This document shows positions 1 to 64,000 of a stretch of 64,000 nucleotides of DNA, piece after piece; within the stretch, counting starts at the first letter, position 1, and the number at the start of each line of letters is the position of its first letter. The translations under genes and the position numbers were made by a program. The stretch is from Polytrichum commune (lineage: Eukaryota > Streptophyta > Polytrichopsida > Polytrichales > Polytrichaceae): the NCBI GenBank assembly GCA_950295325.1, contig OX485803.1, forward strand, positions 16,990,001 through 17,054,000. Direction: 5' to 3'. Under the pieces are notes generated by a model. The model searched no databases and was not told the origin of the DNA. It worked only from the letters and a program-made list of their open reading frames with translations.

Positions 1-115
1 GAACAAAGGCCACAGTGTAATCCTTCATGAACATGCCACCAAAAGCGTCCGGACTGGAGCTTTCTGGGGGTCCTGGTAAACCCACCCGCCTTGGAAAAAC
101 GAAGCCGCCTATTAA

Positions 116-1857
116 GGGCCGGTTTACACTACGGTGACTAGTGTGGGTGGTTTGGGACAAAGGGTTTTGTCTTTCATGTCACCACCCATTAATACATCAC
201 CGCCTTTTCGACGGGACGGTCAAATCCAAGGATGTCTTTATGAACTCTTACTACTTTTTAAAGTTTTCAGTCACAACAACAACAGGCCGGGGCAAACCAA
301 CCTGTACATTGGTTTCTTGAAGGCAAGGGTTTAGGTATCCAGCAAGAAACGAGCGTATGGGCTTCGCCCAAGTCCACAACAACATATAGAAGTAGGACAA
401 ATTGAAACACTGTGCGATCAAAATTGATCAAAATCTTAGTGTTCTCAAGTCCAGCCGGTTACATGTTGTGATTTTTCGATTTTTCCTTTACTAATTTGAG
501 GTGAATTTACATAAACTCATCTCGAATGATCGGTAAGTTTCTTGAAGTTTGAGCTTCGATTGTTAATTTCTCAAATACAATTGGTTCATCTATAAGTAAC
601 GGTCAATGGGTGGGGGAATTTGGAAGAGGGAAGAGAGAGATGGATCCGTTGTTGGCGCCTCCACTATCGGGTGCAGCTTCAAGTATGTCAAACGAGGTGA
701 CAATGGATCAAGGGAAGCAACAACTCGCCCAAGAGGGGTAAGATTTTGTGTCCAATTTTCTCATCAGTGTAATATATTTATCTCCCTCACTTGCATGATC
801 AGTGAGCCCCAAAATGAACTTCTAAAACTCCACCATCTGCAACCCGCTCTTCCTACAACGAAATCCCCTACATAGAAGCTTAGTCATGTACCAACTGAGG
901 GGTTGATCACATCAGCCACTTTTGGAACCATCCGTGAGCATCTCCGACTGTAGTAGTGTGGGAAGTGGTGGGCCAACATCTATTTCTAGACATAATCCCC
1001 AACAATTTCACAGCCTGAACTAGACAGGAAGTTTGATGTGGTCGGGACATGAGAGGCAACTCCCTAACCCCCAAATCCCTATCAAAAGACAATTTCAAAA
1101 CCATATATGACATGAAAATACGCCTTGAATTCACCATTGTAGAAGCAGTGCAAAAAGCTTAGAAAGCTTTGACCAACACACCTTTCACGCAAATCCGCCA
1201 CACACATCCTCACATCCCAAGTTGGACCTTCCCTAAGCTTCCCAACGCTTCTTTTGAGCGATAGAGCTCTGCGAGGCAATTGGTAACGGATGTGGACAGA
1301 ATGATAGGCAACCATGAGCTGGACATGTATTCTAAACGTTCATCCGTCAAGTGATGGGCATTTTGGGAGGGATTTGTCAAGTGACAAGTTGAGGGTCTTG
1401 GCCCTTTGTCTTGTGATGGGTTAGGTGGGGCCATTGATAATGGCCGGCTATCAAATAGGCTATGATGCGTGCAAAAACCAACCTTAACAGTGAAGAAATG
1501 CAATGGTTGGTCGAGAATTTGAGCCCAAGATAAGGTTATTTGAGGCAACAAATGGAATGATGGACAACATGGAAAAAACAAGGCCTCAAGTTGGAGTTCT
1601 TTGGAGGCTAGGTTTCTTGTATGATGATTTGAGGTTGCCCAAGAAACTTGACCTTTGGAGAACTCCCCAAAGAAAAAATGTTGCCATGTTGACAGCCATG
1701 TGATGTTTTCATTCGTTTTTAAAATTCTTCACTGGAGAAGTCTTGGCCATAGTGTAAACCCCGGTCAGTGAAGAGCCCATCTCATAGCCAATCATATCAC
1801 TTCATTCCCTTCAAATTCTTGACCGGCGCATTTCTTCACCGTAGTCCAAACTGGGCC
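116..1857. mobile_element. PIF/Harbinger-like TIR element, non-autonomous, old
   Basis: The left end GGGCCGGTTTACACTACGG and the right end, read in reverse complement as GGCCCAGTTTGGACTACGG, match at 17 of the first 22 positions. TAA flanks both ends (113-115 and 1858-1860), as expected of PIF/Harbinger target duplications. I see no transposase reading frame in the 1.7 kb between. Confidence 0.5.
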
Positions 1858-1860
1858 TAA

Positions 1861-3170
1861 GTTAAAGGTTGAGGACCAACTCCATCACAATCGTACCCCA
1901 CTACACTAACTCGGGGATTCCGATCCATGGAATAGTTTACTAGACACCGCGAAGCTCTACCCCCAAGTTCCCGGATGTAGCCGAGAAAGTTGCGTACAAT
2001 TGCATGTACACATTAAAGTGGCTCCTTGTAGTTAACCTAAAGAGTGGATGAGAAAGTTGAAGGTAAAAATGATGGGAACCTAGCAGGCTGAGGGTAAAGT
2101 TGGGTTCGCTGTATTACTTACTAATGTTTGTCGATGGAAGTCAGGGACTGTGCACGGGATACGATTGCATAGACTGCTTCCCATGATCTCTTAATCTGTG
2201 CCATCGCCATGTGTTGAGTGCTTTTTTAAGGGATTGGTAAGTCATCTTCACTGCCTCTTAATTAAGGAGAAGCGTGGTTTGTAGTCTAAAAAAGCAGGAT
2301 TACACTCGCAGGTTCTCGCCCATGCATTGGCATACGGCTCTTGTGTGCTTCACAAACCTATAATCCACCTCCCACATGCCACCATAGCCGCAGAATCCAG
2401 ACTCATCATATATATGTTTGCACTTCTGGAAGCCGAGTTAGTGTGATGCAAGGCTAAGGCTAGGCTAAGCTAATCTCGGTTACACTAAAAACTATGCTCA
2501 TCATTTTGGGTATATTAATCATCAGTCTCGAGAAGAGAGAGAGAGAGAGGGGCTAACTTAGTGGTTGTGTGTTTCAGGGCCCAGGGGTTTGTGTGTGCCA
2601 AATACAGGGTTGCAACAAATCATTCAAGTTGCAAAAAAAACCGTTAATGAAAGAGTGTGTGTGGGTGAGCTCGTGGTGGCTGACAGTGTCTTGTTGATTC
2701 CTTTCCTGTCCTTGCAAAAGTGAAGTTTTTTTTCATCGGTTTGTTTGTTTTTAGTAAACCAAAATGGATTAAACAAGAAGCCAATGTAAATGGATTAATC
2801 AACGAGAAGACACAAGCACTTCAATGGGAAGTGGGGCCACCAAGTGTGTCACGCTGTCACGTAAGGAGCAACCAAAGTGGCCGAACAATAACAAAAACAA
2901 CTCACTACCGAGCCATGAGTACGAAACATCATGGTCATCACCACCGATAGCCCCGAGGCAGTTATCAAAGATAACCCCCAAATCACCAGACCTGGGAAGC
3001 CAAGGTATATACAATCTAGTGTCATTGAAGCTTCTAGATCCGCTTGATCACCCAATTGTCATGGATTATAAAAAAAATGGGACTCCTTAATGCCTTGGGT
3101 TTGGTCAAAACCTTTAGAAAAGCTCCCGCCCAAGAAATAATTGATCTTGACATATTTAAGAACCCTGGCC
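1861..3170. other. No gene recognised
   Basis: Low-complexity AT-rich sequence with a short GA run near 2536. Short open frames on both strands between 2720 and 3090 overlap one another and show no family motif. Confidence 0.4.
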
Positions 3171-4066
3171 ACACATGATGCATCCATCCCAACAGAGTTA
3201 TTTAATCATGGGTTCATGCCATTGACCCTCAATCCAAAAGCTTGTTGTTGTGCTCTATCCAAATGGCCCAAAGGGTAATGCCCTGATGGAGGTGCCAAAT
3301 GCCAATCAACTTGACAAATTTCTTACAAATCCTCTAACCAAAAATGGGATGTTTCGAATGGAAAGTGTTATAGTTGTTGCTTTAGACTTCATCAAGTTCA
3401 TGTAATAAACATACCCATCTCCAAGCTCTTATGACTTGGGTGCAATCTCAAAGATTGTGTTTGAACGTTTTTGTTGGTGTTAAGAAGACAACAAAAATGC
3501 ATTGTTTAGATATGGAGGTTGTGAGTTGACCACCGCTACTTTATGCCAAGTAGGCCACATGATAGCCACCTCCTTTCCAAAATGAAGCGGGTCCTAGACT
3601 TGCGACCAATAAAAGTTGTAGTTGCCATGTAAATAACCTTATCAATTATTTGCAATGCAAATGACCTCAAGCACATTATCGACATTGGAGTCTCTGCTAC
3701 TTGAAGTGGTATAGTCAAGAAAAAAACCCATCGAGCCATCTCCAACACTCAAGTTCCTAGGTCAAAGTGGCAATCTTACCATAGAAAACGGAGATTTCAT
3801 TTTTCCTCTACCTCCTAATGGTGTGAATAACTTTTACTTTTTGGAAGTATTCCACCATGTAACATGTGCGATTTTCCACTTCCTTTAAGGTTTATGAAGT
3901 GGGTACCAACTGTGAAGCATTGAACTGAGAGGGCCACACATTGGTTATCAAAAATCCAACGGAGTTCTCTAACCCTATAATAAGAGAATTTGTGGTTGAT
4001 AAGGTCTAGTTCCATGGTCCACCAAACATTTGCATGAAGAACTTGCACGTAGTCACCCCCATCCAT
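3170..4066 (-). pseudogene. LINE ORF2 C-terminal debris
   Basis: Reading the minus strand near 3225-3310 gives FVKLIGIWHLHQGITLWAIWIEHNNKLLD. It matches the LW.IW.eHN block downstream of reverse transcriptase in plant LINEs and closely resembles the better-preserved fragment at 30789-31025. Stops interrupt it on both sides. The minus frames at 3536-3748 and 3815-4066 may be upstream parts of the same element, but I could not confirm that. Confidence 0.45.
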
Positions 4067-4069
4067 TGG

Positions 4070-5250
4070 GGGTTAGATTAGTCAACTCCATAGCTCAGAC
4101 AATCTATTTACACACGATGGTAGTCTTAGTGGCATTCATGTTCACAAACCTCAAGAAATCCTTTATTTATTTCTCATACACACTCCTTCCCCATCACCTT
4201 GATGCATGTATGTTGGTCTTTGCCACACCAAAGAAAATTTCCAATGACCCTTATGTCCAAGCACAGTTGGGGAATCCCATTGGGAACCCAAGGACTCCTT
4301 GGATGTAACTACGTTGAGTTGGGGACACTCGTGATACACGTGACAACTTGGGACAACCTAGCTAAGGACACTATTTGAAATTTGGCCACCAAATTTGCGC
4401 GCCACCAATATTTCCTTTGTATTTGTCTCTTGTCTTCTTTGCCTCCACTTATAGTGTTGCCATTCCAAGAGAATCTCATGTATTGATGCTTGCATTGTTT
4501 GTGATTATATTGAACATGTTGTCCGCTTTATTTAGGCGCTTTATTGTTCGTTTGTCATGCTTTGGTGAAGCAAGTTTGTTAGGTTCTTGTGAATCAAAGT
4601 ACTCGAGCATTCACATTCATAGAAAGGTTTTGACTGAACATTGAATATTTTATATTATAGTTGCCTCTTTTGGGGAAACATGTTTTGTAACAAAATTGCT
4701 TCTCATGATGTCAATTTTGTGTGCTATTGCAAGATGGTGTCTATAGAAACATCATAAGTTCAACCTAGAGTGGTTGAATGTGAATAGGGGCCTCCACAAT
4801 GAGGGATTTTTTTTAAGGAGCTTCACCCAAGAGCATGTTAATGTGGAAGAGATTAACTCTTACTAGTTTGGAGGGCCCGTTGTGTTGCAACTTGGATATA
4901 TGAACTATATTGAGTTCAATACCAATATGTACACATATACATTAAACACTCCTTGATACACCACATTCCAAGTAAAAAATGAAAGCCTCCCCGACCCTCT
5001 TTCACACATAGCAACCCACGTTTGCTTATAACCCTTAATATGACAACATATAGTTGACCATGTGAGGTTACCGGGTTTGGTAGGTCAATCCCTACATAGT
5101 CAAGCTCTAACTTAGTTTTTTTTTTTTTTCGTTGGTTGTTATTGCAAAAGATAGTTGTACAAACACTTATGATGCTTCATGATTTTTTAAATTCATTTAT
5201 TTGATTTAAAAAAAACTCCTAGTCTGATGTTGAGAGGGTGTATTTTGAAA
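4070..5250. other. No gene recognised
   Basis: AT-rich sequence with a 15-nt T run near 5118. The plus-strand open frames at 4030-4308 and 4375-4644 have no recognisable domain. Confidence 0.4.
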
Positions 5251-5301
5251 TATTTTTAGTTTTTCCTCTATGGTTCATAGTAAGGATTATTCCATGTTGG
5301 T

Positions 5302-5526
5302 TTGATATATCTCAATGTTGGTTCAATGGTTGACCCTAATGATTCAAGTGGAAAAGAAGCGTTGCACATTTGCATTCTCCAATTACACGAACAATCTTCT
5401 AGTGGCCAATTGCTGCATCATGGACTAAAACTAAAAGAAGTGGGTTCGATTATGCTACAACACAATTCAAATGAAACCGAAGGTATATGTCAAGGCACAC
5501 GACTATTCATTAATAAACTTGGGTGA
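5302..5526 (+). pseudogene. Helitron helicase C-terminal fragment, inverted relative to the rest
   Basis: The plus-strand frame ends LKLKEVGSIMLQHNSNETEG followed by ICQGTRLFINKLG. This is the late helicase block of Helitron proteins (H.LkLKvG.PiMLLRN....GLCNGTRLi). It abuts, at about 5527, sequence that encodes the middle of the same protein on the opposite strand. The fragment therefore records an inversion within, or between, Helitron copies. Confidence 0.75.
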
Positions 5527-6616
5527 AGAGTAACCCTCTCACATGCTCTCATAATGTTGATTTTTGCAAGAAGGCATTGACCATGTCTTCATGACTGCCA
5601 TGTGGGATTCTTGGAAGCACCTAACAAAAATTTGCCCCAAAAACTATTGTCTTTCCACCAAAGACCTCGTTTTTTAGCAATTGATGGTACGGCTCCCTTA
5701 ATGTCTATCAAAGAGTGCTCCAATGCTTTAAAAACATTCCAAAAGATGATTGGTGTTTCATTCTAGATGATTAGCGATGCATTTTGAAGAAACTCGCCAA
5801 GATTGGAATTCATCTTAATACTAGAGGAGAATTCATAATTGAGTTTTATGGGAATCATGAAGCAGGAATGTTCAGTCTTTCCACATGGTAATAAGATGAT
5901 GTACTACCACATGAAACAACAACAATAGCTATAATTTGCTTGGCAAGCAAGGCAAATATAAGAGTATCTTTCATATTCTACCACAACCATATACATGACA
6001 AAGGTAGTAGGAGAAGAAGTGTTACCAACATCAAACATTGCCTTGTAAATCGTTATTTGTCCTTGGTTCATTTATGCTTTGCCATCAACAACATATGCTA
6101 GAAATACATCACAATCATATGAATTCTCTTCACTTAAGAAGTGGTTTCATTGATATGCATTGGGGGGACCTTTGTGGCAATGACACTCCTTGACAATCTC
6201 AAGGCATTTTCCATTGCGTTTGAGTATGATCTCAAATTCATATAGTGCAGCATTCCATCGCTGCTCATCATTCACAACCAATTGATGATCCATGAAAGTT
6301 CTTTGGGTGGTCACCTTAATATCATCAAAGAGTGTTGCCCAATTTTCTTCAAATGGTTTGCTAGGATCATATACGTTATTGAACATTATGCTTGATGCAA
6401 ATAAATTTCTCATGGCACATCCATAAATTTATTGTGCTATTTCTTAAGGTGCCTCGTTCCATTCATTGTCGTCTTCAAGTAAGCCTCTTGCATGGCATGC
6501 TTCTTTGAATGTTTCATAACATACTCAATCATCCATGCAAATATTATTCCAACCTAAGCAACATCGTGAAATTATATCTTTTAATCCAAAATTTGGGTGT
6601 GCAAAGTAAAGCCTTC

Positions 6617-7629
6617 CAGACCTTGGACAACTAACCAACTAAATCAACTAGTAGTTAACTAGTTGCCCTTCGTAACTACAGTTGTTCACGATTTGACCGA
6701 TCAAAAAATCCAGTTAACTATAGTTGTTTTGAATTCAAACTACCAAAAAATCTAGTTAACTATAGTTATATCTAGTTAACTAACATTAAGTGCAGCCTGA
6801 AATTATGGTAGGATGACAAGGAATGAGGGGCTAAAGGCTAATGGTTTTCAAAATAATTATTATATCTTGAAGCTTCTAATCCTTTTGGTCTGGAGCCTCT
6901 TGAGAGCACACTCGACAATCTGGAGCAAGCAAGGTATCTATGCTAAATTGTGTCAACTAACTCAAGTCATCGATGTGGTGGTGGATTAGGCTTCAAACTC
7001 TTGTGTTTGCATAATGTGCACTGTTAGGATCTTTTGTTACTAGTTAAAGTGCAATAGATCTTTACTTGAATGCTCAAGCTTGGAGGAACTCAACACAATG
7101 AGATTAGCTGGCGGGTTGGAATGCGATCTTGGTGGTATGAATGATGTCATTGCTCCAAAGCGATCTTCTTTGCGAGCAGGTTTAATTGAAGTCAACATGT
7201 TCCTAAAGATGAACAAGCATTTACTTTGTTCTGACGTATCTGAGGTAGTCAAGCTTGACTCGCAATGGGAGAATTTTATTCCTAAGCCACTAGCTATGTT
7301 GGAATACGACACCAACGATGAAGATAAGGACAACATTGAGGCATATGAAGAATATAAGGCTTGATGTTTATATTTCATAACTACAATTGACTAAAGTTTT
7401 TATTGAAGTTTTTTTTTAGTTAACTATAGTTAGATACATAGTTATAGTTGTTAAAAAAAAATTCTAGTTAACTATAGTTGTTCTTGAATTTGGTCTTGAT
7501 TTTTTCTAGTTAACTTTAGTTGTTTTTCAAATGGGTTTGAAATTTTTTTAGTTAACTATAGTTGTTCCCTAAAATGCCTTGAAAAAAATCTAGTTAACTT
7601 TAGTTATTTTGGCAGTTGTCCAAGGTCTG
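6617..7629. mobile_element. hAT-superfamily element, deletion derivative (1013 bp)
   Basis: The terminal inverted repeats are CAGACCTTGGACAACT at both ends, and a perfect 8-bp target duplication AAGCCTTC lies at 6609-6616 and 7630-7637. Subterminal regions at both ends are packed with GTTAACTATAGTTG-like motifs, the usual arrangement of hAT transposase-binding sites. The element sits inside the Helitron helicase-like gene. Confidence 0.9.
7080..7364 (+). pseudogene. Possible hAT transposase C-terminal remnant
   Basis: A 94-aa open frame inside the hAT element contains KRSSLRAGLIEVNMFLKMNKHLL. It resembles the end of the hAT C-terminal dimerisation region, where a short basic-hydrophobic block precedes an F.k.N motif. 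The rest of the transposase is missing. The match is short, so the identification rests mainly on its position inside a hAT element. Confidence 0.5.
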
Positions 7630-9929
7630 AAGCCTTCCAATAAGATCATATTTTTGTCGAGGTATCCAAACCTTTCTTGCTAAATCCAAGGAAAGTATAC
7701 AAAAAAAACTTACATATGTGATGAATATGCTTGAGTATAGGTTTGATTGGCGGTGACCCATTGTGTTAAGGTTGTGTCGGCAGTGTTGATTGTTGAAAAA
7801 TCTCTTCAAAATTATGATCATTTGCAAAGAGGATTGTATGGTCTCCTAGGAGGTCCAACTACAATCTAACTACTATTAGACATTGACTATGCATATGAAA
7901 GCCAAGTATTTGTCAGCTTGCTTTAGAAGCCAAAATATAGCATGCATCCGAATACTACCGTGTTCATCCACCATTTTTTTTCAATGGCTTGAATTTAAGC
8001 AACATTGATAGCAATTTCCCTAGTTGGCCGAAGAATAATTGTAGCACGGTCATGGCCTTTGCAAACATATTTGAAGACATTTTTCACAACATTAATCCGG
8101 TTGCAAATCTCCATAGTGATATGAACATCAATTTTTTGTCATCAAACAAACTTTATACGACACTACCCGATATTTTTCCAACTCAACATAGTTGACCATG
8201 GTTTTGCAATAGTGGTCTGTTGTTTATTGATATGATAACTATCTCCATTAAATTTGCATCCTCTCAAAGTTCCCTTTGATATTGTTTGTTGCATTGTCAT
8301 CTACAATGCATGGAGCATTTGAAAATTAAAGATCACATGGCCCATGCCTCATAGTTCTACACATTGTCTCATATACAACTAGATTTCTTATTGGATTGGA
8401 AAGCTCTGCAAAAATCAATTCATGTGCCTCATTTGTAGCAGAAAGATGATACTTCTCTTCCAAGAAAAATAATAATATGAACATGAGGTAGTCTTTGCTT
8501 TTGGAACTCAACAACATGAATGCAGACAATGTGCATAAGAAGATGTATTCCTTGTTAAGATTTTCAAGGAAGCTCTTTGAGCTTGATTTGAAATACCTTT
8601 GAAATCAAATATGGGCGGTTCTTAATATTTTGACCCGGAGAAAGTGCACCTTTCATTTCTAGCCATGATGATTGCAAGTCATTGTAATGAATATATTGTT
8701 GCACCATATGGTGGGGTCCCCAATTGTATGGTGATAGTAGGCCAATCTTGGTGCCTAGATTTTGCATCAGGGTCTCTAGAGGCAATTGCATTAGAAAACC
8801 CCATAAAAATTCACCACATAATTTCCTTCGATTGTTGTGGATCCATTGAAGATTATATTGCTCAATTTGTTACATACACATCAACAATATATTGTTCAGG
8901 GAGCCTTTCATCATGCAACAATGTTTTGTCATCTTGATATCTTTCTTGCAAACAATCAAAGCAGTTGTCAACTATCTAGATTGTTGATCCACATTGTTTC
9001 TTTGGATTGATGTTAAAGTAAATCATCATTGTTCTCTCCAAGAATTTTCATACTTCTCCATCTTTGTATTTGTTTGACTTAAGTTTGCTTGATTCCCTTC
9101 TCTAGAAATTCAAGTTGCCACCTATCTTCACCATTAGGAAATAACAAAGGATATAGGAGTGTGGTGTAAGCTTGATGATTTTCAAAAGAATCATTACAAT
9201 CCATCCTCTTGTTCATGAATGATGATATGTCTAGACTGAAGATGCCCATCTTTAGGAAGAATTGTGGCAATTTCATTTGCGGTAGGAGGATTATATTTCG
9301 TGGCATTATTGGATCTTATGATTAGAAGGCGCATATAAAGTGTTGTTTGTTGTAGTGTTTGCTTTGAGGTACACTAATGTTTACCAAAATGACGGAATAT
9401 CTTTGCATATGGATTCCAATAATCATACATCAATTGTAGTTTTAGTAAAACCTTGCTTTGAAGGACCCATATTGAGGTAATTTTCATTTGGTTGCAATTC
9501 CTGCTTGGTATCATAGATGTAAAGTTGCACGAACTTTGCTATTCCATCCGCTACCATGATTGATCCAATCTTGTGATGGAGACTCCCATGAATCTGCAAA
9601 CAATATGGTCAAGGTGTTTCATAAATGGTTGTCTCAAGGTTGAGACCACTTGAAGTGAATGGCACTGCTAAATTATATTGCCGAATTCGTGCTTGAAACT
9701 ATTGGGAAATGACATCATTGCAATCAAGAAGGTGCCTCAAGGAAGGTGGGGGATCTTGCAATAGCGGAAGACATACAACTCCATATTTTTATTCATTGAA
9801 CAACACAAAGAAGAAATTGGTATTGACCTAGCTGATTTTAAAGTTTGTTCCTCTATCCACATTTTTGCTCCACACTTATGGCATTTGCACGTACATGGAC
9901 CAAAATTGTGGTGTCTTGTTGCATGCACA

Positions 9930-10715
9930 TCGTGATCAACTAACGATTGTTATCCAATAGGTTTGACCATGATCAACACACAAAGATGTTTGCCTCTGTG
10001 ACATGGCTCTCCATTGATGGTGCTCCCCACCAATGGAATATTTCAATGGTGTTGCCATCTAGACTCTTTATTTTCCTTGTTGATTGCGATATTTTTTTGT
10101 AATTTGGTTTGCCTATGACATGGTGTTTCATATGGGGGATTTTTTTTGGCATATGTAATGTCCATAATTGTTATGTAGCACTATCAATGCTTCAACTATT
10201 GTATATCTTGCCCTTCACTCCCTCTAGAAACAATTCTTGTGGTGTTTCCATGTTTCCTCTTCTAACCTCTCCAAGTCATGCTCTGCATAAAAAGTTAAAA
10301 TGACATTGCCAACTTTCATCTTTTCCAATGTTATATTTTATGAGTGAATGTTAGGGTTCGTTGTATTCTCATCGAGTTTCTTATAATTTGTGATAGGTAA
10401 ATCTACACCAATCTTAGACAAAAATAACTTCCACCTAGACCAATGTTGTATTTTCATAACAAGAGTCGTTGTAAATCCCGTTGAGATTCTTGCAATTGTA
10501 GCATGTAGTTTAACACCAATCTTGGTCTTTGAATATCAAACTTGTGGTACTATACTTGCTATCAAGTTCTCAACATGGTGAAATAGTATAATAGTTTGAT
10601 TAATCATGTGCATGTTTCATGATAATTTGCAACATGAGTGATTTATAAGTGATTTGCATTTGATCAATAGTGAGCCTTGGATTCTAAGCTCACTCAATTG
10701 TGGTATATCAAGACT
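9930..10715. other. Probably Helitron-associated sequence, no readable motif
   Basis: It continues directly from the N-terminal Helitron block, but no conserved residues are legible on either strand. Confidence 0.3.
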
Positions 10716-10717
10716 TG

Positions 10718-11940
10718 GGGGCGGTTTACACTATGGACCATGAAGTTGGATCAGGGCTCTGCAAGGCAGCTGATTGGCTCTTGAAGTTGTCCCGGGACAA
10801 CTTCGGTTTACACTAAGGAAAAAATGGCAGAGGGACCATGGAGGTCGAGGTCCCCAAAATATAAATTTTAAGGCCTAATAAATGCATTGACATGGTCCAA
10901 CAGGTTTTGCGGTGAGAGAGGCAAGAGAGGTGGTCTGGTAGGAAAAGGCAAGGGCCCATGTCAAAGAAATGCCATTTCAAGAATGTTTTAATGAATCTAT
11001 CTTTTATGTGCCTTAATTATATTATAGCCCATGAGCCATACCAGTACTACCTTGCCCTACCCCTTAAACCGGCTTACACGTGTTTCATCAAACAACGCGG
11101 GACATCTAGAACTCAAGAATTCAAGTGCAGATTTGTTTTTTTGGTCTACCAGCTCAAATGTTTGGAATTTGGGGGCGTGTAATATACCGTTGGAAAGGTC
11201 TTGAAAATACCTTTCCAACGGTATATTACACGCCCCCAAACGTTTAAAAACTACAGTTGAAAAACAAAAAACAAAAATACGTAATCGTTTAGTGACTGTA
11301 GATCAGGGTGGTCAAAAGAAGCGCAATGGGAAATCTTCTAACATTAATTATTAAAGAATTGAAATTTAGTGTTGAGCAAGGTTGGGTGGTAACAACATTA
11401 GATATAATCAAACACTAAATATCCTATTTAGTGTAGTGACAACACAAGGTACATGTCACATGTAAATTACATGTCACATGTACAAATTGAATCGCTTATT
11501 TTTTTTTGTAAAAATTGTTGTGAGAAGATTTGCAAGCCACATCTTCGACACACTTAACAAGAAGTGAAGACAGTTGAAGCCCAAGAGATGACAAGAGAAT
11601 GATCAAACTTTAAGGCGAAAAGAAGAAAAAACTAAGTGACAAGATAAGTGAAGGCATGTGTAGGCAAGTGAAGGCAAATTGAAGTCAACAAAATGGTCAA
11701 ACTTCATTTTTTCCCAAAACTGCCCTTTTTGGGCTTATATTAAAAAAATCAGCACATCCACTTCTTGCCGCATGGTCATTCCTCTTGGTCCACATTCGGT
11801 TTACACCTAGTGAGGGACCCAACGGCTTTGTAAATCAAATTTTTAAGAACTCGGACCATGAAATGTAGACCATGAACTCGTACCGCGGAATAAGGCATCT
11901 TCCATGGGACGAGTTCATGGTCTATGGTGTAAACCGCCCT
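10718..11940. mobile_element. TIR DNA element with GGGCGGTTTACAC ends
   Basis: The left end GGGGCGGTTTACACTATGG and the right end (reverse complement AGGGCGGTTTACACCATAG) match over about 27 bp with three mismatches. A TTG direct repeat flanks both sides (10715-10717, 11941-11943) and may be a 3-bp target duplication. The ends resemble those of the 116-1857 element, suggesting a related PIF/Harbinger-like family. There is no transposase frame. A perfect hairpin lies inside. Confidence 0.6.
11168..11240. repeat. Perfect 32-bp inverted repeat (hairpin, 9-nt loop)
   Basis: Arms 11168-11199 and 11209-11240 are exact reverse complements, starting TTTGGGGGCGTGTAATATAC, with spacer CTTGAAAAT. The lack of mismatches suggests a recent foldback insertion or replication-based duplication. 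A small-RNA-producing hairpin is also possible. Confidence 0.95.
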
Positions 11941-13100
11941 TTGGTGTCTCATCAAATTTGAATGAAAACACATTTAGGTTTTGAAATAATTAAAATAATT
12001 GTAATTGGATGCCATTGTACTGCCGTATTCTACACTCGGTAAAAAAATTAGGAATTTCATTCATCGAACATTAGCTAGCATCTTAGGGGTAGGGTAGTAT
12101 GTAAACAATACTAGACCTTAAAAGGATCCTTATTTAGCAAGGTACTAAGGTCCTTTACTAGGAAAAGTGGCATTATGCCCCCTTCCCACTTGACCTTAGG
12201 CAAGCCTAAAAGTTGGTTCTAAGAACACAGCCTTCACACCATCGACACCATCTAGTCCCAAGCCTAGTTGGCAAAGGATGTGGCAATGGTTTAAAATAGG
12301 AGGTTTTAAGCCTCAGGCACCAACCCTCCCACCGGCACATGGACATGGGGCTTGAATGTAGGACTTTTGAGAGTGTCGCCTCCCGCTCTTGTGATTGGTT
12401 GCTTTTTAGTCTTAGTTATGAGGGCATGAGGAGCTTCATTAACAAAAGTTGATGGTAAGATAAATGAGCAGTAAGACAAAAACCATCCGACATTCATTAC
12501 TTGGTGGATAAAACAATGAACATGTGTGAAAACTACTTAACAAAAATCTACTCGAAAACCTCAAGAGCAAGTTCTTGTAGGTGCATTGGGATGGTTGCAT
12601 GCCTCCGCTACAACCGAGAAAACTTTACCCAGTTTTAGGGAAAGACTTTGGTTATTTGGTAAAGTTAAGATAAATTGGCTTTGGAAATGGTGACCCGTTT
12701 TGGAAAGTGGCATCATCCTACCAATAGCATGATGAGTACCTTTAGGTAAGGCCATGTACTGGTAGGAAGGAAAATTAATGAATGTGGTAAGAGGAATGGA
12801 ACCTCCGTAATAGGAATTGTACTAGCCGGAGTGGTAGTAACCCAGTAGTTGCCAAATATGGTAGCATCAAAAGGAGGCAAACAATGGTCCTGTAAGAACG
12901 AGTGGATTTTTACTAAGGAGTAGTCTAGAACATTTTTTAAGAGTTTGCCCATATAGAAGTGATAGTAGTTGTGTCTTTATAACATTGTCTCACCAATGCA
13001 CACACACATGATAGCGAAACATGCAAGCCATTCATGGTAGGTGGGTCTTAGGTGCCGGTGAGGTGCTAGATAGGTAGGGGTTGACAATCCCATCCTAAAT
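11941..13100. other. No gene recognised
   Basis: AT-rich intergenic sequence. Short open frames on the minus strand at 12306-12952 are unsupported by any motif. Confidence 0.4.
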
Positions 13101-13127
13101 CAAGGAGAATTGTTCATGAGCTGAAAG

Positions 13128-13273
13128 CATAACATTATTCTGATTCATGACAATGTTATGTGGGATTGACATTATTCCACGTAGTATTCCCGGATATTCT
13201 TCACATACAGTCTGAACGTGGAGAATGTCCGGGAATAGTACATGAAATTGTTATGGATCTGAATAATGTTATG
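13128..13273. mobile_element. Foldback MITE, about 146 bp
   Basis: The left arm begins CATAACATTATTCTGATTCA and the right arm in reverse complement begins CATAACATTATTCAGATCCA. Complementarity continues through the GGAATAGT/ATTCCCGG blocks, with an extra stretch of about 25 nt in the left arm. Parts of the arms recur at 39791-39900 and about 28410-28470. Confidence 0.7.
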
Positions 13274-16001
13274 TTATATGAAAACCCTAAAATGACGATT
13301 CGGGAGGAGAGTGATTGGTTTGGTATGTTGTGCGATTTCAATTCTTATTGTTTTACATGAAGTTTCAATCTTCTCCCGGTTGAGGCTTTCCTCAAAGGCA
13401 AGTGACCTTGTACATGAATCCCAATGATTCTACTAGAATGACACATGTAATTTGAGGGCAAGGGAAAACAATCTTGATAGAGATTATTCTAGACCACAGA
13501 ACAAAACAAAAAGGAACTTCATAAAAATAAATAAAAGGGTTGTTGGAAAGTGAAACATTTCCACAAAACTTGGATGTTGTGAAGTGCCACATATTCTACT
13601 ATGGACTTTTGTAATTCCACTTTCAATGGCTATGCAATCCACAGTAATTCTAGAAATAGAACATTTGTTTGGTGATCCACATAAGATCTTTAGAAAATAA
13701 TTATTGCGATGTGGTCCACATATATCCAAGGTTTGAGATTCATGTGGTTATTTAAATCTAATGTGGTTTTTGCTGATTGGATACATTGTTGTACCTTTGT
13801 TAATCTCATGAACATCGCGAAATCTTCTTTGAACAAACAAAAAGTAAGTATATGCATTCATAAAATAATTAAATGTCATTTTGTAATCAATCATATCATA
13901 ACTCAGTGATGTGGGCCCTCATAATATAACAGTGGGATGTTGGGAGTTTAGTATGAATTTGAGTCATCTTGCATAGCTTTTCGAGCATCCGATTGTTATA
14001 CGCAAAGGGCCCATAGAATGAAAGCTGATTGCTAAGTAATGTTATGATTACAATCACTTGACAATGTTTGGAAACCCGTATGTAGAAACTACAACTTCTC
14101 AAATGTGCATAGACATCCTTCCCGTAGATGACCTATAAAGGGGCAATGACAATTGCCCAAATTTGCCCCATTCTTGTACCTTTCACAAAGATCTAAGCTC
14201 TTAAACAAATAAGGTTTAGATTACTTCATTACCTACAAACTATGCACATCTATATATAATGAACGAGGTGGTGATGGTGAGGCCATTGCCCCACCATTCC
14301 ACGCCATTTGGGAAAGGTGGAGAGTGATGTGGATACGTACATGTGCAAAAGGCCATGAGGGCATGGGCCCATACTAGTGGCTCTATGTGCTAATATGGAA
14401 GCACATTTTGAAGCATGTAATTGCCTACTTAGACACTAAGTGACAGTATGTGACACTAAGTGACATTTGGTGCACCTTCAACAATGAGATATATGTTTAC
14501 TTTGCTAGCTATTTGGTTGTTTGTGTGTTACATCAAACGGTGGATGAAAATGGTCATGCCCTTCATTTACGGCGTGGGCTTTCATGACATTAATAAGCAT
14601 TAGGTGTTGTTCCCCTAGTGCCGAAAATGTTGGGAAGTTATTGAGAATTATTCTCCTCTTAGGTTAGGCCATCCTTGCAAAAGTGAATAGTATAAAGGTT
14701 CGTCACTATTCACCTCATAAGAGCAAAGCTTTGGTTGGGCTACTCCCCTTAATCTGACCACCCAAGAAAGAAAAAGATAGCATGCTCTACAATCAACCGA
14801 GCCGGCATGCGTACAAACTCACAATTGTTCCATAATAACTTTAATAAATTAATTTCTTTGACCCAACCAAGTTAGCGAATAAAAATTGTTGGATCCACTA
14901 GGCTTGGGAGCCTTTGTTGAATAACACAAGGCTTGTAGGCCATCAATATTATGTCCTAACGTACATGGCCTTTAGCATAAACAAGTTTCCTATACGTTGA
15001 TGGTCAGATTATTCCAACTTGACTTTACAAAAACTATTATTAAGGTTTTAATCTCATGTTTGAAGTCAAACAAGCTAAAAGTATCAATTTCTATGTAGGA
15101 TACCTCATCGTGTCCACCTTTCCAAGGTTGGTTTACCTTTAGACACTATGAAGCCCTACCCTTCATGAATTCATAAACCTATGATTAATTACAATATATT
15201 TGGATATTACCTTCAACAAACATTGGTACTTGGATTGATGAAAGGTACACAAGCAAGACAATTCCATGTTTTATAGCCTACCAAAGTATTGTCGATGTAC
15301 CGTAAATATTCTCAGAGATGAAACAAACATCACGGAATATGCTTGTCCAATTTTCCTAAAATGAATTCAAAAGAAGTCACAAAAACTTAAGGCTCTTATC
15401 ATTGTGGTCAAGCTTCACTCTTGGATTTTAAGTTTTTTATAAATTAAATTAAATATGACACAGATGGAAAACCATTGCATTGGAAGGAAAGTATATACTA
15501 TTCCCACTAGTATGTACCTAGTAGTCCTTAGGCCCCGGTGTTAAACTTATAGGGGCATGCAGAAGGAGAAAGAGGAACTCTGGTCCAAAGGGCCAACGTG
15601 AATGAAAAGTTTGTTGGGGGGAGTGCTTTCGTCGTGGCCTCCAGGATCAAGATGGCAATGGCATGCGGAAACGAGGTATTTGAGTGGGCGTATCATTTTA
15701 CAATACTTAAATGGGTTGGACCCACATAGTTACCTAATTCTTTAACATGCTCAAACTTTTCACAACCCTATAGTAATTCTCACTTGTAGGTAGATTTACT
15801 ATCCAAGGGCTATGTTATATATAATCATTAAATTTTAAGATGCTCTAGATATAAACCAACACTATGTTATAGTTCATTAATCTATATACTCGGTACAACA
15901 TAACTTAAAGTACTCATAACATAGATTGAATGCATTAATCTAGAATGTATAAGATAACTTGATGCCAAAAGATAAAAATTTATGACATTCAAGAAAACAT
16001 G

Positions 16002-16004
<3 letters not shown>

Positions 16005-16040
<36 letters not shown>
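16005..16040 (+). repeat. (GT)18 microsatellite
   Basis: Uninterrupted GT dinucleotides. Confidence 0.98.
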
Positions 16041-16041
<1 letters not shown>

Positions 16042-16653
16042 GATTTAACTTAAGATGGAACAAGAAAACATTATGCAAGAGATGTGCAAATAAATACAGA
16101 GCGTATATCTCAAATACAAAAATGGATGAGAATGGTTGAATGCACCAAATCCCGAGTTCCCACCATCTACATTTGGTGTAGATAGACACATTTTCATCCA
16201 CAATTGTGCATGGAATGTACATATAAACATCCTATGTTAGTATTAAACTGAAATCCTATCATAAGCTAACATCATTCTTTGAGGATCCAATGTTATGTTA
16301 ATCTTGGTTTTTTCTCCAAGGCGGGGGTCACAAAGTAGAAAACCGCATGAGATCAATGACAACACGGGTTCAGTTCACAACATGTAGAGGAATATGATAT
16401 CATGCAAAGAAGAGAAATGAAATGAGAAAAACAAAACGAATGTAGCCCAATATGTATTTGGTATATGTACTCAAGGGTATGTTTTATTTGGTGCGGAGAG
16501 TCATTTCCTAATGCAATGATCATTGATGACAAGTGGATCTAGCTAACCATAGCCATTTCCCCATACTACTTTGGAGTTTGTATCAATATCTTATTCATTG
16601 TCGAATGGCAAGGTCTTCATAAAACCACGTTCAACCCCACTCCCAACCCCCCT

Positions 16654-16679
16654 CACACACACACACACACACACACACA
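16654..16679 (+). repeat. (CA)13 microsatellite
   Basis: Uninterrupted CA dinucleotides following a C-rich stretch. Confidence 0.97.
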
Positions 16680-17420
16680 ATTCGTGAATGACCAACATGG
16701 ATGAAAAAATTGATTCATATGAAAACTTCATGAACGTATTTAATTTTGTCAATGCGCCCTTTGAAAATGCCTAGAAGTATTCTTCTTATTCTACTTATAT
16801 AAGTAATAATATAATGATTTGTAGGTAAATACCCCCCATATGTAAAACCCTCCGATCACAAGTGTATCTCAATTTCAAAGCTAGGTAACCCCCTGCCCAT
16901 TTTTCCTACAACTCACCTTTTGGAAGGACCCTACATTTTTCCTAATACCTACTAATACATATATCAAGAGCTATGATAAAAGTAACATCTTTTTAATGCA
17001 GACCTTGAGGACATGCTCCAACTTCCTGCAAACCACCATCACCATTCGCTAGCCTCATGACATGTAATTGGGATTTCGTAACATGCCCTTACCTATGCAT
17101 ATAGCTAAGAAGGCCAAATATATACACTCGGTCAAGTTGCATTGTCCCATGGGTGGGTCATACACAACAGTTTTACATTTGATACTTGTAAAGAAAAATG
17201 TCATTAGGTACACTATCCCAAAATACTCTTTAACAATCTACTACATCTTACAAACCGAAATAATTATATTTGTTATATGAATTAAGGGAGATTTGAACTC
17301 CTGTAAATGGCCTTGACTCAAGTGCATAGCATGTATATCTAACACCCATTTAGTCAAAATGGTTTTGTATGGCTTTGTTTTCTCTTTCTCTTTCTCTTTT
17401 TCATATATTGGATGTACTCA

Positions 17421-17919
17421 GGGCCACTTCACACACGAGCCAAGAGCCATGACCATGAAATTGTGAGAGCCCCCAAAAAAGCGTTCAAAGGCCGTCCCAT
17501 CACACCTCCATAATCATGTAGTGTGGTCACGGACCCTCAAGTGTAGTGTGAAGTCATATGCGACCGGTCCCTCAACCAAATGCTATTTCAATGAATGTTT
17601 ATTCACGCAGGTCCTCACGCATGATAAAATAGTATAAATCAACGGTTGTGAACGTTCGGAGAGTCATCGTCTCCTGGTTTTGTGTTAGGCCTACCTCCAA
17701 GAGGTGGTTTTTGAAAATAGTCCAAGTGACCATGAAACATGATCCATTTGATGCCATGTAGGAATCCATGTAGACTTTACATCCATCTTGCATTCACATA
17801 CTCCATTGGTCCCTCAAGTGTAGTGTGAAGTGAACTTGGACCAGCTATGCCTTTTCCACCAATGAGAGTGCTTGAAGTGTAATGGTCACGGGCTCTCAGT
17901 CTTGTGTGTGAAGTGGCCC
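17421..17919. mobile_element. MITE family A, copy 1 (499 bp), PIF/Harbinger-like
   Basis: The inverted ends start GGGCCACTTCACACAC, and homology between the two ends extends to about 40 bp with an indel. TCA flanks both sides (17418-17420, 17920-17922). The same element occurs at 32343-33328 and aligns along its whole length. GGGCC ends with a 3-bp duplication suggest PIF/Harbinger, although TCA departs from the usual TWA. Confidence 0.75.
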
Positions 17920-18588
17920 TCAATATGCATTCAATATTATAGAACATATTAAAATTATTTCAAACCTTGTTAGGCTTTATACAAGTTGTCATGTATCCCA
18001 TACAATATATCCTTGGTCATTTTAGAATTAACAAGGTGGCCCTCTTCGCACTTTATCCCATTGACGCTCCATATCACAGAAGTTTTCTTTCGATGCATAT
18101 TTTGGGGTTTCGTCAAATGCGAGTGAGATGAAAACATGGAGTCACTACCAGAAAAAGGTGCGTATTTCAACATATGGGTATAAAACATGTCTTTAGGAAA
18201 GCAATCCACATAGGATTGTGCAGCATGTGTCAGTACATTTAAGAAATACAAAGTACATTTACTTAAAGAACTTGTCAACGAATCCCAAAACTACTATATA
18301 TAGATATTTGGGCCATCTTATTTGAGTTTGAGTGTTGTACTGTACTTGTAACTCGGGGAATTCACTCTTTGTGTGTTTCAGGAGACCACATGCAAATAGG
18401 AGGCATATACCAAGGTGGAGGATTCTGATCTTCGTTTTTTTGTTTTTGTTTGGATGCCTTGCTTTCCCAAACTCTACCACTATTAGTGGACATCAAAAAA
18501 TTACATTTTCTTTGGAAAGAAAAATTGAATACCATATCCAGTCACTTGGATATATAAATTAGAATATTCCATTGATTTTTTGATTCTC

Positions 18589-18969
18589 GAATGTTAGTAC
18601 CAGAGAGAAGAAACGCTGACCATGTGATCAGCGTGATTGGAATGCCCGTTCGACCCACCCTTGGCATTAAACCCTCAGGGCATAATACCAGTGATGCAGG
18701 ACTACTAACCCCTCTCGGGGTGGGCACTATAGTGACACACTATATTGATTCCTAGCTAAACTAGTGCCTTGAGGATACTGGACATGGAATCCCCCCAAAG
18801 GGCTTTGAGGTACCCATACAACAAGGTCCAAGGACCCCCCAACATAGTTGGGTGGACTAAGGTGGTGAGCACCACGCCGGCATGGGGAATACAACCCACA
18901 ACCTCCTCATTGGGGGCCATGAGTCCTAACCACCAAGCCAAGACCTGTGGTGCTTGAATGTTAGTACCA
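18589..18969 (-). mobile_element. tRNA-derived SINE, family S1 copy 1, with 14-bp target duplication
   Basis: The body is 18603-18955 on the minus strand. The direct repeat GAATGTTAGTACCA is perfect at 18589-18602 and 18956-18969. On the minus strand the 5' end carries an A-box-like TGGCTTGGTGG and, about 35 nt later, a B-box-like GGTTGTATTCC (plus positions 18886-18896), an internal RNA polymerase III promoter. The body aligns with the copy at 63121-63488. The minus-strand open frame through it has no protein family features. Confidence 0.9.
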
Positions 18970-19509
18970 TAGACAAATTGGTCCCGTGCATCACTAGCAT
19001 CTACCTTGCAAGAGAGGAAGGGAAGAGCCCCAAACCCTAACTCCCTCCACATCCAAGATTGCTCCTAGACATCCATGGCATCACCATGTCCACCTAAGGC
19101 ATACATGGTTCTTCAAATCATATATTAAAACGTGGTGCTCCTTCAACACTTACACCCCTATCGTTAACTTGAAACAATCATGAATCTAAAGTATTGTCAT
19201 AACCATATGTTTGTTTCAAAAATATTTTCATCATCAAATTGGCACCCAATATTCATGTCAATTTGCTTGTGAATCTTATCCGTTTAGATTATATTCCACC
19301 CTATGTTTTTTTTTCCCGCATGGTGGTTACTATCTTACAGAGAGTGACCTCCCATCGACTTGTGATTGATCTTGCCAATTCCAAATTTAAGTAGTAAGTT
19401 GGTAAGAACACATTTGCGAGAGTCTCCATGTTTATTTTTTAACATTGAGATTTCAAAATTATTAGTATTGAAATTTAGTATAACATAATGCATTGTAGTG
19501 TAAAGTGTG

Positions 19510-19930
19510 CGGACCTTGGACATCTAACCAACTAATTCAACTAATAGATAACTAGTTGCCTTTCATAACTATAGTTGTTCACGATTTAACATGTCAAAAA
19601 TCTAGTTAACTATAATTAAATGTAGTTAACTATATATATTTTCATATAATTATGTTGTAGTGTTGTAGTGTCACTAGTGTGTTATTTGTGTTGATATACA
19701 TGGAGGTTTTTCTGGAGTCTAGCACTGTGAGTGATTGTATAAAGGCATTTCTTGATGATCCTCAATGACCTAAGCATATGAAAAACCCTCAACTAAAGCA
19801 AATCAAGAGGTGAATTTCTTTCAATATATAATAATACTTGGAATTTTTCTAGCTAACTATCGTTGTTCCCTAAAATCTACTGAAAAAAATATAGTTAATT
19901 ATAATTATTTTGACAATTTTCCACGGTCTG
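19510..19930. mobile_element. hAT MITE (421 bp), same family as 6617-7629
   Basis: The ends are CGGACCTTGGACATCT and, in reverse complement, CAGACCGTGGAAAATT. The 8-bp target duplication is AAAGTGTG / AAAGTGTT (19502-19509, 19931-19938; one mismatch). GTTAACTATA-type subterminal motifs are shared with the 1013-bp copy. The internal coding remnant is absent. Confidence 0.85.
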
Positions 19931-19939
19931 AAAGTGTTT

Positions 19940-21980
19940 CATATACACACACACACACATTCAATGCTATATTTTGATCAACCTAGAAATTGGATAATTT
20001 TTTTTAAAAGCTTTATATATGCATAATCATGTGTGTACGTGAGGTCAGTCTAGGAGTTAGGGAGATTGGGTGTTTATACTTGGGAGAGCAATGTACACTT
20101 CAACTAACAAAGTTCCACTAGGTTGTTGTGCACCCACCTTCCACCCACGACTTTTTCTATATACACCATCGTATTGCTTTGCACACTAGATTCAACCATC
20201 ATGAGTTCATGAGGATGCCAAATTGAGCTTCCAACATATCGAGATTGTGGTTGTGGCGGAGCTTATTTGGCTTATGCCTTCACTTCTGTTCCAACACACC
20301 CCAAGAGCATCTTATGACCCAAAACGTGCTTATGTACCAATGTTAAACAAACCAAATTCATCAATCTCATAGTGAGTTAGTGGCAGCATTTACAACATGT
20401 GGAAACTAGAATCAATTAGAAGGCGGTTAAGATGGACGACTACGACAATTCTCATGATTGAAGACTCTTGCATCCCATGGAGAGGTTATTGGGGACCCGA
20501 CTAACTATAAGAGTGCATATGAACAACGAGTTATTGAGAATAAGTTTGATTCCAATGATGTAGAGGATGGATACAAGTTGGAGATGCAATTGGCCCCATA
20601 TGCCGCACCTTCCTTCCTACCAATATAACTTGCATCATCTAGTGTACTTAACATCCTGCAATTCGTGAGGAGCCTGCAACCTCCCAAGAAGATTAGGTTG
20701 TGGTGAAAAAACAACCTTAGAGGCCAAATGTTAAAAGGTGGGTGCAAACGGTTAAGGGATTGGAGCCGGAGCCGTATGCTCCAAATGCAAATTTATCCTT
20801 AAAAATCATTTTCCTCACTTGTAGATATTGCTTCTCATTCTAGCAATTTGATGTGCTAGCCCCTGAATTTGGTCACTCCCTTATATTTGATATCAAGGTG
20901 GAGGCTTGTAAGTACATCAAAAGTAGCTTGGGGAAAAGAAGAGTGACAACCTTGAAGGCATGAACTCTAAACCAACTCCCAAGCATTGAATTTGGTACAC
21001 ATGACTCAAACGTGCCCAATGCACTCTTTTTGACACTCTATATACTGACCCTAACATTCGATTTTGATTATGTTGATTGGGTCTCGCCAATATTGCAAGC
21101 TTTTGGTGTATGGTTTTGTAAATGTGGATGTTCACTTGCATGAATATAGTTAGATATTTGGATAGGTGGGTGGGTGCACCACAAACAACCACTTCCATCT
21201 TGTAATTTGCAGTGAGGCTTGAATATCAAAAGGTGCATGTTGTGGATAGATCGTCTGTGTTAAGGCAAAATCTTGGCAGACATTGATGGCAAGGACTTAT
21301 ATGCCCCATCACACATATGGACCAAGCTAAAAAGGCAATAGATTGACGTATTGACTACCAATATGGTATGACCAACGTGGCAACTAAGATCTAGGGTTAG
21401 ATGGTTGAGAATTAGGGTTAGTAGTTGTGGATATTGATAGAAAAAGTTATCCATAAGGGAAAGATGTAGTTGATTTGGAATAGAGGAAAAAACAAGCTCA
21501 GGAGTTTTTGCTTAATAGTTCAAAGGTGATACACCCATTGCATTTGTGCATCATGAAGGCCATTGGAAGAAGTAAATATGATTATAATGTTTTACAAAAT
21601 TGATGTATCTTTGAGTGAGGCATAACGTGTATGCACATTATGTCTGGGGTCCTACCAAACCAAGGTTGATAAAAATTAGAAAAATAAACTCCAAGGACAC
21701 CCTAGTAGAAATCATGGCCGGATTAGAGAAACCGTGGAGTAGGAAGCAAGGGTTGGGATGTGTATGAAGTCAACCACATGTTATGGGTCAGGTCCAACCT
21801 CAAGACTCCCAACCAAGATTCAAGTATGGTTCAACCTTGACACTTCCAACCAGAGAGATGGGCATATAACCATATCAAGGTTGTGGCTTGTCCAAACAAA
21901 ACACTTGATGTCACTTCAATTTGAGAAAAACCAATGGTTATGTAATCGTGTGGAACTTGGTCCAGTCAATCAACATGGGT
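19940..21980. other. Degenerate coding-like sequence, unidentified
   Basis: On the plus strand between about 20460 and 21200, broken stretches of protein-like sequence alternate with stops (for example around 20860-21110). I could not assign a family. It may belong to a transposon or to a dead host gene. Confidence 0.3.
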
Positions 21981-21987
21981 TTTTTTC

Positions 21988-22525
21988 TTGGGAGTCACCG
22001 CCAAACTGACCATCTTATTAGTTATACTTTTCTATCATAGTACATCCGAGCAAAAGAAAGGGGAGATCATGATAAAAGAAAGAAAATCAACGAGGGGTGG
22101 AGGAATTGGTTATCAACTTGTGGAGCAACCTCCATACCATGGAATTGAAGGCCTACAAACTCCATCACCTCCGGTTTACCATGGCGTAAAGAAAATTGCT
22201 CCAAGGAGGTATGGCAATTGGATACACATCCAATTAACAAGTACATTGAGGGCAATTGATAGCAAAGTTAGAATTTTGCTTGTCTCAGAGAAGTTCAATA
22301 TTCCAATGAGTACTTTAAGGCACCATTTGTATGGGAAAATAACTACTCAATAGCAAGGAAAGCTGAACATTATGAACCAAAGGAGGATAGTGAGGTTGTT
22401 GGAAAGATAGTGTCTATTAGACATCCTCTCACATTGGCACAAATTTAATTGAAAGTGGCCGAGATAGCTTGAAAGTGATTACTTCATAGACAGGAAATTG
22501 CTTGGGTCAAATGCTTTGCATTAGA

Positions 22526-22580
<55 letters not shown>

Positions 22581-22940
22581 GAGCAAGGGTTTCTTGTATG
22601 ACAACCTTGGGAATGTCTACACATTTCACAATTATGCACCATCACATATTTGAAATTATGATGAGTTAGGTGCTCAAGCCAACAAAAGTGGAGAAGAAAT
22701 GGTGGTGGCAAAGGGAGGTGTGCGGCAAGTGTATACCATCTCGCCCCATGAGAGAAAAACACATCTTTGTGCTCTCTTGCATCAATGAGGATGGTGGATG
22801 CATTCCCAATTTCTACATACTAGTTTGAATCCATGTTATTCCAATCCATTTTACTGTCCTAATCCATTGCACTCATGCATACGATGACGAAGGATATGGT
22901 TGGGGGGATGTACCTCCCTTCAAAAAATAATAAAAAATAA
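21988..22940 (+). pseudogene. Pogo/Tigger-like transposase remnant with psq-type HTH
   Basis: The frame from 21988 encodes WIHIQLTSTLRAIDSKVRIL, then VSEKFNIPMSTLRHHLYGK, a pipsqueak/CENP-B-type helix-turn-helix. Beyond the stop, broken frames read HPLTLAQI-KVAEIA (about 22420-22470), then NYDELGAQANKSG and VVAKGGVRQVYTISPHERKTH (about 22655-22760), and CINEDGGCIPNFYI after a frameshift. These are the successive blocks of a DDE_1 transposase. The Asp of YDELG is retained. A CT microsatellite (22529-22578) interrupts the gene. No terminal repeats were found. Confidence 0.7.
22529..22578 (+). repeat. (CT)25 microsatellite
   Basis: Uninterrupted CT dinucleotides within the pogo-like pseudogene. 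Confidence 0.98.
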
Positions 22941-23646
22941 TCCCCAACATGCTAAACCTTACCACTAACTCCCTTTGTGGTTGGTTGTGTTAAATATATT
23001 TTTAGCATCATAGACCAAGTAATAATGGACCTCAATAATTGTCAAGGTCTTGTATTCAATTCTGCATGGCCCGTACAACGTAACTAAAAGCATGTTGAAA
23101 CAATTGCTACCCATGTGACCACCGATCAACAATCTTTAAAATGAACAAGAAAGCGGACTTAGTTTAGTTACTCATCTTAGAAGGACAACTGAAAATGAAC
23201 AATGTGTGGATAGGTGTAGATCTACAAACGGAGACAAAAACAACATGTGTTTATAATAAAGTATACTACTTTCTCATTTATCTACACTAAGTCAAATAAA
23301 AATTGAGTAAATATTATGAGAGTTGCACTTAAATTTGAACATATTTTGTAGGTGAACATATCTAGCCCTTGTTCTAGTTGACAACCCTTGTTGGGTCCTT
23401 AATGGGCGTAGCATCAATATAACATACCCCAAAGTAAATAGTTTAGGAAAGAAATTTGTACATACTCACACATCATCAAAAATGCCATGTTAAGCTCATA
23501 CAGGTGATGACCATAGCTCCATTCAAACAATCCAACATATTGCAACTCTACTTCCCAAAGCCACGCAAACTTCTTCGGAACAATTCTAAGCATGGATGTC
23601 TCTTTATAAATCTTGCAATTGAACTTGGACATATGAATAGTAACAT

Positions 23647-23680
<34 letters not shown>

Positions 23681-24840
23681 ACTTGTGAGGAAATCACATT
23701 GAAGCTAATCATAAGCAAAAACAACATTTCCTTCTATGGTGACCATAATTCCTCACAACTAACTCACATGTTTTATGTTGTTTTTATACACCAATAAGTC
23801 TTCCTCACAATTAATAAACAATAAGTACTATATTCTACACCAACCCAACAAGCCGTATCTAACTCTCATAAGCAAGAAAATGCACAACAAACATATGCAC
23901 TCAACATATAAAAGAGAACGTTGCAAACATAAAGGAATATGATGCATTAAAAAATGAAGGTACAATTTAATCACCAAAGTGTGTTGAAATGGAGGTAGGA
24001 GGGTGGAGTTGTTGGTTGGTGTCAAGAGACCTTATTTGCCGTAATCTAGCAGCAAGTCTACTTGCTTTCCTAAATCCCATCTCTCTAGGAGAGTGTCAGG
24101 TGAGCAAACCGGGATATTCTAGCTCCCATCCCCCAACCCCCCATGAGTCCATTTCTCCCCCAATGAGGTAATTGCTAATACATGATATTATAGGTCAACA
24201 ACCATGGCTATACAAGTTGCAAACATATAACTTATTGAAGCATTTAGGTCAAGGTTACTATACTTAAGCAAGGATGAGCCATGTTAGCAACTAGCCCACC
24301 TTGTGACATCATGTGGCAATAACACTTACCATATTCTACTACTCCAATATGCATGGTCCCCCCACCTTTCCGGAATGGTGGGTAAAGGTGGAGAACAATG
24401 TGGTGACGACTACCACCACCACCACCATGTCTTATGTTGTAAAAAGATGTTAGGAAAGGTAAACAATTCAAGGGCAATCACATTCAAGGTTGTGAGCGCG
24501 GGTCATGCATGGTTATGCAACTCAAAGGAGGGAGGCTAAGTTAAAATATAAGTTGTGAGCAGTGAGCAATACCATGTGAGCAATAAAGTCATATATAGTA
24601 CATTTCCACAACTATAGGGTTCATACCTTAAATATGGTACCATATCATTCAATTTATTCAATGGTATAGTAATCACTTTTCAAAAATTGAAATATATAAG
24701 GGGGCCTATTACCATGGACTACTAGAATAACATATAGTCAATTGTTGATTTGCATTGTAATAATCCAAAACATTATTGCGTGCAACCAAAGTTGATTAGA
24801 AATAATTAATGTGATTAGCCAACATTTTGAAACATTACAA
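22941..24840. other. No gene recognised; simple repeats
   Basis: AT-rich, with a CT run at 23649-23677 and a CCACCA run near 24412-24425. No motif was legible. Confidence 0.4.
23649..23677 (+). repeat. (CT)14 microsatellite
   Basis: Uninterrupted CT dinucleotides. Confidence 0.97.
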
Positions 24841-25650
24841 TGAATTCTATGTTAGCATCACTACTTGCATTCAACGACACCGACAAGGTCAAGTACTTGT
24901 ATGACCTTGTTGTAGGTATATGTTGGAGCATGGATGAACTTGTAAGTGCCGTTATTCCTTGGATAGAAATTTGAATCCATAGTACATATGTTTGCAATAC
25001 ACCCATTTTCATTAATGTCTAAAAGCCATGAAAGACAACTTGATGAAGTTCAGGTATGTGCCCCATGAGATGTCACCAATCGTGACATCGTAGGAATATT
25101 CTTTCTTGGAGACAATGTTGATTTTGATGATCGTTCCAAAACATGGATATGGAATGACAATGACTCCAATGAAATTGTATATGTACATAAGTCTATCATT
25201 GTCCCATTTTTTTTTATAGTATGTTGTTGTGTCGTTAGATTACAATGCAATGTCTTTGAAACTCTGGACGTTGGGTGGGCGTCATAGATTAGTGGCACAC
25301 AAAAGTGTGACCGATGGATGAAGAGTGCCCCAATTGTTGAGAGCCTTCAACAAGGCGAAAATGCCTTCAAGTGAGTCGCATTTAGCACCAGGTGGAAAGT
25401 TGAGTTTCCATTTGGCAAAACCACACAACTTTGCACAATCCTTGGTTTTAAGAGCTTCGACCCCTAGATAAGACTTTATGGCCTTTTCCATTGGCCTTGG
25501 ATATCCATACTTGGCAATAGCCTTAACGTTCAATGATGTTGAATCATAGCCTTTACTAGTGGGCCCACCTGTCAACCATGGCTTGTGATTCACAATCTTC
25601 ACAATGGCTTGGATCAAATCATCTATTGTGCCTTCGTAAAGACAAATCAT
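24840..25650 (-). pseudogene. Decayed protein-coding sequence of unknown family
   Basis: An ATG-started frame of 122 aa on the minus strand (25282-25650) contains IVNHKPWLTGGPTSKGYDST and KDCAKLCGFAKWKLNFPPG. It has no transposase motif I recognise. Beyond its stop, other minus frames continue in protein-like composition: IYNFIGVIVIPYPCFGTIIK and DVTIGDISWGTYL near 25060-25170, then NENGCIANICTMDSNFYPRN near 24960. The paired cysteines and the mix of Gly, Pro and Trp suggest a secreted or metabolic protein broken by frameshifts. No signal peptide is visible because the N-terminus is missing. It could be a host pseudogene or a captured fragment. Confidence 0.45.
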
Positions 25651-26259
25651 CTATCACTTGGATTGTTAAAGCCACGTGTTGTGGACCAATTTTTGTAAGG
25701 TTCCATTTTGGCATTTATGCATGTCTATGGTCAAGTCTTGCGTAAAAGATAGGCTCCAACTTAATAGTGGTGACACTTGGTATTTAAACAATGGACATGC
25801 CAAAGTTGATTATTAAAATGATAAAACAAATTGGCGTCTGGGAAATGCAAACACCTATAACTCTACATGAACAAGGATCTAAATTCCAAATAAAACTATT
25901 CTCGCTATTATTCTTTTGCATCAGAATTATTTCTGACACCTCTCCATATGTAGAGTACATTTATTGCTCTAGAGGTTGAATCTTACATTGAGTAAATGTT
26001 TGGAGACACAAGACCATTCATCATCTTTTGGAGTCAAAGTGAATGGCATGTAGGTCTAAGGAGGTAATGCATATTTAAGGAAGCCATCACATGTGTGCTT
26101 GGAGTGTGCATTCATGTCTCAAATGGTGTGGGTAGGGTGATAGCTCCCCCAACCTAAATCATCAAATGGTGGGGTTAGGGTTGATGGCTCCCTTTGCCAC
26201 ACCAAACTAGCCATCATGGCATGTGGAAAACCAAAAAAATTAGAAGAAAATGTAAAACC

Positions 26260-27220
26260 AACAAACCAACAAACCAAAAAGTGTCTCAATCCCGAGTCAC
26301 CAAAATCTCACTTTTCAAACTATTCCTTCAACCTTAGAAAGTGTTGCTCAGGTCATTTGGAGACCACTTGACCACTTCAAATTCAATAAACCCTCAAGAG
26401 AACAAATGTTTGAAATCTATGAATTTAGTATATTAGGGCAAAAATAATAAAATCTACAATTTTTCAATTTTCTAGAGATACAAATCCACATCAAATTGAA
26501 CCTTTCCTCCCCCCAAAAAATAAAAGTCCAAAATCCCGACATTTAGTGTCTCGGATCTGAGATACAAATTTCTCGTTTTTTTAGGATTTATTCTAGAGCA
26601 TTTGGAAGTGTTATTGAGGTCATTTGGAGCCCGGTTGACCAAATTTTAATCAAGGTCTTTTTACAAAAAAACAAATGGACATATATTGAATTTTAGTGTC
26701 TCAAATCCAAAACACAAATTTCTTATTTTTTGATTTATTCTAGAACCGTTGGAAATGTTGTTGGGTCATTTGCAGCCCACTTGACAATGATTAATGTAGT
26801 CATTTCTATGGGAAGAAATGAAAATATCTTGAAATTTAGTGTGTTGGATGTGAAACACAAATTTCTCATTTTTTGAAATTAATATATCACCTTAAGAAGC
26901 GATTTTGGGGTTGTTTGCAACCCACTTGACCAAATTTAATTTAGTTGTTTCATGTGAGTATGAAATTCCAACACCTTGATATCTAGTGTTTGGGATTCAA
27001 GACAACAAAACAATGACCTTATAGGTTTTTTTGAAAACACCAAGAAGCATCGGTGGTTCATTGTTTAGATCAATTGGAAAACATCTTGGTAAACATAACA
27101 TCATGAAAAATGATTAAAATGCCCAAAATTGTAATATTTGTAGTCTTGTTATGCTAGAGGTTGCTTTGTTGTGACTTTAGTTTGCTTATTTGGAGACCAC
27201 TTGAACAAATTGTATTATAA
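26260..27220 (+). repeat. Degenerate tandem repeat, period about 143-150 bp, about six units
   Basis: A TTTAGTGTCTCGGATCTGAG-like block recurs at 26541, 26691, 26834 and 26981 (spacings 150, 143, 147). A GGTCATTTGGAGCCCACTTG-like block recurs at 26351, 26618, 26763, 26909 and about 27184, where the long spacings are about two units. Units have diverged heavily. Confidence 0.75.
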
Positions 27221-29260
27221 CATTGAAATTTTTGAAATTTTTCATAATCTTCATGTTTTTACTTTTGGCACCAAGACAACATTTCTTCATTCTTTATGCA
27301 ATATGTGAAATTGGGTTTCTTTGGAGGCTTGTGCCTTTGAAGGTTTTGAAATTATTTATGCCTATTTGCCAAAGTGTCTTTATGTGCTTAATGTTAATCA
27401 CCTTCATATACCATCCCTCCTTGGAACAACCACAAGCAAAATAATATGGAAACTATGTTTGAATTTGCTTTTGCATATGTCAATGATCACAACCCCTTAA
27501 ATCAAATTTTCCTTCATAAGAAAGATGTTGGAAACAAAATAAAAGAACATTTGTAGATTTCTATGACTTTGTGTTGGAAAAAGATTGGTGGATTTCAACG
27601 AGTTGTCATTCTGTTGTCCTCTTGACACAATACTACTTCCAAATCTTAATTTCTTTGCTACTCTAAGTTCTTTCTCTTTAGTGATTGCAATGTTGAATTG
27701 TTTTTAGGCAACCACCTTGAAGAGAAAGAAAAGAAAAAATAACGCCCGTATCTTTATACCAGCATGAATGTGAGCCCGTTAACCTTGTATTGATCACGGT
27801 GTACCGTGATGCAATATAAGGTGATTTGCCTCCGTGGCAACCACCTTGAATGATAGGATTTGTTGTGTGGACTTGAGATTTTTCATCATGATGTTCCTCC
27901 ATTCAAAGCCCAATTTGGAATTTGTTTTCCAAAAAAATAAGAATGCAAAGTCATAATTGAACGTGGAGGAGGCCTTAGAAGTTTATTTTACTCTCACATT
28001 GGTGAGCATACACCTCATAAGTTATAAAGTGCTATAGAGAGGTGGCAGAGATAAAACATATGAATCAATGCAAATCCTAATTGGGGCCTTGACCACTCTT
28101 GCATTGATTGTCGTTGATGCTTGCGCATGTCCATGTTGGTATTTCTCATACTCTCAAGGTGTTTAAGCCCACATGGATTTCGTTGTGGTTTTGTTCAAGG
28201 CTCATACAAATTTATTGACCTCTCAACATTTCATTGCTAGGTGTCATCATTTATGAATCAATGCATAAATGCCAACATTTTGGGAATTAGTATCACATGC
28301 ACCAATTGGGATAATCAATGTAGGTATGATGACCCTTGGACGTTTACAATGTGCATGATGTCAGTGAGCTCGTGACCTCAAAATAACTATGACATCAGGT
28401 ATTTACATAATTCAGTTTGAATGTGGGGAATATCCAAGAATACTACATGAAATATTATCAATCCCAATATTTCATTCGGTCCCGGACTCGAGTTCAATCA
28501 GTTCACTCTCCATGGCATCTCTAGCTTCAGGCTTGAAACTTAAGATTTGAAATTTACAATGACAAGAGCTTTCCGAATGTTGTCTTGGCTTGGGGTCTAG
28601 AGTCCACCATTTGATAACACCTTCATTGTGTACAATAAGGGCTTGACACTGATGGTGAGTCTCTTATTGTCACCGCATATTAGAATGGAGAACTTTAAAA
28701 GAGTATGAGAAAGCACTTTGGATTGTTCAACATGGAATTCTTGGTCTGTTTGACGGTACCTGGCATGTTAGATGTTTTTTTTTTTTATCTACACTAGATA
28801 TAGGCTCGTGTTACTTTGATTGAGATGCACCCATCAATGTTCTTACTTTCCCCAAACAAACTCTCACGCAGGCTTTTGTTTTGGTGGTGGTGTGGTTCTT
28901 ACGTGGTTCCTCTAACAACTTGTTTTTGTTTCAATTTGGTCTTCCCCCCCCCCCCTTCCTATTTAACCACATAACAAACAACCACAAAAGTCATAAGTAG
29001 CGAATATGAAGCACTTCATTCAAAGGACTCACTTTAGATTATAAACGAGGATCGTGACTTTCATACTTTATACAATGACTCTCATACACAACTCATCTTT
29101 GGATGTTCTGAAATGTCATTTAGTTAAATCGTTGACAACAAACTACACCCCACCCTCTTTATCTAATGTAGATAAAGAACTAATGTAATATATATATAGA
29201 CAAAAGGGCAAACCACCAATGCCATAAGTTAATCATTTGTTTCTTAAAGGAAGACACAAC
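27220..29260. other. No gene recognised
   Basis: AT-rich sequence. GGCAACCACCTTGAA occurs twice (about 27707 and 27836), and a weak relative of the foldback MITE lies at about 28410-28470. Confidence 0.35.
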
Positions 29261-29264
29261 CACT

Positions 29265-29680
29265 TCAAGGAGAGGCAAAGCCCCTCAAGAGTGCCCCATG
29301 GTAAAGGAGCCTAAATCCAAAGATATTTGTATTTATAGGGCGAGGGGGTGAGATACATATATGAGTTTGCACTATGTCCTTATAAGCACTAATCCATGTA
29401 GTACATAACAAATGAGATTCCTTTTTGTGTGTCATTATAAATAAGTAGGAATGTCTATAACAATACCATGGATAATCGGTCTTGAGGAAATTTAAACATC
29501 CTAGACCAAACCTCGTGATGTGTTGGAAAACCATCTCAAATGTATGGATCGTGAGACCCATGTTTTCACCTTCAAATATTTTTGCATTCCATCTCACAAA
29601 GTGGGCATGTCTTCCAGTCCATTATCGACATATCCAAAACGTCCATTGTTTAGTCACTGGAAGCATTTTCATGATCGGAG
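29265..29680 (-). pseudogene. Possible LINE fragment
   Basis: The minus frame reads GRHAHFVRWNAKIFEGENMG, reminiscent of the W..RN..iF block downstream of plant LINE reverse transcriptase. A 56-bp direct repeat flanks the area (about 29238-29293 and 29880-29935). The match is short and the identity tentative. Confidence 0.3.
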
Positions 29681-30134
29681 TTGTACGCAAATTTTTGGGA
29701 TATTATTGTGAATCTATATCAAAACTAACATGTCTCGGCCCCACAATACCCAATGGACCTTTTTCTTGATACTACTAGATGTTAACTTGCTCGGCAAACT
29801 AATCTTGTGATATTCATAATTTTGTTTCTTCTTCTTTTTTGATTGAGATAGAAGGCTAAAAAACCGGCATCATAAATGAATTAAGAAACAAGGAAGACAC
29901 ACCCACTCATAGGGGAGTTGTGGCCCCTCAAGAGTGTCACAACAACATGTAAAAGTAAGACCAACCTACAACACCAACCATGAACAACTCACCGACCTGC
30001 CACCAAGGACAACCCCCAGTACCACTACCATGATCACCACCCAAACCATCAAGAGCAAAAGAACTAAGAATGACTTTTCAATGCAAACTAATTGTAATAC
30101 CATGTCCCTTGCAAAGAATCGTTTGTGGCCCCCC

Positions 30135-30747
30135 CACGGGTAGATCACTCTAAGGCATTTTTGTGCACCACGTGCGGCTGGGGTTTTTTTTGTTTTGGGG
30201 CTATTTACCTTCAAGGGTTGAATTAAAGCCTCCCTATAATTACTTAAATTTCAAAAATGGCCCATTTGTTTGCACCCTTCCATTACTTATATTGTCCAAG
30301 TCGCTGCAATTTTTTGTACTCTATATTCCTTTTAAGTAATAAAAACTAATCTAATTCCTAACGCAATTGACGAGTGTTGAGGGAAAGCATGGAAACAAAG
30401 AAGGGTGCAAACAATAACACCATTGCAAACAGAGTTATGAAGAAAACACATAGGAGACCATAGCAAAGTAATACCAATTATCATCCATCCCCGTGAGTCC
30501 TAAACCCATTTACATACCATACTAAACATATTTTTCTAGGATCCTTATCTTCAGCCCCTACATTAATTTTACAAAAAAGAATGGCCCACGTTTTATGTCC
30601 ATCTAACTTACTTATAATGGGATTGTCTACATTTAATGGCCCCTTCATTATTTGGAATTCCTTTATAATTTTTATTTCAAATGATTTTAATCCTCTCTAT
30701 ATTATGCCGCACGTCGTTTTTAAAATGAACTAAGTGATCTACCCGTG
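30135..30747. mobile_element. TIR element, 613 bp, CACGGGTAGATCACT ends
   Basis: The left arm 30135-30178 and right arm 30706-30747 are inverted relatives over about 42 nt, both beginning CACGGGTAGATCACT and ending ACGTGCGGC. Both ends abut C runs (7 and 13 nt), which may be the target or part of the end. The superfamily is uncertain. Confidence 0.6.
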
Positions 30748-30788
30748 CCCCCCCCCCCCCATGTGCAATCAAAAGTGCTAAGAATGCT

Positions 30789-31130
30789 TTATTTTGCAAA
30801 GGGGCATATGTTGATGAGTTCGAGCGATTTCTCCCAAGCCATTTTACCATAGGGTATGCATTCATTCCATATAGTATGCTTGACCCTCATGTCGTGCCAT
30901 TGGTTTTGGTTAAAGACCATGCCATTATGTTCAATCCAAATGGTCCACATGGAAATGCCCCATATTGGATGTAAAATCTTGAACCAATCCTTGAATTTAT
31001 TCCAAATGTAGGTTAAGCTCTTCATTAACTCATGCTTCTTTAAGCTCCATCATGATGAACCTAATCCAACTTCATGCTACCTTGGCTTGGATGGAGTCCC
31101 AAAATTTATGCTTAATCATCTTACTACATT
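30789..31130 (-). pseudogene. LINE ORF2 C-terminal fragment
   Basis: The minus frame reads LHPIWGISMWTIWIEHNGMV followed by FNQNQWHDMRVKHTIWNECI. It is preceded, across stops, by KMIKHKFWDSIQAKVA. This order matches the region after reverse transcriptase in plant LINEs, and the fragment resembles the debris at 3.2 kb. No reverse transcriptase core is legible nearby. Confidence 0.6.
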
Positions 31131-31131
31131 G

Positions 31132-31776
31132 TTTTGTCTAATTAGTGTGTCCCACACTAATTCCCAATTACCCGCAATATTTTTTAATTATAATTTGAAC
31201 TTGTCCACTGTAATTTCCATTGTGAAAAATTAGTATGGGATTTTTTGTTTGTATATTTGGATGATGATTTTTTTTAATTGTTATCTAATTATATTTTGCA
31301 AGTATCCTCAATCAAACATGTGCATTTGCAAGAAATGTTGAAAAATCAAAGATGAGCAATATTGATAACCAAAATCCAATAACTTAAAATACCCCAGCGA
31401 ATAGCCCAATGATTGACCTTCTCAGCTTATCTATCCAAGACCTAATCTGTCAAGTGCAACCCAGCCTAACAACAAAGACGAGTTGAACGACCAAACAAAC
31501 TCTAAAAATAGACACATACTTACTTTAGTCATTATAAAACATGTTCTCCTTTGTTAAGCTCAGCAACAAAGAAAAAGATCAACATTACAATATGCGTTCA
31601 AATCTTGTTTGTGCTCAAACCTAATTTGTGTCCAATGGTGCACCACAAAGCACCATAACGTACACGGATGAAGTAGTATGGGATGACAAAACGAACTTCA
31701 TCCAAAATGATGTCAAATACTCAAAAATTAATGTGGGCCACACTAATTTCCAACCCACACTGATTAGACAAAACCA
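31132..31776. mobile_element. Possible TIR element, about 645 bp
   Basis: The left end GTTTTGTCTAATTAGTGTG and the right end in reverse complement GTTTTGTCTAATCAGTGTG match, and both continue into CACACTAATTCCCAA-like sequence. No clear target duplication was found. Confidence 0.45.
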
Positions 31777-32469
31777 TGGTATGGTAATAGAGGGCGCATA
31801 AAACGCATCGTGTGGAGATGATGGCCAGGGGGAGATCCTAGCCCTCCAAACAACGACTACGATCGCTTGATGCCGCATGGACGAAAGGGAAGTTGTGTTC
31901 ACTGCAACATGGGATCCCAAATACTGGACCAACAGAAACCCTAATTGTCAGAAGAAAGGAGCCCCTTCCACTTTTGGGTGCCCAACCGAAGTGTGGTTGG
32001 GGCCTGCAACGAACACCTGCTAGTTACAGAGGCACCAGTTGAAGCTCAAGACATTGAGGATGTTACCCATCATTTGAGAACAATTGATAGAATATACCCT
32101 AATTTAATAAAGGAAACCCCAAAAGATGATGCCCACATGTGACCCATCTGGACTTGGGAAAACAATAGGATATCGATCTGCCCGGACACTGCCTGTCCTC
32201 GTGAGGAGAGCCCTTTCTGAAACATCTTTCTGGCACTTAAAAAACGTGAAGGATCATGACACCGATTGTTAGCATTTAAGCTACTGAAATGCAGATAGAT
32301 ACCACTACAGTATAGTAGCTTCGTGTAAGTGAGGGTGTCCAAGGACCACTTCACACACGAGCCAAGAGCCGTGACCATGAAATTGTGAGAGCCCAAAAGA
32401 AAAAGTGTCTAAAGGCCGTCCCAACAAACCTCCAAAATCGTGTAGTGTGGTCGCGGATCCTCAAGTGTA

Positions 32470-32950
32470 CAGTAGCCTCCCGCCTAAGTACGCACCCGTT
32501 TAAGTACGCGTCCCGGTAAAGTACGCATTATTTCTCGAAAAAATAGGGTTCATGTTTATTTAGTTCAACATGTCATGGATTGTCATTTGGCACAAGTTTT
32601 GAAGATTCTTGCATTTGGCTTTCAAGGTGACAACCCGGACCTTACTTTGAAACGATTCAAACAACTTTCTAAGATCATCGAATGTTTCCCCAACCTCTTC
32701 TCAAACTTCGGAGCAGAGCAACTGATCCTCTATATCAACCACTTGCTTATAAAGTGACTCGAATCCGTCTTGCTCGGCTTCACTATGATCTCACATCGAT
32801 GGGACTCATTGAGGCGTTTCCCGTTCGATTTCTTTGACATTGCAGCCGAATCAAGCGATTAGGAACCCTAAACCCTAAAGTGTGCACCTACCGGCTAAGT
32901 ACGCACAATCCTCCCAGGTTCAAGTTGCGTACTTAGGCGGGAGGCTACTG
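32470..32950 (-). mobile_element. Pogo-like (Tc1/mariner) deletion derivative nested in MITE A
   Basis: The terminal inverted repeats CAGTAGCCTCCCGCCTAAG are perfect at both ends, with a TA duplication on each side (32468-32469, 32951-32952). Copy 1 of the host MITE shows the empty site as a single TA. The minus strand carries the two ends of a pogo transposase fused across a central deletion (see 32560-32840). Confidence 0.92.
32560..32840 (-). pseudogene. Internally deleted pogo-like transposase
   Basis: From ATG at 32838-32840, the minus strand encodes MSKKSNGKRLNESHRCEIIV, the start of a CENP-B/psq-type helix-turn-helix domain. After a deletion and frame changes it reads DIEDQLLCSEV, FDDLRKLFESFQ and MTIHDMLN, ending at TAA (32560-32562). 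The same N- and C-terminal blocks occur in the elements at 37.0 and 41.2 kb. The whole DDE catalytic core is missing. Confidence 0.65.
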
Positions 32951-33329
32951 TAGTGTGAAGTCGTATGTGACCGGGCCTTCAACTGCATGCTATTTCAACG
33001 AATTTCTATTCACACGAGTCCTCACATATGATAAAATAGAATAAATCAACGGTTGTGAGCATTCGGAGTGCCATGATCTCTTGCTTTTTTGTGTTAGGCC
33101 TACCTCCAAGAGATGGTTTTTGAAAACAGTCCAAGTGACCATGAAACGTGATCCAGTTGGTGCCGTGTAGGACTCCACGTGGACTTTACACCCATCTTGC
33201 ATTCACATACTTTGTTGGTCCCTCAAGTGTAGTGCGAAGTGAACTTGGACCGGCTCCGCCTCTTCCACCAATGAGAGTGCTTGAAGTGTAATGGTCACGG
33301 GCTCTCAGTCTCGTGTGTCCAGTGGCCCT

Positions 33330-34270
33330 AAACACCAGCTAATTTCCTCATGTCATGGGCTTCGCTATCACTCTTCATCTAACTTAACTTAGTTTCTTCA
33401 TTATTTGGGTAGGCAAGCCTCCTTGCTGTTGATTCTTTTTCACAAGTATAACTTAACCATGAGAGTGGTGCGATGAGTGTGTATGTATTGTGGCATCTCA
33501 TGAATTGATGAGTCAAAATGGATGGGGAGCAGGTGTTGGAGGATCTAGCCATCTAACTTAGCCTGCTTGCTGGATCTAAGCTTACTCTATATTATATAAG
33601 CTTAAGTCTACATTGGAATTTGGACTGCAGGAGGCCGCGTTGAGGAAAGTGCAACTTGAATCTAAGTTATCTTTCACAATTGGTGGGCCTTGAAAGCAAG
33701 CATAGTAAAAGAGCAACCCTAGCAATCATTCATGTTATTAGGGGCAAGCTTATGATTGTGAAGTCACTCAACCTTTCACTTGCAGTCCACCTCCGAATAA
33801 TGCGACACCTCGATCATACGATGCATTTTTCCATTGACCAAACTTTGTTAGTGTTAATTTGCTCCGACAATACGACTAAGATGCTCGTAATCCAACATTT
33901 TTAACGCACAGTTAGTCATATAATAGAGGTATTTAATGTGTGCATGTGGTGGGGTCCATGTTAGACTTTGCCTTGGGATGAGGGAGTACATGGTGAATTC
34001 ATCAATGGGTTAACTCAAGTTAACTCAAATCAATTGTTTCAAACCTTCGTTCAAAATATTCACTTTACTTTGAAGTCTTTGGGTTTGGATGGAGGTTGAA
34101 GGGTTTAGTGATTGTTGGATTTGCAAACTATAATTATGGGTTTGTTGATTTCTCTTCTTGATTCAAAATTTGTCTTCACACTTGAACCTCGCATCTCTTT
34201 AGATTGGAAATTTCAATCCTCATTGACTTGTACTCCTAGATTTGCCCATGCCACTCTTCAATTTCTTGGC
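33330..34270. other. No gene recognised
   Basis: AT-rich sequence. The plus-strand frame at 33656-33904 has no motif. It may include the unreadable N-terminal part of the pogo remnant that follows. Confidence 0.3.
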
Positions 34271-34279
34271 TCTAAAGGT

Positions 34280-35500
34280 GACAGTAGAATTGAGTGGTTG
34301 GTGCTTTTCATTTCGGTTATATTTTCAACAATTTCAATGTTGATGACCATGTCTCCACACAAAACAACTTGCACAAAATTCGGTAAGCACTAACCTCCTC
34401 CGCGTTGGTCACAGTGCCAAAAGATATTTACAATATGGTTGAGATAGGTTCATTTTATTGTGGCCAACCAAACAAGCGCAAGGAAAAGTTTGTGAGTACA
34501 AAATTCAGGAAGGATTGTCTCACTCTTGCTCTTGCTATGAACATGACAAGCATTGACAAGTTGAAGTTTGTGATTATTTACAAATCTCTACGCCCAAGAT
34601 GCTTTGGAAGGTGGTTGCCAACAAATTATGTGTGGTGGTTTGCAAACCAAATGGCATGGATGACATCATGTGTATTTGAGAGTTGGACGATGAGCCTCAA
34701 TGTATATTCCAAATCTCATAAGCGGAAAGTACTTTTAATTATGGACAAATTTGTTACTCATTCCCTTGAGGATGTTGATAGGGATGAATAATTTGGTTTT
34801 CAACCTTACAATTGAGCAATATTGCTACTACTATTGTTTTCCTACCACCTAACATTACAAGTGTGGTACATACCTTGAATTAGTTCAAGAAATGTTTTTT
34901 GGAACGGTTTCTCTCTCCGTTTGATTACTCTACTACTCACCATGACATGAGGAATATAATGCCTAATGAAGGCATGTTGTTATGTGGTGCTCTCAAGTGT
35001 GGAGAGACATGAATCCCCAAATCATACGAAACAACTAGAGGATGTCCAGGATTTTACTTGCAAATTGGAGTGTTGATTTTGCCATGAATCATGAATATGG
35101 GATTTCGAGAATGAAAGAAACAACAAATGAAATGACAAGTCACATTTCCTCTTTGATATTGTAAGTGAAGAAATGCCTATTGAAGAATATGTGCAATTGG
35201 TACAACATGGTTGAATTGGTGGATTTGGCATGGGGTATAAAAACCCATTCGGGTTTAAATTTGAACGAAGAGCCAATGGAGGGAATGATGTGGATGACAA
35301 ACCAACACCAGTAGTCAAGCTTCCTCAAACCCATGAGTATGCCCAATTACTATCAAATCTAAGCATCCTTCCGAGTTTTCGGTTGTAAATGTGATGAACA
35401 TGCAATCTTTTATGGATAAATTGAACAAGATGTTAATGTCCAACATCAAGAAACATCATCAAGAAATAACAAATTCTTATTTTCGAGGTGTGTGATATGA
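34280..35500 (+). pseudogene. Pogo/Tigger-family DDE transposase remnant
   Basis: The main frame (34405-34791) reads DIYNMVEIGSFYCGQPNK, NMTSIDKLKFVIIYKSLRPR, CFGRWLPTNYVWW, ANQMAWMTSCVFESW and KRKVLLIMDKFVTHSLEDV, the catalytic core of a CENP-B/pogo transposase. A frameshift leads to NIATTIVFLPPNITSVV (about 34820-34865) and a C-terminal tail (HEYAQLLSN, then NMQSFMDKLNKML, about 35325-35470). Against the family pattern, the first catalytic Asp (YNmDEtG) is Val, DN of the second motif is DK, and the third Asp after LPPN.TS appears as Asn. The enzyme is therefore dead. No TIRs were found around it. Confidence 0.85.
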
Positions 35501-35950
35501 TGAAGACATCATCATGGGACTATAAATTCTTTTAACTTCATATTGCGTGATGTTGTGAGCATATTTCTTTAATAATTATGTCCTTTCATACATATGTATC
35601 TTCATTGTGTACACAAAATGACATTTTTCATTGAAATAGGCCATTTTTGTAAAAATCTTGGCAATACGACATTTGAGGCCAAAATGTCATATTATGCAAA
35701 ATATGACATTTGGATAATACGTTATTTTATTGGGTGACCAAATGTGTCATATTGAAGGGGAAGAACAATAGATGGATACATACTATTTGCCCTTGATAAG
35801 TGTTACTCTGTAAAGTATTAAAATCACATATGTGTTAAGGAAAATTGCACTCCCTAAAAAACCTCCAAGAATATACTAGTAATACTTATTTCATCTACTA
35901 GATTAAGAATTTCTTTCTTCTAAATTCACTTATTGAGGGCATAATGTACT

Positions 35951-36033
35951 AGTAAATTGGGCTCCCAACAATTTACTTAACCTACTATACATTTTACAGC
36001 AGGTTAAGTAAATTGATGGGAGCCCAATTTACT
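35951..36033. repeat. 33-bp inverted repeat (hairpin, 17-nt loop, one mismatch)
   Basis: Arms 35951-35983 and 36001-36033 are complementary at 32 of 33 positions, beginning AGTAAATTGGGCTCCCA. It could be a small foldback element or a pre-miRNA-like hairpin. Confidence 0.93.
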
Positions 36034-36039
36034 TGGAGT

Positions 36040-37015
36040 TATTGCATCAACAATCATGACTTGTTGGAAATGTAGCAAGTGCATACCAAGAATCCGTTCT
36101 TTCATTATGCTTAAGATGTATGATGACATTTACATCTTATGAATTTTTATACTTTATTTATATAAGTGTTCATTTTTTAAATTCCAAAGTCACATAAGTG
36201 TTATAAATTGTCGATGCTACCCCCGACAAGTGTTAAGGTGTTAACACCACATAATACTTATAAGTTTCCTTGCTCCAAATTATTAACATATATCGAGGGT
36301 GAACTGTAGCACTGAGACTAAATTTATACTAGGGTTGCCTTGCATACGTTCCAAGCTGCCTTTTATTATACAACTTATAATACACGGTATGGGTTGATTT
36401 TTTATTTGTGCAACGCTATTGAGTTTTGTTAAGGTATTTATTTCTACTAACATAGCACAAATATCCAGTGTACAAATTGAATTAAAAAATTCAACTTACT
36501 GGATGAAAAATAATATTCTAAGTAAAATATAATAATATCCCATTGCAAAGATTTGTATAGCATTTTTCCACACTAGATTACTATTATCAATGTAGCAGGT
36601 GCATACAATGAATTAGTGGCAGGTCTTTGTTTTACGAGACCCAATGCACATGGGCTTTGATGTTAAAATATAGCCACCATATAATGCTTCGGGTTCATAC
36701 TAAATATGGTAGCATGGTTGCAAAATTATTTTGATGTGCTCAATCTCATTTTTCAACACACATCTCAAATTCATATGACAATTAGTTATCTAATCTCTAT
36801 TGAACTCCAAATATTGTGAGGAAAATGGATATGGACACAATTTGGCAATTATCGCACACTAATTTTGTGTTTCGCAACCTATGAGAAGTGGGTGAAGAGT
36901 TTAAAGTGACCATTAAACACATGCTCACTTTATTTGTCACTAACATTCCCCTTCTCCTTTGCTAAGTTGTCTAGTTTTGTCCTATTGCAACTTAATTGTA
37001 CAACATAATACAGTT
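36040..37015. other. No gene recognised
   Basis: AT-rich intergenic sequence without legible motifs. Confidence 0.4.
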
Positions 37016-37020
37016 TAGTA

Positions 37021-37651
37021 CAATAATATCCCGCTTAACTATGCACTTCGAACCAAAGCCGTTGGTGCGCACTTAGTCGATAGGCGTGTACTTTACTCAT
37101 ATCGCTTTCTAGACCTTATGATTTGATGAATTGCAATGCGAAACAAATGAAACCTGAGACAACCCATTTGACCGAAGTCCAACGATGTGAAAGTATTGCA
37201 AAGTTTAGCAAACTGAACGCGCCGAGCAAGTGGGCATTGGGGCGGGAGTATGAAGTCAACGAAGGCGCCATCCAAAAAAAGTTTGGGACCATGGGGGGAA
37301 CACACTGCAACGAAATCCAACCTACCGAGACATTTGTTGAATTTTGAAAGTGCTACCAACTTCAAAAGCTTTGAAGCTCTACACAACATTGTGCTCAACA
37401 TCAACAACCAATTGCTTTGCTCCGATGTTCAAACGGAAGCCGCACTGATGTACGATGAACTACGGTGATCGCTTGAAACGGTTTAGCGAAACAACAACAA
37501 ATCAACATGGAATGCCAAGCGTAAAAAAACTCATGCATTCGCAACAAATGACTCTGCATGACATGTTCAAACAATAAAATATGAACCCCAATTTTTTGTC
37601 ATAAAAAATCACACATTCACCCGGAATGCGTATTTAACCGGGAGATTACTG
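37021..37651 (+). mobile_element. Pogo-like deletion derivative B (631 bp)
   Basis: The left end CAATAATATCCCGCTTAACT and the right end in reverse complement CAGTAATCTCCCGGTTAAAT are related. TA precedes the left end; CA follows the right end, where TA is expected. The plus frame at 37123-37347 encodes LTEVQRCESIAKFSKLNAPS followed by KWALGREYEVNEGAIQKKFG, a clear CENP-B/psq-type helix-turn-helix. A C-terminal block (LNINNQLLCSDVQTEAALMY) follows at about 37390-37450. The DDE core is deleted. Confidence 0.85.
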
Positions 37652-38130
37652 CACTTTTAACAGTATTATTTCCCCCCTACAGATCATTTCATAGTGAAAT
37701 GAGCTGAGCCTTACGAAACATATTGAATCACACACACAGTCTATCAAATGTTGTGACAACTTAGGTCTTCTATCTCTGAATGTCCTGATGCAAAATCTTA
37801 GCTGTTCCCACACTCTATTATATATAATACACTATGTCAGGTGGATCGTGTGATCTCCGAACGGCTGCAAAGCACATCATCTTCTTGTGGTTTGTGAAAT
37901 CATTTCCGTATTCAGCTCCATAGCCAACATTGCTGTCATGCTACAAATGGCTGCTAATGGGTTTCAGGATAAGGTTCTCTCTCAGGGCATTGCAAACCGC
38001 AGGTGCTCTCAAAGGCTCAAAAGGTTGCTAGAACCCACACTTTTATTAACACGATGCTTCTCTGAGCCATGTGGGAGTGGATAATAAGCCCTTCACCTCA
38101 CTGACCTGGTTACTGTGACAGACGAGACTC

Positions 38131-38164
38131 TGTGTGTGTGTGTGTGTGTGTATGTGTGTGTGTG
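38131..38164 (+). repeat. (TG)n microsatellite, one interruption
   Basis: TG dinucleotides with a single TA change at about 38151. Confidence 0.95.
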
Positions 38165-39790
38165 ATAGGAGCCGAGTCATTTGCCAACACACACGTTTGT
38201 TCTCTCTCTATGTGTTTGCTGCCGGAGAGAGGGAACTATATATTGCACACGAGAGTATCTCTCGTTCATCCAACATAGAAGCCCTGAAAATCAATACTAT
38301 GCAACCCAAATGTTACATGTTGTAGTTCACTTCAGACCGGAAGTACACTGATTATCATCTCAAACTAGGATGTGTTACTAATTGGAGTTACGAAGTGCAA
38401 TACTATCTTATTCAGGAGTTCAATCGAACACATATGTGATTTTGTGTGGTAAACTATTACATTATCTTTAAATAGTTATAGCATCGCGTAACACTAAATA
38501 GTAACACACACTGATTGGGATACTCGATGTAGTTTTGAAGACCCCGATTTAGTATGGTGTGATTTTTTTTTTAGATGAATTGACCACAAGCCTTTAGGAG
38601 GTTAGGTTATTGTGTTGGATGGTTGAGAGGTACGCTCATATGCGATAATTTCCTCTCTCTTCGTTGATGCCTAGTGGAAAGTCATATCTTTGTGGTGACT
38701 AGGTAAACTTATATGTTTGGAAGATGAAAGTGTATCTAATTGAAAATCATAGCACACATATTTATCATTTAAATTGATTCAACTTTGATTGTAATAATTG
38801 GAGTTGGGCCTATGTCAATGTACATTGTTTATGGTATTTAACGTCACTTACTAATCAATATCACGCGATTCTATTATCTTTTATCATGGATATATCAACA
38901 TAAATCAAAGAGGTTAGAGCATACAAACATATTTCCATTCACTTAAGCAATTTTGCATAAGTGTAGTAGAGATGTGACATTGGGGTGATTTCTCACGGGT
39001 TCAGAAATTGATATCACAACGTCTAACAGAATAATCACAATTAATTTTCAAGTTTTGAAAATCACTGTAAATTTTCAAAGGAAAATATTCTCTCTCAACC
39101 CAAATTCATAGCATGTCTTGACATGTTCTGGATAATTGGGAGATGGGAACTTGAGTACAATTAATGTCCTCTTCAAGGAACTTGAATCCATGCTCTTTGA
39201 ACTTACATTTTCCATCATGCCAAATGTGATGGCTACAAGTGTGGAACTTCACAACTTTGGGGGATTCTATGTATTAAGATTTTTTTTTTGGGGGGGGAGG
39301 GTTAGCGGAAACGGGTATGTCTACTCTATCTGAGATTCTTAGTTTAAGAATACTTTACTTGTTAGACTATTACATTATGAGTGAACCATTGTAGTATTAT
39401 CATGTAACTCTAAGTAGCACTAGATACCATAACCAATGTGGTGAGACCCAACTCAAATGACCCAGCCCTTAACACGAACATACTTCTCATTCATCCATGT
39501 TAAACACATGTCTCATAGAAGATAAGATGGTGTTTAAATTCACTTTAAGCTCTATGGCCACTTCTCGTAGGTTTGGGAACATGCAATTAGTGCGAGATGA
39601 TTGCCATTACCATGTCTGTAGCCATCTCCTCATATGCTTTGGAGCTCATATGAATATTTTAACCGTTGTTAAGGTGAAAGATTCTCATGGACGTTAAATG
39701 GTTATATTGCCCCCCCCCCCACCTTTTCCTCCTACAAATGTTGGCTACTGAAATTATAATGATTTACATGTTTAGAGCATCATTTAGATC

Positions 39791-39900
39791 CATAACAATG
39801 TTATGTGGAATTGACAATATTCCATGGAATATCCCCTTATCCCGTATTGAATGTGGAAATGTTCCATGGAATATTGTCACTCCCACATAACATTGTTATG
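39791..39900. mobile_element. Foldback MITE, 110 bp
   Basis: The left arm starts CATAACAATGTTATGTGGAA; the right arm in reverse complement starts CATAACAATGTTATGTGGGA and stays complementary through GACAATATTCCATGGAA. The family is shared with 13128-13273. Confidence 0.8.
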
Positions 39901-40307
39901 TTTTGAGCACATAGACCCTTTCTTTTGAACACATGATGTTTGGGTGTCCCTTCTTACATCCACACCTCACAACACAACACTCAAATATAGTTGGATAGTC
40001 AATTAGAAAATATGATCACAAAAGGCCCATAACTTGTTTACCTTAGGTTTGTGACTAATTCATCTTAATGTACATGGGTGTTATTTGGTCCATTTTCCAT
40101 GTTCTCCATTGTCTACTAATTAGATTTACACAACAAAACTCATGTTGCATTAGCATGTTTGTTGATGTCTGAACTGGATAGACATGTTCTCCCAATTATG
40201 TTCACTATCGAGTGTAGAGCAGCATCAATATTTGAAGATGTAATCCAACTTCTTTTGAACATGTGTCTTTATGATGTTTGCTTTTTGATCCTCACCGAAC
40301 CACCAAG

Positions 40308-40512
40308 GGGTGGACTCTTCATACCATGCATGAACTAAGGTGAGTGTACAAAGAGGTATTGTTTGAGGTATTAGCATAAATAATATACATAAGGGAGAGG
40401 GATTATTTTTCTTCAATGTGTTCATATAAAAAGGCTATGAAGAACTCTGAAATAAATGTAGATGTACAAAAAGGGGCCTTAAAGCTTAGAGAGATTTTTT
40501 TGGCAATAAATG
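40308..40512 (+). repeat. Dispersed repeat D1, copy 1
   Basis: It aligns with 56990-57192 in the same orientation: GGACTCTTCAT, GAGGTATT..TTTGAGG, ATACATAAGGG and GTAGATGTACAAAA blocks in the same order. No transposon ends were found. Confidence 0.7.
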
Positions 40513-40612
40513 CTTTTGTCATTGTTTGTTTGATGTAATTGTTGAGTTACATGATATGAATGCGAAAAAATATCCAATGACCTTCTCATTGGAAAGTGAA
40601 AGTGGGTTTTGT

Positions 40613-40662
40613 TATATATGTATATATGTATATATGTGTATATGTATGTATGTATGTATGTA
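40613..40662 (+). repeat. (TATG)n-like microsatellite
   Basis: TATATG and TATG units with imperfect phase. Confidence 0.9.
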
Positions 40663-41174
40663 GATATAGATGTAGTGGAGGCATTTATCACATTAAACAT
40701 AGGAGTCCATTTTCTAGCTTTTTGTTAGTATATATACATTTATTTTTCTCTATGCACTTATCATATATAAGGGTTTAATTTCATAATGACCCACATATGT
40801 CATTTAGACATTGGATTCCAATGAAGAGTCCACTCCCCAAGATTGAACCACATATCAATCAATATAGATGTCCGTTAAAAAAAGAATGAGCCACATAGAC
40901 CCATCTACCCTAATGTCAATGTCTTTGAAGCTCACTATGGTGTCAAATTAGCTCCATACCACATACTATTTGAAGACGTCTTTGTTGGATGAATGAGAGA
41001 TGCTCGTATGCAACAAGTCCTCCCATGGCGAAGCCCAAGTTACTGGGGAGTCTTATGGTTGGTGGGCTTTATGTGGTCGCACTCTCAATTGGACGCATGT
41101 ACTTGAGAGGTATATTGGCAAAGCTTATGGTGATTGCCCATGGAGGTGGTTGGCCCACTAGATTCTAGATAATA

Positions 41175-41826
41175 CAATAATCTCATGTTTAAGTACGCAC
41201 TTTGAACCAAAGCCGTTGGTGTGCACTTAGTTGGTAGGTGTGTACTTTACTCATATCGTTTTCTAGACCCTATGATTTGATGAATTGCAATGGGAAATGG
41301 ACGAAACATGAGGCAACGTGCTTGACCGAAGTCTAGTGATGTGCAATTATTGCAAATTTGAGCAAGCTGAATGCGCCAAGCAAGTGGTGTCAGGGCTAGA
41401 GAATGAAGTTGGTGCAGGCACCATCCAGAAAGTCTGGGACATTTGGGAGAACATATTGCAATGAATCATTTGTTGCTAAAGCCTATCAAGACATTTGTTG
41501 AATCTGAAAGTGCTACTGACTTCAAAGGCTTTGAAGCTCTACACAACACTGTCCTCAACATCGAAGATCAATTGCTTTGCTCCAATGTTCAAACGGAAGC
41601 TGTCAAACATATGTATGATGAACTATGACGATCGTTTGAGACATTCTAACGAAACATTTACAAACTGACATTGAATGTCAAGCGTAAAAAAATCATGCAT
41701 TTGCAGAAAATGACTTTACATGACATGTTCAAACAATAAAGTCTGAACCATGATTTTTGTCAAAAAATTGCACTCTTAACCGGGATGCGTACTTAAATGG
41801 GTGTGTACTTAACTAGAAGATTATTG
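41175..41826 (+). mobile_element. Pogo-like deletion derivative C (652 bp)
   Basis: The ends are CAATAATCTCATGTTTAAGT and, in reverse complement, CAATAATCTTCTAGTTAAGT, with TA on both sides (41173-41174, 41827-41828). The interior aligns with derivative B along its length, but the helix-turn-helix frame is broken. The C-terminal block (LNIEDQLLCSNVQTEAVKHM) is at about 41555-41620. A paralogous uninserted site is present at 51946-51975. Confidence 0.9.
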
Positions 41827-42099
41827 TAGTGGGTTGGAGGTGTTCTCATGTAGATAAGCACACTTTTATTAATCATTCTAGATTCAATAGTGTGTATACG
41901 AAGAAAAAGAAAAACACTTTTCCTTTGATTTCTTACAACTTTTGCATCTCAACTTGAATTCTAAAATTGAAGACGACCACCTTTGTGATTCACAACTACC
42001 AATTGGATGATACTTGATCCAACGGCCAAAAGCATATGCGGAGTTGGCAGTACTAGCTACCCACAACAGGGCCATATAACTTAATTATCGTGGCGGGTG

Positions 42100-45000
42100 T
42101 CATAGGACACGCACACGACACTGAAGGGGTTCATTTGCTGCAATATCAGAAGGTTAGGCTGGTGATGCACGTCACCCCGTGCCTTGAGTTGGGCGCTCAT
42201 TCAAAATCCCGTGCCTGCATGCTCAGAACCCACTTTTCCTTTCTTTTTTGCTGCTCGCGTTTGGAGAGAGACAGAAACTGCAGAAGGTGTTCTCACGGTG
42301 AACTGGGCTCCAAAACAAAAGACACGAATAAGTTATGAGGTGAGGTCCATGTAAGTTAAGGTAGCTAGCCTGCAGGCACTACTTAACTTAACTCAGTCTA
42401 GTGGCTGATGAGCGGACTCGACTCGAGCTCACAGCTCGCTCGATCGAGTCGCCCAGCTAGCTAGGATCACAGAGGGGTGTAGTAGGTCAAGGGTTGAATG
42501 TAAGGGGGTCAAGGGTTTTTGTAGTTTTTGTTTTCTGGTCTCAGAAATGCCTTACAAAACCTGGAGGGGGAGGGGGGGTGGGGTGGGGAGCTTGGGTTTT
42601 GGGCCGAGGGGATTGACCAGATTAGAATACCATGATTTAAGATACTTATTGTTACTAAGAATAGAATGAATCCCACTGGGATTGTTGATGTCCCCTGCAG
42701 GTTGCAGGCCTCCAGGCAGCAGAAGCCATAGTCGACAGTCCCCAGGCCCTCCTTTGTCTGTAATACACATGAGTAAGAACTTATGAGCTTTTTACTCTCC
42801 CCTCCTTCCAAGTGAGATAAAACAAATAAGTTAAGCAGACTGCAAAAATCAGAGCCTGGGCCGAGGAGCCTTTGCAGATGGAGCACCCAACATCGGTTAC
42901 ATATCATAAGGCGTGCAGGCCAGAATAGGTAAACAAATGCTTGCTAACCCTGTCAAAATCAGTGAAAGATCGGTGCGGCAGTAATACTGGAGAACTTCCC
43001 TTGGATACATCTGACAAACAGTAGTAAAAAGTCTCCCTGACAGACACTCACCAACTTGGACAGGCCAGGCCTCGGACACTAACTTAGGGGTACCAGCCTG
43101 AGGAATTGCATTCTAGTGCGCGAATGTGGTTGCGGCGGAGGATTTGAAGGAGAGAGACAAGCCGAGGAGGAGGAGGAAGTGAGCGGGGGTCGGCTCTAGT
43201 TTTATGTAGTGCTTAAATGTCGAGAGTTGTGCTTCCAAGTGTTTTTCTTGTTGCCATAACTTGGTAGTAGTGCTACCTTTCACAGGCAAGGCAGGCAGGC
43301 ACGTATCGACGACTGTTATCTCAAGTCGTGTTGCAGGCCGGCCGGTGTAGGATCTGAGGGTAGAGTGAGACTTGAGAGCTAATCGGAAGTTGAGAAAAGA
43401 AAATCTGTACTTTCTGCGGTAGAGGGTAGGAAGAGTTTTTATTGAACATAGTTGTAAATTGAAGGGTTTGGAGAGCCGAAGCCCATGAAACTGCATGCCA
43501 ACTTGAGCCAGAATTGATTCCGTGGCCGGTGTTGTAGATTTGTGTATCAAGTGTTGTGAGCACCTGAGTCGCCGTGTTGCATTGGTCCATTTGTATGTAG
43601 TGTGCAGGGACATTTGAGAGGAGAACGTAGTCTAACCAAGATATTCAGATCATTCATGTAACCCAAGTGGCACCCTTGAATGTCACCGTGTTATTTCCGT
43701 TGAATTCGCTCGCTCAGAATCGAGGGGTGGATCGATGAGGGCAAAGCTCCCCAATCACTAACCAATCGTCGCTAATTTTCACAGCGCTGTCGGGAGATAT
43801 CTTACCGGCAGAAGTTTCGACCCTAACCTGTCTATAATTGATGCGCGGGTTTAAGGATCTTTGAGATTGAACAAAGTGGAAGCGTTGGGGAACTCGGTGA
43901 CATACAAAAGGTATATGGTTCTCGGTATACCTACTTGAAGTTGGAATTTGCGTAGTAGTACTACAGGAAGAGGATCTTCTTCCGTCCACCGTAGCAGTAA
44001 CTCCTATAACCTAACTGCAGTGGAGCTCTTTTGGAAAGGAAAAGAAGTTGCAGCAATGGTAAATCATGAGTGAGAAATTGCTGTAGATATATTTGTTCTC
44101 TACTTTTATACAGGCTGGTCCCTGAGCAGGCAGCGACCATCTCTCAGTTTTCGGGCAGCTGTGGAGATACTCGGAGGCGGTAACTGTGTCCCGAATTGGC
44201 TCCTTGATAGCCTTCGACAGTGATTCACACCAAAGTGGTGACATACAAAGTTTTCAGATGGATCTGGATCTCAAATAGTTTGTACAAGATCGTGGTAATT
44301 TTGTCGCGAGAGACGAAAACTATTGTGAGCATATTTTGAGGTTGCCTGCCTTCGGGAGCGTGAAACAGCTTCTGCAACTCTTTCGAAAGGCTCAAGTACC
44401 AGTTCGTGACTGACTGCAGAGATGGTCAAGTCTTGTGGACTTGTACAAATAGAAGATCAAAGTGACGTGCACGGTGCATTTGGAGAAAATATTTCGGCGC
44501 AGTCATCATCGACGTTGTAACAGCTGGATGCAGTGAGTCCATCGGAATTTTGTTCGCAATCACAGCGCAGTCGCAGTTGGGGTGTGGAAGGGGAAAACAG
44601 TTAAAGTTTGAGTGTCTGTCTGTCTCCTTAAAGTACTGGCAGGCCATCATCATCATCGACATCATCTTCGACGAAGAGTTGGAGTAGTACCCCCAAAAGT
44701 AGTACCTTCAACTTTTGAAGAGGGGTGAGAGTACAGCCGGACAACCACAGTGTTGGAGTCTTGTGTCAGAGCATAAAAAACCGAGGACGATCTCGGGCAG
44801 AGCGAGTGTGGGCTGAAAACTTGCAGATCCGGGGCCGAGACAGAAGCAAGAGACACAACACTCGGAGATACCCTATCACCCCAAGTACCCCTCCGGCTTT
44901 GTGTCCGTGTATGCATGAGAAGCAAGTGGCTGCACAGATCCAAAGTGGAGGTTTGCGGTTGAATATTCATTGAGGTTAAGTGGCAGCAGGCAAGCTTGCT

Positions 45001-45381
45001 GATGCCCATGCAGCACATGTGCAGTGTCTACATGAAGAGGAGTTGGCCACCTAGGCCTTGCATCTTTAGAGCACCGACCGAGCTTCAGATAAATCCAAGA
45101 CTGCATCAGAGAGGTAACATCATCAACACGGGAACTTCAGCAAACTGACACAAAGGTAATATTGAAGCCGCCTTTGGAAGAAGGAAGGGTTGAAGGCACC
45201 AAGGAGAAAGAAAGACTGACGACTAGTCGCCCTCTGCAATTTTGTGAAGCATCTGCTCATGGGTAAGCCGAATCCAATACGCCGCTAGACGAGAGCAAAA
45301 TCGGTAGGGCGGCGATTCCCAACCGGAGCCTCGTGAGCAGGAAAGGTGGAGGACACCGAAGACCACGAGGCGGGGACAAAG
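42100..45381 (+). promoter_or_regulatory. Probable promoter and 5' leader region of the WIP gene
   Basis: This 3.3 kb is visibly less AT-rich than the flanking repeats and has GA/CT-rich stretches (43130-43190, 45180-45215) typical of plant leaders. I recognise no transposon sequence or coding family in it. Long open frames on the minus strand (for example 43113-43613) have no family features. I cannot place the transcription start. Confidence 0.45.
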
Positions 45382-45618
45382 ATGAGTTCTAGGTATAATC
45401 CTCAGAGCTCCGTGGCCGTGCCACGTTCTCTGAGTGCCATCACGGCGCACCCTAGCCCCTTCTGTGACTGGTTGAAGCCCAGCCACCTGGGGCAGCCTTT
45501 GCCTGTCGCAATTCCGTACCTTGATACATGGTCTCATCGTCAACCGGCTGGCCATCATGACACTGGAAGCAGCAGCTCTTACGTCTCTCAACCTGAGTCA
45601 CCAACATCCGTCAATAGG
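45382..45618 (+). CDS. WIP gene, coding exon 1 (79 aa)
   Basis: The open frame starts at ATG 45382 and ends AGG|GTGAGT, a strong plant donor at 45619. It is Ser/Pro/His-rich and contains FCDWLKP, plausible for the variable WIP N-terminus. It joins exon 2 in phase 0 across a 1110-bp intron. An alternative is transcription starting later, with exon 2 as the first coding exon, but exon 2 has no in-frame ATG early enough to explain its conserved N-terminal half. Confidence 0.7.
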
Positions 45619-48600
45619 GTGAGTGATACTGCTCGGGGACACAATAATATCACTTCATCTTGGTGGTGACATGCCAGAAATGGTTACCAATGCCACTCGC
45701 GAGGCCAACCTTGTGAAAGATTCTAGTTCAAGCAGAAACTGTTACACCTTGTTCTCACTCTTGTTACCAAGCTTCCGTGATTCTGTCAAAAACGCCCCGA
45801 CTGATATTGACACTTCTGGTATCTCTCATGGAGCTGTTACTAGCAGTTGGCTCAGTCGTGTTAGACTTATCATGTTGCCGTTGTGATGCTTTCCACGCGG
45901 CCGCCCTTTGTTTCTGACTAGAGCTCCTGTCTGTTTGTTTCGATGATCGAATGATCGTTAGTGGTGGTTGCAGATACTTTAATGGTATGGAGAACACTTT
46001 CTCTGTACAGATGCTCATGAGTATAATCTTACAAATTTGTTGCTGACTCGCCAAATAGATCATGATATAGATGCAAAGAATGTAATGAAAAAATCCATCA
46101 TGTGCTGCCAAAGACAACATTAAAGAGACTTGCAGTGTTTGCCTAAAGGGTTCCTGATTGTTGTTGAGTATTTGGTCTTGTTGCTAGTTGCATGTTTTCG
46201 AACTTCTTTAACAAAATGTGGGTTCAATCGTGTTAAACAATCTTCAAGAAACATCTGAAGCAACTGCTGCCGGCCCGAGAGAGTCTCCTGCGGAGGGAGT
46301 GCATATAATCTATAAATGCTCGTGTTCGGAGCAGTTGGGCAAGTACCGAGTTGATTTTTGTGTGTTCTCCCTGTGCAGTACCGCTCTGTAGTAGAGCACC
46401 TGAAACAGATGCACAAAATGTAATGGAACACATCCATTATGTGCTCTCAAAGACAAAAGCAACGAGACTTGCAGTGTAGTTTGTTTGAAAGGGTCCTGAT
46501 TGTTGTGACGTATTTTCTCTTGTTGCTATTCCATGTTTTCGAACTTTGTTAAGAAATGTGGTTCCAATCGTGTAAATAGAGAGATCTCTGATACATCTGG
46601 AGAATTGCTCCAGCCCCGACAGAGGGAGTGCATATACATACATTAATGCTCATGTTTCGGAGTTGAATGTAGTTGGGGATATCCCCACAGCAGCTGAATG
46701 ATTTTTGAGTGTACTGTCTTCTGTGCAGTACCAATCTGTAGCCCAGCAACACCCTTACCACCCTCAACATCAACCGTCGCAACACCAATTCTACGAGCAG
46801 CCACCGGATCCTTACGACTGGCAACAGCAGCGACACACTGCAGTCTCCTGCGTGCAGCAAGCGCCCCAACAGAGGCGCCAGGTGCTACCATTCCTGAGCC
46901 TAAGTCCTCCAAGCTCCCACGAGGAGCTGCAGCCGGATACCGTCGTCATGCGCACAGCGATTCTGCTGCCTACGGAGGCGAGCAGCCAAGCGTCAGAGGA
47001 TTCATCTGATGGGAACGTCACAATCGCCCTGCACATTGGCCCCCCGTGCTCCTCCGATAGTACTCTGCGATCCTCGCAGACATCTCAGCTGCAAGACGGC
47101 GAACCCCGCAGTAATGTATATGACGCATTGAGTTTGGCGGAGAGGGAACGATTGCAACGAGGCCGCAGCCGTCTCCCTGAAGGCCAGTACTGGATCCCCA
47201 CCCCGGCACAGATTCTGGTCGGGCCTACCCAGTTTTCCTGTCCTGTGTGCAGCAAGACCTTCAACCGCTACAATAACATGCAGGTGGGTAGTTTACTGGC
47301 CCCAAATGCCCCACAACAATGTGATACCTTTGGTATCGTCATTCACTTATCATATGTTTGTTACCGCGACCGACCCATTTTGGTGGAACAAACTGCTGCA
47401 ATGCTTGGACTCAATGTCTTAATCAGCATTGACTACGAGAACCTGGAACAATGCGATGACCTGGGCGTCGTGATCGATCATATGCACATATTTGTAGACA
47501 ACTTTGTTATTTCCGGCCCATTCTGGTGGAAAAAAACTGTTGATGTAACGCTTGGTATCGGTATCATAATCTGCATCGACTATAAGAACCTGGAACAGTG
47601 TGATACCTTTGACGTTGTCATTGTTCATATGCACAGTTTTGCCTCTGATCCAGGTTTATTTACCTCTGATCCATTTTGGTCGAATTAAACTTTTGTGCTG
47701 CTTGGAATCAGTGTCTTAAAACTGCATTGACTATAAGGACTTGTGAATATGTGCAACAATGTGATGCTTTGGGCGTCGTCATTGATCATGTGCACATTTT
47801 CGCAGGCAGTTTTGGTGCCTCCGATCCCTTTTGGTGGAACAAACTGTTATACTGCTTGGAATCAGTGTCTTGAACTGCATTTCCTGTAAGAACCTGGAAC
47901 AATATGATGCCTCGGGGTCATGATTGATCATATGCTCATTTTCGCAGCCAAGTTTGGTACCTCCGATCCATTTTGGTGGAACAAATTGTTGATGGTAATG
48001 CTTTGACTCAGTGTCTTGACCTGCATTGACTATTAGAACCTGGAACTGTTGATGGTGAGACTCCTTGTCCGCAAAATATGTGAGTACTAGACTTTCGAAA
48101 AAATCGGTTGGTCGCCGCGCCTGCTCTGACAAGCATGAAGTTAATGAGCCTGGTCGACATCGGAACTCGTGGGAATTTGAGCTCCTCTCGTCTTAATTTC
48201 TTTCCGCCGCCCATCTATTTTGTAGCTGGCAGATAAGTTAGCGAAACAGTTACAGAAGCTGAGAACTTCCTGAGTTCCCGCCAGGTTTGATGCTTTAATT
48301 TGAAGTCTTGTCAGAGGTCGACCCCCTATATTCCTTCATATGTACACTTCATTTCTGTTAGCATTTTCCTAATGCAGTGCGATATATTCTTAAAGAGCAG
48401 AATCCTAGGGATGTATTTATCAACCTGGCATGGAACTAGCCAATCACCAAAATGTTTGACTGGCCTACAGTAATTTTGTTTGAATGAAGTACTGGAGGTC
48501 TGGAATCCATGAACAGTGTCATGAACCAAACTGAAAATCTAATTTAGTCTGGCATGAAAGTTGGTATGCCATGCTAATTAGAGCGGTCTTCATAAATCGT

Positions 48601-50031
48601 CGTGTAGCACCAAGTGCCATATGACAACCTCTCTAGTTGCCATTGCAAGACAATTTCTGTGGATTGATGATGAATAGTACGGCCCATACTAATTCAGATA
48701 TTTAGTGTAGTTTCTCGTACAAAACGAGTATCTTTTCCTTCAGAAGAGCAACACAAGGTACTGATAGTTGCTTCGCATTGTCGATAGTCTACCCGATCAT
48801 TCAGACGTGCAGAGCTGAAGACCATAGTGGTAAATTTTCCATTGAGCTCCATCATGTAGTTGATCATTGTGGACAATTGTCTTCCACACAAGTTTCTCCG
48901 ACCTTGATACTATTGAGGGGGATGGATTTCTGAGATTGATGAGTGTCATAAGGTCCTTACAGGTAACAGGATGCTGTAGACTGTGGCTTGGGTATAACTG
49001 TCCACCTATTGACGTCAATTCTCTGTTGGACTGTCAAGCTTCTTTAGATGAGATGGACATAGAGTCCACATTGCTCATTGTTTGATGAATCCCAATCTGT
49101 AATTGTGTAATGAGGTCTTTGTGTACTGGAACTCTTCAAACTCAAGAGGTTATTTGGAGAATGGATTTAAGATGACGAGTGACATAAGAAACTTACAGGA
49201 TGCTTTCAAACTGTAGATCGGGTATGATTCAATGACCTATTGACTTCAATTTTCTGTTGCACTGATGAGATGGACACTTGGTCTACATTGCTCATTAAAT
49301 CATGAATCCTAAAACTGTCGATCTGTAATGAGGTCTTTGTGCACTAGAACTCTTCAACCTGAAGACAATATTTGGAGGATGGATTTCTAACGTGATGGAT
49401 ATGGTAAGGAATTTACAGGATGCTGTCAGACTGTGGATTGGGTATGACAGAATGACCTATTTGACTTCTCCGGTGGACTGATGAGATGGACAGAGTCCAC
49501 ATTGCTCATCAATCTCAAAATTGTTCTTGTACAATTCACATATTATTGTTGCAGTATTAATGGAAACTGATGTGGATGATGCAGATGCATATGTGGGGCC
49601 ACGGATCTCAATATCGGAAGGGACCGGAATCGCTGCGGGGAACACAGCCCACAGCCATGCTGAGGCTACCGTGCTACTGCTGTGCACAAGGGTGCCGCAA
49701 CAATATCGAGCACCCAAGGTCGAAACCATTGAAAGATTTTAGGACGTTGCAGACACATTACAAGAGAAAGCACGGGATCAAGCCTTTCATGTGTAGAAAA
49801 TGTAGTAAGGCATTTGCAGTAAGGGGTGACTGGCGCACGCATGAGAAGAATTGTGGGAAGCTGTGGTTCTGCATTTGTGGCTCTGACTTTAAGCACAAGC
49901 GCTCTTTGAAGGACCACATCCGTGCTTTTGGGAATGGTCATGCGGCTGTGGGTATGGATTCGTGTGAAGACGAGGAGGATCAAGTGTCAGAAGACGAAGG
50001 GGATGATGATGTCTCCGGAGGATCGCAGTGA
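45382..50031 (+). CDS. WIP-family C2H2 zinc-finger transcription factor (three coding exons, 412 aa)
   Basis: Join 45382-45618, 46729-47283 and 49585-50031; both introns are GT-AG, phase 0. WIP proteins (TT1/NTT group) are plant nuclear transcription regulators with a conserved C-terminal block of four zinc fingers. Seen here: [10 protein letters not shown] and LPFLSLSP (EAR-like) motifs in exon 2, the family-defining [13 protein letters not shown] at residues 233-245, finger 1 (C250, C253, H266, H270), finger 2 (C296/C297, C301, H322, H327), finger 3 (C334, C337, H350, C354), finger 4 (C360, C362, H375, H383), then an acidic tail (about 389-412). The intron inside finger 1, after NNMQ, is the position usual for the family. 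The start at 45382 is the first ATG of the open frame and has A at -3; further upstream the frame has only a GTG. The N-terminal 79 residues are not conserved enough for me to check, so exon 1 is less certain than exons 2 and 3. The developmental role cannot be read from sequence. Confidence 0.9.
46064..46738 (+). repeat. Tandem duplication in WIP intron 1, two copies of about 350 bp
   Basis: Unit 1 runs from about 46064 to 46390 and unit 2 from about 46405 to 46738. Shared blocks, in order, are a GATGCANARAATGTAATG start, GAGACTTGCAGTGT, TCCTGATTGTTGT, GCATGTTTTCGAACTT-like, GGAGTGCATATA and finally CTGTGCAGTACC. The last block is the exon 2 splice acceptor, and its copy in unit 1 is at 46378. 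The exact unit edges are estimates. Confidence 0.85.
46729..47283 (+). CDS. WIP gene, coding exon 2 (185 aa; first half of finger 1)
   Basis: Exon 2 begins after TCTGTGCAG and ends AACATGCAG|GTGGGT. It encodes a Gln/His/Pro-rich stretch, [18 protein letters not shown] and [21 protein letters not shown], followed by FNRYNNMQ. The frame stays open 402 nt past the donor, so intron retention would add 134 residues before the stop at 47686-47688 and would drop fingers 2-4 and the histidines of finger 1. Confidence 0.92.
47305..48050 (+). repeat. Tandem array in WIP intron 2, about five copies of 146-153 bp
   Basis: The marker block around GACTATAAGAACCTGGAACAA recurs at 47431, 47578, 47729, about 47882 and 48028, giving spacings of 147, 151, 153 and 146. 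Each unit also carries a TTTTGGTGGAACAAACTG-like block and a GATCATATGCACAT-like block. The first two units are multiples of three and stay open in the exon 2 frame. Confidence 0.9.
48870..49530 (+). repeat. Second tandem array in WIP intron 2, three copies of about 220-240 bp
   Basis: ATGGATTT recurs at 48922, 49161 and 49379. Each copy is followed by a TTACAGGATGCT-like block, CTGTGGATTGGGTATGA, a GACTTCAATTTTCTGTTG-like block, GATGAGATGGACA and CCACATTGCTCAT. The array ends about 50 bp before exon 3 and is unrelated to the 147-bp array in the same intron. Confidence 0.85.
49585..50031 (+). CDS. WIP gene, coding exon 3 (148 aa; fingers 1b-4)
   Basis: Exon 3 starts [19 protein letters not shown] and ends with an Asp/Glu/Ser-rich tail and TGA at 50029-50031. 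The residues across the zinc fingers are those of the family. The acceptor (GATGATGCAG|ATG) has a poor pyrimidine tract. A better-looking TTGTTGCAG lies 30 nt upstream, at 49554, but using it would put an in-frame TAA immediately after the junction. Conservation therefore decides for 49585. Confidence 0.95.
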
Positions 50032-51700
50032 TGAATACCATCCTCGTCGTCGTGAGCTGGATCAACTTCAAAATAATACTAAAGTGGTGATCAGCGCGAC
50101 TGAAGGTATTCCATTATATTCTTATGCCAATCCTAATTTGGTCAGTGATGTCCACATTCACTTTACACTACAATAAAGATAGAAGCATGTGACAAAGAGG
50201 AGACAACTTTACGACCTGGAGCCTTAGTGTTGTGACAGCAGAGCAGCCCGGGGCTCCTCTACTGGCTACTAAATCTGCTGCTCCTGTTGACTTGTGATCC
50301 CATTTGAGGGTCCTAGTGCTGTTTAAATCTCTTCTCCATCATGGCTCAGAGGTTCTCAATTCATGTGGACATACCGGGATCAAACTGCCCAGTTCTCCAC
50401 AGCTTTATATAATACATACATATATGCACAATCACAACATGAGTGTAGCCAAGTGTGTCTACAGCGACACAGGATCTGGGTGCCGAATATTTTATAATTG
50501 TGGCATGCCAAGGTTGGTGAGAAGAGCAATTATAAGTTAGAGAAATGGTGGTTAGGAAGCCACAAATTTAAGCAAATGGTGGCTGGTGACAGGAGGAATT
50601 ATTACATCTGACATGAAGCACCAGATCATCGGTACATGTTGTTGCCACAGCAAGAATATGTGCACGGACAAGAGCCTTCCTGCCTCTCGGAAGGTATGAA
50701 GTTTAGGTTCCGGATGTACCTAAAGGAAAGCACTCAAGTTGCAAAACACTATGTATCTGACACGACACTCGACATGATCTATGTTGTGTATGTGCTGATT
50801 CCATGGCTTTCCAGACACTCAGTATTCATCATCTCGGCATAATTTTCAGTGTACTTTGGTGTACAGAAAGATCAAACATGTTTGTCTCCACAATCTTGTC
50901 ATCGTTTTCATCCGTTCAAGGGATGTGGAGCCGCGGCAGAGAATTAGTATTCGTATATAATTCCTTGTTCTAGAGTACTTGTTTAGAGGGGTTTGCTCAC
51001 TGTAATTGTGAGCACTGGTGGGTAGATATTAGTCTTTACATCAAGCTTGTGGAGAGGCTTGCAAATTTTGTTTTCTTGATGCCATTGTTAATACATGCTA
51101 TGCAAAAGTGTGAATTCCTAGATGCAATGTCTGCATCTTTTGGACGATATGTTGAATTGCATGCTCCCGATTTAGGTCTAAAGTGCAATGCAGTACCTAA
51201 AGATGCAGGTCTGATGGTCATGCATCTTATCATCATGTGCTGTGTTCAACTAAAGAGTATTGATTGCCGCCATTCCCTAGTTCAATATTCTACCTAATCA
51301 GCAGGCCTTCAATGCTTTTGAACTGAAGCTGTCTTTGGTTGTCTATTGAAATCTGTGTTTTTCTAGGTAATTACTTTGTATGATATTTTCCCTTACAAAA
51401 ACCAGTGCTCACTGCTCAGCCGCCTCAGGGGAATCAGTGTAAGTATCAAGCATGCTCGAGTGAGTTATTGTTGTCATGACCTTGGCCTGTCTTCATAATC
51501 ATAAAGCATTCACAGTGTGCGGATAATGGCTAAACTGCGGTTATGGTACGGAACACCAGAATCTGAAAGTCAATTTATCATTGAAGTAAAATACACCACA
51601 CTGTAATGCTAATTATTAGATGAAACTAAAAAGTTTTGGCATGGGCCTATGGGAGGACATGCTTACTTGTAAACTCGATCAGTTGCCTAAACAGTTGCCC
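50032..51700. other. WIP 3' UTR and downstream intergenic sequence
   Basis: Composition stays similar to the gene until about 51.6 kb. No second gene was recognised; the 82-aa plus frame at 51049-51297 has no motif. Confidence 0.35.
50172..50177 (+). terminator. Candidate poly(A) signal of the WIP gene
   Basis: A canonical AATAAA lies 141 nt after the WIP stop codon, in a short 3' UTR context. Plant polyadenylation is loosely specified, so later sites up to about 51.3 kb are possible. Confidence 0.45.
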
Positions 51701-51899
51701 TTTTAAGCTTGGACCTCGTCATACAAGGCAGGAGGTTGTGGAGCCTATTCTCACCTATTTCATCCTTCAACCATCCATTGCAGTGCTTTTCCATCCAAAG
51801 TGATCATCCAGTTTGGATGGAATGTGTTTTTCCATCCAAGGCGCCCATGGAACTCCGACTACGATATCTTGTACGAAGACAAACACCACAGGATCAAAG

Positions 51900-52000
51900 A
51901 GAGATTGATGGTTAAGGGTGAGTTTCCATGTAGGCCGTTTGCCCACTAGATTTTAGATTATAGTGGGTCGGATGTGTTTGCATGTAGTTAAGCACAAGCC
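51900..52000 (+). repeat. Dispersed repeat carrying the empty-site paralogue of pogo derivative C
   Basis: GCCCACTAGATTTTAGATTA, then TAGTGGGTCGGATGTG and AAGCACA correspond to the two flanks of the 41175-41826 insertion (41152-41174 and 41827-41865), joined at a single TA. Confidence 0.85.
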
Positions 52001-53270
52001 ACCATTCAACCAAATTTCGGTGGTCCACTAGAATGTGAAGGGTTATGGACACAAGCTACTAGATTTCCATGCGTCCACTAAAGAAATTTTAACCTACAAG
52101 TGTTGGTTACATCACCGAAGGATTAAGATTGATTGAAGGCCATTGGGAACCCCAATCCATGCCATGTCATGCCACGCATGCATGCTTTGAAATACAAGGG
52201 GCTTTCATGTTTACCAGTGATATCTACATGAGGCTCCAAGTCATTAATAACACACAAATTTATATGTCTTTGTATTGAGTGGCAATACATTGTGATACAC
52301 CGAATGAGTAATGCCACATTGTAATTGAACCGAAACCTAGCTTTATATTGCATTCTACTAATGAATAAGACTTGTGACCATCCAAAGTTTAAATTTAAAT
52401 ATTAAGTTTTTGTAGTGACTAGTATGTTATCAATCTACATGTGTTTGATTAAAGAAAATTGAAATTATGCTAACTTATTGATAAGTTTATGACATGGTTG
52501 ACCATCACATCTATGTTGTGATGGAGTAGGTATTCCAAATGAGGTTGAATTGCCTCATGAGCTTCCCACATAACCATCTTCATGAAGCACAAGTCCAAGA
52601 TTTATCACTACATAAACTCCAATTGGAGCGCATTTAGCCCTAAATGTTTAGTAGCACACTGTCACCACTTTCATGAGCATGCATGATTGCATTCCAACCA
52701 AAAGGCATCCATAATATCTCTCCATAGTGATTGTCATAGTTTTTTGGAGCTACATGAAATTCCCCGTGCCCTCATCAATCTTCTTAGCAAAGTAGTTCAA
52801 CTCATCATCAACATAAATTGTTTCCCGGGGGGGGGGGGTCTAAGGGGGCCTCTGGTTGGATGTTTGCAATTTCATCAAGAATTCCAAAAATGTAGTGGGG
52901 GAAAGTCTCCATCTTGTCATGAGAAACACGTTTGAAATATATGTGCACTATGTGAATCATTGTGCACCAAATGAACGCATGGAATTGGACATATACACGA
53001 GGAATGTACATTGGGAGCATAGACATGCATATATTGATAGACAAAAGGATTAACCACAAACATGGGTAGTGGCGAAGTTTGGCCCCCTTTCATATACTAT
53101 ATGGAATACAAATATGATTGTCCCCGCACATTTGTTAGGGGACAATTCAACATCTAGCACATTTAGGATACGAACATAATAATTGCCCATTAGGCTTGTA
53201 GTTATATTTCATGGCTTCCAAGGGGAGGTTGATCGTGGTCCGACCCAGTGGAAGCACATGGGTCTTTGCA
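52000..53270. other. No gene recognised
   Basis: AT-rich sequence with a G9-10 run near 52829. Short overlapping frames on both strands have no motif. Confidence 0.35.
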
Positions 53271-53680
53271 AGGTCGGCCAATCTAGCACGCAAAAGACTA
53301 TCACCTCTTGATTCGATAAGTGTGATTTCGTAATTGCGGGTAGCAGTAGGATGTGTGATGGGTAATGTTTCAAAGGGAGATGTCGAACTGTCTAATGGGG
53401 GGGGGGACATATTGATGTCAACGCCATGTATGTTCAATAGGGGAGGCACGACTGTAGTTGTAACTGATTGAGGGACATATCTTTTGTCAATGTCAACTGA
53501 TCTAGCACACAAAAGACTAACACCTCTTGAATTAGGGCCTCTTGATTTGATGAGCAAAATTCAATACTTGCATGTAGCAATGGGGCACACAATGGCTAAT
53601 ATATCACATGGAGGTGTTGAACCTTCAACAAGGGGGAATGTATTGAGGTCAACACCCTACATGGTGACAAGAGGACAAGC
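53270..53680 (-). repeat. Tandem duplication of about 220-240 bp within an unidentified coding-like sequence
   Basis: Plus-strand CTAGCACRCAAAAGACTAWC is found near 53282 and 53503, followed in both copies by ACCTCTTGA, GTAGCARTRGG and GTCAACRCC. A 136-aa minus frame (53147-53557) spans part of it and shows the duplication at protein level (LIKSRG...SLLCAR / LIESRG.DSLLRAR). The family is not recognised. Confidence 0.6.
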
Positions 53681-53708
53681 ATTCTCCTATTTACTTCATT
53701 ATATGATT

Positions 53709-53734
53709 ACACACACACACACACACACACACAC
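53709..53734 (+). repeat. (AC)13 microsatellite
   Basis: Uninterrupted AC dinucleotides, followed by AT-rich sequence with TATATATGCATA units. Confidence 0.97.
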
Positions 53735-53749
53735 AAATAAATAAATTAA

Positions 53750-55900
53750 AATATATATATATGCATATATGCATATACATTCATACTTACACATATTATA
53801 TAAGCCTAATTTGAAAATGAAATATGAGTTGAGGCTTTAATCTATAAAAATAAAATTTTTTACACGAGAACATTGTTTGATTATCACAAAAATATGAAAC
53901 AACCCAAAATTATAATACTATGTCCTTCAATCAATTCCAAGTGGTACCGTTGACCTTGAGCATGAGTAACCTTGACAATTGGAACCTCCAATGGATGAAT
54001 CACTAATAAATGTTCTCATGCCACGATTGGACTATGTGAATGCCCATGTGTCAGGCACACGAACATGGAGCGTGTGAAACTAAAGGGCAAAGAAAAACTA
54101 AAATATGAGCATGCTCATGAAATTGGGGTCATATGTATGTGATCGTAGGGTATCCTATGACCACATGGAATTTTTTCAAAACATTGCGCGAAACAATTTC
54201 CATATACATATTTTTTCTCAAGCAGGATGGGCAAGGTGGAAATTTTCATGGGTGCCCAAAAAAGTGCCCAACAAAACAATTGTCCAATAAATACACCTTA
54301 AAATTAGGTATTGTAAAGTTTAGAGACCTACATTGAGGTGAATGCATAGGAAGGGTCACCTCAAGTTGTGTTCCAAGGATTCTACGTAGCTGAATGTTAG
54401 CACTAGCATGAGTGCCACGAGTAATCAAACACAAAAATACTACATTTGAAGATGTCATAGATGTCCACTTGGATGCGTGGGAAGATTTACGAATTTCTAA
54501 TGGTCTCTTTAATCATAATATGAATTGTAAATAAAAATTACAATAAATAAAAACCATTAAATGTGTAAGGGGAATAAACATAAAGCCCTAGTAATTCGTC
54601 AACATATTTTGTATTGCAAAGTGAAAACTAGAGATTGACTTCATGCAAAAGGTTGCCTCTTACGATACATTTATATGTGCAATTAGGTTGCCCCAAGCTA
54701 ATTCAACAACAAACCATTTTAATTTGAATATTCATTCCCACATAAACAAAATAGATGATTTTGTTCTTCTATAGTGATATAAGGATAGATAAGCATAGTT
54801 ATAAATTATTGTAATACGAGTTTGACCCAAGGTAATTTGCATAGAAAATGAGGCAACATAATTGTACACATGTATGAATATATATATGAAAAAGTGTAGT
54901 TGTTTCCCTCCACATCATGAAGGCATCTTTATGAAATAAGGAAAAACAAAAACAAAAAGACCTATGTTGATGTAGCAAGAATGGAACTCGGGACTTGTGA
55001 TAAATATGAAAGTTGGCTAGAGAGAGGTATACAACTGTGGGTATTTCCAGAGTCTTATATACATGTCAAAACCACAGGGCTTACTACATCCATATGGTTG
55101 GGTTCTTGTTTTGGATGTGGATAGTATGAATACATTCAAAAACAACCAAAACATGTAAGCATGTATAAGTAAGGTTGTGCAATAGAATAACAAAGCCCGT
55201 GTGGATTTGTTCTTTTGGGGGAAGAGATTTCCAAAAATGTAAGATTTGTATGATTTGCAATTATATTGGTGCCCTTTGACTTCAAACACATCTTAGGATT
55301 CCAACCAAAAACAACATATCTAAAATTTTACCTAAAAGTAAATTAAATAAATGCACTGACAACAATTTCCCTTGAGGTCAAATTAAAGGGGGTGAAATCA
55401 CCTAAGGGGGTGAGGCTCCTAAGTTCTTGCACTATGAATGAATGTTCATTGGTGCAAAAACTATGCAAACGATTTGTGAAGGCTAACTATAAATTTTGGC
55501 TTGGTAATTTCATGATATGAAGGCACAGGGAGGTCACTATCAAAAATTTACTAAACCACATGAGAAAAATATAAGGTACTTTTAGTTCAATAGAGAAAAA
55601 AAAATAATGCAAATTTTGTAATTACTATAGCATGGATGAAATGACCCCAAACAATACTATATCTAGAATAGAGTAGGTAAAAATTATAGGTAGTATATAA
55701 TATTTATTAATAAAGTATGGCTTTAATATTCGGAGGAATAGAGAATTCATACGAGGTTCAATGAATGTCTATGGATTGGATGAGAAATCGCCTCAATTGA
55801 CTAAATGTCATTGAATTTAGATATTGGCTACATATGAACCTTAGATGTATTGAAGGTTGATTTATTTTCCTTCAAGGGTTCGTTCCCAGCATCAAGTGAT
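53750..55900. other. No gene recognised
   Basis: AT-rich intergenic sequence without legible motifs on either strand. Confidence 0.4.
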
Positions 55901-55906
55901 TGATGA

Positions 55907-56847
55907 GGTTCAAACCAGTGTTGAACGGGTATGTTGTAAAGTGCATACAAGGGAGGCCTGGTTTTTGAAAATTTCTTGGAAATGTAGAACATCAAGGTAT
56001 TGATATTACAAAGGTTTTGTATTTTCAAGGTAGGGTATGTGTACGTGGTCTTGTAAAATTTCTTGAATTTTAGGGTATGTGTTATGGTGTGATTTTTTTT
56101 CATATACCAGGGTGCCCAGTGCAAGGGTATGGTATGTCATTTTAAGGTTTTTAAGAGAGAATTTATTTATTTAATAATTTAATAAAAAACAAAAAATAAA
56201 ATCCAAAACAGATGAAGCATGAACTTGAGCAAACTGATCAAATTGAATCATGATTTGAATTTATCAAATTGTCATACTTGACTAAGTATTGAATCGGATC
56301 AACATGGACTACTTCGACCAACATCAGTTTAATCAAACAAAGTTGAATTGATAAAAAAAACAATCAAACAATGCCCTCAAGCTAAATCTCACTCTAGCTC
56401 ACCTGCTGCAATCAACTCTTCACTAAACTTGTTTAGCAAACACAAACCCTGGTTGTTATATGAAGTTGGTGCTTCAAGCAAAGACAAAACGGAATTACCT
56501 CTTCTTGAAGGTGCAACACCCTCTCCCCCACATTAATCAACGTTGCTAGCTTAACCCCAGCAACAAAGCTCCACTACTTGTAGTACGTTGTGCACACAAC
56601 AAACCCGTACATCGCCGGAAGCAGGCATAATGAACAAAGACGTGCATGTTTAAGGGTTTCCAAGCTCATCGTTGAGCAAGGTACGGGTTAGTGACCAGGT
56701 TTAGGGTTGGCAGTGAGTCCAGGGCCCAGGTATGAACCTGGTATTTGCGCACTGCTTGGTAGTTCAAGCTGGTATCATAAACCAGTGTACATACCCTTTT
56801 ACACACCCGTGTGCGGGACAGATACCCATTCAACACTGGTTCAAACC
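55907..56847. mobile_element. Possible TIR element, about 940 bp
   Basis: The left end GGTTCAAACCAGTGTTGAAC and the right end in reverse complement GGTTTGAACCAGTGTTGAAT match over about 26 bp through GGGTAT. No target duplication was identified and no transposase frame is present. Confidence 0.5.
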
Positions 56848-56989
56848 CCTAGTTTTTCATTTTTGTTCTCATAATTTATAATAACTTATGAACCTTTATT
56901 TTAGTATTTTAAGATAATGGAGCTTACAAAGGGACTAGGACAGGGCAAACTTACTAGGGTTTAAGGGGTTGCGAGGGGGCCCAAGGGGA

Positions 56990-57192
56990 GGACTCTTCAT
57001 GACATGTACGAATTAACGTGAGTGTAAGAAGAAGAGGTATTCTTTGAGGCATTAGTGTACATAGTATACATAAGGGGGGGATATTATTTTTCTCTAGTTT
57101 TTACATTTAAATAGGTTATTCATCTTCTTTAGTAAAGGTAGATGTACAAAATGGGGCTCTAAGGTTCAGAGAAAATTTTAACAATGAATGTG
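56990..57192 (+). repeat. Dispersed repeat D1, copy 2
   Basis: Collinear with 40308-40512 in the same orientation. It lies just upstream of the CACTA element. Confidence 0.7.
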
Positions 57193-57387
57193 TTAGTTTC
57201 ATTTATTTCAAGGTTTTGTTCATTATTGTCATATAATAATAGTCCTTGATGACTACCGTGTCCATTCTTGGTAGGGTTTGTATTAGGGTTCTAGGTACTT
57301 ATAAATTGGAGGCTCTTCAAGCAAACATGGGGTCCCTAGGGAGTGTTATCATGTGAGCAATGAGGAGGGAAAGGATGTTGATTTCAC

Positions 57388-58342
57388 CACTACAAGAAAA
57401 AACGGTTCCGTTCCAACAAAGTTCCAACAGAATTCTGTTGATTCTACCTGTTGATTCGGAACTCTTGATTCGGAACAATTTTAACACATATCTCTTGATT
57501 GAGGCATTTGTTAAATGTCCAAGTTATACTAGTAAAAATGATATAGATTAGTGATTCCGCTCCTCACATCCCCGGCCTATACACCTACTACCAAGGACCA
57601 CCTTGCCTAGCCTAGGCTAAAGGACCTAGCCACCTACCTAACCTAGGCTAGGCCCAAGGGTGAAGGCCAAGGGTATCGATCCTTGAACCTCTTGGCTACC
57701 ACGAGGAGGCCTTAGCCACTAAGCCACCACTCATCACATGATGGAGTACGAGTATGTAAGACATTTGTATAAAGAGGCCGTAAAATTTATAAACTTTTGT
57801 AAAATTTATAATTACATAGATTACATAATTACACAATTACATAATTATAGTAATTACTGTAATTGTTTTTATTACTATAATTTCTGTAATTACTTTAATT
57901 AGTAATTTCTGTAATTACTTTAATTAATATTTTCTGTAATTAGTAATTATTGTAATTACTTTCATGAGTAAGTACAATAATTAGAGTAATTGCTAATTAG
58001 TAATTAAAGCTACTATAAATAGAACAAAATTACAATCATTCACAATTTACTATAATTGTAAAATTAAGTAATTAAAATAATTAAATATTGCAAATTAATC
58101 AAACTATTTAATTATTGTAAATTATAGGAATCATAGTAATTGATTACTTTAACATAATTAGTGTTATTTAAAAATTAAAATACAATAATTAAAATTCCTC
58201 TGCTGAAATCAACAGATAAATGTTCCCTCTGTTGATTTGTGTCGCACAATGGATCCATTTCAACATTGTTTTTATCAAATATGTTGAAATCAACAGAAAT
58301 TAGTTGATTTTATGTTGATTTGGACTGCGATTTCTTGTAGTG
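57388..58342. mobile_element. Non-autonomous CACTA (CMC) element, 955 bp
   Basis: It starts CACTACAAGAAA and ends TTTCTTGTAGTG, a perfect 12-bp terminal inverted repeat, with CAC target duplications (57385-57387, 58343-58345). CTGTTGATT-type subterminal motifs lie in both ends, as in CACTA elements. The interior is AT-rich with TAATTAC-like repetition and a nested SINE; no transposase is encoded. Confidence 0.92.
57560..57739 (-). mobile_element. tRNA-derived SINE, family S2, nested in the CACTA element
   Basis: On the minus strand the sequence near 57718-57729 reads TGGCTTAGTGGC (A box), and the complement of 57671-57682 reads GGATCGATACCC (B box, one mismatch to consensus). A near-perfect direct repeat, CTCCTCACAT / CTCATCACAT, lies at 57560-57569 and 57730-57739. 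It is distinct from SINE family S1. Confidence 0.7.
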
Positions 58343-58349
58343 CACACAC

Positions 58350-59850
58350 ACTTGTATCTTATAAATGTGGATTTTTACATGAAATATATGAACACTATCC
58401 TTGAAAATATGAAGGGGGATTGACAAAAAATTGTATTTATTTTATTAATTTGTATTAATTTGATTATCTACAATTGTTTACTAATGTAGAAATTCACCTC
58501 CTCTAAAAATTCCACCCCGTTTTGCAGATCTGCAACAACGAACGATTTATCAAATTCCATAATTCTAATATTTTTGATGATTTTTATATGTGTCTTTGAT
58601 GTTATCTTCTTTCATCCATATTTTGATCTTTTTACAAAAGCCGTAGTTTCATTATAAATTCTACATGCCTTGTTCATAGTTGCAACAACTTCACGCTGCA
58701 GACAAAAGTACATTATGAAATGTTAACTTTCAATAAATATAAAAACACATATAGAAATAAAACACATGGGTTAGATCTTATAAGAATATCTTGCAAAGGC
58801 GTCAATTGTTAAAATATACCAAATCAATTTTATTTTATTATTTTCACTCTTTTTGTAATGCCCAATTGAAATTAGTGATTTGAAATTTTCAAATGATAAA
58901 AGACCAAAATGGCGAATGTGATAAAATTTGTGAATAAGATTGGTCTTCACATAGTCACTTTCAAGAGACTTAGAATGAAATGTATGAAAATATTGGTCAA
59001 AGTGATAAAAATCAAGCAAAACAACAAATAAATATGTAATTTATGCATGTTCATATCATGTATCGCTTTAAAGAGGATTCCAACATTTGTAGATGTGTTC
59101 AAACATATCCAATCAACTTTTGGATCTCATTATAGATCATTTACATAAAAACGTGTTATATATTGTCGTCGTACAGTCACCGGATGATTTCTTTCCCAAA
59201 CAAAATATTTTGTTTCACACATTGACATAGTCATCATCAACATTAAGTTTGTCTTTAAATAAATATTAACCGAACAACAATGAATACTCCAAGTTGATTT
59301 TATTTTAACATTCAATTCAAATTGATTGATAATTTTATCATAAATTAATATATAGAGGACCATGTCGCTTTTTCTTTAGTCATTACTAAATTTATTATCT
59401 AAGAATTACATGTCAATCTCAAGTACATGTCAAACAACAACAAATGATATCAACCGAAATATAGGAATAGAAATCCTAGACTTTCATAATGGTTTAATGC
59501 ACAAGGTGCTAATCATGAAATTAAAATATGTTTTTTTGTTCATTTTGTATGTAATTGATAATCTTCTCAACCTCCTTCGATGATTCAACATTCGCATCAT
59601 CATCATCACGAAAATTGGCGTTACTATACTGAATTTTCAAAATAATAAAAAGGATTAATGAAAATATTAAGATTCATTCATTAAATGGTAATGAAAAAAA
59701 ATCAATAACATAATTATGTAATATTTCGAATATTACAAAATAAAATATAAATTATTTCAAAATCATAAGAGCTAAGTGTCATAAAAATCAATAGTCATAA
59801 AAATTTAAATGTAGAAAAATTGATTATGAAAGAATTTATGTATAGCAAGA
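58350..59850. other. No gene recognised
   Basis: Very AT-rich; minus-strand frames at 58771-59019 and 59130-59363 carry no motif I recognise. Confidence 0.35.
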
Positions 59851-60760
59851 TTCAAGTATGCAAATATTCATATAAGCAAGAAATATAATTTGCAACATTT
59901 CACGTATACAAATATGTAAGAATCAAGTAGTTGAAAATCAAATATCCTAAAATGCAAGAATTTCAAGCATGCAAAAAATTATGTGTATAAGAATAAAATA
60001 TGCAAAAAATTCAAATTTGTAAGATTCAAGTATGCAAAAATTATTTTATGCTACAATGAAGATTTCAAATATGCAAGAATTCAATGATACTATAATCAAA
60101 TAGGTAAAATTTAAATAACCCAAAACCCAAGAATGAAAGAATTTTGTGAATGAAGTATGCGAGAATGAAGTAAGTAAGACTTGGTAACTTAGAATCCAAA
60201 AATGCAAGAATTTTGAGTATGCAAAATTTCAAATATCTAAGAATTCAAACATGCATGAATCAAGTAAGTATATAATAATCAAATAAGTAAAAAATAAGTA
60301 ATCTAAAATTGAAGGATAAAATGATTTCAAATATGTAAGTGTGCATCAATTTCATATATACAAGAATGCAAAAATTACAAGTATGCAAGTATACAAGAAT
60401 ATAAGAATTTGTAGTATACAAGTATATAATAATGAAGTATGTAAGAATTAGAAATCTAAATATATAAATTCTAAGTCTTCCATACTTAAAATATGACATA
60501 TTTCAATAGATGAGGATTGAAATATATATATCAATCAAGTATGCAAAAAATTCAGTAAACAAAAATTCAAATTTGCAAGTTTCAAGGAAACATGAATCAA
60601 TGTTTCAAAAATCAAGTATTCTAGAATGGAGTATGTAAGAATTCAACTATGCAATATTATTAAGTTTGCAATACTTAAGCAGATGAAAATTAAATAATAT
60701 AATTATTTCAAGTATACAAAAATAAAGTATGTAAGATATTCATACACACAATTTGTTTTT
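59850..60760 (+). repeat. Cryptic AT-rich repeat built from short AAGTATGCAA-type words
   Basis: TCAAGTATGCAA, TATGCAAGAAT, ATGTAAGAAT and CAAATATG variants recur many times over about 900 bp with loose spacing near 20 nt. Divergence is too high for a clean unit length. Confidence 0.6.
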
Positions 60761-60764
60761 CTCT

Positions 60765-63100
60765 ACACATCCATACACAAGTTTTATTTTTCTCACACAT
60801 ACAATCTCTCTTTCATACAATCACACCCATACATACAATAATTTTCTTATACACATATAATTTTTCTATCACACACACATGCACACATAGGTCATTAGTC
60901 ATTGAATTTGGTGAAGACATTCAGTTGCACACTCCAAGCTCTCTCTCTCTTGAAATTTAAGATTCCCTCAAGGGCTGCCCCCCCGCAAAAAAAAAAAAAA
61001 AATCCCGGAGGAACCTCCAGCACTGTAGCCTTCGGTGCTTGTTGAGGGAATTGCGAGGGCGGTGTTGTAGCTTTCCAATACAAGAAGTTGCTCCTGCTGA
61101 GAGAACTTTGAATGACTAACTGTTGAGAGAACTCTGAGTGACTGAGACTCTCGGCAAGGTTGTGTAGCCCTAGCCGACGTAGACAGGTTGCAGCAACGAG
61201 AGCGCTATCAGAAAAGAAAAGAAAAAAATCATAGTGTCAAACTTTGCGGCACCAGAATCTGAATTCTTGCATGCTTAGCTATATTCAAGGTATGCTACTG
61301 TGATTGGTAGAATACTAGCACTCATACTAAACGGCAAGATGAGCAAATCAAGCTCAGCTTCGAAGGATTTCAAGGTGGAGATATAAGCCTTGTATGCGAG
61401 CAACTTACATTTGGAATGTGACTAAGAACTTAAGTTAGCACAACTCTTGCTTAAGTTACATGGTTATTTGTTAATATTTTTATGATTATGTATAACAAAA
61501 GAATGTAGTATTGGTGTAGATTACCTACCTCTAAGGAAATGGTAAAGCCTTGTTGACATCGATAACAAGTAAGAGGTCTGCTAACACTTGTTATACGCTC
61601 TATTGACATACTTTGTGGTATTTTGGGGAGCATGGGCACATGTGAGGACCTCTTCTACAAGTGCTACACGCCTTCCAAAGATTAGTCTGCTCGTTTCAAT
61701 TCCTAAAGACTACTTGCTTTGTGTCCGGAATTGAATTTGAGTCTTTCTTGTTTTTACACCAACTTTCTCTCTATATTCTCTGATCAATCCTCAAATTGAG
61801 CTCTATGCACCTTGTGGTAATAAAGCATTTGGGATTATATAAAATAGATCAAGAAACATACAACCAGTATAGTCATCAAACTATACAAGATAAATCGAAT
61901 AAAGTTTGAGATTTTTGATCTTCCTACAAAAAATAAAAGATAGAGATAGAGTAGCTCTATAGATAGTCACAAATATCTCTGAAAACAACCATGATCTCCC
62001 GAAAATGTGGTGTATAGATATTATGGGTTGTATCAGAATACAACCATGGATATTTAGATTTCTCCTAATAAGTGATTGATATATTTGTGTTGAAGCAAGC
62101 ATATGTGTGATGTCAACACTAAAGGGTGAAGGTACTAACGAAACCAGTTGAGGGAACCAGAATCATAACCTATATTTGCTCACGGCCATGATATTGTTAC
62201 TTGATATTCAGTCACAATATGATGTTATTTGATAAGAAAAATGAACTCTGGACCATTTAAAAATATGGGAACTTTGGAGTTGTTTCGAAGTCTTATTAAA
62301 AATAAACTGACCTTTTTCAAACATGGTAATTCCAATGACATTACTTTATATGCAGTCAAAGTTAAGTCTATGGGACTAACAATACCAATGGAGCAACCAA
62401 TATTATGGAATGAGGTAGTGATTGGCTAAGGTTCTTGAATTACAGTCTTGACCGGGCTATATCAAAATCAGTGATGCAATTGTAATATCCTTATATATAT
62501 TGAAATATAAACTCGGATACTCAAGTACATTGATGCAACAACATTATGTATGCATATGTATGCCTTGTATAATTTGCGTGAAATGAACAACAGGTATGTA
62601 CAAAATTCCAATAGATTTTTTGAACAGAAAAAGGGTGGAATAACAAGATGTGGAACGGATAATAACTGATAAACTTGATTACCAGGACCCTTCCAAAAGA
62701 TGTATGTTGTCATAACTTAACTCTACATGTATAGTGATGACATATCCTATCAGGACAAGACATTGATCAAGACAAGATTAGTCAGCTCTCTACCGGGCTT
62801 CAAAATATCAGCCCAATGGAAACTACCTTAGGGTTTGATAAAAGTTACCTAACACATATCCACCGCAAATGTGACACTGCACATCTAAGGTGCATATTCA
62901 TTTCCTAACCCTATATTAAGTATAAACAAACGTGAGAATCTTCTTTCGAAGGTTAAGCCACAAGTGGGTGTTTACCTTAAGTAAATTTTAGGATTAGTGT
63001 AAGTGGTGCGGACTAGTAAAAGCGGGTGGTGTGTTTAGCCTACCACAAGCTTTAGTTACACAAGGTCCAAATGGCCAACGAACGGGTAGAATACTCATGA
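60765..63100. other. No gene recognised
   Basis: Between 60960 and 61220 the sequence is less AT-rich and includes a 16-nt A run and a short tandem pair (GAGAGAACTYTGARTGACT near 61098 and 61124). The rest is AT-rich. Confidence 0.35.
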
Positions 63101-63108
63101 ATGGGATG

Positions 63109-63500
63109 TGTATTATCTGAAAGGCACCACGGGCCTTGGCTTGGTGGTTAGGGCTCATGGCCCCCAATGAGGAGGTTGTGGGTTCTATTCCCCATGCCGG
63201 CGTGGTGTTCACCACCTTAGTCCACCCAACTATGGTGGGGGGTCCTTGGACCTTGTTGTATGGGTACCTCAAAGCCCTTTGGGGGGATACCATGTCCGGT
63301 ATCTTCAAGGCACTAGTGGCTAGCTAGGAACTAGTATAGTGTTTCACTATAGTGTCCATCCTCGAAAGGGGAGAGTAGTATTGTCCCAATGTCCCCTTGT
63401 CCAGTGGGCATCGGGTCATTGGCATTACGAACGGACACTTTATTCACGCCGGCTCCTTGCTAAAAAGGGACCGGAGTTTCTATCTATCTGTATTATCTGA
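63109..63500 (+). mobile_element. tRNA-derived SINE, family S1 copy 2, with 12-bp target duplication
   Basis: The body is 63121-63488. Direct repeats TGTATTATCTGA are perfect at 63109-63120 and 63489-63500. The A-box-like TGGCTTGGTGG is at 63137-63147 and the B-box-like GGTTCTATTCC at 63181-63191. The body ends in a CTATCTATC tail and aligns with the minus-strand copy at 18603-18955. The perfect target duplication indicates a fairly recent insertion. Confidence 0.92.
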
Positions 63501-63509
63501 TGCAAAGTA

Positions 63510-64000
63510 TATGGTTATACGATGGTTTTTGTGTGACATAGGTATAATTGGGCTCTGTTGTTATTCACCTCGTGTATGTAATTAACCCTCTTTGTGGATT
63601 TGGTAGGTGGTATGGGCACATATGAGGCAGACCCTTCACAAACTTAGCGGTATTCTTAAACTTTGTATCCCATTTTCTTGTACAAGTATTGTGTATTTTT
63701 GCTTAGTTATTCTACAAGATAGTTTAGATTATCAAGCATTTTTTTATTTGAGCAAAGTTCTTGGAAATATGTGTGAGTAGCCATGACATACATCCTTGTT
63801 TTTCACTAAGTGAGAAATAGATGTGTGGTATGACATGATACATGAGTATACCTAGAACATAACCCTTCTAGTGTAGTAAGTGAAGATTTGGTTATTACTT
63901 TGAGATATCTTCCGATTCGTGAATGGTGTTGGTTATGGCAAGAAATGTTTTTCCAGGGTTTGAGGAAAACATAGATATGTGGAAGTAATGGTTTGGCCTC
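63510..64000. other. No gene recognised
   Basis: AT-rich sequence up to the window edge. Confidence 0.4.

Follow-up and report, generated by a model that had tools for sequence, protein, structure and literature searches.

The closest published case that we found to the locus described here is the potato RdRp gene where, as set out in the available text of its report (PMC4974935), a tandem duplication gave rise to a new exon and a new intron, which are spliced according to RNA reads and use an activated GTAAG donor. The potato copies differ at ten nucleotides. Like the potato duplication, the one analyzed here in a WIP-type zinc-finger gene takes in the 3′ part of an intron together with the 5′ part of the exon that follows, with branch site, pyrimidine tract and acceptor. 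Unlike the potato copies, those of the WIP-type gene are far more diverged, and no donor of native grade follows the copied acceptor in 46379-46689.

Novel introns created by tandem duplication in Drosophila, as presented in the accessible portion of PMC2891723, share with the WIP-type gene that new splice-site choices arise, and NMD is possibly involved there. However, what is duplicated in those cases is a proto-splice site within a coding exon, whereas the WIP-type duplication lies at an intron/exon border and no new intron is predicted. Similarly, the NMD shelter model of intron gain covers new introns (PMC2809761, in the part available), whereas the WIP-type case is an extra acceptor within an existing intron. 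With regard to the gene family, the genome of Marchantia polymorpha encodes one WIP protein only, MpWIP, which appears to hold for the genome under study too, and the strings ‘intron’ and ‘splic’ are absent from the accessible text of that report (PMC5399667). Our literature searches showed no description of acceptor duplication in any WIP gene, which is a weak negative since they barely combined WIP genes with splicing.

The WIP-type gene

The window, meaning the whole stretch of 64 kb that was analyzed, corresponds to C1:16990001-17054000 of a 408-Mb genome in 64 contigs. It contains a C2H2 zinc-finger gene with three coding exons and two introns on the + strand, and the spliced translation gives 412 aa and one stop. 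Translation places coding exon 1 at 45382..45618 (79 codons), ending at the donor AGG/GTGAGT (the slash marks the splice border), which scores 0.96 and lies within the range of the 42 native donors of the splice-site model described below. Coding exon 2 (46729..47283, 185 codons, donor CAG/GTGGGT) encodes YWIP as well as the beginning of the first zinc finger, and coding exon 3 (49585..50031, 148 aa and the stop) encodes the remaining zinc fingers.

WIP-type factors have, after a WIP motif, four C-terminal zinc fingers. The YWIP motif was identified by direct reading of the translation, and the Pfam matches were zf-C2H2, zf-C2H2_STOP2_3rd and C2CH-3rd_BIRD-IDD. The name WIP is used provisionally. 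When exon 3 was used as a query against its own genome at E up to 1e-10 (11 candidates scored), it returned itself and one 40% match on C5, the frame of which we take to resemble another C2H2 protein, perhaps STOP1-like. No other WIP-type gene was found in the genome at this threshold, and this one looks like a single-copy gene. No relatives of exon 3 were found in viral_contigs, and none of 10 pattern matches in genome_contigs was confirmed.

An old tandem duplication across the intron 1/exon 2 border

Intron 1 contains a 338-bp unit in head-to-tail copies that crosses the intron 1/exon 2 border. The upstream copy (46063..46400, + strand) consists of the intron 3′ end and ~20 nt of exon 2-like sequence, and the downstream copy (46401..46748, + strand, end approximate) spans the true acceptor at 46728/46729 and continues into exon 2. 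A duplication had been proposed at 46064..46738 by the sequence-only reading; it is present there, but it starts at 46063 and runs ~20 nt into exon 2, beyond 46738. Because the unit crosses the border, its duplication took along the acceptor and ~20 nt of exon 2, such that the upstream unit holds a branch-like TTGAT, a U-rich tract, the CAG and an exon start. The same reading had recognized the acceptor as duplicated, and CTGTGCAG/TACC indeed stands at both sites, after 46378 (hereafter the decoy) and after 46728 (the true site).

The best alignment of the copies pairs 46063-46398 with 46401-46748. Two gap schemes gave 263 matches, 47 mismatches and 50 gap columns, and 258, 61 and 46, respectively, while at a third gap cost 315 sites were aligned, of which 22 differ by a transition and 26 by a transversion (K2P 0.171). 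The local alignment score of the copies was 139, compared with a maximum of 16 among 200 pairs of base-shuffled sequences, indicating that their similarity is far above chance. Identity over aligned sites was ~81-85%, varying with the gap scheme, and this degree of divergence (K2P 0.17) argues that the duplication is old and no assembly error.

A search of the 408-Mb genome, which omits very common words, found for the DNA of 46064-46760 only its own place, suggesting a local duplication with no evident dispersed element; a dispersed repeat as the source of the unit was rejected on this basis. A third, older copy within 45619-46062 was also rejected, with local alignments to the two units at chance (p 0.53 and 0.36, 500 randomized sequences). 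A global alignment of 45690-46028 gave p 0.044 and, being one of several tries, was given no weight. No structured RNA was matched in Rfam at gathering scores within the 64-kb window.

Predicted product of splicing at the decoy

The reading that we favour as likely is neutral intron growth, in which an old local tandem duplication left a decoy acceptor that is little used and whose transcripts are cleared by NMD. The alternative of regulated unproductive splicing, which we regard as unlikely, holds that the choice of acceptor sets the amount of full-length protein while NMD removes the decoy transcripts.

The decoy reading frame (46379..46423, + strand) follows the acceptor at 46378/46379 and runs for 14 codons to a TAA at 46421-46423. 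Translation of exon 1 joined to this frame yields 93 aa without zinc fingers, in agreement with the earlier proposal of an in-frame join, a stop after 14 codons and a finger-less product of about this length. The in-frame start is automatic, since the copied exon start retains the phase. The position of the stop is likewise ordinary and at chance level: across the junctions of exon 1 with 64 intron-1 AGs, the decoy among them, the median distance to a stop was 12 codons and 30/64 reached at least 14. Use of the decoy would lengthen exon 2 by 350 nt on its upstream side. The early stop precedes the next exon junction, at the end of exon 2, by 860 nt, and NMD of the transcript is therefore expected, as regulated unproductive splicing would also require.

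Strength of the copied acceptor

To score splice sites, a model was derived from the same genome using tubulin loci, with 16 gene regions subjected to spliced alignment to tubulin queries. The model set comprised 42 introns of 15 genes, out of 52 introns; the 10 introns of L048 were left out (alignment score 641, compared with 1984-2346 in the other genes), and the near-identical introns of L042 and L043 were both kept, although these are not independent of each other.

When three exon bases were included in the model, the decoy scored 1.66 vs 4.26 for the true site, ranking eighth of 65 AGs, and 22/836 other AGs reached its score. Because the same exon starts recur among tubulin paralogues and skew the three exon bases, intron-only models of the final 20, 15 and 10 bases were adopted; they were chosen after this result had been seen, and they raised the decoy's score. 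At 20 bases the decoy scored 6.23 and the true site 6.36 (native median 4.71), with 34/42 native acceptors scoring no higher than the decoy. The scores were 5.41 vs 6.47 at 15 bases and 4.45 vs 6.22 at 10 bases. Non-acceptor intronic AGs reached the decoy score in 0/836, 2/836 and 7/836 cases at 20, 15 and 10 bases, respectively. With rough Arabidopsis weights, the decoy scored 2.41 and the true site 2.39, and the two ranked second and third of 68 AGs. These models make the decoy a plausible acceptor that matches the true site or falls below it in strength, and one that the spliceosome can probably recognize.

The near-equality of the two sites on 20 intron bases and on the Arabidopsis weights speaks for regulated unproductive splicing, whereas the weaker decoy scores with shorter windows or exon bases speak against it. 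Also in its favour, the decoy is nearer to the exon 1 donor than the true acceptor, and the A of its branch-like TTGAT precedes it by 24 nt; a search for YTNAY in the region 60 to 15 nt before the true acceptor gave no match.

Strong internal AGs are, however, common. At least one internal AG equalled or exceeded the intron's own acceptor in 15, 13 and 13 of 42 introns at 20, 15 and 10 bases, and in 11, 8 and 9 of the 18 introns that are 500 nt or longer; the model with exon bases gave 9/42 and 7/18, respectively. Intron 1 itself contains a second acceptor-like site outside the duplication (45954..45973, + strand), the AG of which, at 45973, scores about the same as the true site. This frequency weighs against regulated unproductive splicing.

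Conservation was measured between the two copies of the unit. A 32-column acceptor window of the copy alignment contains 25 matches, and 155/329 windows are equal or better, suggesting that over this length the acceptor region is ordinary, no better preserved than other parts of the repeat and without the excess that regulation might leave. For a 21-column acceptor core, picked after the fact, there are 19 matches including an unbroken 12-nt core, placing it among the best 19 of 340 windows, which points to a mild excess over the rest. Nothing in these comparisons shows that selection retains the decoy or that it is used, and there is no sign so far of its use as a switch.

Donors downstream of the decoy

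The duplication had been proposed to act possibly as a splice switch or poison exon. In the cassette sense, a poison exon has an acceptor and a donor bounding a premature stop, and the sequence after the decoy does not support this: 0/24 GTs in 46379-46689 reach the weakest of the 42 native donors. The best of them scored -0.55 and the weakest native donor -0.28, with the native donors scored by a model that includes them (not left-one-out), which favours the native scores. Given this lack of a native-grade donor, use of the decoy would be alternative 3′ splice-site choice leading to a premature stop, rather than inclusion of a cassette poison exon. An unproductive site of this kind has a usable upstream acceptor, an early stop and NMD geometry, and all three were found here, the first by the intron-base score and at lower strength in the model with exon bases.

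The same result bears on the formation of a new exon and intron of the potato RdRp type, in which a small exon would be included, bounded by the decoy acceptor and by a new donor within the downstream copy. We consider this very improbable, even though the duplicated segment is of the type seen in the available description of the potato gene (PMC4974935). Two GTs, at 46388 and 46391, would give exons of 9 or 12 nt with the frame kept (415 or 416 aa), but these are the only ones of the 24 that give a protein >200 aa, neither is among the six best-scoring donors, and none of the 24 is at native level. Exons of 9 or 12 nt would be unusual.

Local duplications elsewhere in the gene and genome

Intron 2 of the WIP-type gene contains two further tandem arrays on the + strand, at 47356..48053 (unit ~145-150 bp) and at 48922..49512 (unit ~240 bp), such that its two introns hold three tandem duplications, the one in intron 1 included. 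Elsewhere in the window, Tandem Repeats Finder reported a repeat at 26530-26996 (unit ~143-150 bp, 2.3 copies), and AT-rich tandem arrays with units like TAATTACAG and ATGCAAAAAATTA... occur at 57808-58124 and 59799-60570.

Among the tubulin introns, 4/42 contain a local direct duplication of at least 60 bp, two of them being the near-identical L042 and L043. This alpha-tubulin intron (L042 3746-4082 and L043 3466-3802, gene orientation) carries a tandem duplication of its 3′ end, in which the last bases of the upstream copy are a CAG that aligns with the true acceptor. The paralogue L049 aligns closely over the downstream unit only. Because both WIP-type intron 1 and this unrelated alpha-tubulin intron show a 3′-end duplication, intron growth by local tandem duplication, sometimes with the acceptor copied, has occurred at least twice in the genome.

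Separately, the alpha-tubulin intron L044 2431-3292 (gene orientation) consists mostly of diverged direct repeats, with offsets of ~171, 301 and 475 bp in three listed pieces. The alpha-tubulin genes L004 and L005 (C6, ~227 kb apart on opposite strands) encode nearly the same protein and have one intron each, unlike eight other aligned alpha-tubulin genes with three or four introns.

Discussion

The duplication, its borders, the decoy frame with its stop, and the acceptor scores were observed directly. For neutral intron growth, the following sequence of events is envisaged. An old local 338-bp tandem duplication over the intron 1/exon 2 border would have placed a 3′ splice region inside intron 1, and the copied acceptor would probably be recognizable by the spliceosome. 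The decoy is most likely little used, an assumption made because the true acceptor at least equals it in strength and full-length protein has to be produced from the gene. NMD should remove transcripts spliced at the decoy and would in this way shield the decoy from selection. A point against neutrality is that the decoy has not decayed despite the age of the duplication, and the mild excess of matches in the 21-column core counts on the same side.

Regulated unproductive splicing gains some appeal from the finding of one WIP-type gene (E up to 1e-10), as its dose could matter. That the duplicated acceptor of this only WIP-type gene found has become a regulated splice switch, setting dose via NMD, nevertheless seems quite unlikely from the sequence comparisons made here. 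A stable 93-aa decoy protein that acts in its own right, for instance by competing with the full protein, is barely credible, since although its frame is open it matches no Pfam family at E 0.001, is without fingers, and its transcript has NMD geometry.

The locus presents two similar acceptors, 350 nt apart and derived from one duplication, in an apparently single-copy developmental regulator, and it offers a clean natural example for studying the spliceosome's choice of exon. With the alpha-tubulin intron as a second case, it seems that decoy acceptors may arise repeatedly in this genome by tandem duplication of intron ends, a pattern that could be surveyed.
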